Source of the DNA: Steroidobacteraceae bacterium
GTDB lineage: Bacteria > Pseudomonadota > Gammaproteobacteria > Steroidobacterales > Steroidobacteraceae
Reading direction: 5' to 3'
DNA: 64,000 nucleotides
Assembly (NCBI GenBank): GCA_029266835.1
Contig: JAQSWD010000006.1
Location: 1 to 64,000, forward strand
The notes beneath the pieces were generated by a model. That model was not told the DNA's origin. It did not search any database and was given only the letters and a program-made list of their open reading frames with translations. A program made the position numbers and the translations under genes. Shown here one piece after another: positions 1 to 64,000 of this stretch (position 1 is its first letter; every line of letters starts with the position of its first letter).

Positions 1-1190
1 TGGCCTTCGATGCGGCCCGCGACATCGACCAGCAACTGCAGGTCATTGCGGTTGCCCTGCCCCGCCATGATCCGGCGGATCACGCGGTTCATCCACCCCG
101 TGCCCTCACGACACGGCGTGCACTGGCCACACGACTCGCTCTTGTAGAAACGGCTGAGGCGCTCGAGCACCTTCACCATGCAGGTGGTTTCGTCCATCAC
201 GATGACGGCCGCCGAACCCACCGACGAACCCGCCGCCTTCAGCGAGTCGTAGTCCATGTTCGCGCCCATGATCTTGTCGGCCGGCAGCACGTACACCGAC
301 GAACCGCCCGGAATCACCGCCTTGAGTTTGCGGCCGCCCTTCACGCCGCCAGCGATTTCCAGCAGCTCGGCGAACGGGATGCCCATGGGCAATTCGAAAT
401 TTCCCGGCTTGTTCACATGACCGGACACCGAGAAGATGGCCGTGCCACCGGCGTTCGCGACGCCCAGCTTGGCGAACCACTCGGGACCCTTGCGCAGGAT
501 CGTCGGCACCGACGCATAACTCTGGGTGTTGTTGATGGTGGTGGGCGCGCCATAGAGGCCGTAGGCGGCCGGGAATGGCGGCTTGAAGCGCGGCTTGCCC
601 TGCTTGCCTTCCAGCGAATCGAGCAGCGCGGTTTCCTCTCCGCAGATGTAGGCGCCGGCGCCCACCGCGGTGAACAGGTCGAAGTCGATGCCCGAACCCA
701 GGATGTTCTTGCCTAACAACCCTGCGGCGTAGGCTTCCTTGACCGCCGCTTCGAAGCGCGGCACGGGTTCGCCGAGGAATTCACCGCGGATGTAGTTGTA
801 GCCCACGGTGGCGTTCATGCAGTAGCCGCCGATGGCCATGCCTTCGATCAGCGAATGCGGGTTGTAGCGCAGGATGTCGCGGTCATGGCAGGTGCCGGGC
901 TCGGATTCGTCCGAGTTGCACACGGCGTATTTCTGCATCGTGGCGTCACGCGGCATGAAGCTCCACTTCGTGCCCGTGGGGAAGCCTGCGCCACCGCGGC
1001 CGCGAAGGCCGGAGGCCTTCACCTGGTCCACCACGGAGATGCGTGTGGGCTTCTCGGCGAGGATCTTCTTCCACGCGTCGTAGCCACCGATCTTGAGGTA
1101 GTTCTCGAGCTTCCAGGATTCATTGAACTTCAGCGGTTCGAACACCGTGAGGTTCATCTTGTCCTGCCACTTTTCGAGTGCGCCTGCCAT
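1..1190 (-). CDS. nuoF: NADH-quinone oxidoreductase subunit F (3' end runs off the window)
   Basis: Minus-strand reading from ATG at 1190 gives [51 protein letters not shown] and the 4Fe-4S motif [15 protein letters not shown]; followed by nuoE-D-C-B-A order. Confidence 0.95.
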
Positions 1191-1201
1191 CTAGCTATTT
1201 C

Positions 1202-1744
1202 CTACTTCAGCTCGTCGAGCACCTTGTCCACCTTCTCGGGCGTCAGGTACTCGTGGAAAACGTGGTCGACCATCATCATGGGCGCGCCCGTGCAGGCGGC
1301 CAGGCACTCTTCTTCCTTCTTGAGGAAGATGCGGCCATCGGGCGTGCTCTCGCCGAGCTTGATGCCGAGCTTCTTCTCGCAGTGCGAAACGAGGTCTTCC
1401 GCGCCATTCAGCATGCAGCTGATGTTGGTGCAGATGGACACATGATGCCGGCCGCAGGGATGCGTCTCGAACATCGAATAGAAACTCGCCACCTCGTACA
1501 CCTGGATGGACGGCAGGCGCAGGTACTCGGCCACGCCATCCATGAGCTCGGGCGTGAGGAAGCCGTCGTTCTGCTCCTGCGTGAAACGCAGCGCCGACAG
1601 CACCGCCGAACGATGGCGCCCCGTGGGGAAACGGCCGATCCACTCGTCGATCTCGTGACGGGTATGTTCATTCAGCAGCTTCGCCTTCTCGCCGAGCACC
1701 GGCTCGAACGTGCCGCCATCCGCAGTCTTCACGACGTGCGTCAT
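1202..1744 (-). CDS. nuoE: NADH-quinone oxidoreductase subunit E
   Basis: ORF from [16 protein letters not shown] and CLAAC 2Fe-2S cysteines; nuo operon context. Confidence 0.95.
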
Positions 1745-2994
1745 CGATCCACCTCTCCGAACACGATGTCCTGCGTACCGATCACGGCAACCACGTCCGC
1801 GAGCATGTGACCCTTGGTCATTTCTTCCAGCGCCGACAGGTGCGCGAAGCCCGGCGCGCGGCACTTGAGCCGGTACGGCTTGTTGGCGCCGTCCGAGATC
1901 AGGTAGATGCCGAATTCACCTTTCGGCGCCTCGACGGCGGCGTAGGTCTCTCCCTCGGGCACGGTATAGCCCTCGGTGAACAGCTTGAAGTGATGGATCA
2001 GCGATTCCATGTCGCCCTTCATCTCTTCACGCTTCGGGGGACGGACCTTGCGGTCGTCGATCATCACCGGGCCGGGGTTGCGCTTCAGCCAGTCGATGCA
2101 CTGCTTCACGATGCGGTTACTCTGGCGCAGCTCTTCGATGCGCACGAGATATCGGTCGTAGCAGTCGCCGTTCACGCCCACGGGAATGTCGAAATCCATC
2201 TCCGCGTAAACGTCGTAGGGTTGCTTCTTGCGCAGATCCCAGACGATGCCCGAGCCGCGCAGCATGGCGCCAGTGAAACCGAGCGCCATCGCGCGCTCCG
2301 GCGTCACCACGCCGATGTTCACGGTGCGCTGCTTCCAGATGCGGTTGTCAGTGAGCAGTGTTTCGTATTCGTCCACGGCCTTGGGGAAACGCGCGGTGAA
2401 TTCCGTGAGGAAGTCGAGCAGCGAGCCCTGGCGCGCTTCGTTCATCGCGTCCGCGTTCTTCTGCGAGCGCCACTTCGAAGCCTGGTACTTCGGCATGGAG
2501 TCCGGCAGATCGCGATAAACGCCGCCGGGACGGTAATAGGTGGCATGCATGCGAGTGCCGGACACGGCCTCGTAGCAATCCATGAGGTCTTCGCGTTCCT
2601 TGAACGCCAGCAGGAACACCGTCATCGCGCCGATGTCGAGTGCGTGCGCACCCAGCCACATCAGGTGGTTCAGGATGCGGGTGACCTCGTCGAACATCAC
2701 GCGTATGTATTGCGCGCGCAGCGGCGGCGTGACGCCGAGCAGGCGCTCGATGGCCATGACGTAGGCGTGCTCATTGCACATCATGGACACGTAATCGAGG
2801 CGGTCCATGTATCCGATCGACTGGTTGAACGGCTTGGACTCCGCCAGCTTTTCGGTGCCGCGATGGAGCAGTCCGATGTGCGGGTCGGCCTTCTGCACGA
2901 CTTCGCCGTCCATCTCCAGCACCAGGCGCAACACACCGTGCGCGGCCGGATGCTGCGGACCGAAGTTCATCGTGAAGTTGCGAATCTCGTTCAT
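1741..2994 (-). CDS. nuoD: NADH-quinone oxidoreductase subunit D
   Basis: 417 aa; [39 protein letters not shown]. Confidence 0.97.
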
Positions 2995-3686
2995 TACTTC
3001 TGCGTCTTGAGGGCCGCGTCGTAGCGGCGGTCTTCACGAATCACGCGCGGCACCAGCGTGCGCGGCTCGATGCTCACCGGCTCATACACCACGCGTTGCT
3101 TCTCCGCGTCGTAACGCACTTCCACGTTGCCGATCAGCGGGAAATCCTTGCGGAAGGGATGGCCGATGAAACCGTAGTCAGTGAGCAGACGGCGCAGATC
3201 GGGATGACCCGAGAACAGGATGCCGTACAAGTCGAAGGCCTCGCGCTCGAACCAGTTCGCGCCCGGCCACACATCGACCACCGAATCGATCATGGGATCT
3301 TCTGCATCCACGCAGCGCGAGCGGATGCGCAGGCGCTGGTTGTTCGTCACCGACAGCAGGTTGTAGGCCACTGCGAAACGCGCGCCTTCATGCGGCAGAC
3401 GAACGCCGCCACGATTCACGCCGCGGCTGAAGCCCGTGGCGGTCGCCGAATACGTCTTCCACTCGGTCTTGCCGTAGTCGAGATAGTCGATGCCGGCAAG
3501 GTCGATGAGGATTTCGAACTTGAACTCCGGCGTGTCGCGCAGCGAAAGGCAGACTTCCTTGAGCTTGTCGGGCTGCACTTCGTAGCACAGCTCATCGGGC
3601 AACGCGGGTGCGCGGGTCAGCAAGCCCGGCAGCGCCGCCTCGAGCTTCGCGGCCAGCGCCGCGACTTTCGGCGTGGGCTCGCTCAT
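2994..3686 (-). CDS. nuoC: NADH-quinone oxidoreductase subunit C
   Basis: Starts [51 protein letters not shown] signature. Confidence 0.95.
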
Positions 3687-4225
3687 GCGCTCGCCGCCTT
3701 GGTCTTGGAAACGCCCTTGCCGATGTTCGCGATCGAGCTCGTACGCTCGATCTTCTTCTGCAGCTGGATGATGCCGTACAGCAGCGCCTCCGCCGTGGGC
3801 GGACAGCCGGGCACATACACGTCGACGGGCACGATGCGATCGCAACCGCGCACTACCGCATAAGAATAGTGGTAATAGCCGCCGCCATTGGCGCATGAAC
3901 CCATCGAAATGACCCAGCGCGGCTCGGGCATCTGGTCGTAGACCTTGCGCAATGCCGGCGCCATTTTGTTCACCAGCGTGCCGGCGACGATCATCACGTC
4001 GGACTGGCGGGGGCTCGGGCGGAACACGACGCCGAATCGATCGAGGTCGTAGCGCGACGCGCCGGCATGCATCATTTCGACAGCGCAGCACGCCAGGCCG
4101 AATGTCATGGGCCACAACGAACCGGTGCGCGCCCAGTTCATGACCGTGTCGACGGAAGTCGTGAGGAATCCGCGCTCGGCGAAGCCCTGGGCTTCGGCGT
4201 CCGGCGCTTGCTCGGTCAATCCCAC
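3683..4225 (-). CDS. nuoB: NADH-quinone oxidoreductase subunit B
   Basis: [57 protein letters not shown]; probable GTG start overlapping the nuoA stop. Confidence 0.93.
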
Positions 4226-4584
4226 TCCAGCGCCCCTTTCTTCCACTCGTAGATGAAACCCACCACCAGGATGAACAGGAAAATGCCCATCGCGATGAGC
4301 CCGAAGGTGCCGATGGTGTCGAGCACCACGGCCCACGGAAACAGGAAGGCGATTTCCAGGTCGAAAATGATGAACAGGATGGCGACCAGGTAATACCGCA
4401 CGTCGAATTTCATGCGGCTGTCTTCGAATGCCTCGAAGCCGCACTCATACGGCGAGACTTTGGCTTCGTCGTCCTTCGCCTTTGCCTGCACGCGGCCGAT
4501 GATGAGACCCAGGCTCATCAGCACCAGCGCAATGCCGGTGGCCACGGTCAGAAAAATGAGTACGGGCAGGTAATTCTGGAGCAT
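4216..4584 (-). CDS. nuoA: NADH-quinone oxidoreductase subunit A
   Basis: [11 protein letters not shown]..., [41 protein letters not shown]. Confidence 0.95.
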
Positions 4585-4687
4585 GCGTGAACGGTCCGCG
4601 TAAAAAAGGGCAGTAACCTCTCGCAAGCCGAGAGACAACCGCCCCCCAAAAATTCGGGCGCGATTGTATCAGGGATAAAGAAAGTGA

Positions 4688-4771
4688 TGGTGCCGACGGG
4701 GAGACTCGAACTCCCACGGATCGCTCCGCTAGCCCCTCAAGCTAGTGTGTCTACCAATTCCACCACGTGGC
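4688..4771 (-). tRNA. tRNA-Leu (anticodon GAG), acceptor stem apparently one base short on the 5' side
   Basis: Minus strand GCCACGTGGTGGAATTGGTAGACACACTAGCTTGAGGGGCTAGCGGAGCGATCCGTGGGAGTTCGAGTCTCCCCGTCGGCACCA; anticodon stem CTAGC-TTGAGGG-GCTAG; intact T-arm; encoded CCA. 5' GCCACG against 3' CGTCGGC leaves one unpaired base. Confidence 0.85.
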
Positions 4772-5127
4772 ACGGTCTGCGCTTCAGGTGCTGGTGCCGG
4801 AGCCGGCACTGCCGCAGGCGCGGACTGCGCCGGCGCGGGCACCGCGGCGCCCTCCTGTGCCCTTTCGATCAGCGACTGAGGAGCCGTCTGAACCTGGCGC
4901 TGGAACATGTAAGTGAGTCCGAGGCTGTTGAGCATGAAGATCGCCGCGAATATCGCGGTCATGCGCGACAGGCCGGTCGAGGCTCCGCGCGCACCGAACA
5001 CCGTGCCCGACGCGCCCGCACCGAAGCCGGCGCCGGCATCCGCGCCCTTGCCCCGCTGCAGCAGCACCAGGCCCACGATTCCGAGCGCTGAAATGACCTG
5101 CACAATTGTGAGAATCGTTCGCAACAT
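4729..5127 (-). CDS. secG: Preprotein translocase subunit SecG; ORF terminates inside the tRNA-Leu
   Basis: MLRTILTIVQVISALGIVGLVLLQRGKGADAGAGFGAGASGTVFGARGAS. Confidence 0.93.
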   Translation of the reverse strand: MLRTILTIVQVISALGIVGLVLLQRGKGADAGAGFGAGASGTVFGARGASTGLSRMTAIFAAIFMLNSLGLTYMFQRQVQTAPQSLIERAQEGAAVPAPAQSAPAAVPAPAPAPEAQTVPRGGIGRHTSLRG

Positions 5128-5144
5128 CTGTCTTGTCCGTCCGT

Positions 5145-5897
5145 TCAGCCGCGCGCGGCGGCGACGATGGCGAGGAATTCCTCGGCTTTGAGCGAAGCAC
5201 CGCCGATGAGCCCGCCGTCCACGTTCGGCTGCGAAAGCAATTCCGCGGCGTTCGAGGCCTTCATGCTGCCGCCGTACTGGATGCGCACGAGGTCGGCGAT
5301 CTTAGCATCGCGACTGGCGACCCGCGCACGGATGTGGGCGTGCACTTCCTCGGCCTGCTGCGGCGATGCCGTCTTGCCGGTGCCGATGGCCCACACCGGT
5401 TCGTACGCGATGATGGCGCGCGTAAACGCGGCAACACCGGACAGGTCGAGCACGGCATCGAGCTGGCGATCGACCACTTCGAAAGTACGACCCGCCTCAC
5501 GCTCGGCCAGGGATTCGCCCACGCACAGGATGGGGGTGAGCCCCGCGGCAAGCACCGCAGCGAACTTGCGAGCCACGAGCTGATCGGTCTCGTGATACAG
5601 GGCGCGACGCTCGGAATGGCCGACGATGGCGCCGGCGCAACCCACGTCCTTCAACATGGTCGCCGAGACTTCGCCCGTGAAAGCACCCTGGGTCTCGGCG
5701 CAGACGTCCTGCGCGCCCAGGCTGATGCGGGAACCGGCCAGCGCGCGATGCAGCTCGGCCAGGTACACGAATGGCGCACAAACCCACACTTCGGCCGCGG
5801 CATTCGGCAGTTTGTGCACGATGGCCTCGACCAGCGCAGCGTTCTCCGCGCGCGAGCCGTGCATTTTCCAGTTACCTGCGATGACCTGCCGACGCAT
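5145..5897 (-). CDS. tpiA: Triosephosphate isomerase
   Basis: AGNWKMHGS, VGHSERR, AYEPVWAIGTGKTASPQQAEEVH, QYGGSMKASNAAELL. Confidence 0.97.
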   Translation of the reverse strand: MRRQVIAGNWKMHGSRAENAALVEAIVHKLPNAAAEVWVCAPFVYLAELHRALAGSRISLGAQDVCAETQGAFTGEVSATMLKDVGCAGAIVGHSERRALYHETDQLVARKFAAVLAAGLTPILCVGESLAEREAGRTFEVVDRQLDAVLDLSGVAAFTRAIIAYEPVWAIGTGKTASPQQAEEVHAHIRARVASRDAKIADLVRIQYGGSMKASNAAELLSQPNVDGGLIGGASLKAEEFLAIVAAARG

Positions 5898-5958
5898 GTG
5901 GCTGACTTAGCTCCAAAAAGGGGCCTTGAAAGGGGCGCGGATCATATCCGCGACCCCC

Positions 5959-7293
5959 TCAGGACGCAACGCGGCGGACCACCGCGGCGATTTCCTCGGC
6001 GCAGCGGACCGTATCGGTCTCCTCCCGGGCTTCGACCATGACCCGAATGACGGGTTCGGTGCCCGAGGCGCGAAGGACCACGCGCCCATCATCACCGAGT
6101 CGTGCCGATACCTTGGCGAGGGCGTCCTGCACCTCGGGAACACCCTTGGGATCAAAGCGTTTGGCCACCTTCACGTTGATCATTGTCTGCGGGAATCGGG
6201 GCATGCCGGCAGCCAGCTCGGCCAGGCTTTGCCCGGTTTCGCGCATCACGGCCAGCACTTGCAGACCCGCCATGAGCGCGTCGCCCGTGGTGGTCTTGTC
6301 GAGCAGCAAGATGTGTCCCGAGCTTTCGCCACCCACTTCGCCGCCGGTTTCACGGAGCATGGCCAGCACATAGCGGTCGCCCACCGCGGCGCGTTTGAAT
6401 TCGATGCCCTGCTGACGCAGCGCCACTTCCAGCCCCAGGTTGCTCATCACCGTACCGACCACGGGCCCCTTGAGGTGACCCGCGCGTTTGCGCGCCGAGG
6501 CGATGATGTAGATGAGTTGATCGCCATCGATCTTGCGGCCGAGCCCATCGACCATGACCAGCCGGTCACCATCGCCGTCGAGCGCGATGCCGGCGGCAGC
6601 GCGCACTCCAGGCACCGTCAGCTGCAACAGCTCGGGCGCGGTGGAGCCGCAGCCATCATTGATATTGCGGCCATTGGGCGAGCAGCCCAGCGGAATGATC
6701 TCCGCGCCGAGATCCGCGAGCGTGCGCGGCACCACTTTGTATCCGGCGCCATTGCCGCAATCGACCACCAGCTTCATGCCGTCCAGCGTCATGCCCTTGG
6801 GCACCGACTCGGCACAGAAATCCTGGTACAGGCGGCGTGACTTGTCGACACGCGAGGCGCGGCCGAGATCCTTGGATGAACGCGTGATGGGCGGGCGATC
6901 GAGCTCGGCCTCGATGGCCAGCTCGATTTCGTCCGACAGCTTCCCGCCCTCGGCGTCGAAGAACTTGATGCCGTTGTCGTCGTAAAGATTGTGAGAAGCG
7001 CTGATCACCACGCCGAAGTTGCACTGGAACTTGCGCGTGAGATAGGCGATGCCCGGCGTGGGCAGCGGGCCGATGAGCTGCACGTTGACACCGGCCGCGA
7101 CAAAGCCGGCTTCGAGCGCCGCTTCGAACATGTATCCCGACAGCCGAGTGTCCTTGCCGATGAGCACGGTGCCGCCTTCGGGCGCGAGGACGCGCGCCGC
7201 CGCACTGGCCAGCCGCAGCGCGAAATCCACGGTCAGCGGCGCTTCGCCGACGCGACCCCGCACGCCATCGGTGCCGAAATACTTACGTCCCAT
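5959..7293 (-). CDS. glmM: Phosphoglucosamine mutase
   Basis: KYFGTDGVRGRVGE, VVISASHNLYDDNGIKFF, GIALDGDGDR, RASGTEPVIRVMVEA. Confidence 0.97.
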   Translation of the reverse strand: MGRKYFGTDGVRGRVGEAPLTVDFALRLASAAARVLAPEGGTVLIGKDTRLSGYMFEAALEAGFVAAGVNVQLIGPLPTPGIAYLTRKFQCNFGVVISASHNLYDDNGIKFFDAEGGKLSDEIELAIEAELDRPPITRSSKDLGRASRVDKSRRLYQDFCAESVPKGMTLDGMKLVVDCGNGAGYKVVPRTLADLGAEIIPLGCSPNGRNINDGCGSTAPELLQLTVPGVRAAAGIALDGDGDRLVMVDGLGRKIDGDQLIYIIASARKRAGHLKGPVVGTVMSNLGLEVALRQQGIEFKRAAVGDRYVLAMLRETGGEVGGESSGHILLLDKTTTGDALMAGLQVLAVMRETGQSLAELAAGMPRFPQTMINVKVAKRFDPKGVPEVQDALAKVSARLGDDGRVVLRASGTEPVIRVMVEAREETDTVRCAEEIAAVVRRVAS

Positions 7294-8143
7294 CGAATCC
7301 CTCTCCTTTCAGTACCGCGGCGGCCACGCGAACCGCGTCGACGGTGGCGGCCACGTCGTGGGCGCGCACGATACGCGCTCCGTTGAGAACCGCAATGGCG
7401 GCCAGCGCCACGCTGCCGGCGGTGCGCGACTCGACGTCGCGGCCGGTGATTTTCGCCAGCATGGATTTGCGCGAAAGCCCGACTAGCAAGGGCGCGCGCA
7501 GAACCGTGAAGTCGGCAAGGTGTTTGAGCAGCTCCAGGTTATGGGCGGCGGACTTGCCGAATCCGAAGCCCGGGTCGACGGTGATGCACTCGTGCGCGAT
7601 GCCAGCTGCCACGGCCGCGGCGATACGCCCACTCAGAAAATCGCGGACTTCGGTGGCGACATCCCGATAGTCGGGCGATGCCTGCATGGTGCGCGGCTCG
7701 CCTTTCATGTGCATGAGGCAGATGCCCGCCCGCGTATCTGCCGCCGCGGCCAGCGCTCCGGGTTCCTGCAATGCACGCACGTCATTGATGATGTCCGCGC
7801 CGGCCTCGACCGACCCGCGCATGACTTCGGGCTTGCTGGTGTCCACCGAGATGAAAACGGGCGACTCGGCGCGGATGGCTCGAATCACCGGGATCACGCG
7901 CTCGAGTTCCTCATCGAGCGTGGCAGGCGCGGCGCCGGGACGGGTGGACTCGCCGCCCACGTCGATGATGGCGGCCCCCTCGGCGATCATGAGGCGCGCC
8001 TGCGCCAGCGCCGCCTCGACCTTGCTGAAACGGCCACCATCGGAGAAGGAATCGGGCGTGACGTTGAGGACGCCCATGACGACCGGCGCGCCGAGATCCA
8101 GCGCGCGGTCGATGCATTGCCAGGAGAGAGCGGCGGTGCTCAT
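7283..8143 (-). CDS. folP: Dihydropteroate synthase
   Basis: VMGVLNVTPDSFSDGG, IDVGGESTRPGA, DPGFGFGKSAAHNLELL. Confidence 0.97.
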   Translation of the reverse strand: MSTAALSWQCIDRALDLGAPVVMGVLNVTPDSFSDGGRFSKVEAALAQARLMIAEGAAIIDVGGESTRPGAAPATLDEELERVIPVIRAIRAESPVFISVDTSKPEVMRGSVEAGADIINDVRALQEPGALAAAADTRAGICLMHMKGEPRTMQASPDYRDVATEVRDFLSGRIAAAVAAGIAHECITVDPGFGFGKSAAHNLELLKHLADFTVLRAPLLVGLSRKSMLAKITGRDVESRTAGSVALAAIAVLNGARIVRAHDVAATVDAVRVAAAVLKGEGFDGT

Positions 8144-8180
8144 CGCGAACTCCGCCGCGAGGTTCTACTAACTATTCTGC

Positions 8181-10034
<1,854 letters not shown>

Positions 10035-10261
10035 AGGCTTACCCTCGTTGGGGATGCGGCGCGAAGCAGGATTGACAGAACGCTACACCATCCCCAGAGC
10101 ACTGGCCAGCAGCCAAAGCTCAGAACTGGGGTATGCGCGACTGACTTGAGGCGTGTTGATGCGGGTCGCCGGATGCCGTTTCAACCCCCGGACGGCGAAT
10201 TCCAGTGCCTATTCCGCGAGATACGAGCCCGGTTCCGGGGTTGGCCCTTAGAATTGGCGCC

Positions 10262-10561
10262 ATGGAACTGTCCGAACGCCAACGCAAATACCTCCGTGGC
10301 CTGGGCCACGCGCTGAACCCCGTGCTGCTCATAGGCAATGGTGGCCTGACGCCGGGAGTGGTCGCCGAAGCAAAACGCGCCCTGCACGACCACGAACTCA
10401 TCAAGGTGAAGTTCCGCGGCGCGGAACGTGAGTCGCGTGACGCAGGTCTCGCTGAACTAGCCACTTCCACCGAGAGTGTCCTGGTACAGAGGATCGGCCA
10501 TACAGCCCTCTACTACAAACGCCGAAATGACCGGCCCGGAATTGTGATCCCCGACGCATAA
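10262..10561 (+). CDS. yhbY: Ribosome assembly RNA-binding protein YhbY (CRS1-YhbY domain)
   Basis: MELSERQRKYLRGLGHALNPVLLIGNGGLTPGVVAEAKRALHDHELIKVKF. Confidence 0.92.
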   Translation: MELSERQRKYLRGLGHALNPVLLIGNGGLTPGVVAEAKRALHDHELIKVKFRGAERESRDAGLAELATSTESVLVQRIGHTALYYKRRNDRPGIVIPDA

Positions 10562-10674
10562 AGAGCTTCCGTGACTGGCCGATTTCCTCTTACCGGGATG
10601 AGGATTGTCCCCACGGAGGAAATGTCGACTTCTTCAGTAGCAAGTTGCTGAAATAAGTCGTATATCAGTTAGGA

Positions 10675-13323
10675 ATGGCGGCTCAACACACAAGAGCGTT
10701 TGGGCGCGAGGCGCTGGCAATCTATCTAGCCGCGGCGCTCGTGGTGTTTGGTACCTGGGCAGCCTCCCGCTACCTCATCCTGCGCAAGTTCGAGAACATC
10801 GAACAGAACGACATCTCGCGGAACATCGAGGTGATGCGCAAGGCATTGGTCGCCAAGAACACCGAGATCGAAGCCACCTCGCGCGACTACGCGCGTTGGG
10901 ACGACATGTACACATACGTGTCGACGCTCGACCCCAATTTCGAATACCAGAATTTCTCCGAAGCCGGCCTCGACGAATTGAACGTCGACCTCGTCTGGGT
11001 GCTCGATGCCAAGGAAAAGCTGGTGTCATCATTCGAGAACGACACCGATGATGCGCGGTACAACCATCCGGCCAGCGCGCCCATCATCTCCGAGATCGCC
11101 CGGCTCACTCCCCTCGTGCGAACCATCCTCGACCAGGAAGGCACGCTGAGACTGGTGTTGATCAATGGAGTGCCGCACGTGGTCGCCGCGCACACCATCC
11201 TGCACAGCGACCGAAGCGGGCCCGCTGGCGGCACGCTGGTGCTGGCGCGGCGCATTGCCGCGCCTGAAATCGCGAGCATCGGCGCGGACAGCCAGCTCGA
11301 CGTGAGATTCGCGATGCTCGATGACCGGTCAGTGGCTGACGAACGCGCGGAGCTGATGGTCGCGCCCGACGGTCGCCGCATCGTCCGCCGATCGGATATG
11401 GCCATCGAAGGCCAGCTGCGCCTCGATACCATCGCCAACCGTCCTATCGCCCTGCTCTCCACCACGCAGCCGCGAAATGTCATGCAGAGTGGCCAGCAGG
11501 GCGTGCGTTATCTCGTCGGCTGGGTTGCGTTGCTCATCAGCGTAGTGGTTGCGGCCTGGCACGCTTACAGCGGCCGGCTGCGCCGCACCTCCGAAGCCGC
11601 CGCGATCTCCGAGACACGTTATCGCGCCATTTTCGATCGCGCAGCCTCGGGCATCGTGCTGTTCGACCCCACCACCCGCCGTGTGCTGGACGCCAACCCG
11701 CAGGCGCAGCGTCTCATCGGCGCTTCTCTGGAAGAACTCCGCCGCCGCGACGTGGCCACGGTGTTCGATACGCCCGTGTCCCTGGCGCCGGGAACCCAGG
11801 ACGAACCGGCGCAGAACCGCCCCGCGCAGATCGTTCGGGGCGACGACGAACGCCGCGACGTGGAGCTCTCCGTCGTCGATCTCGACCCCGCCACCGGCCG
11901 CGTGCACGCCATGCTGCTGCAGGACATCTCGCATCGCCGCGAAGCGGAACGGCGCGCACAGGAGCACCAGCTGTCGCTGCAGCACCTGGCGACACATGAC
12001 GCCCTCACCGGCCTGCCCAACCGCACCTTCCTCAACGAGGAGCTGCCGCGCCTCATCGATGAAGCCGCGCGGCGCGGCGATTCGCTGTCGATCCTCTACA
12101 TCGACTGCGACAACTTCAAGAACATCAACGATTCGCGCGGACACTCGATCGGCGACGACTATCTACGCAGCGTCGCTCGTCGCCTGCGCGATTCCATCGC
12201 CAGCCCCGACCTCGTGGTGCGGATGGGTGGCGACGAGTTCCTGGTGGTCACGCGCCACTACGGCCTCGAGCCCGACAGCGCGGCGATCGCCGAGCGAGTA
12301 GCCGCCGCGCTGAAGAAGCCCGTGCGCCTGGGTGAAGCCACCTATTCGGCGACCACCAGCATCGGCATGTCCGTCTACCCGCGCGACGCCACCACGATGA
12401 GCGAGTTGCTGCGCTCGGCCGACATCGCACTGTACGAAGCCAAGGCCCGCGGCCGTGACAACGTGCAGATGTTCGACGCCGCGATGAACAAGCGCGTGCA
12501 CACGCGCCTGGCGCTGGAGCAGGACCTGCGCAGCGCCGTGAACCGCGACGCCATCGAGATACACCTGCAGCCCATCGTGGACATCCGCACCGGCCGCCTG
12601 GTCTCGTTCGAAGCGCTGGCGCGCTGGAACGATCCACGCCATGGCGCGGTTCCGCCGCTGGCCTTCATCGAGGTCGCCGAAGCCTCGGACCTCATCGTCG
12701 AGCTGGGCGAATGCGTGATCCGCAACGTGGCGCGCCAGATCGCCACCTGGACTCGTGCCGGGCTCAAGCCCGTGCCCGTGGCCGTCAACGTTTCGGCCAA
12801 GCAGCTCAAACGCTCCAACCTGCCCGAGCGCATCGTCGCCATCGCGCACGAGTTCGACATCGCGCCCCACCAGATGGAAGTGGAGCTCACCGAATCCGTG
12901 GCGATGCAGGATTCGGAACAGCATGTCACCAAGCTGCATGCGCTGCGCGACCTGGGCGTGCGTGTTTCGGTGGATGACTTCGGCACGGGCTACTCGAGCC
13001 TGGCCTATCTACGCAACCTGCCCATCGACTACCTGAAGATCGACCGCACGTTCGTGCGCGACATGAACGTCGATCGCAACGACGCCGCCATCGTGCGCGC
13101 CATCATCAGCATGGCGCAGAGCCTGCACCTGGGAACGGTGGCCGAAGGCATCGAAACGCGCGAACATGCTTCGCAGCTGCTGGCGTTGGGATGTTCGACC
13201 GGACAGGGTTATTTCTTCAGCAAGCCCATGCCGGCGCACGAGACCAACGAGCTGCTGCGCACCATGCGCGGCGCCGCGCCCATGACCACCAGCCCGAGCC
13301 TGGAAATCGTCCGGGTTTCGTGA
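10675..13323 (+). CDS. Membrane-anchored bifunctional diguanylate cyclase/phosphodiesterase (CHASE4-PAS-GGDEF-EAL)
   Basis: N-terminal TM, CHASE4-like RDYARWDDMYTYV, PAS, RMGGDEFLVV, SFEALARW, DDFGTGYSSLAYLRNLPIDYLKID. Confidence 0.92.
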   Translation: MAAQHTRAFGREALAIYLAAALVVFGTWAASRYLILRKFENIEQNDISRNIEVMRKALVAKNTEIEATSRDYARWDDMYTYVSTLDPNFEYQNFSEAGLDELNVDLVWVLDAKEKLVSSFENDTDDARYNHPASAPIISEIARLTPLVRTILDQEGTLRLVLINGVPHVVAAHTILHSDRSGPAGGTLVLARRIAAPEIASIGADSQLDVRFAMLDDRSVADERAELMVAPDGRRIVRRSDMAIEGQLRLDTIANRPIALLSTTQPRNVMQSGQQGVRYLVGWVALLISVVVAAWHAYSGRLRRTSEAAAISETRYRAIFDRAASGIVLFDPTTRRVLDANPQAQRLIGASLEELRRRDVATVFDTPVSLAPGTQDEPAQNRPAQIVRGDDERRDVELSVVDLDPATGRVHAMLLQDISHRREAERRAQEHQLSLQHLATHDALTGLPNRTFLNEELPRLIDEAARRGDSLSILYIDCDNFKNINDSRGHSIGDDYLRSVARRLRDSIASPDLVVRMGGDEFLVVTRHYGLEPDSAAIAERVAAALKKPVRLGEATYSATTSIGMSVYPRDATTMSELLRSADIALYEAKARGRDNVQMFDAAMNKRVHTRLALEQDLRSAVNRDAIEIHLQPIVDIRTGRLVSFEALARWNDPRHGAVPPLAFIEVAEASDLIVELGECVIRNVARQIATWTRAGLKPVPVAVNVSAKQLKRSNLPERIVAIAHEFDIAPHQMEVELTESVAMQDSEQHVTKLHALRDLGVRVSVDDFGTGYSSLAYLRNLPIDYLKIDRTFVRDMNVDRNDAAIVRAIISMAQSLHLGTVAEGIETREHASQLLALGCSTGQGYFFSKPMPAHETNELLRTMRGAAPMTTSPSLEIVRVS

Positions 13324-13335
13324 TCCGGACGCCCG

Positions 13336-14412
13336 TCAGGGCTTTCCCGGCACCCACAAATCTTTCCAGCCTAGGCCAGCGGCCTTGATGGTTTGCAGGC
13401 GTCGCTTGAGCTGCGCCTCATCAAAGCTGTGCGCGTCGGAAAGGAAGCCGAAGCGGTAACCCTGTGCCTTGAGTTTCTTCAATGCGTCGACGTCCGGGGA
13501 TTGCGTGCGATCGACGAAAAATGCCACGGTCGCGGGCGTGCGCGGCTGCTCGTGCATCCGCAGAGGCGTGACACCGTAACGCCTCGCGTCGCTCCAGAAC
13601 CGATCCGCATCACCCTTGGGCATCAGCTCCAGGTCGATCATCGCGATGTTGTCGTTCGACGCCTGCGTGACGAGCTCGTCCAGCTCGCGGTCGGCGATGG
13701 GCACCAACCCTTCCGGTGGCTTCGCATCGGCCGGAAGAATCTTCACCTTCATGTTGCGATATTTCACGACACTGTCAGGGTCATGCGCCTGGAGAGCGAA
13801 GGTACCCGAGCTCAACAGGCGCCCCTTCTTGTCCGCAGGCCGGAAAGGATTCTCGGGCTCCGCGTACTCGCAGATGAGCTTGTCGTCGATGAAGGTCTGG
13901 ATGGTCTTGCCCACCACGCGAATGCGGTAGTTGAACCACTCGTTGTCGCGGGCCGGCGCGACGTAGGTATTGCGCACCGCGTAGATGCTGCCGGTCATCT
14001 TGTGTTCGATGTAACCGTTCATCTTTTCGGCGGGCGGATTGGAGTTGATGACCTGAAGTTCGTAACCGGCATCGGGCCAGCCCGGGCCCTGCCACTTCGT
14101 ATGAACGTAGATGCCGCTGTTGGCGCCGGGAGAGGTCATCACCTCGGCGGAGAACTCGAAGTTCTTGAAGTCGCCAGGTTTGCCACGCGGACCGACCTTG
14201 CCAACGTAGAACAGGTGCGAGCGGTCACCACCTGACACGAATGCGCCGTCCTGCACCGTCCATGATTCGGGTCGCTCGGCGGCTTTCCAGCCCGCGAGAC
14301 TCTTGCCGTCCTGCAGTGGAATCCACTCCTGCGCCAGTGAGGGCAGCGAGATACACAGTGCCACTATGGACAATGCGGACCGCAATGCGAACCACGATGC
14401 GAAACGCTTCAT
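13336..14412 (-). CDS. Secreted DUF1080 (3-keto-disaccharide hydrolase-like) protein with an extra C-terminal region
   Basis: Signal peptide, then IPLQDGKSLAGWKAAE...SWTVQDGAFVSGG...NSGIYVHTKWQGPGWPDAGYELQV. Confidence 0.75.
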   Translation of the reverse strand: MKRFASWFALRSALSIVALCISLPSLAQEWIPLQDGKSLAGWKAAERPESWTVQDGAFVSGGDRSHLFYVGKVGPRGKPGDFKNFEFSAEVMTSPGANSGIYVHTKWQGPGWPDAGYELQVINSNPPAEKMNGYIEHKMTGSIYAVRNTYVAPARDNEWFNYRIRVVGKTIQTFIDDKLICEYAEPENPFRPADKKGRLLSSGTFALQAHDPDSVVKYRNMKVKILPADAKPPEGLVPIADRELDELVTQASNDNIAMIDLELMPKGDADRFWSDARRYGVTPLRMHEQPRTPATVAFFVDRTQSPDVDALKKLKAQGYRFGFLSDAHSFDEAQLKRRLQTIKAAGLGWKDLWVPGKP

Positions 14413-14492
14413 TACCCCTCCGAGCGAGTGAGACTCGCAGTTGAGAGACGCACGCCGCGCCGAAATACGTTATCGAATACCGGTCGGCCCGC

Positions 14493-14969
14493 TCAGACGT
14501 AGCGGACTTTCATCACTTCGTAGCTGTGTTTACCGCCGGGCGCGACCACGTCGACCACGTCGCCGGCGCTCTTGCCCACCAGTGCGCGTGCGATTGGCGA
14601 AGTGATCGAGATACGGCCGGTCTTGATGTCGGCCTCGTCCTCGCCAACGATCTGGTAGCAGATGGCCTTGCCATCCTCCTGGTCTTCCAGGTCCACGGTG
14701 GCGCCGAAGATCACCTTGCCCGTGTTGTTGAGAGACGCCGTGTCGATCACCTCGGCGGTCGAGAGCTTGGCCTCGATCTCGCCAATGCGGCCTTCGATGA
14801 AACCCTGCTGTTCTCGCGCGGCATGGTACTCGGCGTTCTCCGAGAGATCGCCGTGGCTGCGCGCCTCGGCAATCGCCTTGATGACGCGCGGGCGATCCTC
14901 GCCCTTCAGTCGCTTCAGCTCAATGCGCAGTGCCTCGGCGCCGCGCAGCGTCATCGGAGTACGTTTCAT
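14493..14969 (-). CDS. greA: Transcription elongation factor GreA
   Basis: [57 protein letters not shown]. Confidence 0.97.
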
Positions 14970-17900
14970 GGCCTCGCCTCTTTATGCAGATCCTGCAGCC
15001 GGTTCACTTCCACGGCATCCAGGTGATCGAGAGCTTCGCAGGTTGCCAGCGCGCCCGCGAGTGTCGTGTAGTAAGTCACCCGCTTGTGGACCGCCTCGCG
15101 ACGGATGGAGTTCGACTCGACGATGGCCGTCTTGCCTTCCGTGGTGTTGACGATCATCGCGAACTCGTCGTTCTTGATCATGTCGACGATGTGCGGCCGG
15201 CCTTCGCGCACCTTGTTGGCCCGTTTGCAGGGCACGCCCGCCTCGGTGATGAGCCTGGCCGTGCCATCGGTGGCCGCGATCTCGAAGCCCTTCTCCACCA
15301 GTTTCTTCGCCAGCATCACGGCGCCCGCCTTGTCGCGGTCGCGCACGCTGATCAACACCACGCCATTGCGCGGCAGCGTCACGCCGGACGCCGCCTGGGC
15401 CTTGGCGTAGGCTTCGCCGAACGTGCGCCCGGTGCCCATGACTTCGCCCGTGCTTTTCATTTCGGGGCCCAGGATGGGATCGGCCTCGGGGAACTTGGTG
15501 AAGGGGAATACCGCTTCCTTGACCGAGTAGTAAGGCGGTACGACTTCGCTGACGCCATCCAGCGACTTGAGCTTGCGACCCGCCATGACGCGCGCGCCGA
15601 TCTTGGCCAGCGGCACGCCCGTGGCCTTGGAGACGAAGGGCGCGGTGCGCGAGGCACGCGGATTCACTTCCAGCACGTAGATGATGCCGTTCTGGATGGC
15701 GAACTGGATGTTCATGAGGCCGACCACGTTCAGCGCCTTGGCCAGCTTGCGGGTCTGCTCACGCAGTTCCGACTGGATCTCCGGCGACAGGCTGTTGGGC
15801 GGCAGCGAGCAACCGGAATCCCCGGAGTGCACGCCTGCCTGTTCCACGTGTTCCATGATTCCGCCGATCAGCACGTCTTCGCCGTCGGCGCAGGCATCGA
15901 CGTCGACTTCGATGGCGACGTCCAGGAAACGGTCGAGCAGCACGGGGCTGTCGTTGGACACGCTCACCGCGGTGTTCATGTAGTGACGCAGGTCGTCTTC
16001 GTTGAAGACCACCTCCATCGCGCGGCCACCCAGCACGTACGAGGGCCGCACCACCAGCGGGAAACCCACCTGCCGGGCGAGTTCCACCGCGGAATCCTCG
16101 GTGCGCGCCGTGGCGTTCGCCGGTTGTTTGAGGCCCAGCTGCTTCACCAGCAACTGGAAGCGTTCGCGGTCCTCGGCCACGTCGATGGAATCCGGCGACG
16201 TGCCGATGATGGGCGCGCCGGCAGCCTCGAGTGCGCGTGAAAGCTTCAGCGGCGTCTGGCCGCCGTACTGCACGATCACTCCCTCGGGCTTTTCCTTGTG
16301 GATGACTTCGAGCACGTCCTCGAGCGTCAGCGGCTCGAAGTACAGGCGATCCGAAGTGTCGTAGTCGGTCGACACCGTCTCCGGATTGCAGTTGACCATG
16401 ATGGTCTCGAAGCCGTCCTCGCGCAGCTGCAGCGCGGCGTGCACGCAGCAATAGTCGAACTCGATTCCCTGGCCAATGCGGTTCGGCCCGCCGCCCAGGA
16501 TCATGATCTTGCGCTTGTTCGTGGGGGCGGCCTCGCACTCTTCTTCGTAGGTGGAATAAAGATAGGCCGTGGAGGTCGCGAACTCGGCGGCGCAGGTATC
16601 CACGCGCTTGAACACCGGTCGCACGTTCAGCGCATGGCGTTTCTCGCGCATGCCCTGCTCCTTGATGCCCGTGAGCCGCGCCAGCCGGCTGTCGGAGAAA
16701 CCCTTGCGCTTGAGCTCGAGCATGCGCGCGGCATCCAGCGACGAGAGCCCTTCTTCACGTACACGCGCTTCTTCGACGATGAGATCCTGGATCTGCGCCA
16801 GGAACCACGGGTCGACGTAGGTCAGTTCCTGGATGCGCTCCTGTGACCATCCCGCGCGGAACGCATCGGCCAGGTACAGCAAACGGTTCGGACCGGGCGC
16901 GCGCAGCTCGTACGCCAGCTTGTCGCGATCGTCTTCCGACAACTCACCCTTGAATATCTCGTTGAGCCCGTCGAGACCGGTCTCGAGGCCACGCAGCGCT
17001 TTCTGCAACGACTCCTGGAAAGTGCGTCCGATGGCCATGACCTCGCCCACCGACTTCATCTGGGTAGTCAGGCGCGAGTTGGCGGTCGGGAATTTCTCGA
17101 AGGTGAAACGCGGCACCTTGGTGACCACGTAGTCGATGGACGGTTCGAACGAGGCGGGCGTCGCGCCGCCAGTGATGTCGTTCTTGAGCTCGTCCAGCGT
17201 GTAACCCACGGCAAGCTTGGCCGCGATCTTGGCGATCGGGAAGCCGGTGGCCTTCGAGGCGAGCGCGGAAGATCGCGACACGCGCGGATTCATCTCGATG
17301 ACCAGCAACCGGCCATCTTTCGGGCTCACGGCAAACTGCACGTTCGACCCGCCGGTTTCCACACCGATCTTGCGCAGCACCGCCACCGAGGCGTTGCGCA
17401 TGCGCTGGTATTCCTTGTCGGTGAGGGTCTGCGCCGGCGCCACGGTGATCGAATCGCCCGTGTGCACGCCCATGGGATCGAGGTTCTCGATCGAGCACAC
17501 GATGATGCAGTTGTCGTTCCGGTCGCGGACGACTTCCATCTCGTATTCCTTCCAGCCGATCACCGATTCCTCGATCAGCACTTCGGAAGTCGGCGAGGCA
17601 TCGAGGCCGCGCTCGACGATCTGCTCGAATTCCTCGCGGTTGTAGGCGATACCGCCGCCCGAACCACCCATGGTGAAGGACGGACGGATCACGCACGGGA
17701 ACCCGAGCGTCTGCTGGATCTCCTGTGCCTGCGCCAGCGTATGCGCCACGGCGGCGCGCGGACACTCCAGGCCGATCTCCTTCATCGCGTTCTTGAAAAG
17801 TTCGCGGTCCTCGGCCATGTCGATGGCTTCGCGCGAGGCGGCGATCATTTCCACGCCATGACGCGCGAGAACACCTTCGCGCACCAGGTCGAGCGCGCAG

Positions 17901-18190
17901 TTCAGCGCGGTCTGGCCACCCATGGTGGGCAGCAAGGCATCCGGCTCTTCCTTCTCGATGATGCGGGCCAGCGTGCGCCAGTTGATCGGCTCGATGTAGA
18001 TGGCGTCGGCCATCTCCGGGTCCGTCATGATGGTCGCGGGATTGGAGTTGACCAGGATGACGCGGTAACCCTCTTCTCTCAGCGCTTTGCAGGCCTGCGC
18101 TCCGGAATAGTCGAACTCGCACGCCTGCCCGATGACGATGGGGCCGGCGCCGATGATCAGGATGCTTTCGATGTCGGTACGTTTTGGCAT
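14966..18190 (-). CDS. carB: Carbamoyl-phosphate synthase large subunit
   Basis: 1074 aa, two ATP-grasp halves, [30 protein letters not shown]. Confidence 0.98.
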
Positions 18191-18198
18191 TTTGAAAA

Positions 18199-19383
18199 CT
18201 AGGCGGCTTTATCTGGCGGATTCTTCCCGCTGGAACGGGCACGGAGTTTTTGCTGAAGTCGTCTCAGCATGAGGTGCACGAAGCGGTCGAACAGCGCGCC
18301 CATCTCCTGCGGCCCCGGGCTGGCTTCGGGATGTCCCTGGAAGCTGAATGCAGGCTTGTCGATACGCGCGATGCCCTGCAGCGAGCCATCGAACAATGAA
18401 CGATGCGTTGCCTTCAAAGTGGACGGCAGGTCGCTCTCGTCCACCGCGAAACCATGATTCTGGCTGGTGATGTACACGCGGCCCGTCTCCAGGTCCTGAA
18501 CCGGGTGGTTCGCACCGTGGTGGCCGAACTTCATTTTCATGGTGCGCGCACCGCTCGCCAGGCCCAGCAACTGGTGACCGAGGCAGATTCCGAAGGTGGG
18601 CATGTCCGCGACGATCAGCGCGCGGATCGCCTCGATGGCGTAGTCGCAGGGTTCCGGATCGCCGGGACCATTGGAGAGGAAAACGCCATCCGGCTCGAGC
18701 GCGAGAACCTCCTCGGCCGTGGTTTGCGCCGGCACCACCGTCATGCGGCAGCCGCGATCGGCGAGCATTCGCAGGATGTTGCGCTTCACGCCGAAGTCAT
18801 AGGCCACGACGTGCAGGCGCTGGTGCGCGCGCATCACCGGGCGGTTCTCGGGTTGCCACAGAGTGCCTTCATTCCACTGGTACTGCCGCTTGACCGACAC
18901 CACCTTCGCCAGGTCCATGCCCTTCAGGCCAGGAAACTTTTTCGCGAGGCGCACCGCGGCGGCCGCGTCGATCTTGTCGCCGGCCATGATGCACCCGGCC
19001 TGTGCTCCCTTCTCGCGGAGGATGCGCGTGAGCCTGCGCGTGTCGATGCCGGAGATGGCCACCAGCTTGTGGCGGGCCAGGAATTCGCGCAGGTCCTCCG
19101 ACTTGCGCCAGTTGCTCGCCTGCGGCGGCACGTCCCTAACTACCAGGCCCGCGGCGTACGCCATGGGAGCCTCGAGATCCTCGGGGGTCGTGCCCGTGTT
19201 GCCGATGTGTGGATAGGTCAGCGTAACGATCTGTCGTGAATACGATGGATCGGTGATTATTTCCTGATAGCCGGTCAGCGCCGTATTGAAAACAACTTCG
19301 CCGGTGGTATTGCCCTTGGCGCCGATAGACTGGCCGTTGAAGATGGTTCCATCTTCCAGAGCCAGAACCGCGGTTATCGTCAC
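18199..19383 (-). CDS. carA: Carbamoyl-phosphate synthase small subunit
   Basis: Probable GTG start (V)[21 protein letters not shown]; GATase motif [29 protein letters not shown]. Confidence 0.96.
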
Positions 19384-19392
19384 GCGGAAACT

Positions 19393-19498
19393 CCCGTCGA
19401 GCCTCGACAGGCCCGTAAAAAATGATGATTGAGTGGATGCTCTCCGCGCGGAGCGTACATGCACAAAGCGGGAGGAGTTCTCTCGAACATCCTCCCGC
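19393..19498 (-). promoter_or_regulatory. carA 5' leader with two strong hairpins (candidate attenuator and SD-occluding hairpin)
   Basis: Minus strand GCGGGAGGA-T-GTTC-GAGA-GAAC-TCCTCCCGC-TTTG (19468-19498) and CCTGTCGAG-G-CTCGACGGG (19393-19411), just upstream of the GTG start at 19383. Confidence 0.5.
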
Positions 19499-19631
19499 CC
19501 TGCGTTGGACTAACCCGTTTCGGATTAGGCGGCAATTTTACGAAGGGTGCCCCGGGGTGTCCACGAAACTTCTTGTTCGTTTCGCGGCGAAATAACCTGA
19601 AAAGTTCTAAAGACTTGAAACGAAAAGTGCG

Positions 19632-20447
19632 CTAACTGGTTGTTTTCAATCCAAGTACGTTGGCCATTGAATATCTTCCTGGCTTTTGCGACGCGACCCA
19701 GGCGGCCGCCCGGAGCGCCCCACGGGCAAATATCGCCCGGTCGGTGGCCTCGTGGGTGACCGTCAGGCGCTCTCCTGGCCCGGCGAACCATACTGTATGG
19801 GTACCCACGATATCGCCGGCGCGGATCGAGGCAATGCCGATTTCGCCCTCTTTCCGGAGACCCTGTCCTTCACGTCCGGCAACCACGAACTGGCGCGGAT
19901 CCAGGCCGCGCCCCTGCGCTGCGCTCTCTGCCAGCGCCAGGCCCGTGCCCGAGGGAGCGTCGAGTTTGTGCTTGTGGTGAGCTTCAACGATCTCGATGTC
20001 GAAACCCGCTGGCAATGCCTGCGCAGCGAGGCGCACCAGCTCCTGCGCGACCGCGACACCAATGGAGGTGTTAGGCGCAACCAGCACGGCGATGTCGCGC
20101 GCCGCCGCGGACACCTGAGCTTCGAAGCCGGCGCCATGACCGGTGGTGCCGATCACGATGGGTACTCGCTTCGCATGACAGGTTCGCAATGCTTCGAGGC
20201 TGAGCTCGGGCCGGGAGAAATCGATGGCGACCTGCGCGCCGCCCAGATCAGCCGGCAGTCTGTCGAGCACGCGGACACCCAGTGCGGCGACACCCGCCAG
20301 TTCGCCGATGTCGCGTCCCGCGGACTTGCTACCCGCCGATGCGATGGCTGCGGTGACCGCGATGCTCTGTTCCGCGACTGCCGCGCGCACGATGGCCGTC
20401 CCCATGCGCCCGGTGGCGCCGATGAGTGCGATGCCTGGGGCTGCCAT
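19632..20447 (-). CDS. dapB: 4-hydroxy-tetrahydrodipicolinate reductase
   Basis: IALIGATGRMGTAIVRA, VEAHHKHKLDAPSGTGLALAE, GPGERLTVTHEATDRAIFARGALRAA. Confidence 0.96.
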   Translation of the reverse strand: MAAPGIALIGATGRMGTAIVRAAVAEQSIAVTAAIASAGSKSAGRDIGELAGVAALGVRVLDRLPADLGGAQVAIDFSRPELSLEALRTCHAKRVPIVIGTTGHGAGFEAQVSAAARDIAVLVAPNTSIGVAVAQELVRLAAQALPAGFDIEIVEAHHKHKLDAPSGTGLALAESAAQGRGLDPRQFVVAGREGQGLRKEGEIGIASIRAGDIVGTHTVWFAGPGERLTVTHEATDRAIFARGALRAAAWVASQKPGRYSMANVLGLKTTS

Positions 20448-20534
20448 CAAGTTTGCTCCTGAATCCATGACAAAGTCGTCAATGCGAGGCGACAGTGTGC
20501 CGCAGCGCAGGCAGTCATGCGAGACTGCCACCCC

Positions 20535-21527
20535 ATGATACGCATCGGCATCCTTGGAGCGGCGCGAATCGCGCCTCGTGGCATCGTCACTCCGGCCAAC
20601 GAGACGCTGGGCGCCGAAGTCACCGCCATCGCCTCGCGCGATCTGGAACGGGCGCGCGACTTCGCCGCGCAGCACTCCATACCCATGGCCTTTGGCAGTT
20701 ACGCCGAACTCGTCGTCCGCGACGACATCGATCTCGTGTATTGCGCGCTGCCGCCTTCCGCCCACCTCGAGTGGTGCGTCGCCGCGCTCGAAAGCGGCAA
20801 ACATGTGCTCGTGGAAAAACCCTTCGCCAACAACGCGCAGGATGCGGCGGAAATCGTCGCCGCGGCGCGCGCCACCGGCAGATACGCCTTCGAAGGCTTT
20901 CATTACCGCTTTCATCCGCTGTTCGAACGCGCCCTGGCGGCGATTCGCGGCGGCGCCATCGGGCGCATCAATCGCATCGAAGCCACGTTCAATGCCGACC
21001 TGCCGGACAGTCCCGGCGAACTGCGTTACGTCGAAGCGCTGGGTGGCGGTGCGCTCATGGATCTCGGCTGTTACTGCATGCACTGGATCCGCACGATTGC
21101 CGGTGACGAGCCCACCATCACCAGCGCCAACGCGCGCTGTGGCTCGCCCGGTGTCGATCTCGACATCGAAGCGCAGATGGCCTTCACCAGCGGACCCACC
21201 GCTACGCTCAAGTGCTCCATGCAGCCGCAGGATGGCTCGTTGTACCGGCGGCTGCGAGTCCATGGCGATCAGGGAATCCTCGAGATCGAGAACCCGGTGT
21301 CGCCACACTCCGGCGCCACGCTGTCCATCGAAGGGCCGAACTCGCCCATGCCGCAAATCGTTTCGGGCGGCGACACCACGTTCCATTACCAGTTGCGACA
21401 CGTCATGGAAGTACTCGAGGGGCGAGCGCAGCCGCTCACCGGTGGCGACGATGCCATCGGCAACATGCGCGCGATCGATGCCATCTACCGAGCCGCGGGT
21501 CTGCGTCCACGCGGCCTCGCGGACTGA
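20535..21527 (+). CDS. Gfo/Idh/MocA family oxidoreductase
   Basis: MIRIGILGAARIAPRGIV, YCALPPSAHLEWCVAALESGKHVLVEKPFANN. Confidence 0.9.
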   Translation: MIRIGILGAARIAPRGIVTPANETLGAEVTAIASRDLERARDFAAQHSIPMAFGSYAELVVRDDIDLVYCALPPSAHLEWCVAALESGKHVLVEKPFANNAQDAAEIVAAARATGRYAFEGFHYRFHPLFERALAAIRGGAIGRINRIEATFNADLPDSPGELRYVEALGGGALMDLGCYCMHWIRTIAGDEPTITSANARCGSPGVDLDIEAQMAFTSGPTATLKCSMQPQDGSLYRRLRVHGDQGILEIENPVSPHSGATLSIEGPNSPMPQIVSGGDTTFHYQLRHVMEVLEGRAQPLTGGDDAIGNMRAIDAIYRAAGLRPRGLAD

Positions 21528-21533
21528 GTCGCG

Positions 21534-23033
21534 ATGAGCGCCGCACGCTACGTGCTCGCGCTCGACCAGGGCACTACCAGCTCGCGCAGTCTGTTGTTCG
21601 ACGCGGAAGGCCGCGTGGTCGCGCTGGCCCAGCGTGAGTTCGCGCAATATTTTCCACAGCCAGGCTGGGTCGAGCACGACGCGAACGAGATCTACGCCAC
21701 CCAGCGCGCGACCATGCTCGAGGTGTTGCGCAAAGCCGATGCCGGCCCACGCGACATCGCGGCGGTCGGCATCACCAACCAGCGCGAGACGACGATTCTC
21801 TGGGATCGCGCCACCGGCGAGCCCTTGGCCAATGCCATCGTCTGGCAGGATCGCCGCACCGCCGCCGCCTGCGACGCACTGCGAGCCGCAGGTCACGAGC
21901 CGGATGTTTCCCACCGCACCGGGCTGCTGTTCGACCCGTATTTCTCGGGCACCAAGCTGGCGTGGCTGCTCGATCATCTGCCGGGTGCGCGGGCGCGTGC
22001 CGAAAGAGGCGAACTCGCCTTCGGCACCATCGACAGCTGGTTGCTGTACAAACTCAGCGGGCATCGGCGTCACGTCACCGATGCGACCAACGCCAGCCGC
22101 ACGTTGTTCTACAACCTGCATACCGGGTCCTGGGACGACGAACTGCTGGCGCTCCTGGACGTGCCGCGCGCCTGCCTCCCGGAGATCGTCGATACCTGCC
22201 TGGACAACGCTTCGGCCATCAGCATCGATCTCGATGGCGTCAATCTACCGGTGACCGGCATCGCCGGCGATCAACAGGCGGCATTGTTCGGCCAGGGCTG
22301 CTGCCTGCCGGGCCTGGCGAAGAACACTTATGGCACGGGGTGCTTCGCGCTCACGTTCACGGGGGCGAAGCCGCGGTTCTCGCGGCACCGCCTGCTTACC
22401 ACGGTGGCCTCGCGGCGCGCGGGCACCAGCCAGTTCGCACTAGAAGGCGGCGTGTTCATGGGCGGCGCCACCGTGCAGTGGTTGCGCGATGGCTTGGGAA
22501 TCATCCAGCGCTCGGACGAAATCGAGGCGCTCGCGGCCAGCGTGCCCGACACCGGCGACGTCTACCTCGTGCCCGCGTTCGCCGGACTCGGCGCCCCGCA
22601 GTGGGACGCCAATGCGCGCGGCCTGCTGATCGGCCTCACGCGCGGCTCGACGCGCGCGCATGTCGCGCGCGCCGCGGTGGAGAGCATCGCTTTCCAGAGC
22701 GCGGACCTCATCGAGGCCATGCAACAGGATTGCCCCCAGCCGTTGACGGAGCTGCGAGTCGATGGCGGCGCGGCACGCAACAACCTGCTCCTGCAATTCC
22801 AGGCGGATCTGCTCGGCGTGCCGGTGCTGCGCCCGGTGAACACCGAGACCACGGCCTTCGGCGCCGCGGCGTTCGCAGGCCTCGGCGTGGGCTTCTGGCA
22901 GTCGCAGGAACAACTGGCGTCCCTCTGGCGGCTCGACCAGCGCTTCGAACCCCGGCTCTCGCGCGATCAGGTCGCCACCCGGCGCGCCCGCTGGCATCAG
23001 GCCATCGAGCGTTCGCGTGGCTGGGCCGGCTGA
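21534..23033 (+). CDS. glpK: Glycerol kinase
   Basis: [61 protein letters not shown]. Confidence 0.95.
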
Positions 23034-23062
23034 CTTTTCATCGTCGTGATAGACATCCGCGC

Positions 23063-23794
23063 ATGAAACTCCGCACGCGATGGTTGGCGGCCACAGGGGC
23101 GGTCCTGCTGCTGTACGGAGCATGGAAGTGGCATGACGACCGCGCCACGCGTTTCCTGGCGGCGGATACCGCGGCCTTCGTGGCAACCTTCGGCGCCCCG
23201 GCCGAGGCCGACTCGGCCGCCACGCGCGCCGAACTCGACGAACTACTGGCCCTGCAGGCCACACGCAGCGCGGAGGAGATGGCCGCGGCGCGCGCCGATC
23301 GCAAGACCGAGGTGCGGCGTTTCTATGGCGCGCTCGGCCTCGACGCCGGGAACCCGCCGCAATTGCCACGCGTGGAAAAATTGGCCGAACGGGTCGAGGA
23401 CGACGTGCGCATCTACGTGCGCGCGGTCAAGGAACACTTCCGGCGGTTGCGCCCCTACGAGATCGAGCCGCGGCTGAAACCCTGCATCGACAACGTGCGA
23501 GGCGACCTTTCCTATCCCAGCGGGCATTCAGCTTTCGGCTGGGCCATGGCCGGAATGCTTTCTGATCTCGTGCCCGAGAAACGCGCGGTCCTGGAAACGC
23601 GCGCTTCGTCGTTTGCGCGGCAACGCGCCGTGTGCGGCGTGCATTTTCCGAGTGATCTCGCGGCCGGCAGGCAGGCGGCTGAACGGGTATTGCTCGCGAT
23701 CCGGGCAACGCCGGAGTACAGAGCTGAATCGGCCGCGGCGGCGGCGGAATTGCGGGGCGTGCTGCGACTGGCTTCGCTGCCGCCCGGGGATTAG
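23063..23794 (+). CDS. PAP2-family (class A acid phosphatase-like) phosphatase
   Basis: Phosphatase motifs [39 protein letters not shown]-terminal hydrophobic segment. Confidence 0.88.
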
Positions 23795-24933
23795 CTGGGC
23801 TCGCTCGAAAAGAAGCGCTTCACGCCCTCGAAAAAGCTTTCGCCGCGCGGCGCGTGTTTCTTGCCGCCCTTGTGCACCGATTCCTCGAACTGGCGCAGAA
23901 GGTCCTTCTGCTCGCTGCTCAGATTCACCGGCGTCTCGACGACCACGGTGCAGAACAGATCGCCGCGGGCGCCACCGCGTACCGGCTTCACACCTTTGTC
24001 GCGCAATCTGAAGACACGGCCGGATTGCGTCTCCGACGGAATCTTCAGCGACACCGCGCCATCGAGCGTGGGCACTTCGACGCTGCCACCTAGCACCGCC
24101 GTGGCGAAACTCACGGGCACCTGGCAGGAAAGGTTCTCTCCATCGCGCTCGAATATCTCGTGCTCGCGCACGTGCACTTCGACATACAGATCGCCCGGCG
24201 GGCCGCCATTGCGCCCCGCCTCACCTTCGCCCGAAAGACGTATGCGATCACCGGTGTCCACGCCGGCGGGAATCTTCACTGCCAATCGCTTCGAGCGGCG
24301 CACGCGGCCCTGCCCGAGGCAGGAATCGCAGGGATTCTTGATGATGCTGCCCGTGCCGCGGCAATGCGGACAAGGCTGCTGCAACTGGAAGAAGCCCTGC
24401 GAAATGCGCACCTGGCCGGCGCCATTGCAGGTCTCGCAGGTGACGGGCTTGTGGCCCTTGGCCGCGCCGCTGCCCGCACAGGTGTCGCACTCCATGAGCT
24501 TGGCGACGTCGATCTCCGAGGAGTGACCGAACACCGCCTGCGCGAGGTCCAGTTCGAGCTCGTACTTGAGATCGGCGCCGCGAAACACCTGCCGGCCGCC
24601 GGCGCCACGGCGCCCACCACCGAAGATGTCGCCGAACATCTCGCCGAACATTTCCCCGAACGCATCCGCGCCCTGGAAACCGCCGCGGCCGCCGGCGTTA
24701 CGCTGAGCGTCGATGCCGGCATGCCCGTGCTGATCGTAAACGGCGCGCTTGTCGGCCTCGCAAAGAACTTCGTAGGCCTCCTTGGCCTCCTTGAACTTCT
24801 CTTCGGCCTCTTTATCACCCGGATTGCGGTCCGGGTGATATTTCATGGCCAACCGACGGTAAGCCTTCTTGATGTCGGCTTCGGTCGCGGTGCGGGGAAC
24901 GTCCAGCACCTTGTAATAGTCGCGCTTCGCCAT
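23791..24933 (-). CDS. dnaJ: Molecular chaperone DnaJ
   Basis: J domain with HPD ([27 protein letters not shown]), G/F region, four CxxCxGxG repeats. Confidence 0.98.
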
Positions 24934-24963
24934 TCGGGCTCGTCCCCTCCCGAGGACTAACTA

Positions 24964-26907
24964 TCAGTCTTTCTTCTTGTCCTTGACTTCTTCGAACTCG
25001 GCGTCCACCGCGTCGTCGTTGCCCTTGCCGGACGAATCCGCCGCGCCTGCGGCGCCGCCAGCCGCGGCATCCGGCCCCGCACCACCACCCTGCGCGGCCT
25101 GGGCCTGCTGCATGATGGTGCCCGCGGCGCCGATCAGCGCTTCGAACTTCTTGTCGATGGCGGCCTTGTCGTCACCCTTGAGCGCGGTACGCAGATCCGA
25201 AATGGCGGATTCCACCTTGGCGCGTTCGGCGCCGTCCACCTTGTCGCCCAGGTCCTTGAGTGACTTCTCGACGGAGTGCACCACCTGCTCGGCGCGGTTA
25301 CGAGACTCCACGAGCTCCTTGATCTTCTTGTCTTCCTCGGCATGCGCCTCGGCGTCGGCCACCATGCGCTTGATCTCGTCCTCGGACAGACCCGAAGAAG
25401 CCTTGATGATGATCTTCTGTTCCTTGCCCGTGGTCTTCTCTTTCGCGGACACGTGCATGATGCCGTTGGCATCGATGTCGAACGTGACTTCGATCTGCGG
25501 CTGGCCGCGCGGCATCGGCGGGATGTCCGTGAGGTCGAACTTGCCCAGTGACTTGTTGTCGGCGGCGCGCGTGCGCTCGCCCTGCAACACGTGGATGGTC
25601 ACGGCCGGCTGGCTGTCCGAAGCCGTCGAGTAGACCTTGGTGGCCTTGGTCGGAATCGTCGTGTTCTTCTCGATGATCTTGTCGACCACCGCGCCTTCGG
25701 TCTCGATGCCCAGTGACAACGGCGTCACGTCGAGCAGCAGCACGTCCTTGACGTCGCCCGCGAGCACGCCCGCCTGGATCGCGGCGCCGACAGCGACCGC
25801 TTCATCCGGGTTCACGTCCTTGCGCGGCTCCTTGCCGAAGAACTCCTTCACGTACTTTTGCACCAGCGGCATGCGCGTCTGGCCACCGACGAGGATGACC
25901 TCGGCGATGTCCTGTGTGCCCACGCCGGCATCCTTGAGGGCCGTGCGACAGGGCTCGATGGTGCGCTTGACCAGCTCTTCCACCAGCGACTCGAGTTTTG
26001 CGCGAGTCATCTTGATGTTGAGATGCTTGGGACCGGACGCGTCCGCCGTGATGTACGGCAGGTTCACGTCGGTCTGCTGGCTCGACGACAGCTCGATCTT
26101 GGTCTTCTCCGCGGCTTCCTTGAGGCGCTGCACGGCCAGGGGATCCTTGCGCACGTCGACGCCGGACTCCTTCAGGAATTCATCCGCGAGGAAGTTGATG
26201 ACGCGGTTGTCGAAGTCCTCGCCACCCAGGAAGGTGTCGCCGTTCGTGGAAAGCACTTCAAACTGGCGCTCGCCGTCGATCTCGGCGATCTCGATGACCG
26301 ACACGTCGAAGGTGCCGCCGCCGAGGTCGTACACCACGATCTTGCGGTCCTTCCCAGCCTTGTCGAGGCCGTAGGCCAGCGCGGCCGCGGTGGGTTCATT
26401 GATGATGCGCTTCACTTCGAGGCCCGCGATGCGGCCGGCGTCCTTGGTTGCCTGGCGCTGCGAGTCATTGAAGTAAGCAGGCACGGTGATGACGGCCTCG
26501 GTTACTTCTTCACCGAGGAAATCTTCCGCCGTCTTCTTCATCTTCATGAGCACGCGCGCCGAGACTTCCGGCGGCGCCATTTTCTTGCCCTGGGCTTCCA
26601 CCCAGGCGTCGCCGTTGTCGGCCTTGGCGATCTTGTAGGACACCATGTTGATGTCCTTCTGCACGACAGCGTCGTCGAAGCGACGGCCGATGAGGCGCTT
26701 CACCGCGAACAAGGTGTTCTGCGGGTTGGTCACTGCCTGGCGCTTGGCCGATTGCCCGACCAGCACTTCGTTGTCCTTGGTGAACGCGACGATGGACGGC
26801 GTGGTGCGATCACCCTCGCTGTTCTCGATGACGCGCGGCTTGCCGCTTTCCATGATCGCGACGCAGGAATTGGTGGTTCCCAGATCGATGCCGATTACCT
26901 TGCCCAT
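24964..26907 (-). CDS. dnaK: Molecular chaperone DnaK
   Basis: [42 protein letters not shown] to [14 protein letters not shown]. Confidence 0.99.
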
Positions 26908-26952
26908 ATCAGACTCCACTCACTCTTTTTGGGTATTGACCCACGTGCCCCC

Positions 26953-26981
26953 TTTCTGGAGCCCGGGTCTTTTGTTTCAAG
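26953..26981 (-). promoter_or_regulatory. Candidate sigma-32 (RpoH)-type promoter upstream of dnaK
   Basis: Minus strand CTTGAAA (26975-26981), 13 nt, CTCCAGAAA (26953-26961), compared with CTTGAAA-N11-16-CCCCATnT. Confidence 0.45.
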
Positions 26982-27001
26982 CGGGAATTCTTCCCTGTTT
27001 G

Positions 27002-27550
27002 CTATTTTGCGGCCGACACGACCACGCGCGCCGGGCGCAACAATCTCCCGTTCAACTGATAGCCGCGTTGGATCACGGTCAGCACGGTATCCGGCGGCGC
27101 ATCGCTGGGCTGCGTCATCATGGCTTCGTGCAGCTCGGGGTTGAATGCCTGCCCTTCCGGATTGATTTCTTCGATCTGGGCTTTCTCGAAGGCCTTCGCC
27201 AGCAGCCGCAGTGTCGCGCTTTGCCCTTCGACGAGGGCCGCCACGTCGCCCTTGGCTGAATTCTGGATGCCCAGCTCGAGGGAGTCCTTCACGCCGATGA
27301 GGTCCTGCGCGAATTTCTCGACGGCGAATTGCCGCGCGCTCTCCAGATCCTTGGCGCCGCGCTTACGCACGTTGTCCACGTCGGCCAGCGCGCGGAGGTA
27401 CTGCTCCCAGTGATTCTTCGCGCGCTCTTCGGCGCCAGCGAGCTCGGTCTTCAGCCTTTCCATTTCCACCAGCTGCACGGCGGTTTCAGGCAGCACTTCT
27501 GTTTTTTCGTCCGATGTCGCGGGAGCGGATGCATTGGTCGGGTCAGCCAT
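27002..27550 (-). CDS. grpE: Nucleotide exchange factor GrpE
   Basis: ENHWEQYLRALADVDNVRKRGAKDLESARQFAVEKFAQDLIGVKDSLELG, VIQRGYQLNGRLLRPARVVVS. Confidence 0.95.
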   Translation of the reverse strand: MADPTNASAPATSDEKTEVLPETAVQLVEMERLKTELAGAEERAKNHWEQYLRALADVDNVRKRGAKDLESARQFAVEKFAQDLIGVKDSLELGIQNSAKGDVAALVEGQSATLRLLAKAFEKAQIEEINPEGQAFNPELHEAMMTQPSDAPPDTVLTVIQRGYQLNGRLLRPARVVVSAAK

Positions 27551-27605
27551 CAAAGACCTCAATAAAATCAGCTAGTTATGCTTTATCTGCACGAACCGAG
27601 TCGGC

Positions 27606-27634
27606 ATTGTGGGGGCAACGCGCAGTTAATCAAG
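27606..27634 (-). promoter_or_regulatory. Candidate sigma-32 (RpoH)-type promoter upstream of grpE
   Basis: Minus strand CTTGATT (27628-27634), 12 nt, CCCCCACAAT (27606-27615). Confidence 0.5.
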
Positions 27635-27711
27635 TGCGTCGTTGTCGGCTGCCGCGATGAACAGGCGCAGTGTGGCGCGCTCCCGCCCTGGTCTTGGCCG
27701 CCGGAAGCGCG

Positions 27712-28770
27712 TCAACGGCGTGCGAGAGCGGCGCCGAGAATCTTCGCGGTCACGTCGACGATGGGAATCACGCGTTCGTACGCCATGCGCGTGGGCCCGA
27801 TCACGCCGATGACGCCCACCACTTCGTTGTCCGCGCTGTACGGCGCAGTCACCATGCTGACGTCGTCGAGGATGCGGTAGCCGGATTCCTGGCCGATGAA
27901 AATCTGCACGCCTTCGGCGCGCAGGCTGTGGTCCAGCAGGTTCAGGATGTCGCGTTTCTCGTTGAAGGCTTCGAACAGGCGGCGCAGCTTGTCCACCGAC
28001 GACAATTCGCCCGCGCCCATCAGATTGGTTTCGCCCGCGATCACGTATTCCATGCGCGGGTCTTCAGGTTTGAACACGTGCTCCGCCACGTTGATGGCGT
28101 CCTTCATCATCGAGTTCATGTTTTCGCGCGCTTCGTGCATCTCGCGCAGGATGTCGGCGCGCACCTGCGCCAGCGTCTTTCCGCGGCAGCGCTCGGTGAG
28201 GAAGTTGGCGGCGCGGCGCAACTCGTCCGCGGAGTGATATCGCTCCAGCTGGATGATGCGGTTCTGCACTTCCCGGTCGTTGAAGACCAGGATGACCAGC
28301 ACGCGGTTGTCGGAAAGCCCGACGAACTCCACCTGCGTGATCGACGCCATCTGTGCGCGCGGCAAGGTCACCACGCCCGCCAGGCGCGTGAAGTTCGACA
28401 ACAGCTGTGAAGCGGCGGCGACCAGCGCCTTCGAGTCGTCGCGCGCGGCATCGAGCTGGCGGCGCAGTTCGGCGACCGCGGGATCGTCCTCGGTGGGAGG
28501 CCGCGACTTCAGCAGTGAATCGACGAAGAAGCGATAACCCTTGTCGGTGGGAACGCGCCCGGCCGAGGTATGCGGCGAGCTGACGAACCCCAGCGACTCG
28601 AGGTCCGCGACGATGTTCCGGATGGTGGCGGAGGACAGGGACAACCCCGACTCGCGGGACAAGGATCTCGACCCCACCGGCTGGCCGTCACGGATGTAAC
28701 TGCCCACCAGGACACGGAGCAGCAGCTGTTCGCGTTCGGAAAGTACGTCGTCGGAAGTCTCGTTCGCCAC
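27712..28770 (-). CDS. hrcA: Heat-inducible transcriptional repressor HrcA
   Basis: LSEREQLLLRVLVGSYIRDGQPVGSRSLSRESGLSLSSATIRNIVADLESLGFVSSPHTSAGRVPTDKGYRFFVDSLL. Confidence 0.97.
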   Translation of the reverse strand: MANETSDDVLSEREQLLLRVLVGSYIRDGQPVGSRSLSRESGLSLSSATIRNIVADLESLGFVSSPHTSAGRVPTDKGYRFFVDSLLKSRPPTEDDPAVAELRRQLDAARDDSKALVAAASQLLSNFTRLAGVVTLPRAQMASITQVEFVGLSDNRVLVILVFNDREVQNRIIQLERYHSADELRRAANFLTERCRGKTLAQVRADILREMHEARENMNSMMKDAINVAEHVFKPEDPRMEYVIAGETNLMGAGELSSVDKLRRLFEAFNEKRDILNLLDHSLRAEGVQIFIGQESGYRILDDVSMVTAPYSADNEVVGVIGVIGPTRMAYERVIPIVDVTAKILGAALARR

Positions 28771-28888
28771 GGGTCAAAACCTACTTTGCGGTCATCGGAC
28801 CGTCAAGAAAGCGGCCAAGGCCCCAATGGCCGGTTTTCGATGTGATTCAGTGCATTGGCCCCCTGAGGGGCATCTGTTACAAAGCAGC

Positions 28889-29797
28889 ATGGCACTACCG
28901 GCGCAAGCTTGCGCGCTAATAGGCCGATTCAGCGATCCACGCGTCGCGGAATCCGCGTTGACATTGCTCCCCCACCTGAAGAAACGTGGGGTGCAGGCGC
29001 TTTTGCCCACGCCCGATCCATCGAACGAAAACTCGCTCGATGCCGCCGCCGACCTGGCGATCCGTGTGCCGGAATCGGAAATCGCCGAACGTGCGGACCT
29101 GGTCATCGCCATCGGCGGCGACGGCACTCTGCTGTATGCCGCGCGGCTGGTCGCGCATCGCGGCGTTCCGCTCATCGGCATCAACCGCGGCCGCCTGGGT
29201 TTTCTCACCGACGTGCTGCCCCAGGACATGCTGACATCCGTCGATGCCGCGCTCGAAGGGCGTTGCGAGCGCGACGAACGTGCGCTGCTCGAAGCGCGCA
29301 TCGTCAATGGCAAGGGACTGGTCGCCCGGGCTCTGGCGCTGAACGACGTGGTACTGCAGAAGTGGCAGACCGGGCGCATGCTCGATTTCGAAACCTGGAT
29401 CGACGGTGTGTACGTCAATTCGCACGGCGGTGACGGGCTCATCGTCGCGACGTCCACCGGCTCGACCGCGTACGCGCTGTCCTGCGGCGGCCCCATCCTT
29501 TCGCCGCATCTCGATGCGCTGGTGCTCGCGCCCATCTGCCCGCACACGTTGTCCGATCGACCCATCGTGGTTTCGGGCCGCTCGGTGATCTCGGTCAAAC
29601 TCATCGATCGTCCCGATACGCAGGCGCAGGTCACCTGCGACGGCGTGCCGCTGGGCGACCTCGCTCCGGGCACTACGCTCGAGATCCATCCGACGCAGCA
29701 GACGATCACGCTGCTGCATCCGAACAAGTTCGAGTATTACCGCCTGCTGCGCTCCAAGCTCCACTGGGGTCGCGGCGGCTTCGACACCTCCGAGTGA
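28889..29797 (+). CDS. nadK: NAD(+) kinase
   Basis: LVIAIGGDGTLLYAAR, GINRGRLGFLTDV, HGGDGLIVATSTGSTAYALSCGGPI. Confidence 0.95.
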   Translation: MALPAQACALIGRFSDPRVAESALTLLPHLKKRGVQALLPTPDPSNENSLDAAADLAIRVPESEIAERADLVIAIGGDGTLLYAARLVAHRGVPLIGINRGRLGFLTDVLPQDMLTSVDAALEGRCERDERALLEARIVNGKGLVARALALNDVVLQKWQTGRMLDFETWIDGVYVNSHGGDGLIVATSTGSTAYALSCGGPILSPHLDALVLAPICPHTLSDRPIVVSGRSVISVKLIDRPDTQAQVTCDGVPLGDLAPGTTLEIHPTQQTITLLHPNKFEYYRLLRSKLHWGRGGFDTSE

Positions 29798-29816
29798 GTG
29801 CCCGTCAGGGAAAACC

Positions 29817-31526
29817 ATGCTGACCCACCTGCAGATTCGAGACTTCGCCATCATCGACCTGGTCGAACTGGAAGTTCGCGCCGGGCTCACCGTGCTCACA
29901 GGCGAAACCGGCGCCGGAAAATCCATCATCGTGGACGCGCTGGCCCTGCTGGCCGGCGGCAAGGGTGGCGCCGAAGTCGTCCGCGCAGGCACGGAGCGCG
30001 CCGAACTGTCGGCCACGTTCGACATCAGCAAGAGCGGCGCGGCGCTGCGCGACCTGCTGAAAGATCAATCAGTGGATGCGGAAGGCGAACTTACCGTGCG
30101 CCGGGTCATAGCCGCGGATGGCCGCTCGCGCGGGTATCTCAACGGCGTGTCGGTACCACTGCAGCTGCTGCGCGACGTGGGCGGGCTTATTGTTGACATC
30201 CACGGGCAACACGAATTCCAGTCGCTGACGCGACCGAGCGCGCAGCGCGAGTTGCTCGACGATTTCGGCAAGAACCTCGAACTCGCGGACAAGGTGCGCG
30301 AGGCACACAAGACGTGGATTGGCCTGGTGAACCGCACGGCCGAACTCGAGGGCAAGGCCCGCGACCGGGATTCGCGCATCGAGATGCTTCGCCACCAGGT
30401 CGGCGAACTCAAGGCGCTCGATCTCAAGGAAGGCGAAGTTGCGGCGCTGACCGAGGAACGAACACGGCATTCCAACCGCGGGCGTCTCGCCGAGGCGGCG
30501 CAGGCTGCCGTGGGTCTGCTCTACGATTCCGATGAAGGCAATGCACACGCGACGGCATCACGCGCGCTGGCCGGGATCAAGACGCTGTCCGGCGTGGATC
30601 AGCGATTGGCCAAGGTCATCCCGATGGTGGACGAAGCCACCATCCAGATCCGCGAGGCGGCACGCGAGTTGTCGCGATATCTGGAGTCGCTGGACATCGA
30701 TCCCGCACGCCAGGAAGAAGTGGAACGCAGGCTGGCGGCCATCGAAGAGCTGGGACGCAAGCATCGCGTGCAGACGCACGAGCTGCCCGGCAGAGGTACT
30801 GCGCTCGAAAAGGAACTGGCCGAGCTCGAGAGCGCCGACAACAACCTCAACTCGCTCCGCAAGCAGCAGGTCGAGGCGCTCGAGGCCTATCGCAAACTGG
30901 CCACCCAGCTATCGCTGGATCGTCAGGCCGCCGCGAAATCCCTGTCCAAGGACATATCCAATCGCATGCAGGTGCTGGGCATGGCGGGCGGTCGATTTCT
31001 CATCGATCTGAGCCAGCCGAACGTTGAGCCTGCCGCGCATGGTCTCGACGCCGTGGAATTTCGCGTAACGGCCAACCAGGGCCAGCCTCTTCGGCCGCTG
31101 GCGAAAGTGGCCTCGGGCGGTGAGCTTTCACGACTGTCACTGGCGGTGCAGGTGGCCTGCTCCGCCAAGGACGCGCGCTGCATGGTGTTCGACGAGGTGG
31201 ACTCCGGCGTCGGTGGCGCGGTGGCCGAGATCGTTGGCCGCGAACTCAAGGCGTTGGGTTTCTCGGGCCAGGTACTGTGCGTCACGCATCTGCCGCAAGT
31301 GGCCAGCCAGGGGCATCACCATCTGCGTGTGGCCAAGCTCACCGACGGCAAGACCACGCGCACCACCATTTCCGAGCTCACGATGGATGAACGCGCGGAG
31401 GAACTGGCGCGCATGCTGGGCGGCATGGAAGTGACGGGTAAGGCGCGCGAACACGCGCGCGAGATGCTGAACATGGCCGGCGGCCCGGAACAGAAAGGAC
31501 GCAGCGCCGGAAAGCGCAAGGCCTGA
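29817..31526 (+). CDS. recN: DNA repair protein RecN
   Basis: MLTHLQIRDFAIIDLVELEVRAGLTVLTGETGAGKSIIVDAL, LAKVASGGELSRLSLAVQV, FDEVDSGVGG. Confidence 0.96.
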   Translation: MLTHLQIRDFAIIDLVELEVRAGLTVLTGETGAGKSIIVDALALLAGGKGGAEVVRAGTERAELSATFDISKSGAALRDLLKDQSVDAEGELTVRRVIAADGRSRGYLNGVSVPLQLLRDVGGLIVDIHGQHEFQSLTRPSAQRELLDDFGKNLELADKVREAHKTWIGLVNRTAELEGKARDRDSRIEMLRHQVGELKALDLKEGEVAALTEERTRHSNRGRLAEAAQAAVGLLYDSDEGNAHATASRALAGIKTLSGVDQRLAKVIPMVDEATIQIREAARELSRYLESLDIDPARQEEVERRLAAIEELGRKHRVQTHELPGRGTALEKELAELESADNNLNSLRKQQVEALEAYRKLATQLSLDRQAAAKSLSKDISNRMQVLGMAGGRFLIDLSQPNVEPAAHGLDAVEFRVTANQGQPLRPLAKVASGGELSRLSLAVQVACSAKDARCMVFDEVDSGVGGAVAEIVGRELKALGFSGQVLCVTHLPQVASQGHHHLRVAKLTDGKTTRTTISELTMDERAEELARMLGGMEVTGKAREHAREMLNMAGGPEQKGRSAGKRKA

Positions 31527-31537
31527 CGGCCTCGCTG

Positions 31538-31987
31538 TCAGCTGTTCTTGCCCGAACTCTGCGGGCCCTTGGACGAGGGGCAGCCCGGCTTCTTGCAATG
31601 GCCGTACAGCGTCATGGCGTGGTCGCGTAACTCGTAGCCCAGACGTTTGGCGATCTCTTCCTGGCGCTCTTCGATTTCCTCGTCGATGAACTCTTCGACG
31701 CGGCCGCAGTCCAGACACACGATATGGTCATGGTGCGTACCCTGGTTCAGCTCGAAAACCGCCATGCCGTCTTCGAAATGATGACGCGACACCAGGCCCG
31801 CGGCCTGGAACTGCGTGAGCACGCGATACACGGTGGCCAGGCCGATGTCCTCATTGGACTCGATCAGCCGCTTGTAGATGCCCTCGGCCGACATGTGGCG
31901 GGTGGGGCTGCCCTCGAGGATCTCGAGGATTTTGAGCCGCGGGCCCGTCACCTTCAGGCCGGCCTTGCGCAGGTCTTTGCTTTCCAA
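31538..31987 (-). CDS. fur: Ferric uptake regulator
   Basis: ESKDLRKAGLKVTGPRLKILEILE, HHDHIVCLDCGRVEEF; probable TTG start with upstream AGGAGA. Confidence 0.93.
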   Translation of the reverse strand: MESKDLRKAGLKVTGPRLKILEILEGSPTRHMSAEGIYKRLIESNEDIGLATVYRVLTQFQAAGLVSRHHFEDGMAVFELNQGTHHDHIVCLDCGRVEEFIDEEIEERQEEIAKRLGYELRDHAMTLYGHCKKPGCPSSKGPQSSGKNS

Positions 31988-32028
31988 GCCAACAGTCTCC
32001 TGAAAACGTTCGGGTATGATGCGCCACC

Positions 32029-32568
32029 ATGAAACGCCTTGCATTATCAACGATCCTGCTCGCCAGTGCGCTGCTCGCCGCCGGCTGCGTCTACAAAATG
32101 AACATTCAGCAGGGTAACTACCTGGTGGCCGATTCGGTCGCGCAGCTCAAAGAAGGCATGACGCGCAGCCAGGTGCGCTTCCTGCTGGGCACCCCGATGG
32201 TGCCGGATGCATTCGATGACAGCCGCTGGGACTATTACTACTTCTTCAGTTCCCGCCAGATCAAAGAACCGCTGAAGCGCCGCCTGACTGTCTACTTCCA
32301 GGAGGAGAAGGTGCAGCGCATCGAGAATCTCGGCGTCCCCACCCAGGCGGATCTGGCCCAGATCGAAGCCGACCTTCAGAAAGCCATTGCTGAAACCAGG
32401 AAGAACCGGCGCAAGCCCAGCCTGTGGCAGCGCATGACGGGCCGCGGAGGCGACGCGAACGAATCCGGAACTAGCGAACCGGCTTCCGAAGCCGAGAAGG
32501 CACCGGATCCCCTGCCGCCTTCCCAGCCGCTGCCCGAGCCCGCCGGGACACCTTCGGGTCCGACCTGA
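32029..32568 (+). CDS. bamE: Outer membrane assembly lipoprotein BamE
   Basis: Lipobox LLAAGCVYK; GMTRSQVRFLLGTPMVPDAFDDSRWDYYYFF; divergent from fur. Confidence 0.93.
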   Translation: MKRLALSTILLASALLAAGCVYKMNIQQGNYLVADSVAQLKEGMTRSQVRFLLGTPMVPDAFDDSRWDYYYFFSSRQIKEPLKRRLTVYFQEEKVQRIENLGVPTQADLAQIEADLQKAIAETRKNRRKPSLWQRMTGRGGDANESGTSEPASEAEKAPDPLPPSQPLPEPAGTPSGPT

Positions 32569-32791
32569 GCGCGCGATAGATCTCGATGCGGTCGCCGTCG
32601 CGTGGCAACGCGGCGCGGCCGCAGGGTTCTCCGAAAATTCCGACATCCGCGGAGTCCCAGGGAATGTCCTGCCCAGCGGCTTGGGCGCGCGCGAGCCGCA
32701 ACGCATCTTCCACCGTCCCCTGCTCCGGCAGATGCACCTGCCAGGTCCACTGGCGCTCGGGCAGGGCGAACGACACCTGGCAGCGTTTCAT
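32471..32791 (-). CDS. RnfH-family ubiquitin-like protein
   Basis: [49 protein letters not shown]; adjacent to the ratA-like gene. Confidence 0.85.
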
Positions 32792-33225
32792 TAGTTAGAC
32801 TTGGTTTCCCGGGCGCGTTTGACGAATGCGTCGACCAGCGACGCAGCGGTGCTTTCGAACAGCGGCTCGAACAGGGCGCCCGCCACGCGATTCGCGAACT
32901 CGAAACGCATCTCCAACTCCACGCGGCAGCCGAGGTCGCCGAGCGGCGTCAGTGTCCAGAGGCCTTCGAGCACGCGGAACGGCCCGCTGACGAACTGCAT
33001 GAGGATGCGTTTGTCGGGCTCGAGCAGATTTCGGGTGGTGAACTCGGCATGCAGCGGCCCGCGCTTGATGTTCAAAGAGGCCACCATCTCGTTGCCCTTT
33101 CGGGAAACCACGCGCGCGCCGATGCATCCCGGGACGAACTCCGGGTAACGCTCCACGTCGTTTATGAGCTGGTACATGCGGGCCGGCGCCTCCGCGATCA
33201 GCGCCGAACGCTTCACTTCACGCAT
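32791..33225 (-). CDS. RatA-like START-domain protein (type II toxin-antitoxin RatA/COQ10 family)
   Basis: [34 protein letters not shown]; ratA-rnfH-smpB neighbourhood. Confidence 0.87.
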
Positions 33226-33273
33226 GTCGCCAATTCTAGTTGCACGCGCGGGTACAATGCCCAGCTTCATCCC

Positions 33274-33747
33274 ATGAACAAACCCGTAAAAAAAGACCCC
33301 GAGCGCCTCATCGCCGAAAACCGCAAGGCCCGGTACGACTACTTCATCGAAGAACGCCTGGAAGCCGGGCTGGTGCTGGAAGGCTGGGAGGTCAAGTCGA
33401 TGCGCGCCGGCAAGGCGCAGATCGCAGAAGGGTACGTGTATCTCAAGGAAGGCGAAGCTTTCCTTTTCGGGGCGCAGATCACGCCTCTCAACACCACGTC
33501 CACGCACGTGGTGGCCGACCCCAAGCGCACGCGCAAACTCCTGCTCAGCAAGGCCGAACTATCGCGCCTGCTCGGCAGCGTGGAGCGCAAGGGTTACACA
33601 TTGGTGCCGCTCGACCTGCACTGGAAGAATGGACGCGCCAAGCTCGAGATCGGGCTGGCCAAGGGCAAAAAGCAACACGACAAACGCGCCACTGAAAAAG
33701 ACCGCGACTGGCAACGAGACAAGGCCCGGGTACTGCGACGGGGCTGA
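33274..33747 (+). CDS. smpB: SsrA-binding protein SmpB
   Basis: [43 protein letters not shown]; immediately upstream of ssrA. Confidence 0.97.
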
Positions 33748-33865
33748 TACCGCCTTCAGGCAGGCGCACGCGGACGCCAGCGGCTGGAAAAGAGTCCGAC
33801 ACGCGGTTTCCAGCATCCCTTGCAGCAGCGCGCTTCGGCCCCATGTATGCTGGCAGTGCTTTTAC

Positions 33866-34219
33866 GGGGGCGACCGGTTTCGACGTGGGTTGCGAACCGT
33901 GAGAGGCGTACCGAGGGTGTAAGGACCTCGTAAATCCCTTTGCAAATCATAGTTGCGAACGACGACAACTACGCTCTGGCTGCTTAATCGCAGCTGACCC
34001 CGAGACCAGCTGGTGCCTATGCCACTGAAACTCGGGTCGCGCTCATAGGATCGCGGTTCCGTGTGCTACGGGCGGAACCGTTAAGAGTCACCGTCGCTGG
34101 TCGGGCGTTTTCCCTGCTCTTCGGGTAGCGCAAGGCGAGAAAATAAAGAAGCAGCTACGTACGTAGATCCTCACGTCTAGTGCTTGCGGACGCGGGTTCA
34201 ATTCCCGCCGCCTCCACCA
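33866..34219 (+). ncRNA. ssrA: Transfer-messenger RNA; tag peptide ANDDNYALAA* at about 33955-33987
   Basis: 5' GGGGGCGACCGGTTTCGACG pairs with 3' CGCCTCCACCA; GGGTTCAATTCCC T-arm; GCG AAC GAC GAC AAC TAC GCT CTG GCT GCT TAA. Confidence 0.97.
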
Positions 34220-34260
34220 ATTCCTGAGTCGCGCCGCGATCCCGCCGCGCGATTTCACAT

Positions 34261-34293
34261 AAATGACTCCGTCCGGCGACAAGTGAGTCATTT
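34261..34293. repeat. Inverted repeat AAATGACTC-N15-GAGTCATTT downstream of ssrA
   Basis: Perfect 9-bp arms at 34261-34269 and 34285-34293. Confidence 0.6.
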
Positions 34294-34383
34294 CGTGAAG
34301 TCATGACACTACTAAATGCCGCCCGCTCTCAGCGCGAATGTCAGCGCACGGATGTGCTCATCGACGGAGTGCCGGGCGGCGCT

Positions 34384-35346
34384 TCATTTGCGGCTCTCGG
34401 GCTGATGGATCGGCCCGGGGGCCCTATGATTCCCCGACGATCCGTCGTAACTCGTCAGCACGCCATACAGCTCCGGCCGCCGGTCGCGGAACACGAACCA
34501 GTTGTCCCGCAGCTCGCCGATCGCACCCAGGTCGAATTTCGCGGTGAGCACCGCCTCATGCTCGTCGTCGGCCTCCGCCACCTTGGCCCCCGTGGCGTCG
34601 GCGATGAAACTCGAACCATAGAAGCGGATGTACAAACCTTCGGGATCTTGCAGCGCCCTCTCGGTGCCGATGCGGTTCGAGACGATTACGGGCGTGAGGT
34701 TCGCCGCCGCGTGACCCTGCTGCGTTCGCTGCCAGTGATCGCGCGAGTTCACGGGTAACGCCGGCGGCGGCTCGCTGCCGATCGCCGTCGGGAAGAAAAT
34801 GAGTTCGGCGCCCTGCAGCGCCAACGCGCGCGCGGTCTCGGGAAACCATTGGTCCCAGCAGATGGCGACGCCAATGCGCGCGAACTTGGTGTCGAACACC
34901 ATGAAACCCGTGTCGCCCGGCGAGAAATAGTTCTTCTCCTGGTAGCCCGGCCCGTTGGGAATGTGCGCCTTGCGGTACACGCCGAGGTTCCGCCCGTCGG
35001 CATCGAGTATCGCGATGGAATTGAAGTACGAGTTGTTCGCCTTCTCGAAGAAGCTGATGGGCAGCACCACGCCCAACTCGCGTGCAATCTTCGAAAAATG
35101 CGCGATTGCCTTGTTGTCGTCGACGCTGGTCGCGAGGCGCAGGTGCCGGGAATCCTGCTCGATGCAGAAATACGGCGTTTCGAACAGCTCCTGGATGAGG
35201 ATGATCTGCGCGCCCTGCTTCGCCGCCTGGCGCACCAGCCGCTCGGCCGTGGCGATGTTGGCGTCGACGTCCCAGCCACAGGCGAACTGCATGGCCGCCA
35301 CCGTGACTTCGCGCTTCGGACGATCGAGATGTTTGGGGACGGTCAT
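34384..35346 (-). CDS. Carbon-nitrogen hydrolase, N-carbamoylputrescine amidase-like
   Basis: MQFACGWDVDANIATAERLVRQAAKQGAQIILIQELFETPYFC, KAHIPNGPGYQEKNYFSPGDTGF, ICWDQWFPETARALALQGAE. Confidence 0.9.
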   Translation of the reverse strand: MTVPKHLDRPKREVTVAAMQFACGWDVDANIATAERLVRQAAKQGAQIILIQELFETPYFCIEQDSRHLRLATSVDDNKAIAHFSKIARELGVVLPISFFEKANNSYFNSIAILDADGRNLGVYRKAHIPNGPGYQEKNYFSPGDTGFMVFDTKFARIGVAICWDQWFPETARALALQGAELIFFPTAIGSEPPPALPVNSRDHWQRTQQGHAAANLTPVIVSNRIGTERALQDPEGLYIRFYGSSFIADATGAKVAEADDEHEAVLTAKFDLGAIGELRDNWFVFRDRRPELYGVLTSYDGSSGNHRAPGPIHQPESRK

Positions 35347-36731
35347 GAAAACACCTTGCCAGGATTGAGGATTCCCTTGGGGTCGAGCGCGCGCTTGATG
35401 GTGCGCATGGTGGCGATCTCCTCGGCGCTGCGCGACAAGGGTAGATAGGCGCGCTTCTCGAGGCCGATGCCATGCTCGGCGGACACCGACCCGCCGATCG
35501 CGGCCAGCGGGCGGTAGACGATCTCCTCGACGCGCGCGCGGGTGGCGGCATCGTCGCCGGCAGCGACCACGATGTGCAGGTTGCCGTCGGCCATGTGGCC
35601 AAAGACGAACGAGCGATTCTCGCCGGCGAATTCGTGGACCGCGGCATTCACCTGCTCGACATAGGCCTTCATGTTTTCGATGGGCAGGCTGACGTCGAAG
35701 GTGAGCAGCGGCGCGATGTGCCTGGGCTGCCAGACATCCTCGCGGATGTTCCAGATTGCGCGGCGTTCGGTTTCCGAGTTCGCCAGGGTGACGTCGGACA
35801 CCACGCCCGCTTCCATGGCCTCTCCCAGCACGGCTTCGAGTCGCGCACGGTCCGCCTCGGGATCGCCGCCGAGCGTCTCCGCGATGGCGTAGAACGCCGC
35901 GCCGCGCGACAGCGGCGGCGCATTGGACGCCGGCGCCGCGGTGTTCAGGTCGTAGTAGTTGCCCCAGAGTGCTTCGAAAGCCGCGAGTTGTCCGCCGAGC
36001 CCCGAATCCAGGCGATCGAGCAACTCGACCAGCGCGTCGAAGGTTGGCAGCGCCGCGAGCAGCGTTTCCTGGCTGCGCGTGCGTGACACCAGGCGAAGTT
36101 CGGCGCGCGTGACCACACCCAGCGTGCCCTCGCTGCCTATGAACAGCTGCTTGAGATCGTAGCCAGCGTTGTTCTTCAACATGCGGTTCATCGAGGTGAG
36201 CACAGTGCCATCGGCCAGGACGGCCTCGATGCCCAGCACGAGGTTGCGCATCATTCCATAGCGCAGCACGCGCAGGCCGCCCGCATTGGTGCTGATGTTG
36301 CCACCCACCGTGGCGCTGTCGCGCGCGCCCAGATCCAGCGGGAAAACCATGCCGTTCTTCTCGGCCTCGCGCTGCACGTTGCCGAGTTTCGCGCCGGCCT
36401 GGGCCCGCAAGGTGCGACCCGCGACATCGACGCGTTCGATGGAATTCATGGATTCCAGCGACAACACCAATTCGCTGCGCGCGGCATCGGCGCCGTTCAC
36501 CAGTCCCGTGAGGCCACCGTGAGTGACCACCGGCTGGCCGCGCGCGTGGCATAGCGCCAGCACCCGCGAGACCTGGTTCGTATCACGCGGACGGACCAGT
36601 AGTTCGGCATCGACGCGTCCATGGAACAGCAATCCGGCGCGCTCGCGCACGGAATCCCCGGTGAGCAGGCCCTGCTCGCCGACGATGGCGCGGAGATCAC
36701 CGCGAAGTTCTGATATGGATTCGGCCGACAT
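35343..36731 (-). CDS. FAD-binding oxidase (GlcD/D-lactate dehydrogenase-like)
   Basis: GGLTGLVNGA, LGARDSATVGGNISTNAGGLRVLRYGMMRNLVLGIEAVLADG, SAEHGIGLEKRAYL. Confidence 0.9.
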   Translation of the reverse strand: MSAESISELRGDLRAIVGEQGLLTGDSVRERAGLLFHGRVDAELLVRPRDTNQVSRVLALCHARGQPVVTHGGLTGLVNGADAARSELVLSLESMNSIERVDVAGRTLRAQAGAKLGNVQREAEKNGMVFPLDLGARDSATVGGNISTNAGGLRVLRYGMMRNLVLGIEAVLADGTVLTSMNRMLKNNAGYDLKQLFIGSEGTLGVVTRAELRLVSRTRSQETLLAALPTFDALVELLDRLDSGLGGQLAAFEALWGNYYDLNTAAPASNAPPLSRGAAFYAIAETLGGDPEADRARLEAVLGEAMEAGVVSDVTLANSETERRAIWNIREDVWQPRHIAPLLTFDVSLPIENMKAYVEQVNAAVHEFAGENRSFVFGHMADGNLHIVVAAGDDAATRARVEEIVYRPLAAIGGSVSAEHGIGLEKRAYLPLSRSAEEIATMRTIKRALDPKGILNPGKVFS

Positions 36732-36784
36732 GCGAGCCGTAAATTAGCATGCGGCGCCGCCGGACCGGCGACGCCGCGCGGGCA

Positions 36785-37498
36785 TCAATGCAACGTGGGC
36801 TGCGCCTGCGACTCTTCGTCGGCGGACGGAAACAGCGCCTGGTCGAGGGCATGAACGTAGGTGGCGACATTCACGGTCCCCGGAACCAGCACGCGGCCAC
36901 CGAACAACAGGTTCGGAACCGTGCGCACTCCGAAGCCCCGCAGACGCTCCTCGCTTCCCGCCAGAGCCTGATCGCCGGCGCGCGTGTCACGGAATTTCTG
37001 CACCGTGGCCTCGGCCAGACCGGCTTCGGCTGCGAGATCCGCCAGCACGTTCACATCGCCGATATCCGCGCCACGCTCGAAATAGGCACGGAAGATCGCG
37101 GCGGCCACCCCGGCGTGCTGGCCTTCCTCGCTCGCCAGCTGCACCAGGCGATGCGCTTCGGAGGTACTCGGCAGCGGGCCCAGCTTCTCGAAATGAAAGT
37201 CGATGCCCAGTTCACGCCCGGCCTCGGTGAGACTTTTCTCGGCGAACGGCACGCTGATACCCGCCGGCAGCCGCTCGGCCAGGTAGTCGTGGAAACTGCG
37301 CGGCGCCGCGTTGGCGGCTTCCTTCGACATGCGGAAGGGATGCCAGCGCAAGCGGGTCTCGACGTCGCCGGAGAGATTGCCCAAGGCGCGGTTGAGCTGC
37401 GCCATGCCCAGGCATGACCACGGGCAGGTGAAGTCGGCGACGAGATCGATGTCTAGCGTCCGTCGCACGTCACTGAGCGGTCTGACGATGGTGTTCAT
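36785..37498 (-). CDS. DsbA-family (FrnE-like) oxidoreductase
   Basis: VADFTCPWSCLGMAQLNRAL, VRTVPNLLFGGRVLVPG. Confidence 0.87.
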   Translation of the reverse strand: MNTIVRPLSDVRRTLDIDLVADFTCPWSCLGMAQLNRALGNLSGDVETRLRWHPFRMSKEAANAAPRSFHDYLAERLPAGISVPFAEKSLTEAGRELGIDFHFEKLGPLPSTSEAHRLVQLASEEGQHAGVAAAIFRAYFERGADIGDVNVLADLAAEAGLAEATVQKFRDTRAGDQALAGSEERLRGFGVRTVPNLLFGGRVLVPGTVNVATYVHALDQALFPSADEESQAQPTLH

Positions 37499-37528
37499 GC
37501 GGCATATGTAGGGTTGCCGCGGCGCCGT

Positions 37529-38485
37529 TCAACCCGCCCGGATCTTGAGGTTCGCGTGTACCTGTTCGGTGATGCGAATGGCGGTTTCGAGCGCGCGCAG
37601 CCCATCCTCACCAGACACGATGGGCCGGCGGTTGTTCCGGATGCAGTCGAGGAAGGAGATGATTTCGCTCTTCAGGGCGTCCCCCTGCTCCAGGTTGGAC
37701 TCCTCGATGCTGACGGGCAACTGCCCGGCCTGCGGCCCACCCTCGCGCTTGCGGATCAGCGTCAGAATCTTCTGCTGCAGGTCGAGCGAAATGTAGGCCG
37801 CGTCCTCGAAGATCCTCAGCTTGCGTTCAGTTTTCAGGCTGACGCGGCTGGCAGTGGTGTTGGCCACGCATCCATTGACGAAGCGTATGCGCGCATTGGC
37901 GATGTCGATCTCGCCGGAAAACACCGGGGTGCCGATGGCGTCGATGCTCTCGATGTCGCTGCCCGCGAGCGATTGCACCAGGTCGATGTCGTGGATCATG
38001 AGATCGAGCACCACGTTCACGTCGGTGCCGCGCTCCTTGTAAGGCGCCAGCCGCACGCACTCCATGAACCGCGGCGCGCGCAGATGCGGCTCGGCGGCAA
38101 GCACGGCGGCATTGAATCGCTCGAGATGGCCCACCTGCAGCACTCGACCCGAGGCGGCGGCGCGGTTGATCAATGCCTTCGCCTGCTCGGGAGTCTCAGT
38201 GATGGGTTTCTCCACGAGCACATGAGCGCCGGCGGACAGGAAGGCATCGGCAATCTCGAAATGCGCCGGCGTCGGCGTGACCACGCTGACGGCCTCCACC
38301 TTGCCCAGGAGTTCGCGGTAATCCCCGCAGGGCTGACTGCCGACTTCGGCCGCCACGGACTTGCGGACTTCCTCGCGCCCATCCACCACGGCCAGCAGCT
38401 CGCAGTCCGGAATCTGCGCATATTTCTGCGCATGAAAGCGGCCGAGATAGCCGACACCGATGACCGCCGCCCTGATTTTGTTCAT
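37529..38485 (-). CDS. Gfo/Idh/MocA oxidoreductase
   Basis: IRAAVIGVGYLGRFHAQKYAQIPDCELLAVVD, HVLVEKPITETPEQAKALI. Confidence 0.9.
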   Translation of the reverse strand: MNKIRAAVIGVGYLGRFHAQKYAQIPDCELLAVVDGREEVRKSVAAEVGSQPCGDYRELLGKVEAVSVVTPTPAHFEIADAFLSAGAHVLVEKPITETPEQAKALINRAAASGRVLQVGHLERFNAAVLAAEPHLRAPRFMECVRLAPYKERGTDVNVVLDLMIHDIDLVQSLAGSDIESIDAIGTPVFSGEIDIANARIRFVNGCVANTTASRVSLKTERKLRIFEDAAYISLDLQQKILTLIRKREGGPQAGQLPVSIEESNLEQGDALKSEIISFLDCIRNNRRPIVSGEDGLRALETAIRITEQVHANLKIRAG

Positions 38486-38552
38486 GCGCTATTATGCCCT
38501 CGCTTGTCATGCACATTGATGGATCGAGCCGGTTACGGGGGTTGAGTCAATC

Positions 38553-38849
38553 TTGTTCACCTGGTTCACGCGCGCGCGCGCCTGGTATGTCTCCCAGCCC
38601 ACGCTGACATTCGAAGCGGTCACGCTCGGAATCGCATTGCTGGTGGGGTTGCTGGTGATGCCCGCGCTCATCTACCTTGCCGGCCGATACACGTTGAGCC
38701 CGTATGGAAACGGTGGTGTGTTCGCGTTGTACCTCGACTTCTTCAAGGGGCTGTTCGAGCCACGCGCGAGCTGCTGGGTGGTGGTCATCGGACCTCTCGT
38801 ATTTCTCAGCCTCGTCCGGCTGTTCCGGCTCGCGCTGCGCAAGCTATAA
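38553..38849 (+). CDS. Small membrane protein of unknown function
   Basis: 98 aa, two predicted TM segments; no family recognised. Confidence 0.55.
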   Translation: MFTWFTRARAWYVSQPTLTFEAVTLGIALLVGLLVMPALIYLAGRYTLSPYGNGGVFALYLDFFKGLFEPRASCWVVVIGPLVFLSLVRLFRLALRKL

Positions 38850-38982
38850 GTAAAAAGCCCTTGTCCGAAACGTGAACTGATTCACGATTTCGCTCTCGTC
38901 GGGGAAGTCCGGACCCCGATTACGTGACGCAATTCAGAGACACTGCTCGCGGGATCGGTTGGACAGAATCGAGGCGAGAGCC

Positions 38983-39216
38983 ATGAGCGAGTACTACCTC
39001 GCGGACATCCGGGCGCAGGAACGGGAGCGGTTGCGCGAGCAGCAGCTGAAGACCGAACGCAAACAGAATGAACCGAAGCAGGCGCAGGAAGTGAAGATCA
39101 CCTTGCTAGGCGATTTTCTTTTCCATTCCACGGAATCGCAGGGCTTCGATCCTTACAACGCCACCAACGGCAAGTCGGTGCGCGACGCGTGGAAGAACCG
39201 CCGCGACCGGCGCTAG
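38983..39216 (+). CDS. Small hypothetical protein (MSEYYLADIRAQERERLREQQ...)
   Basis: Charged ORF in an otherwise non-coding gap; start uncertain (38959 or 38983). Confidence 0.45.
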   Translation: MSEYYLADIRAQERERLREQQLKTERKQNEPKQAQEVKITLLGDFLFHSTESQGFDPYNATNGKSVRDAWKNRRDRR

Positions 39217-39219
39217 CAA

Positions 39220-40875
39220 TCACCTTCCGGCGCGACTCCGGTCGCGCGCGGCGCGGAACTCGCTGTCCGCGCTCCAGTTGGGCCACGAATCCTCCGCGGC
39301 CAGTTTCGCGCCGACCGCGTAGAGCAGCTCGAGATCCTGCACGCCTCCACGCAGATCGGCCTCCGGCGAGTATTCGTCACCGGGCTTGTGATACTTCTGC
39401 GCCGTGAAGTCGGCGTAATACTTCTGCCGCCACTCGATACCCTTCTCACGGTCATCCACACCGCTCTTGATATAAAGCGCTGGCACGCCGCGCCTGGCGA
39501 AATTGAAATGATCGGAGCGGAAGAAGATGCCGCGCTCGGGCGTGGGCTCGGGCTGCAGTTCGCGCCCCTGTGCCCTGGCGGCGATGGCGAGGTAACTTTC
39601 GAGTTCCGAAGCCCCGATATTGACCACGGTGACGTCGCGGGTCGGACCCCCGAAATACATCGCATCCATGTTGAACGCAGCGACTGTGTTCGCCAGCGGG
39701 AACAGCGGATTGTCCACGTAGTACGCGGAACCCAGCAATCCCGATTCCTCCAGGGTCACCGCCAGGAAAACCACCGAGCGCTCCGGCCGCGACTTCGACT
39801 TCATGAAGGCATTCGCGAGGGCGAGCAGCCCCGAGGTGCCGGTGGCGTTGTCGACGGCGCCATTCATGATGCAATCGCCAGAGCAATCCGGCAGCCGGCC
39901 GAGATGATCCCAATGCGCCATGTAGACCAGGTACTCGTCCGCGCGCTTCGTGCCGGGCAAGACCGCGGCGATATTGCTCGAGCTCGTACGCCGGATGGCG
40001 TTGCGCAATCTGGCGTTGGCCGTGGTCTCGAGAGGCTCGGCACGGAAACCGCGCTTGTTGGCCCGCGAGATGGCGTCGTCCAACGTGGTGCCGTTGGCGG
40101 CGAACAAAGAACGCGCTTGTGATTCGGTGATCCAGCCCTCGATGGCCACGCGACCCGTGTTGCCATCGGAGCTGGCGTGATCCAGCTGCGGTGTGGACCA
40201 GCTGTTCACCACCGTATCCCAACCATACGAAGCGGGTTCCGATTGGTGAATGATCAACGCCCCCGCGGCGCCGCGCCGCGCGGCCTCTTCGAACTTGTAG
40301 GTCCATCGTCCGTAGTAGGTCATGGCCTTGCCGCGGAACAGCGAAGCATCGCGGGTGGCGAAACCCGGATCGTTGATGAGGATGACGGCGGTCTTGCCCT
40401 TCATGTCGAGCCCGGCGTAGTCGTCCCAGTCGTATTCGGGAGCGGTCACGCCATGCCCCACGAATACGAGCGGCGAGTCAGCCAGCGATTCGGCGGCTTT
40501 CACGCGTTTGGTCCAGATGACCATGTCGTCGCGAAACTTGAGTTGGGCGGTGGTTTCGCCGGTCGTGAACTCGAGCGCGGCGTCGGACGCGGCAGTGATT
40601 TCCACCATCGGCACTTCCTGACGGAAGCTTGCCCCGTTGCCGGGTTTCAGGCCCAACTGGCGGAATTGCGCCTCGAGGTAATCCAACGTGAGCTTCTCAC
40701 CCTCGGTACCGGGCTTGCGGCCACCGAATTCGTCGGATGCCAGGCGGGCGATATGGGCGCGGTACAGGGTTTCGTCGATCGGCGCCGCGGCGGAACCGGC
40801 CAGGGCGGTCGGTGAATCCCCTATGAGCAGCAATACAGGAACCAACTGCCAGAGCCGGCGCTCGAATATTTTCAT
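39220..40875 (-). CDS. Secreted M28-family metallopeptidase
   Basis: Signal peptide; YMAHWDHLG, NGAVDNATGTSGLLALA, VTLEESGLLGSAYY, SDHFNFARRGVPALYI. Confidence 0.92.
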   Translation of the reverse strand: MKIFERRLWQLVPVLLLIGDSPTALAGSAAAPIDETLYRAHIARLASDEFGGRKPGTEGEKLTLDYLEAQFRQLGLKPGNGASFRQEVPMVEITAASDAALEFTTGETTAQLKFRDDMVIWTKRVKAAESLADSPLVFVGHGVTAPEYDWDDYAGLDMKGKTAVILINDPGFATRDASLFRGKAMTYYGRWTYKFEEAARRGAAGALIIHQSEPASYGWDTVVNSWSTPQLDHASSDGNTGRVAIEGWITESQARSLFAANGTTLDDAISRANKRGFRAEPLETTANARLRNAIRRTSSSNIAAVLPGTKRADEYLVYMAHWDHLGRLPDCSGDCIMNGAVDNATGTSGLLALANAFMKSKSRPERSVVFLAVTLEESGLLGSAYYVDNPLFPLANTVAAFNMDAMYFGGPTRDVTVVNIGASELESYLAIAARAQGRELQPEPTPERGIFFRSDHFNFARRGVPALYIKSGVDDREKGIEWRQKYYADFTAQKYHKPGDEYSPEADLRGGVQDLELLYAVGAKLAAEDSWPNWSADSEFRAARDRSRAGR

Positions 40876-40886
40876 GCAGGTGCTCT

Positions 40887-41177
40887 TCAGTCCTTGGGCC
40901 AGTATGTCCAGACAGCAAAAGCCAGACCCGACACGAGCACCGCGTGGGCCAGATATCGCCATCGAAGGTGTTTCAGCTCGGAAAAGAAACTGGCTGCCGC
41001 AACGCCGGCCAATAACACCGAAATCAGGCAGGTTGCCATCAGCGGCCGGCTCTCATCGGCCAGTCGCGAGTCCGAATCGTTCAGTAGCAGGAAAACCGCC
41101 CCGGTCATCAACAATCCCAGGGCAATCGAGACTGTCGAACCCATCACGATTCCAAGGAGAACAACCAGAGGACGCAT
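40887..41177 (-). CDS. Small hypothetical membrane protein
   Basis: 96 aa with about three hydrophobic segments; sits between two coding regions. Confidence 0.55.
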   Translation of the reverse strand: MRPLVVLLGIVMGSTVSIALGLLMTGAVFLLLNDSDSRLADESRPLMATCLISVLLAGVAAASFFSELKHLRWRYLAHAVLVSGLAFAVWTYWPKD

Positions 41178-41277
41178 GGAAAAACCTATGTTTTCTGAGA
41201 AGCCACTTGAGCAGGCCGCCGCGCGGCCTTAGTGTTGAATTGTACGTACCGCCCGCAGGCTTGAGACAACCAAGCGA

Positions 41278-43389
41278 ATGAAATCATTGCCCTCACTGCT
41301 CGCACCCTCGATGGTCGCCGCCCTCCTGGTCCTGACCGGCTCGGCACAGGCGCCCGCGAACACCCAACTTCCGGCGGGTTCCGTCGTGCCGTCCGAGCGT
41401 CACCGCTCCGTGGCGCGCCGCGTCGGCTCCATGCTCGAAGGCATGCACTACAGCGGCTCCAAGCTCGACGACAAGATGTCGGGCGTGGTGTACACGCGGT
41501 ACCTCGAGAGCATCGACGGCCAGCATTCCAGCCTGCTCGCGTCCGACATCGCCGACTTCGAGCAATACCGCCTGCGTTTCGACGACATGATCCGCAGCGG
41601 CGACGTCGACCCTGCGTTCGCCATCTTCGCGCGCTTCCAGCAGCGCAACCGTGAGCGCATCAAGTTCGCCATTGCGCAGCTCGAGAAGGAGCCGGACTGG
41701 ACCCTCGACGAGACCTTCGAATTCGATCGCGAGAAGGCCCCGTGGGCGGCGACCAGCGCGGAGCTGGACGATTGGTGGCGCAAGCGCGTCAAGAATGACG
41801 CCCTCTCGCTGGTGCTCACGGGCAAGGACTGGCCCAAGACGGTCGAGTCGCTCAAGAAGCGTTACGAGACCTCGCTGAAGCGCATCGATCAGATCAGCGC
41901 CGACGACGTGTTCGAGTCGTTGATGAACTCGTACGCGCGCGCCTATGACCCGCACAGCAGCTATTTCTCGCCGCGCAGTTCCGAGGAATACCGCATCCAG
42001 ATGAGCCTCAACTATGACGGCATCGGCGCGTCGCTGCAGCTCATCGACGACTACGTGACCATCATGAACGTCATCGAGGGCGGTCCGGCCGCCGTCGCGG
42101 GCACGCTCACGGTGAAAGACCGCATCACCGCGGTGGGCCAGGGCAAGGAAGGCCCGATGACCGACGTGCTCGGCTGGCGCATCGACGACGTGGTGCAGCT
42201 CATCCGTGGCCGCGCCGGCACGCAGGTTCGCCTGCAGGTGCTGCCCGGTGGCGCGGCGCCCGGCACCACCGAAAAGACCCTCGAATTCACGCGCAACAAG
42301 GTCTCGCTCGAAGCCCAGGCCGCGCAGAAAGAACTGCGCACGCTCAAGCGAGGCGAAAAGGAAATCCGCGTCGGCGTCATCAACGTGCCCGCGTTCTACC
42401 AGGACGTCGAAGCGCAGAACCGCGGCGACAAGGAGTTCCGCAGCACCACGCGCGACGTACGCCGCCTCATCAACGAACTCAAGGCCGAGAAGATCGATGG
42501 CCTGGTGCTCGACCTGCGCGGCAATGGCGGCGGCTATCTACCCGAAGCCACCGCCCTCACCGGCCTGTTCGTCGACAAGGGGCCGGTGGTGCAGCTCAAG
42601 GTCACCACCGGCGAACTCGAAGTGCAGGACGATCCGGAACCCGGCGTGGCCTACAACGGCCCGGTGGCCGTGCTCGTGGATCGCTTCAGCGCATCGGCAT
42701 CCGAGATCTTCGCGGGCGCCATTCAGGATTACCGCCGCGGCGTGGTCATCGGCCAGCGCACCTTCGGCAAGGGCACCGTGCAGAATCTCGTGCCGCTCGA
42801 CCGCTGGTCGCCGCGGCCCGTCAATGGACAGCTCACCGTGACCATCGGCAAGTTCTACCGCGTCACCGGCGAGAGCACGCAGCATCGCGGTGTGGAGCCC
42901 GATGTGCCGTTGCCCTCGCAGATCGACCTGGAAGAATTCGGCGAGAGCGCGCTCGACGGCGCCCTGCCCTGGGACCGCATTCCCGGCGTGCCTTTCCGCA
43001 GCGAGTCCAAGCAGCTGCCCATCGCCGCGCTGGGCACCGAAGAGAAAACCCGTGCGGACCGCGATCCCGACTACCGCTGGCTGCTCGCTGACCTCGCGGC
43101 CAACGATGCTCTGCGCAAGCAGACCTCGTTGTCGCTCAATCTGCAGAAGCGAAAGGAAGAGCGCGCGCGCATCGACCAGGAACGACTCACGCGGGAGAAC
43201 GCTCGCCGCGCCGCGCAGAACCTCCCGGCCCTCAAGACCGCCGAGGAACTCGCTGACGCCAAATTCCCGGACACGGTGCTGGACCAGGCCACCGAGATCA
43301 TGACGGACATGGTTTCGGGCCTCCGCCCGTTGGTCCCGGCGACTCCCCGGACCGTCCGCAGCGAGACCAAGAAGCCCGGCGAGGGCTGA
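41278..43389 (+). CDS. prc: Tail-specific (C-terminal processing) protease Prc
   Basis: DPHSSYFSPRSSEEYRIQMSLNYDGIGASL, PDZ region, VLVDRFSASASEIFAGAIQDYRRGVVIGQRTFGKGTVQ (Ser/Lys dyad). Confidence 0.95.
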   Translation: MKSLPSLLAPSMVAALLVLTGSAQAPANTQLPAGSVVPSERHRSVARRVGSMLEGMHYSGSKLDDKMSGVVYTRYLESIDGQHSSLLASDIADFEQYRLRFDDMIRSGDVDPAFAIFARFQQRNRERIKFAIAQLEKEPDWTLDETFEFDREKAPWAATSAELDDWWRKRVKNDALSLVLTGKDWPKTVESLKKRYETSLKRIDQISADDVFESLMNSYARAYDPHSSYFSPRSSEEYRIQMSLNYDGIGASLQLIDDYVTIMNVIEGGPAAVAGTLTVKDRITAVGQGKEGPMTDVLGWRIDDVVQLIRGRAGTQVRLQVLPGGAAPGTTEKTLEFTRNKVSLEAQAAQKELRTLKRGEKEIRVGVINVPAFYQDVEAQNRGDKEFRSTTRDVRRLINELKAEKIDGLVLDLRGNGGGYLPEATALTGLFVDKGPVVQLKVTTGELEVQDDPEPGVAYNGPVAVLVDRFSASASEIFAGAIQDYRRGVVIGQRTFGKGTVQNLVPLDRWSPRPVNGQLTVTIGKFYRVTGESTQHRGVEPDVPLPSQIDLEEFGESALDGALPWDRIPGVPFRSESKQLPIAALGTEEKTRADRDPDYRWLLADLAANDALRKQTSLSLNLQKRKEERARIDQERLTRENARRAAQNLPALKTAEELADAKFPDTVLDQATEIMTDMVSGLRPLVPATPRTVRSETKKPGEG

Positions 43390-43401
43390 TCATCCACCCT
43401 T

Positions 43402-43437
43402 AAGACTGGTGTTGTAGTTGACTACAACACCAGTCTT
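43402..43437. repeat. Perfect palindrome AAGACTGGTGTTGTAGT-TG-ACTACAACACCAGTCTT
   Basis: 17-bp perfect arms, 2-nt spacer, between prc and the RND adaptor. Confidence 0.95.
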
Positions 43438-43509
43438 CCCTAAACTCCTGCCCAATCGCAACCGATTGGAAGCCTGCACCGTCATAACGGCAGGCACAGG
43501 GGAAGGGAC

Positions 43510-44604
43510 ATGAAATACCTGGTTTATCTCGGCGCCATCGCAGCAGTGGTTCTGACCGCCTCGGCCTGCTCCAGCGATGGGGTCGCCGGCGACAAGGCCG
43601 CCGGTGGCAAGGACGCCAAGACAGCTTCCACCGAAGCGGCCATCCCGGTCGAAGTCTCCCTGCCCACTCGCGGCGAAATGCTCGCCATGTACAGCGGCAC
43701 TGCCACGCTGGAGGCGGAAGCCGACGCCGAAGTGCTGGCGAAGGTCCCGGGCGAAGTACGCCGCATCCTCGTCGAGGAAGGCGATCGCGTGAAAGCCGGT
43801 CAGGTACTGGCGCATCTCGACGACCGGCAATTGCGCCTGCAGGCTGCGCAAACTCGCGCGGCGCTCGCCAAGGCCGATCGCGACTTCAATCGGCAGCTGG
43901 AGCTGCACGACAAGGGCCTGGTGTCCGCCGGGGCCTTCGAAGGCCTCAAATATGATCTCGACACCCAGCGCGCCGCGGACGACCTGGCGCGTCTGAATCT
44001 CTCATACAGCGAAATCCGTGCGCCCTTCTCCGGCGTGGTGTCCACGCGCCACGTGAAGATCGGTCAGGAGATCGCGGTAGGCGCGAAAATCTTTCGCGTC
44101 ACCGACCCCACCCCTCTCAAGGCCAGCGTGTTCGTGCCCGAACGCGAACTCGCCCGCCTGAAACCGGGCCAATCGGCAACCATCGCGGTGGACGCGCTAG
44201 CCGGGCGAACTTTTCCAGCCATAGTGAAGCTGGTCTCGCCCACGGTCGATGCCGCCACCGCGACGTTCAAGGTCACCCTCGAGGTCAACGACCCCAAGGG
44301 AGACCTCAAACCCGGCATGTTCTCGCGCGTCGGCATCGTGTTCGAACGCCGGGCCGATACCTTGATCATTCCGCGCCTCGCGCTCGTGGAAACGGACGGC
44401 TCTTCCAATGTCTTCGTGGTGAGTGATGGCAAGGCGGTTCAGCGGCCGATCAAGACCGGACTATCCAATGCCGGGAAGATAGAGGTCACCGAAGGTCTCG
44501 ACGGCGCCGAGCAGGTCGTGGTGGTCGGCCAGAACGGGCTCAAGGACGGCAACCCGGTTCGCGTCGTCTCGCTGGAACCGATCGCGCAAGTCGCCAAACA
44601 GTAG
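43510..44604 (+). CDS. RND efflux periplasmic adaptor (membrane fusion protein)
   Basis: Lipobox-like ASACSSD; AKVPGEVRRILVEEGDRVKAGQVLAHLDDRQLRLQ; RAPFSGVVSTRHVKIGQEI. Confidence 0.93.
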   Translation: MKYLVYLGAIAAVVLTASACSSDGVAGDKAAGGKDAKTASTEAAIPVEVSLPTRGEMLAMYSGTATLEAEADAEVLAKVPGEVRRILVEEGDRVKAGQVLAHLDDRQLRLQAAQTRAALAKADRDFNRQLELHDKGLVSAGAFEGLKYDLDTQRAADDLARLNLSYSEIRAPFSGVVSTRHVKIGQEIAVGAKIFRVTDPTPLKASVFVPERELARLKPGQSATIAVDALAGRTFPAIVKLVSPTVDAATATFKVTLEVNDPKGDLKPGMFSRVGIVFERRADTLIIPRLALVETDGSSNVFVVSDGKAVQRPIKTGLSNAGKIEVTEGLDGAEQVVVVGQNGLKDGNPVRVVSLEPIAQVAKQ

Positions 44605-44610
44605 CGCGCC

Positions 44611-47600
44611 ATGAACATCGTGGATTTCGCGATACGCCGGCGAGTCACCATCGCCATGGCGACGGTGGCGATCACCCTGCTGGGCATGATTTCGCTGTCC
44701 CGGTTGAAGGTGAACCTGCTTCCGGACCTCTCCTACCCCACCCTCACCATCCGGACCGAACTACCCGGTGCCGCGCCGTCCGAGATCGAGAACCTGATCT
44801 CGCGGCCCATCGAAGAAGCCGCCGGCGTGGTGCGCAATGTTCGCTCGGTCCGCTCGGTGTCGCGGTCCGGCCAGTCCGACGTGATCGTCGAATTCTCCTG
44901 GGGCACCGACATGGATTTCGCCGGCATCGAAGTCCGCGAGCGCATCGACCTGCTCTGGCTGCCGGTGGAGGCCACGCGGCCGCTGTTGCTGCGCTTCGAC
45001 CCGTCCAGCGAGCCCGTCATGCGCGTGGCGTTCGTCGACGAGGCCACCGACGGGGGCCGATCGGCCGCCAGCCACGAGGAGCGGCTCAAATTCCTGCGGC
45101 GTTTCGCCGACGACCGCATCAAGCCCGAGATCGAATCGGTGGAAGGCTCCGCGGCGGTCAAGGTGAGCGGCGGCTTCGAGGACGAGGTGCAGATCTACGT
45201 CGATCAGCAACGTCTCGCGCAGCTCAAACTATCCATCGAACACGTGGCGCGCCGCATCGGCGCCGAGAACGTGAATCTCTCCGGCGGCCGGCTGGAACAG
45301 GGAACGCAGCGTTTCCTGGTGCGCACCGTCAACGAGTTCGAGACGCTCGAAGACATGGCCAACGCGGTCGTCGCCACCGTCGACAACCAGCCCGTGTATC
45401 TGAAGGACGTGGCCCGCGTCGAGAGAGGCTACAAGGATCGCACTGCCATCACGCGCCTGAACGGCGCCGAGTGCATCGAGCTCGCCATCTACAAGGAAGG
45501 CGACGCCAACACCGTGCAGCTGGCCCAGGGCATCGCGCGCAAGCTCGAGTCGTTGCAGAAGTTGCTGCCGGCGGGCACGAAGCTCACGCCGGTCTACGAT
45601 CAATCGCGGTTCATCGCCAGCGCCGTCAGTGACGTGAAGGACGCCGCCATCCTCGGTGGCCTGCTGTCCATCCTGGTGCTGTATTTCTTCCTGCGCGACG
45701 CCTGGGCCACCATCGTCACCGGCATCGTCATCCCGGTCACCGTGGTCGGCATCTTCGTGATGATGTACGCCTTCGATCTCACGCTGAACGTGATGTCGCT
45801 GGGCGGCATCGCGCTCTCGGTGGGCATGTTGATAGACAACTCGGTGGTGATCCTCGAGGCCATTGCCAGGCGCAAGGAGGCCGGCCTGTCCACAATCGAG
45901 GCGGCGCGCGAGGGCACCGCCGAAGTCGCGACCGCCGTCACCGCCTCCACGCTCACGTCCGTGGCCGTGTTCTTCCCGATGGTGTTCGTCAGCGGCATTG
46001 CGGGGCAGTTGTTCCGCGACCAGGCACTCACGGTCACCTTCGCCCAGCTCATCTCTCTGATGGTGGGCATCACGCTGGTGCCCATGCTCACCGCGTGGCG
46101 CGCGCGCCTGGGTGACAAGGAAGAAGCGCCCGCGGACGACGCCGGTGAGCCACGCGAAACGCTGACTTCACTCAAGCGCTATGTCGCCGCGGTGTGGAGC
46201 AACTTCAAGGTCTCCGCCATCGTGCGCGGCCGGGTGCATCCTTCCTGGCCGGTGCGCGCGTTCTGGAAGTTCATCAGCGTGCCGATATTCCTGCTGCGCT
46301 GGGCATGGAGCTACGTGGCGTTCGGATTGCGCTGGACCTTCACCTGGGTAGTGAGAGTGGCCCGCGTCCTGTTCGGCGGCCTCGGCAAGGTTTTCGCGGT
46401 GCTGCTGTCGCCGTTCGTGTGGCTCACGCAGAGGAGCTACGCCTTTCTCGATCGCCACTACCCCGCCTTGCTTTCGTGGGCGCTGGAGCGCCGCGTCGCC
46501 GTGCTCTCGACGGCCGTGGCGCTGCTGGCAGTCACCGTCCTCATACTGCCCAGACTCGGGACTGAACTGATTCCGCAGCTCTCGCAGGGCGAGTTCACCG
46601 TGAAGATGCGCTTGCCCGCGGGCTCGCCGCTCGAGACCACCGATCGCCAGGTGCAGACCATCCACAAGGCCGCGCGCGCGCTGCCAGATCTCGACAGCGC
46701 CTATGGCGTCGCGGGCACCGGCAATCGGCTCGATGCGAACCCGGTCGATTCGGGCGAGAACACCGGCAACCTCGATGTGAAGCTTCGTGGCGTGGACAAA
46801 CAAGGCGAAGAGCGCGCCATGCAGGCCTTGCGCGCCGATCTTGCCGGCATCCCGGGCGCGCAGTACGAGTTCACGCGGCCTTCACTGCTCACGCTGGCGA
46901 CGCCGGTCGAAGTGGTTCTTGCCGGTTACGATCTCGACCGGCTGTCGGTCGCGGCGAACGCCATCCGCGAGCGCATGGAGCTTTCGAAAGCCTTCAAGGA
47001 CATCCGCTCGAGCATCGAGGGCGGCCATCCGGAAATCCAGATCATCTTCGACCAGGAGCGCGCGTCACAGCTCGGGCTGGCCGTGCGCGACGTCGCCGAC
47101 CGCGTGGTGGCCAACGTGCGCGGCAGCGTGGCCACGCGCTACCGCCTCCAGGAAAAGAAGATAGACGTGCTGGTGCGGAGCGTCGACACGCGTGCCGCGT
47201 CCATTGAGGAAGTGCGGAATCTCGTGGTGAACCCCGGCGGCGCCCACCCGGTGACGCTTTCGGCCGTGGCCGACGTTCGCCTGGCGACTGGCCCCGCCGA
47301 GATCCGCCGTGCCAACCAGGAACGTGTCGCCGTGATCTCCGCGGCACCGGCCGACGGCGACCTCGGCGCCGCCACGATCCAGGCCCGGGAAATACTGTCC
47401 CAAACTACCCTGCCCGTGGGCATCCTGGGTTCGGTCTCGGGTCAGAGCGAAGAAATGACCGAAAGCTTCCGCTCACTGGGCCTGGCGTTCGCGCTGGCCG
47501 TGTTCCTGGTCTACCTGGTGATGGCCTCGCAGTTCGAGTCGCTGCTGCATCCCTTCGTCATCCTGTTCACCATCCCCATGGGCCTCATCGGCTCCATCTG

Positions 47601-48036
47601 GGGCCTGTACGTCACCGGCACCACGATCAATTCCGTGGCGCTGATCGGCCTCATCATGCTGGCCGGCATCGTTGTGAACAACGCGATCGTGCTCATCGAC
47701 GCGATCAACCAGGCCCGCGAACGCGGGCTGGAGAAGTTAGCCGCCATAAAGCTGGCCGGCCGCACGCGCCTGCGTCCCATCCTGATCACCAGCGTCAGTA
47801 CCATCATCGGCCTGATCCCCATGGCGATTGGAATCGGCGAAGGCGCGGAGATCCGCCGGCCCATGGCGATCACCGTGATCGCGGGAACGCTGGTGGCGAC
47901 ATTCCTCACGCTGGTGGTGATCCCCGTGCTGTACGCGCTGCTCGACCGCAAGGAGTTCGTCGCGGTGCCGGCCGAGTCCGGATCCTCGACGACGCCCGCC
48001 ATGCCGGCCACGGCGTTGCGCGACAAGGAGCGGTGA
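44611..48036 (+). CDS. RND efflux permease (1141 aa) with an enlarged central TM6-TM7 linker
   Basis: MNIVDFAIRRRVTIAMATVAITLLGMISLSRLKVNLLPDLSYPTLTIRTELPGAAPSEIENLISRPIEEA; GGIALSVGMLIDNSVVILEAIARR. Confidence 0.93.
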   Translation: MNIVDFAIRRRVTIAMATVAITLLGMISLSRLKVNLLPDLSYPTLTIRTELPGAAPSEIENLISRPIEEAAGVVRNVRSVRSVSRSGQSDVIVEFSWGTDMDFAGIEVRERIDLLWLPVEATRPLLLRFDPSSEPVMRVAFVDEATDGGRSAASHEERLKFLRRFADDRIKPEIESVEGSAAVKVSGGFEDEVQIYVDQQRLAQLKLSIEHVARRIGAENVNLSGGRLEQGTQRFLVRTVNEFETLEDMANAVVATVDNQPVYLKDVARVERGYKDRTAITRLNGAECIELAIYKEGDANTVQLAQGIARKLESLQKLLPAGTKLTPVYDQSRFIASAVSDVKDAAILGGLLSILVLYFFLRDAWATIVTGIVIPVTVVGIFVMMYAFDLTLNVMSLGGIALSVGMLIDNSVVILEAIARRKEAGLSTIEAAREGTAEVATAVTASTLTSVAVFFPMVFVSGIAGQLFRDQALTVTFAQLISLMVGITLVPMLTAWRARLGDKEEAPADDAGEPRETLTSLKRYVAAVWSNFKVSAIVRGRVHPSWPVRAFWKFISVPIFLLRWAWSYVAFGLRWTFTWVVRVARVLFGGLGKVFAVLLSPFVWLTQRSYAFLDRHYPALLSWALERRVAVLSTAVALLAVTVLILPRLGTELIPQLSQGEFTVKMRLPAGSPLETTDRQVQTIHKAARALPDLDSAYGVAGTGNRLDANPVDSGENTGNLDVKLRGVDKQGEERAMQALRADLAGIPGAQYEFTRPSLLTLATPVEVVLAGYDLDRLSVAANAIRERMELSKAFKDIRSSIEGGHPEIQIIFDQERASQLGLAVRDVADRVVANVRGSVATRYRLQEKKIDVLVRSVDTRAASIEEVRNLVVNPGGAHPVTLSAVADVRLATGPAEIRRANQERVAVISAAPADGDLGAATIQAREILSQTTLPVGILGSVSGQSEEMTESFRSLGLAFALAVFLVYLVMASQFESLLHPFVILFTIPMGLIGSIWGLYVTGTTINSVALIGLIMLAGIVVNNAIVLIDAINQARERGLEKLAAIKLAGRTRLRPILITSVSTIIGLIPMAIGIGEGAEIRRPMAITVIAGTLVATFLTLVVIPVLYALLDRKEFVAVPAESGSSTTPAMPATALRDKER

Positions 48037-48037
48037 A

Positions 48038-51000
48038 GTGGTACATACCGACTTCGCGCTGCGCCGACCCATCACCACGCTCATGGTATTTGCCGCGGTG
48101 GCGGTCATCGGCATCGTGTCCTTGCGCCTGCTTCCTCTGGAGCAGTACCCCGATGTGAGCTTTCCGTTCATGGGTGCGGGCGTGCCGTATCCCGGCTCGA
48201 CCCCCGAGGAAACCGAAGAACTGATCACGCGCCCCATCGAGGACGCGCTGGCCACGTTGCCGGGCATCGAGGAGATCCGGTCCACCTCCACCGACCAGGA
48301 CGCGCGATTCGAAATCCGTTTCGCCTGGGGCACGGACCTGAATACCGCCGGCTTCGAGGTGCGCAACAAGCTCGACTCCGTCCGCTCCAGCTTGCCGAAA
48401 ACGGCGGATCGCATGTGGATGTGGATGGCATCCACCGCCGACTCGCCCATGCTGACGGTGCGCTTCTCCGCCGACCAGGATCTTTCCTCGCAATACGACC
48501 TGCTCGATCGCTACTTCAAGAAGCCCATCGAACGCATCGATGGCGTGGCGCGGGTGGAACTGGCCGGCGTCGAGGCGCGCGAAGTGCGCATCCTCGTCGA
48601 CCCCGGCCGCATCGCCGCGCACGGCGTCGACATTCGCCAGCTGGTCCAACTACTGGAGAAGAGCAACTTCTCGGTGGGCGCCGGCCAGATTACCGGTAAT
48701 GGCGAGCGTTTCTCCGTACGTCCACTGGGCGAGTTCCGTTCATTGGACGAGATCCGCAACCTCGTCATCAAGGGCAACCTGCGCATCGGCGACCTGGCGA
48801 CGGTGGAGCTCATCAGCCCCGAGATCCTGCGGCGTCGCCATCTGGACGGCCGCCCCGCCGTGGGCCTGGATGTATTCAAGGCCACGGGCGCGAATGTCGT
48901 CGAAGTGGTCGCGCGAGTGCAGGAGGTGCTGGAAAAAAACCGGGCGCTGCCGCAGATGCAGGGCATCAGCGTGTTCACGCTGGACAACCAGGCCGAAGCC
49001 ATCCGCCAGTCTCTGGCCGATCTCACCGAGGCGGGGCTCATCGGCGCGGCGCTGGCTTTCGCCGTGCTCTATCTATTCCTGCGGCACTGGCCTACCACGC
49101 TGATCGTGAGCGCGGCCGTGCCGCTGTCTCTGCTGGTGACGCTGGCGGTCATGTACTTCACCGGCCTCACAATCAATGTGATGTCGATGATGGGCATGAT
49201 GCTGGCCATCGGCATGCTGGTGGACAACGCGGTGGTGGTGACCGAAAGCGTGTTCCGCCACCGGCAGCTCGACCCGGACAACCCGCAAAAAGCGACGCTG
49301 GCCGGCGTGAAGGAAGTCGGCGTGGCCACGCTCGCGGGTACCGCCACCTGCGTGGTCGTGTTCCTGCCCATCCTGTTCAGCAACAACAACCAGATCTCGA
49401 TATGGCTCACGCACGTGGCCATTCCGATCTGCGTGGCCATGGTGGCGTCGCTGGTCATCGCTCAGACGCTGATTCCCATGGTCACCTCGCGCTTCGCGCC
49501 GCCGCCGCCGCTCGATCACAAGAGCTGGCTCTCGCGGCTGCAGGATCGCTACACGAGATGGCTGGACTGGAGCATCCATCATCGCGGTTGGACGGCATTG
49601 GGGTTGTTCAGCGTGCTCGCGCTGACGGTGGGCCTCATCGTGCTGTCCTCCGCGTACCCGGGCAAATTCATCAAGTTCGACCCGGGCGCGCAGGATGGCG
49701 GCAACCAGGTGTTCCTCGGGTACAACATCAAGGGCTCGCATCCCATCGACCGCGTGGAAGCCGCGGTGGGCACCGTCGAAAAACACTTCGAGACGCGGCG
49801 CGACGAGCTCGGCATCAAGAGCTTCTACACCGTGTACGACCAGTCCAGCGCCTTCTCCATCGTCGTGCTGAAGCCGCGCGATGAAGGTGGTCCGCGCACC
49901 CAGGAGTTCGTGGAGAAAGCGCAGGACGGGCTGCCCGAGATCATCATCGGCAAGCCCAGCTTCAAGTGGGATGACGCCAACTCCATGGGCAGCCAGCGCT
50001 TCAGCGTGCAGCTCACGGGCGAATCCACCGAGCGCCTGGCCGTGCTGGCCGATGAAATGGCGCGCGTGATGTCCAGCGTGAAGGGGCTGGAGGCCGTGCG
50101 CTCGGAAGCACGCGAAGGCGATGAAGAGGTGCAGATCGTGGTTGACCGGCAGCGCGCCGCAGCGCTGGGCGTCACGTCTTCGGACGTGGCACAGGCCGTG
50201 GCGGCCGCGCTGCGTGGTGATCGCCTGCGGGAATTCCGCGGCACGGACCGGGAGCTCACGCTGCGCCTCGCCTTCCGCGAATCCGACCGGCAGAGCATCG
50301 ACAACCTCGCGGAGTTCCCCATCTACCTGCCATCGGGCACGCGGGTACCGTTGTCGGCCGTCGCGGACTTCCGCATCGCCAAGGGCCCGCGCTCCATCGA
50401 ACGCGTCGATCGCCTGACTTCGGTGGCCATCACCGGCAATGTGAAGAAGGATTCCACGCTCGACGCGGTGGGCAAGGAAGTCGAGGCGCTGCTGGCGAAC
50501 TACCAGCTTCCGCCCGGTTACTCCTGGAAGCTGGGCAAGGGCTTCGAACAGCAGGACGAGAGTTCGGCGACCATGCTGACCAACCTGTTGCTGGCTATCG
50601 CGATGATCTACCTGGTGATGGCCGCGGTGTTCGAAAGCACCGTGTATCCCATGTCCATCATCACGTCGATATTCATGGCCATCGTCGGGGTGATCTGGCT
50701 GCTGTTCCTCACGCGCACCACCATCACCATCATGGCTTTCATCGGCGTGCAGATATTGATAGGCGTGGTGGTGAACATCGGCATCGTGCTGGTGGCCCAC
50801 ATCAACGAGCTGCGCAATGCCGGGATGGAACGCATGGCCGCCATCGTTCAGGCCGGCCGGGACCGGCTGCGCCCCATCCTGATGACCACTCTCACCGCCT
50901 CGCTGGGCCTGTTGCCGCTGGCCGCGGGCGATGCATCTCTCGCGGTGGGCGGCGGCGGACCGTCGTACGCGCCCATGGCTCGTTCAATCATGGGCGGGCT

Positions 51001-51169
51001 GCTCGCCGGCGCCGTGATGTCGCTGTTCGTGGTGCCGGCGTTCTACGTGTGGATAGACAACGGCGCGGAACGCCTCAGGATGTTCGTGCGCCGCACCCGC
51101 GTGCAAGAAGAACCGGTGGCCGGGACGGCCGGGACAGCAATCGAGGCTCCTACTGCAGGAGCACCTTGA
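48038..51169 (+). CDS. RND efflux permease (second in tandem)
   Basis: GTG start; HTDFALRRPITTLMVFAAVAVIGIVSLRLLPLEQYPDVSFPFMGAGVPYPGSTPEETEELITRPIEDAL; GMLVDNAVVVTESVFRHR. Confidence 0.93.
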   Translation: MVHTDFALRRPITTLMVFAAVAVIGIVSLRLLPLEQYPDVSFPFMGAGVPYPGSTPEETEELITRPIEDALATLPGIEEIRSTSTDQDARFEIRFAWGTDLNTAGFEVRNKLDSVRSSLPKTADRMWMWMASTADSPMLTVRFSADQDLSSQYDLLDRYFKKPIERIDGVARVELAGVEAREVRILVDPGRIAAHGVDIRQLVQLLEKSNFSVGAGQITGNGERFSVRPLGEFRSLDEIRNLVIKGNLRIGDLATVELISPEILRRRHLDGRPAVGLDVFKATGANVVEVVARVQEVLEKNRALPQMQGISVFTLDNQAEAIRQSLADLTEAGLIGAALAFAVLYLFLRHWPTTLIVSAAVPLSLLVTLAVMYFTGLTINVMSMMGMMLAIGMLVDNAVVVTESVFRHRQLDPDNPQKATLAGVKEVGVATLAGTATCVVVFLPILFSNNNQISIWLTHVAIPICVAMVASLVIAQTLIPMVTSRFAPPPPLDHKSWLSRLQDRYTRWLDWSIHHRGWTALGLFSVLALTVGLIVLSSAYPGKFIKFDPGAQDGGNQVFLGYNIKGSHPIDRVEAAVGTVEKHFETRRDELGIKSFYTVYDQSSAFSIVVLKPRDEGGPRTQEFVEKAQDGLPEIIIGKPSFKWDDANSMGSQRFSVQLTGESTERLAVLADEMARVMSSVKGLEAVRSEAREGDEEVQIVVDRQRAAALGVTSSDVAQAVAAALRGDRLREFRGTDRELTLRLAFRESDRQSIDNLAEFPIYLPSGTRVPLSAVADFRIAKGPRSIERVDRLTSVAITGNVKKDSTLDAVGKEVEALLANYQLPPGYSWKLGKGFEQQDESSATMLTNLLLAIAMIYLVMAAVFESTVYPMSIITSIFMAIVGVIWLLFLTRTTITIMAFIGVQILIGVVVNIGIVLVAHINELRNAGMERMAAIVQAGRDRLRPILMTTLTASLGLLPLAAGDASLAVGGGGPSYAPMARSIMGGLLAGAVMSLFVVPAFYVWIDNGAERLRMFVRRTRVQEEPVAGTAGTAIEAPTAGAP

Positions 51170-52205
51170 ACAGGTCCCAGGTGTCTTCGGCGACCACGTT
51201 CGGTAGTTTGGCCGACGTGACGCCATGCGAGCCGTGCGCAAGCACGTCGCCCTCCGACACGCCGCACGATTCGGGGATGGGCACGGTGTCGAAGTCGCTC
51301 AGGTAAGCGGCCGAGCCGCGCAGCCGGTCGCTGCGTGCGCCGACTTCCTGCATGATTCCGTTACGTTGCTTGAGCAGGTTGCGCGCCTTGACGATGTCGC
51401 TCATCAGCGAGACGCAGGCCGCCAGGTCGCCATAGTGTTCGCTGGCTTCGCGCTTCGCCATGGCCGAGCGCGCGGCGCTGACCAGCGAAGTCCGCGCCAG
51501 GCGCAGGCACAGCACCTCCGCGCACGCGATGGCCGCGATGTTGATGGCGCGTTTCGACTCCACCGAGATGCCCGGAAACTCACCGGCACCGGCTTTGTCG
51601 AGTTCTTCGAAGCGGGCGCGCGCGGCCAGCAGATTGGTCTGCGCGGCGTCGACGGCGGCTTGCAGCGCGGGCCTTTGCGCGGCGACCCTGGGCTTCTCCC
51701 AGCGGTGCCAGAACTTGTCGAGCTTGGCGATTCGAGCGTCGCAGGCCGCGAGCTGCTGGCGCGCGGCCACGATCAGCGCTTCCGCCTGGCGCAGCTGCTG
51801 CTCCAGCGACTGGCGCTGCGAAAACTGTCGGCGGTTACCTTCGAGCGCGAATGCCTTGCGCTCGCGCTCTTCCTGCTTGGCCGCGAGGTCCCGCACCAGC
51901 TGCGCGATGATTTCGCGACCGTCGAACCACAGGGCCCGCAGGTGATAGAAGACCAGGGTAGATAGACCGCTGTCGGCGGATTCGAGACGCTTCTCCAGCC
52001 CCTCGAGCATTTCCTGGACGCGCTGCGTGGCGGCTTCCTGCTGCTTGAGGCGATCGCGCATGCGCTGCGCGGTCTCGCTGAGCTCCTCGTGCTGCTTGCG
52101 CAGCTCCGCGCGGCTGCGGAACAGCTCGACCACGCGGCCATCTTCCGGATTTGACTCGGCCGGCTTGCTGGCGGCAAGAAAGGCGAAAGGCTTGAGGGCT
52201 TTCAT
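51150..52205 (-). CDS. Hypothetical coiled-coil protein
   Basis: 351 aa; long Q/E/R-rich helical stretches; convergent 20-bp overlap with the RND permease 3' end. Confidence 0.7.
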   Translation of the reverse strand: MKALKPFAFLAASKPAESNPEDGRVVELFRSRAELRKQHEELSETAQRMRDRLKQQEAATQRVQEMLEGLEKRLESADSGLSTLVFYHLRALWFDGREIIAQLVRDLAAKQEERERKAFALEGNRRQFSQRQSLEQQLRQAEALIVAARQQLAACDARIAKLDKFWHRWEKPRVAAQRPALQAAVDAAQTNLLAARARFEELDKAGAGEFPGISVESKRAINIAAIACAEVLCLRLARTSLVSAARSAMAKREASEHYGDLAACVSLMSDIVKARNLLKQRNGIMQEVGARSDRLRGSAAYLSDFDTVPIPESCGVSEGDVLAHGSHGVTSAKLPNVVAEDTWDLFKVLLQ

Positions 52206-52232
52206 GGGCTCCCGCGCGGACGGGAGCGTTGG

Positions 52233-52748
52233 TTAGGCGCGAAACCCGTGGCCGCGGTCGATGCAGTACTCCAGCCACTTATTTAGCATCGTATTCCTGG
52301 CCCAGCGCTGATCCAGTTCACGCTCCGCCACGCCGCGCAGCCGCCGCAAGACCTCGTGCTCGGGTTGCTGCCTGGCATGGGTATCCGCCGTTGGCGTCCA
52401 TTCCTGGGCCTCCACGAGCCGCGCATCGTGATAAACGCGCACCCGCATGTCCGGGTAGGTGGTCACGCCATCCGCCGCGGGGAAAAGATAGGTGAGATCG
52501 AGACTGGTCGTGTAAGGCGAACGCTCCGTGACGCTGAGACGCAGGTCACAGTCGTCCGCAACCTGCGACAGGCGCGTGCCGGTGAGCTGGCGCAGGTCTC
52601 CGGCGAGCGACGCGAGGCGCAGGTAGTTGCTCTCGTACAGCGACATGAGAGCGACGAAGCTGCGCGGCCGCGAGCGCCACGAAACCAGAGTCAATGTGTC
52701 ATTCAACATCATCTGGTCCGAATATAGCGGACCATTGCGATCATTCAA
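52233..52748 (-). CDS. DUF1249-like protein
   Basis: FVALMSLYESNYLRLASLAGDLRQLTGTRLSQVADDCDLRLSVTERSPYTTSLDLTYLF...YPDMRVRVYHDARLVEAQ; start uncertain. Confidence 0.75.
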   Translation of the reverse strand: MNDRNGPLYSDQMMLNDTLTLVSWRSRPRSFVALMSLYESNYLRLASLAGDLRQLTGTRLSQVADDCDLRLSVTERSPYTTSLDLTYLFPAADGVTTYPDMRVRVYHDARLVEAQEWTPTADTHARQQPEHEVLRRLRGVAERELDQRWARNTMLNKWLEYCIDRGHGFRA

Positions 52749-52793
52749 GACGCAAATCTCAAGCCAATGAGGCGTGATGCAGTTCGCGTCCGG

Positions 52794-53003
52794 TTATTTT
52801 TCTTCGACGTATTGAAAAACTTCGTCGAGCGTGCGACCAAGGGAATTCGCCAGTTTGAATGCGAGCTCGAGCGACGGAGAATATTTTCCCGCTTCGAGCG
52901 CAATGATGGTCTGACGAGTGACACCACAGGCTTCCGCGAGTTCCGCCTGCGTCATCTGCGCGCCGGAAAGGCGCCATTCGCGAATGCGATTGACGACGCT
53001 CAA
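52794..53003 (-). CDS. Short XRE-family HTH regulator
   Basis: MTQAELAEACGVTRQTIIALEAGKYSPSLELAFKLANSLGRTLDEVFQY; probable TTG start overlapping the upstream gene stop. Confidence 0.85.
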   Translation of the reverse strand: MSVVNRIREWRLSGAQMTQAELAEACGVTRQTIIALEAGKYSPSLELAFKLANSLGRTLDEVFQYVEEK

Positions 53004-53650
53004 GCGCTCGCCCGACCCGATGAACGATAGGCAATCGCCAGCGCCACGTGCTCGACCAGCGATTTCGCGATCAGCAGCCCGATGAGCAGGTTGGCGAGCA
53101 CGATGGGCGCGAGCCACCAGCTCATCTGCTGCCGCGGAACCGATGCAAGCACGACGATGCCGCCGATCACAATCAGCGTGAGCGCCCAATCGGCTGCGCG
53201 ACCCGCGCGATGGCGCAGTTGCAGATCGCGTTCATCCACTTCGATGCCGCCGGCGCGACGCCCGATGAGATGCGATACCACCGCCCAGGCGATGATGAGC
53301 AGGACGTACCGCTGGATGAACCGCTGGGTGAACAGGTCGTGGATGCTTTCAGGTACGACGGCATGACGGGAGAGCGCCAGCATCTCCCCCGTGAAAGTCG
53401 CGAGGATGATGACGAGGAACACCAGGCCTACCCAGGCCCGACGCTCGGTGAGCGACATGTGTTCGGGGAAGACTTCCTGGCTCTTCCTGCTGAACAGCCA
53501 GATTGCCGCCAGAAGACACAGCACGAAAGCATTGGCGCCAGTCGCGCCCAGGTCCACACCGCCCCAGCGTTCGCTGGGCCCGAAGAGGGCGAGGCCGCCG
53601 GCCAGCAAACCCGCCGCAGTCAGAATCCACGCAAGCCGTATCCCGTTCAT
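53000..53650 (-). CDS. Multi-TM membrane protein, partner of the XRE regulator
   Basis: 216 aa, about six hydrophobic segments, translationally coupled to the XRE gene. Confidence 0.75.
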   Translation of the reverse strand: MNGIRLAWILTAAGLLAGGLALFGPSERWGGVDLGATGANAFVLCLLAAIWLFSRKSQEVFPEHMSLTERRAWVGLVFLVIILATFTGEMLALSRHAVVPESIHDLFTQRFIQRYVLLIIAWAVVSHLIGRRAGGIEVDERDLQLRHRAGRAADWALTLIVIGGIVVLASVPRQQMSWWLAPIVLANLLIGLLIAKSLVEHVALAIAYRSSGRASA

Positions 53651-53661
53651 GTCGCCTCCTC

Positions 53662-53717
53662 GATGTAATGTTTACCGTACATGGTGTTAGGCCGCCATGT
53701 AAAGTCTTTTTTACATC
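53662..53717. promoter_or_regulatory. Nested co-axial dyad (four ATGTA half-sites) upstream of the membrane/XRE pair
   Basis: GATGTAA(53662-53668)...TACATGG(53678-53684)...CCATGTA(53695-53701)...TTACATC(53711-53717); both arm pairs are centred on 53689.5. Confidence 0.7.
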
Positions 53718-54694
53718 ACAGGAAGCGATCCGCGCAGAAAGGGGCATTGCTCCAGATCGACGTTGCCGCCCGAAATCACGATGCCCACCCGCTGTCCGGG
53801 CGCACCCAGGGCACTCTTCAGCGCGGCTGCGACGGCCACCGCCGATGAGGGCTCGATGAGCAGCTTCAGGTCCTGCAAGGCTATGCGCATGGCCTCGACG
53901 ATCTGCGGCTCGGTGACGGTGACCACGTCGTCCACGAGCGCTCGCAATAGCTTGAAATTGCGAACGCCGATGGAGCCGCGCAATCCATCGGCCAGGGTGT
54001 CGGGCGCGGTGACCGAACATCGCTGGCCCGTCTTGAAAGAACGGAATGCGTCATCCGCATTGGCGGGCTCGGCTCCAACGACGCGAATGCCCGGGGCCAG
54101 GGTCTTCGCCGCCAACGCCGTGCCGCCGATGAGTCCACCACCGCCCACGGGCGCACAGATGACGTCGACCTCGGGGATCTCGGCCAGGAACTCCAGAGCC
54201 GCAGTGCCCTGCCCCGCGATGATGCGTGCGTCATCGAAAGGGTGGACCACTTCGCCGCCTTCGCGCGCGACTATCTCCTTCAATTTCTGTTCGCGCGCAG
54301 CGAGGCCCGGTTCGCAAAACTCGAGGCGTGCGCCCGCGGCTTCGATGGCCGCCACTTTCACGCGCGCCGAACCGCGCGGCACCACGACGAGCGCACGCAT
54401 GCCACGCGCGCGCGCCGCGAGCGCCAGCGCGTTGCCATGATTGCCGGACGAATGGGTGACCACCAGCGGCGTGCGCGCCGGATCCAGCTGCAGCAGCGTG
54501 TTCATCGCGCCGCGGAACTTGAACGCCCCACCGGTCTGCAGGTTTTCGCATTTGAAGAACACCCGCCGGCCGGCCCGCGCATCGAAGGCGTCACTGCGCA
54601 TGACGGGTGTGCGGACTATGTGCGGACCAATGCGTGCAGCCGCCGCCACCACGTCGGCGAATGCGGGCAACTCCTCACACGTGGAGAGGCTCAC
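53711..54694 (-). CDS. Threonine/serine dehydratase-like PLP enzyme
   Basis: [54 protein letters not shown]. Confidence 0.92.
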
Positions 54695-55248
54695 AGCCGT
54701 GCGAATTCGGGCGCGAAGAAATGCTCGCGGTAGTACGCGAGTTCGCGGATGGATTCCTGGATGTCGTCCAGCGCCTTGTGCGAGCCCTGCTTAGAGAAGC
54801 CCGGGATGATGCCGGGAGCCCAACGTCGGGCCAGTTCCTTCACCGTGCTCACGTCGAGATTGCGGTAATGAAAGAACTTCTCGAGCGTGGGCATGTGGCG
54901 CGCGAGGAACCGCCGGTCCTGGCATATGCTGTTGCCGCACATGGGCGAGGCGTTGGCTTCCACCAGTGCCCGCACGAACTCCAGCGTGCGTTGTTCGGCG
55001 CTCGCCATCGTGTACTTGCTCTCTCGCACACGGGCGATGAGGCCGGAGGCGCCGTGGGTGCGCTTGTTCCACTCGTCCATCGCGTCGAGCACCGGGTCCG
55101 GCTGGTGGATGGCGATGACCGGCCCCTCGGCGACCACGTCGAGGTTGGCGTCGGTGACGATGGTGGCCATCTCGATGATCACGTCCGAGTCGGGCTTGAG
55201 GCCCGTCATCTCGAGATCTATCCAGATGAGATATTCGCTGCTCGGCAT
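54691..55248 (-). CDS. orn: Oligoribonuclease
   Basis: [66 protein letters not shown]. Confidence 0.97.
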
Positions 55249-55272
55249 ATGGATGGCGCGATACTACAGGGA

Positions 55273-56220
55273 ATGACTGGCTCCAGCGAAGACGGACGAT
55301 TCGAAGCCGAGGTGATCGCGGCCTATGGCCGGCACCTGCTCGTGCGGAACGGCGAGCACGAGGTACGCGCCCGGCCTTCGGGACGGCGGTTGTCCATCGT
55401 CTGCGGCGATCGCGTCCTTTGTGAAACCGACCGCAAGCATGATGAAGTGCTCATCGTCGAAGTGCTGCCGCGGCGGACGCTGCTGGCGCGCGCCAACATG
55501 CGCGGCGACAGCGAACCGGTGGTCGCGAACATCACGCGGCTGGTGGTCGTGCTCGCGCCATTGCCGCGCCCCGATCTCTTCGTCGTCGATCGTTATCTCT
55601 GCGCCGCCACCGCGGCCGGCATCACCGGCGCGCTGGCGGTCAACAAATCGGATCTCGAGGACGACGCCGGACTGCGGGAAGAACTCGACGCGCTGACCGC
55701 CGCGGGCTATGAGCGCGTGCGCTGCTCGGCCAAGGGCGGGCAAGGTCTCGCGGAATTGCGCGCCATGCTGGCCACGGGCGTGAGCGTGCTGGTGGGTCAA
55801 TCCGGCGTGGGCAAGTCGTCGCTGGTGCGCGCGCTGTTACCCGACGAAGTGATCGCCACCGGCGATCTCATGCGCGAAGAGGAAGGCCGGCACACCACCA
55901 CGGCATCGCGGGCCTATCGGCTGGTGAACCCGGCGGGCGGATCGGGTGGCACGCTGATCGACTCACCGGGCGTGCGAGACTTCGCGCCCGCCATCGATCA
56001 GCTGGATGAGAAAACGCTGGGCTTCCCGGAAATCGCGGCGCGCGCGGGTGGCTGCCGCTTCCACGACTGCAAACACCTGCAGGAACCCTCCTGCGCGGTG
56101 ATCGCGGCCGTCGAGGCGAATGAAATGTCCGCCAGGCGTTACGAGAGCTACCGGCGGCTGCGTCGTCTGTATTCCGATCTCGTGGAAGCGCGCGGCCCGG
56201 GTCAACGCAAGAAACGTTAG
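55273..56220 (+). CDS. rsgA: Ribosome small subunit-dependent GTPase RsgA
   Basis: Circularly permuted GTPase motifs NKSD, GQSGVGKSSLV, DSPGVRDF, and Cys/His zinc region GCRFHDCKHLQEPSCAV. Confidence 0.95.
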   Translation: MTGSSEDGRFEAEVIAAYGRHLLVRNGEHEVRARPSGRRLSIVCGDRVLCETDRKHDEVLIVEVLPRRTLLARANMRGDSEPVVANITRLVVVLAPLPRPDLFVVDRYLCAATAAGITGALAVNKSDLEDDAGLREELDALTAAGYERVRCSAKGGQGLAELRAMLATGVSVLVGQSGVGKSSLVRALLPDEVIATGDLMREEEGRHTTTASRAYRLVNPAGGSGGTLIDSPGVRDFAPAIDQLDEKTLGFPEIAARAGGCRFHDCKHLQEPSCAVIAAVEANEMSARRYESYRRLRRLYSDLVEARGPGQRKKR

Positions 56221-56229
56221 CGGAACTCG

Positions 56230-56829
56230 TCAGCGTTGCGCGACGCGCCCGGCAAGCGCGTGCGCCAGCGTTCCGCCGTCGACGTACTCGAGCTCGCCAC
56301 CGATGGGAATGCCATGGGCTATTCGGCTGGCCTGGATGTTCCGCTGCGCCGTGCGCTCACCGAGAAAATGGGCCGTGGCCTCGCCTTCCACCGTCGGATT
56401 GGTGGCGAGGATCACCTCGCGGACTTCGCCCGAATCCAGCAGCGCCTCGAATTCCCGCGCGCCGATCTGCTCCGGGCCGATGCCGTCGAGCGGCGAGAGA
56501 TGGCCGTGCAGGACGAAGTATCGGCCACGGAAGCTGCCCGACTGTTCGACGGCCACGACGTCAGCCGGCGACTCCACCACGCACAACAGAGAGGCATCAC
56601 GCGAGTTCGACGAACAGATCGAGCACAACTCGCTGTCGGTGAGCATGCGGCAGCGCTTGCATCGGCTGATGCTGTCGAGCCCGGATATCAGCGCATCGGC
56701 CAGTGTGCGTGCGCCGCCCCGCCCGCCTTGCAGCAGGTGGAACGCCATGCGTTGGGCGGTCTTGGGACCGACGCCCGGCAACGCGCGCAGCGCGTCGATC
56801 AGCCGGGCCAGCGGAGCGGCATGCTGCAT
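56230..56829 (-). CDS. recR: Recombination protein RecR
   Basis: [55 protein letters not shown]. Confidence 0.97.
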
Positions 56830-56848
56830 TGGCGCCTCAATGGCGTAA

Positions 56849-57169
56849 TCAAAAGGGAAGTTTGAAGCCCGGGGGCAGCGCGACGCCGGACATCACCGAC
56901 GACATGCGCTGCTGGGTCTGCGTCTCGACCTTGTTCACCGCGTCGTTGATGGCGGCGGCGATCAGGTCCTCGAGCATCTCGCGGTCTTCGGAGATGACCT
57001 GCGGCTCGATCTGCACTCGCTTGACCTCGTGTTTGCCCGACATGGTGACCTTCACCATGCCGCCACCGGCTTCACCTGTGACTTCCATGTTGGCGATCTC
57101 GTCCTGGGCCTTCTTCATGTTGGCCTGCAGGGCCATCGCCTGCTTCATCATGTTTCCACCACCACGCAT
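56849..57169 (-). CDS. ybaB: YbaB/EbfC family nucleoid-associated protein
   Basis: [48 protein letters not shown]. Confidence 0.95.
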
Positions 57170-57180
57170 CTAACTTCTCC

Positions 57181-58767
57181 TCATTGTTCCGTTGGCCGCA
57201 CCGATTCGGGGTGCAGCGTGGCGCCGAACCGCGATTTGAGCTCGCGCACCATGGGGTCGTCTTCCAGCGACTTGCGCGCAGCGTCGAGTGCCTCGGCCGA
57301 ACGCCGCTCGCCGGTCTGGCTGGGCGTCTCGACATCGGGCGCGCCTTCCACGAACTCGAGTTTCGCGGGAACGCCGAGATACTTGGTCAGCGCCTGCCCG
57401 AGCTTTTCCACCTGCGCCGCGGATCGCGCCACCTTTGGATCGATGGCCAGGCGCAGCGTGTTGCCGCGGTGTTCGAGCAGCGCGCAGTTGGTCGCCAGCT
57501 GGCGCGCCGCGCCGGTGAGATCGAGGTCGCCGATGACGCGGATCCATTGGACGGGTTCGATCGCGCCGGCCGACGCGGGCCGCACGATGGGGGCACCGCC
57601 GATGGAAGGCGGCGGACTCGCGGCGCCTGAGACCCCCGCCCCGCGCGCCCCGCCACCTGAAGCAGCCCCGGTCACCGCGGCGCCCGCGGGCCGGAAAGCC
57701 AGCATGCGCACCAGCGTCATCTCGAAACCGGTGCGCGGATCGGGCGCATAGCCGATATCGCGGCGACCGAGAATCGCGGTCTGGTAATAGAGCTGCACGT
57801 CTTCGGCCGATATCGCGGCGGCCAACTCCTTCAGCAGCGCAGGATCGTACAGCTCGTCGCCTTCGTATCCATCCACCAGCTGCTGCAATGCCACGCGCGT
57901 GAGCAGCGCAGCCAGGTCGTCGAGCACCTGCGCGTAGTCAGGCGAGAATTCCTCGAGCAGCTTCGACGCGGCCAGCAGTTGCACGGCGTCATTCGTCGCC
58001 AGCGCGCGCGCGATCTTGGTGACGTGGTCTCGGTCGATGGTGCCCAGCATGCCGCGGGCACTCTTCTCGTCCACCTTGCCACCGCCGAATGCGATGAGCT
58101 GATCGGTGAGCGACAGTGCATCGCGCATGCTGCCATCCGCCGCCTGCGCCACCAGGCGCACCGCGGCGGGCTCGTGCGCGATTTTTTCGGCGTCCAGCAC
58201 CTTCACGAGATGCTCGCTGATGAGGCTCACCGGCATACGCTTGAGATTGAACTGCAGGCAGCGCGACAACACCGTGACCGGCAGCTTCTGCGGATCGGTC
58301 GTCGCGAGCAGGAATTTCACGTGTGGCGGCGGTTCTTCGAGCGTCTTCAGCAAGGCGTTGAAAGAATGCGTGGACAGCATGTGCACTTCGTCCACGAGAT
58401 AGACCTTGTACCGGCCGCGCGTCGGCGCGTACTGCACGTTCTCGAGCAGTTCGCGCGTGTCATCCACCTTGGTGCGCGACGCCGCGTCGACTTCGATGAG
58501 ATCGACGAAACGGCCCTCGTCTATCTCCTTGCAGGAAGCGCATTTGCCGCAGGGCGTGGCGGTGACGCCGGTCTCGCAGTTGAGGCACTTCGAGAGGATG
58601 CGCGCGATGGTGGTCTTGCCCACGCCACGCGTGCCGGTGAACAGGAAGGCGTGATGTACCCGGCCCTGGGTGAGCGCGTTGCCCAGTGCAACACGGACGT
58701 GCTCCTGGCCCACCAGTTCGGCGAAAGAACGAGGCCGCCACTTGCGGGCCAGCGCGAGATAACTCAT
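57181..58767 (-). CDS. dnaX: DNA polymerase III subunit gamma/tau
   Basis: LARKWRPRSFAELVGQEHVRVALGNAL, FTGTRGVGKTTIARILSKCLNC, DEVHMLSTHSFNALLKTLEEPP. Confidence 0.97.
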   Translation of the reverse strand: MSYLALARKWRPRSFAELVGQEHVRVALGNALTQGRVHHAFLFTGTRGVGKTTIARILSKCLNCETGVTATPCGKCASCKEIDEGRFVDLIEVDAASRTKVDDTRELLENVQYAPTRGRYKVYLVDEVHMLSTHSFNALLKTLEEPPPHVKFLLATTDPQKLPVTVLSRCLQFNLKRMPVSLISEHLVKVLDAEKIAHEPAAVRLVAQAADGSMRDALSLTDQLIAFGGGKVDEKSARGMLGTIDRDHVTKIARALATNDAVQLLAASKLLEEFSPDYAQVLDDLAALLTRVALQQLVDGYEGDELYDPALLKELAAAISAEDVQLYYQTAILGRRDIGYAPDPRTGFEMTLVRMLAFRPAGAAVTGAASGGGARGAGVSGAASPPPSIGGAPIVRPASAGAIEPVQWIRVIGDLDLTGAARQLATNCALLEHRGNTLRLAIDPKVARSAAQVEKLGQALTKYLGVPAKLEFVEGAPDVETPSQTGERRSAEALDAARKSLEDDPMVRELKSRFGATLHPESVRPTEQ

Positions 58768-58806
58768 GCGTGCGCGATTCCTCGTACGGGTACGGCGAAG
58801 AATTGG

Positions 58807-58908
58807 GAGGCAGCCCGCACCAGCCGGACTTCGGCGCCCGACATCGCCGCTACCGCTGCTCCCTTCCGGGCCTGACGGGGTTTACAACTAGTCGTCGCGA
58901 AGGTCGAA
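58807..58908 (-). ncRNA. ffs: Bacterial small SRP RNA (4.5S); 5' boundary unclear, merges with the truncated tRNA-Ser
   Basis: Minus strand GTCAGGCCCGGAAGGGAGCAGC apical SRP motif; CTTCG/CGAAG and CGAC/GTCG stem pairing; located upstream of dnaX as in related genomes. Confidence 0.8.
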
Positions 58909-58976
58909 CCCTGGAACACCTTTTGGATGTTGCTTGCTTTCCAAGCAAGTGCCTTCGACCGCTCGGCCACCTGTCC
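58904..58976 (-). pseudogene. 3'-truncated tRNA-Ser (anticodon GGA)
   Basis: Minus strand GGACAGGTGGCCGAGCGGTCGAAGGCACTTGCTTGGAAAGCAAGCAACATCCAAAAGGTGTTCCAGGGTTCGA: D-arm, GGA anticodon arm, 6-bp variable arm and T-loop start are present, but no CCCTG T-stem partner, no CCTGTCC acceptor partner and no CCA follow. Confidence 0.75.
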
Positions 58977-59015
58977 TCGGGGGGCGAATGATAACGGAAA
59001 GCCGCCCCCGGGGGC

Positions 59016-59420
59016 TTATTCGGTCGGGACTTCGCGCGGCTTGGCCGGAGGCGGCGCGGGAGTCGCCGGAGCGGCGGTCTTCTGCGTACTGAAAGCCGGC
59101 GGAGTGTCCAGGCAGGGCTCGTCCCGGCCCCTGACGCGTTCCGGCGTATTGAGTGCCGGCACCTTCAGCGCATTGCGGGTATCCGGGGCATTCAGGCCAT
59201 CAGGAGCCTTCAGTGGCGGCATTTCCTTGGCCCCGATATAAATCTTGTTGTCCTGCTTGCAGACGATTTTCTTCGTCTCGCCGAAGGGCTGGCCGGGCAG
59301 CGCGGTGTTGCCGACCTTGCGCATGCTGTTGCATCCGGAAATGGCGGCGGCCGCCAGGCCGGCCACCAGGGTGACGGCGAGAAGTCGAGCCAGAGGGCGA
59401 ACCTGACGAGCAATACGCAT
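59016..59420 (-). CDS. Small lipoprotein of unknown function upstream of dnaX/SRP and downstream of dapA
   Basis: MRIARQVRPLARLLAVTLVAGLAAAAISGCNS lipobox; Pro/Ala-rich C-terminus. Confidence 0.7.
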   Translation of the reverse strand: MRIARQVRPLARLLAVTLVAGLAAAAISGCNSMRKVGNTALPGQPFGETKKIVCKQDNKIYIGAKEMPPLKAPDGLNAPDTRNALKVPALNTPERVRGRDEPCLDTPPAFSTQKTAAPATPAPPPAKPREVPTE

Positions 59421-59446
59421 GAAGCTTGCGACCTTGGTGGCGGGGA

Positions 59447-60331
59447 CTAGTTCACGACGATGCCGGCCGCGAAAAGCGACTCGGTCACCAGCGCATGGTA
59501 CTCCGGAGACAGCTCGGTCAGAGGCAGGCGGATGGCCGCACCGGCCATCCCCATGCGATGCACGGCCCACTTGACCGGAATGGGATTGGATTCCACGAAC
59601 AGATTGCGATGCAGGGCCACCAGCCGCTGATCGATCTGCGTAGCGCCCGCCCGATCGCCGCGCAGCGCCGCGGCGATCATGTCGGCCATGGCGCGCGGGG
59701 CCACGTTGGCCGTCACCGAGATCACGCCCACGGCGCCGACACCGATGGCGTCGCGCGCCGTCAGGTCGTCGCCGCTGAGGACCTCGAAGCCCGGAGCGCA
59801 GGCCGCCACCAGTTCGCGGATGCGCGTGGGTTCGCCCACGGCTTCCTTGATGCCGACGATGCCCGGTACCTGGGAGAGCTTGCCGACGGTGGCGGGAAGG
59901 ATGTCCACGGCGGTACGGCCGGGCACGTTGTAGAGGAGCACGGGGATCCGCGATGCCGCGGCAACCGCCTCGAAATGCCGGAACAAACCCTGCTGGGTGG
60001 GCTTCACGTAGGCAGGCGCCGCGACCAGTAACGCGTCCACCGCATCGAGGCCGGAGATCCAGCGCGCGCGTTCGACGGAGGTGGCCGTGCTGCTGGTGCC
60101 GGCGTTCGCCACCAGCAGCGCTCGCTTGCCGAGAGTCTTGCGCGCGCGCAGCAGCAGCTCGCGAAGTTCTTCGTCGGTGACGGTCGCGGATTCTCCGGTG
60201 GATCCGGCCACGACGATTCCCGCGCTGCCATTGGCAACCTGGAATTCCAGGAGACGGGACCAAGCGTCGAAATCGATGCTGCCATCCGGCTGCATCGGGG
60301 TCACGAGCGCCACCAGGCTGCCGGCGAACAT
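59447..60331 (-). CDS. dapA: 4-hydroxy-tetrahydrodipicolinate synthase
   Basis: MFAGSLVALVTPMQPDGSIDFDAWSRLLEFQVANGSAGIVVAGSTGESATV, LYNVPGRTAVDI, GIKEAVGEPTR. Confidence 0.96.
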   Translation of the reverse strand: MFAGSLVALVTPMQPDGSIDFDAWSRLLEFQVANGSAGIVVAGSTGESATVTDEELRELLLRARKTLGKRALLVANAGTSSTATSVERARWISGLDAVDALLVAAPAYVKPTQQGLFRHFEAVAAASRIPVLLYNVPGRTAVDILPATVGKLSQVPGIVGIKEAVGEPTRIRELVAACAPGFEVLSGDDLTARDAIGVGAVGVISVTANVAPRAMADMIAAALRGDRAGATQIDQRLVALHRNLFVESNPIPVKWAVHRMGMAGAAIRLPLTELSPEYHALVTESLFAAGIVVN

Positions 60332-60447
60332 GCGTACGATCCGAGGTTCTAGGAAAAACGGTCGCGCATGGTACGGGCGCGCGGCAGAGGTCCGCAAGAC
60401 GCCCGCGGCCACGCCATTCGCGACGGGTGCGGTACACTTCTCGCCTG

Positions 60448-60978
60448 ATGAAGCAGCACCTCGCCGTATCCGCCATTGGCAACGATCGCACCGGGATGGT
60501 CCACGACCTGACCCGAGTCATCTCGGACTGTGGCGGATCCATCAGCGAGAGCCGCATGGCCACGCTGGGCAACGAATTCGCCATCCTCGTTCTGGTGGCC
60601 GGCAACTGGCATTCGCTGGCCAAGCTGGAAAGCGAACTGGCCCGTCTTGGCGAGTCCTCGGGGCTCTCGCTGCACATGAAGCGCACCGAGCCACGCGCGC
60701 CGCGCACCGAGCTCCTGCCCTATTCGATCGACGTGGTCTGCCTCGACCAGGCCGGCATCGTGGCCGGTCTGTCGGGCTTCTGTGCCAGCCGCGGCATCGA
60801 CATCGCCGAAGTATCCACGCGCTGTTATCCCGCGGCGCATACCGGCGCCCAGATGTTCGCGGTGCAGATGATCATCAACGTTCCGAAGCGCCTGCAGCTC
60901 GCGCATCTGCGCGAAGAGTTCATGGACTACTGCGACGCGCAAAACCTCGACGCGATCCTGGAGCCCGTGAAGTCTTGA
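60448..60978 (+). CDS. ACT-domain glycine cleavage system regulatory protein (GcvR-like)
   Basis: MKQHLAVSAIGNDRTGMVHDLTRVISDCGGSISESRMATLGNEFAILVLVAG. Confidence 0.9.
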   Translation: MKQHLAVSAIGNDRTGMVHDLTRVISDCGGSISESRMATLGNEFAILVLVAGNWHSLAKLESELARLGESSGLSLHMKRTEPRAPRTELLPYSIDVVCLDQAGIVAGLSGFCASRGIDIAEVSTRCYPAAHTGAQMFAVQMIINVPKRLQLAHLREEFMDYCDAQNLDAILEPVKS

Positions 60979-61466
60979 CTGTCGGCCTGGGCAAGAAGCT
61001 TCCCGCATTTTCGCTGCCGCGTTCCGATGGCAGCGCCTGGAAGAGCGCCGACGCCCTCTCTTCCGACAGCAAGACCGGCAAGCTCGTGATTTTTTTCTAC
61101 CCGAAGGCCATGACCCCGGGCTGCACGCTCGAAGGCCAGGATTTCCGCGATCTTCATGCCGCCTTCCAGCGCGCGAAAACCACGGTGATCGGCATTTCGA
61201 AGGACAGCTGCGAGCGGCAGGCAAAATTCCGCGCCAAGGAAAAATTTCCCTTCGAACTGCTGTCGGATGAGGACGAGAAAGTCTGCCGGCTGTTCGACGT
61301 GATCCGCGAGAAATCACTGTACGGAAGAAAGTTCATGGGAATAGAGCGCAGCACCTTCCTGTTCGGCCCCGACGGCAAACTGGCGCGCGAATGGCGCAAG
61401 TTGCGGGTGAAGGGGCACGCGGCCGAAGTCCTCGAAGCGGCGAAGTCGCTGCCGGGCCCGCAATGA
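60975..61466 (+). CDS. bcp: Thioredoxin-dependent peroxiredoxin (Bcp/PrxQ)
   Basis: LVIFFYPKAMTPGCTLEGQDFRDLHAAFQ; probable TTG start overlapping the gcvR stop. Confidence 0.9.
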   Translation: MTVGLGKKLPAFSLPRSDGSAWKSADALSSDSKTGKLVIFFYPKAMTPGCTLEGQDFRDLHAAFQRAKTTVIGISKDSCERQAKFRAKEKFPFELLSDEDEKVCRLFDVIREKSLYGRKFMGIERSTFLFGPDGKLAREWRKLRVKGHAAEVLEAAKSLPGPQ

Positions 61467-62914
61467 CCTCGGGCAAGCGCACCCTCAAGCCGGGGAAGTC
61501 CGTCGAGCGACGGCTGTTCGTGCTCGACACCAACGTGCTCATGCACGACCCCACGTCCATCTTTCGATTCCAGGAGCACGACGTCTACCTGCCCATGGTG
61601 GTGCTCGAAGAGCTGGACGCGAACAAGAAGGGTCTGAGCGAGGCGTCGCGCAACGTGCGCCAGGTCAGCCGCTTTCTCGACGACCTCATGCGCGATGCGA
61701 CCAAGGAACAGATCGACGCGGGCCTGCCCCTGGAGGCCTTGTTCGGCGCGAACACCAGCGCCGCGGCGGCCAAGAGCGTGCGCACGCCGGGACGGCTGTT
61801 CTTCCAGACCCGGCAGTTGACCTCCGCCCTGCCCGACTATCTGCCCGGCCACGGCGTCGACAACGCCATTCTCGCCATGACGCTGGCCCTGCAGGCGTTG
61901 CACCACGAAAGCCGCGTCACGCTGGTGTCCAAGGACATCAACCTGCGTATCAAGGCCGCCGTGGTCGGCGTGCACGCCGAGGACTACTACAGCGACAAGA
62001 CCATCGAAGACGCCGATGTGCTGTACACCGGCCTCAGCGCGCTGCCCGCCGACTTCTGGGAAAAGGCCGGCAAGGACATCAAGTCCTGGAAAGAGGCGGA
62101 GCGCACCTACTACCAGATCACCGGCCCCATCGTCTCCGAGCTGCACACCAACCAGTTCGTGCACGAGGCTGGCGAATCCGGCATAGAAGCCATCGTCCGG
62201 CGCATCGAAGGCGGCACCGCCACGCTCGAGCTGGCGCGTGATTTCCGTTCCGAGCGCCATAGCGCGTGGGGCGTGACAGCGCGAAATCGCGAACAGAACT
62301 TCGCGCTCAACCTGCTCATGGATCCGGAGATCGACTTCGTCAGCATCCTCGGGCCGGCAGGCACGGGCAAGACGTTGCTGACTCTCGCGGCCGGGCTCAT
62401 GCAGACGATGGAGTCCAACCGCTTCGCCGAAATCATCATGACGCGCGTGACGATTCCGCTGGGCGAGGACATCGGCTTCCTGCCCGGCACCGAAGAAGAA
62501 AAGATGGAGCCCTGGATGGGCGCGCTCATGGACAACCTCGAGGTGCTGACGCAGAGCACCGAGGGCGGCAGCTGGGGTCGCGGCGCCACCAACGACCTGC
62601 TGCGCAACCGCATCAAGATCCGCTCGCTCAATTTCATGCGCGGACGAACTTTCCTGAACCGCTTCGTCATCCTGGACGAGGCGCAGAATCTGACGCCCAA
62701 ACAGATGAAGGCCCTGGTGACCCGCGCGGGTCCGGGAACCAAAATCGTCTGCCTGGGCAATATTGCCCAGATCGATACGCCCTATCTCACCGAGACCACG
62801 TCGGGCCTCACCTACGTGGTCAACCGGTTCCGGGGTTGGGAACATGCCGGACATATCACGCTGGTGCGCGGCGAACGCTCGCGGCTGGCGGATTTCGCCT
62901 CTGATACGCTCTGA
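61463..62914 (+). CDS. PIN-PhoH fusion ATPase (PhoH family)
   Basis: PIN: FVLDTNVLMHDPTSIFRFQEHDVYLPMVVLEELD; PhoH: SILGPAGTGKTLLTLAAGLMQ, FVILDEAQNLTPKQMKALVTRAGPGTKIVCLGNIAQIDTPYL. Confidence 0.95.
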   Translation: MTSGKRTLKPGKSVERRLFVLDTNVLMHDPTSIFRFQEHDVYLPMVVLEELDANKKGLSEASRNVRQVSRFLDDLMRDATKEQIDAGLPLEALFGANTSAAAAKSVRTPGRLFFQTRQLTSALPDYLPGHGVDNAILAMTLALQALHHESRVTLVSKDINLRIKAAVVGVHAEDYYSDKTIEDADVLYTGLSALPADFWEKAGKDIKSWKEAERTYYQITGPIVSELHTNQFVHEAGESGIEAIVRRIEGGTATLELARDFRSERHSAWGVTARNREQNFALNLLMDPEIDFVSILGPAGTGKTLLTLAAGLMQTMESNRFAEIIMTRVTIPLGEDIGFLPGTEEEKMEPWMGALMDNLEVLTQSTEGGSWGRGATNDLLRNRIKIRSLNFMRGRTFLNRFVILDEAQNLTPKQMKALVTRAGPGTKIVCLGNIAQIDTPYLTETTSGLTYVVNRFRGWEHAGHITLVRGERSRLADFASDTL

Positions 62915-62958
62915 GGCACCGGCGAAACTAGCAGCCGTGCCCGGAGTCCAAGTTCGCG

Positions 62959-64000
62959 ATGTCCTTCCGCACCCTCCGCAAAGCACTGGTCGCCCTGCTG
63001 TCATTGTCGCTGGCGCTGCCCTTCCCGGGCCTCGCGCAGTCCAATAGCGCGAATGACCTGCCCGACATCGGGAGTCCGGCCTCCTCCAGCCTGTCGCTAG
63101 ACGACGAGTTCCGCATCGGCTTGCAGGTGGTGCGGCAGTTGCGGGACGAGGGTCAGATACTGGAAGACCCCGAATCCACCGAGTATCTGCAGGCATTGGG
63201 CTCGCGGCTGGTAGCCCAGGCCACGGGCGATTCGGCGCAGCGGTTTTCCTTCTTTTTCGTGCGCGACGACACCATCAACGCCTTCGCACTGCCGGGTGGA
63301 TTCATCGGCGTGAATTACGGGCTCATGCTGGCCACCCGCAACGAGGCCCAGCTCGCCGGAGTGCTGGCGCATGAAATCGCGCACGTCTCGCAGCGGCACA
63401 TCGCGCGACGCGTGCGCTCCCAGGGTCGGCAGAGCATCGCCACCATGGCGGCCATCCTCGCGGCGATTCTCGTGGGCGCGGCCACCGGCTCCAGCGACGC
63501 CGCCATGGGAGGCGTGGCCATGGCCCAGGGAGCGGCCATGCAACAGCAGATCAACTTCACGCGCGCCAACGAGAACGAGGCGGATCGCGTCGGCATGGGG
63601 TTCCTGGCCGCTGCCGGGTTCGACCCCTATGGCATGCCTGACTTCTTCGAAACCATGGGCCGCCGCAGCAGCATCTCCGCCACCAATCGCAATGCGCTGC
63701 CGGAAATCCTGCAATCACATCCCGTCACTACCAACCGCATCGCCGAATCGCGTTCGCGCGCCGCGCAGTTCAAGGATCTGAATCCATCCCCGGAAACCGT
63801 GAGTTACTCGCTGACGCGCGAACGCCTGCGCGTGCTGGCCACTCCCGCCGAAGAAAACGTTCGGCGCTACTACGCCGACCGCCGCCAGCAGCAGCCCATC
63901 CCGGGCGCGGGCGAGCTCTACGGCGAGGCGCTGGCTACCTACCAGGCGGGCAATCCGCGCGCCGCGCTGGATTCCCTGATCGCGCTGGCGCGCGACTATC
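62959..64000 (+). CDS. M48-family periplasmic metalloprotease with C-terminal TPR region (BepA-like), truncated by the window end
   Basis: Signal peptide; LAGVLAHEIAHVSQRHIARR; NENEADRVGMGFLAAAGFDP. Confidence 0.9.
   Translation, partial: MSFRTLRKALVALLSLSLALPFPGLAQSNSANDLPDIGSPASSSLSLDDEFRIGLQVVRQLRDEGQILEDPESTEYLQALGSRLVAQATGDSAQRFSFFFVRDDTINAFALPGGFIGVNYGLMLATRNEAQLAGVLAHEIAHVSQRHIARRVRSQGRQSIATMAAILAAILVGAATGSSDAAMGGVAMAQGAAMQQQINFTRANENEADRVGMGFLAAAGFDPYGMPDFFETMGRRSSISATNRNALPEILQSHPVTTNRIAESRSRAAQFKDLNPSPETVSYSLTRERLRVLATPAEENVRRYYADRRQQQPIPGAGELYGEALATYQAGNPRAALDSLIALARDY

Follow-up and report, generated by a model that had tools for sequence, protein, structure and literature searches.

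On the minus strand of the window, which is the whole 64,000-nt stretch of DNA that we analysed, a tRNA-Ser(GGA) gene (58976-58904) passes directly into an SRP RNA gene at 58903 with no break. This arrangement raises the question of whether the two genes have become one new RNA, whether a deletion has damaged both of them in the organism, or whether the join belongs to the assembly. The window lies on contig C136 of a draft genome (G000) of 4.1 Mb in 221 contigs that is 87% complete. The initial annotation described a tRNA-Ser(GGA) fused to an SRP RNA, the tRNA lacking its 3' end and the SRP RNA most of its 5' strand, and the sequence reads as it described. The most likely source of the fusion, in our view, is a flaw in the assembly or a damaging deletion that happened very recently, and not a new kind of RNA.

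Both RNA genes are incomplete at the junction

The tRNA part consists of the 5' 73 nt of the gene (58904-58976, minus strand) and matches query positions 3-75 of the intact same-genus gene at 97% identity. It shares with type II tRNA-Ser(GGA) the acceptor 5' strand, the D-arm, the GGA anticodon arm and the long variable arm, and it continues through the T-arm 5' strand to the start of the T-loop. However, it lacks the T-arm 3' strand, the acceptor 3' strand and the CCA of a complete tRNA, and ARAGORN called no tRNA at the fused locus. Flanking the anticodon stem, at 58950-58932, the remnant carries A and C in place of the G and T found in the same-genus genomes G001 and G002. The family member L015 carries the same A and C; therefore, these differences are natural variation and not decay.

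The SRP part, an ffs gene of the 4.5S type without its outer 5' arm, spans 58806-58903 on the minus strand, with its 3' limit at approximately 58806. The Rfam model Bacteria_small_SRP (RF00169) matched positions 58818-58910 with 56.8 bits, above the cut-off of 40; the SRP RNAs of G002 and G001 scored higher than the window, at 66.8-67.9 bits. The model aligned end to end over the junction, and the seven bases, GGTTCGA, that it counted at the SRP 5' end are the T-loop region of the tRNA. Compared with the 4.5S RNA of this model, the remnant keeps the conserved core with its GGAA tetraloop and an entire 3' arm but lacks the outer 5' arm. Between the junction and the end of the 3' arm, it is identical to the SRP RNA of the complete genome G002. 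The neighbouring DNA is only approximately 78-80% identical, indicating that the 3' arm was under constraint until now.

Absent at the junction, between bases 58903 and 58904, are the tRNA 3' end with the CCA, the spacer and the SRP RNA 5' arm. The downstream neighbour, dnaX (57181-58767, minus strand, start at 58767), is conserved and intact with 528 aa, and its product is 80-81% identical to those of both same-genus genomes over residues 1-527.

Same-genus relatives carry the missing 47 nt

When the dnaX-ffs-tRNA-Ser loci were compared, the same-genus relatives were found to carry 47 nt that the window lacks. G001 and G002 both contain a whole tRNA-Ser(GGA), a spacer of approximately 10 nt and a whole SRP RNA. 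A 155-nt query from G001 matched the window only at query positions 3-75 (97% identity) and 123-155 (100% identity); since the matches stop at 75 and resume at 123, query positions 76-122, exactly 47 nt, are missing. Alignment to G002, which is complete in a single contig, gave the identical 47-nt gap. The same-genus draft G003 likewise keeps an intact tRNA and an intact SRP 5' arm as far as its contig end. The stretch is intact in all three same-genus genomes compared and lies upstream of dnaX wherever the contig extends far enough.

Among 110 related loci, 54 have an intact tRNA-Ser(GGA) on the same strand at most 400 nt upstream of the SRP core; therefore, tRNA-Ser(GGA)-ffs-dnaX is an ordinary conserved gene order. 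The window shares with this bacterial cluster the order, strand, neighbours and sequence but lacks the 47 nt. Using a search pattern in which the T-loop lies at most 30 nt from the SRP stem, we found that G000 was the only carrier of the fused junction in the 217 genomes of the family and the 397 of the order, and a recurrent fusion in relatives was thus rejected. A literature search for a tRNA-SRP fusion returned nothing relevant.

At another locus, L010, the sequence CGAGTCTCACCCTCTCCG stands a few nucleotides before the SRP RNA and resembles the 3' end of a tRNA-Ser without the 5' part; ARAGORN called no tRNA there.

The composite does not form the SRP hairpin

The SRP RNA of RF00169 is a single long hairpin with a closed lower stem. 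The intact RNAs of the two relatives had minimum free energies of -57.9 and -60.3 kcal/mol, both as the full SRP hairpin, and that of G002 formed one hairpin at -60.3 kcal/mol with a z of -2.67. The predicted minimum free energy fold of the window composite (-49.5 kcal/mol) differed from the SRP hairpin, and the energy was -37.7 kcal/mol with the SRP core forced. Forcing the core thus cost 11.8 kcal/mol in the window, compared with 2.5 kcal/mol in G002 and 3.2 kcal/mol in G001. The long SRP hairpin cannot close in the window because the outer 5' arm is missing. The composite folded no better than shuffled sequence (z 0.37), and an alternative fold of the composite was rejected on the same ground.

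Both RNAs should still be needed

The complete genome G002 has one copy of each serine tRNA, including tRNA-Ser(GGA). The whole serine tRNAs in G000 are those with the anticodons GCU, UGA and CGA only. The initial annotation had raised the matter of another tRNA-Ser able to read UCC and UCU; tRNA-Ser(UGA) could read some of these codons, but the draft contains no whole tRNA-Ser(GGA). The fused locus gave the single SRP RNA match in G000, and an intact second copy was rejected, as there was one SRP match and no other tRNA-Ser(GGA). A pattern for the lost T-arm and acceptor part found only other sites with 3 mismatches in G000.

Across 45 long ORFs of the window, UCC makes up 259 of the 1026 serine codons, and Ffh is present; therefore, both RNAs should still be needed. 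Loss of the functions of tRNA-Ser(GGA) and the SRP RNA should be severe.

Origin of the missing 47 nt

The absence of the 47 nt is observed against the same-genus genomes, in this one draft and with no intact copy elsewhere in its assembly, and we infer that the loss arose in the assembly. We regard a join that dropped the 47 nt as the probable cause. The tRNA and the SRP RNA would most likely be two complete adjacent genes in the cells, as in the same-genus relatives, and the 47 nt separating the T-loop of the tRNA from the lower SRP stem would have been lost in the draft, probably at the joining or gap-closing of contigs that ended inside these RNA genes. A join made at such RNA genes without the 47 nt would give exactly the picture seen.

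Metagenome assembly would tend to fork inside such RNA genes because their sequences are common to several genes and organisms. Contig ends cut two other tRNA genes in G000, namely tRNA-Tyr, cut in the T-arm at the start of C194 (L235), and tRNA-Arg(ACG), cut at the end of C101 (L233). Two contigs of G003 stop inside the conserved SRP core, where they share 26 nt (G003:C20:1-26 and G003:C626:1-26). In addition, the breakpoints shared zero bases at the junction when microhomology was checked with either G001 or G002 as the parent. We counted this result for an assembly fault; it also fails to support the initial annotation's proposal of a possible deletion between GGTTCGA-like copies.

The window contains no N, which we counted against an assembly fault. 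The flanking genes dnaX, ybaB, recR, dapA, gcvR and phoH align to both relatives with neither large gaps nor early ends. With the flanking genes intact and no N present, the assembly is therefore not generally error-prone around the locus, and generally poor base quality was rejected because the neighbouring genes show no sign of it. Normally, a plain de Bruijn assembler joins sequences only where reads span the join. A chimera of two organisms was likewise rejected, since both flanks match the same genus with similar identity and in the same gene order.

G000 also contains a 53-nt 3' fragment of tRNA-Phe(GAA) with the 5' part missing (G000:C52:6435-6487; L231), and no intact tRNA-Phe was found in this draft. 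The surroundings of the fragment differ from those of the tRNA-Phe locus in G002, and it says nothing either way about the same fault.

We give smaller, although appreciable, credence to a real 47-bp deletion that arose very recently in the sampled population and removed the tRNA-Ser(GGA) 3' end and the SRP RNA 5' arm. The carriers might survive poorly, might live by means of another tRNA-Ser that reads UCC and UCU together with a shortened SRP RNA, or might have been a minority favoured by the assembly. The continuous sequence without N, the intact neighbouring genes, the score that the SRP remnant still reaches in Rfam and the presence of tRNA-Ser(UGA), which could decode some codons, are consistent with such a deletion. 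However, it would disable the only tRNA-Ser(GGA), while UCC accounts for a quarter of the serine codons counted in the window, and a second copy of the lost part was not found in G000. It would also take one strand of the lower SRP stem in the distal region bound by FtsY; in 4.5S RNA, this protein uses the distal region as well as the tetraloop (PMC6059433). Moreover, the orphaned SRP 3' arm shows no decay. As this arm is unchanged compared with G002, any real loss would have to be very recent, or it did not take place in cells. We therefore consider that the deletion more likely belongs to the assembly than to the organism. The view that a deletion joined two essential RNA genes holds as a description of the sequence, but the deletion may exist in the assembly alone.

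The tRNA 3' end could also have been lost if a mobile element whose attachment site was tRNA-Ser(GGA) had excised imprecisely, but we consider this highly improbable. In G000, tRNA-Met(CAT) occurs as one whole gene and four copies of the 3' 46-51 nt alone (G000:C56:30124-30200, 46475-46525, 63210-63260 and 76820-76865; G000:C184:16654-16702), as expected if mobile elements had repeatedly integrated at tRNA-Met, and the repeated 3' fragments on C56 suggest integration at tRNA genes in this genome. However, the loss at the fused locus reaches well into the SRP RNA, and no element or attachment remnant was noticed in a cursory look from the upstream genes to dnaX.

Equally improbable, in our view, is a living bacterium with a genuine fused tRNA-Ser/SRP RNA, a shortened SRP RNA and no tRNA-Ser(GGA) that manages with wobble decoding and only a minimal SRP core. 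We give the least credence to a functional composite RNA made of a tRNA-like 5' domain and the SRP RNA, as the initial annotation had suggested: there is no decay in the tRNA 5' part or the SRP core and the Rfam model runs end to end over the junction, but the relatives carry two complete RNAs, only a single draft shows the junction, with no conserved fusion, the predicted structure does not exceed that of shuffled sequence and the SRP core is costly to form compared with intact relatives. The 5' part of such a composite cannot be charged as a tRNA because it has neither a T-arm nor an acceptor stem.

Implications

An assembly join that dropped 47 nt is thus the reading we prefer, and the locus is a caution that two conserved RNA genes can look like a single chimera in a draft assembly. 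Because the SRP remnant still passes the Rfam cut-off, automatic annotation would report an SRP RNA here, whereas the tRNA would just be missing from the list. Should the deletion be real, the organism would be a natural experiment showing to what extent a cell can dispense with the SRP RNA and with tRNA-Ser(GGA).
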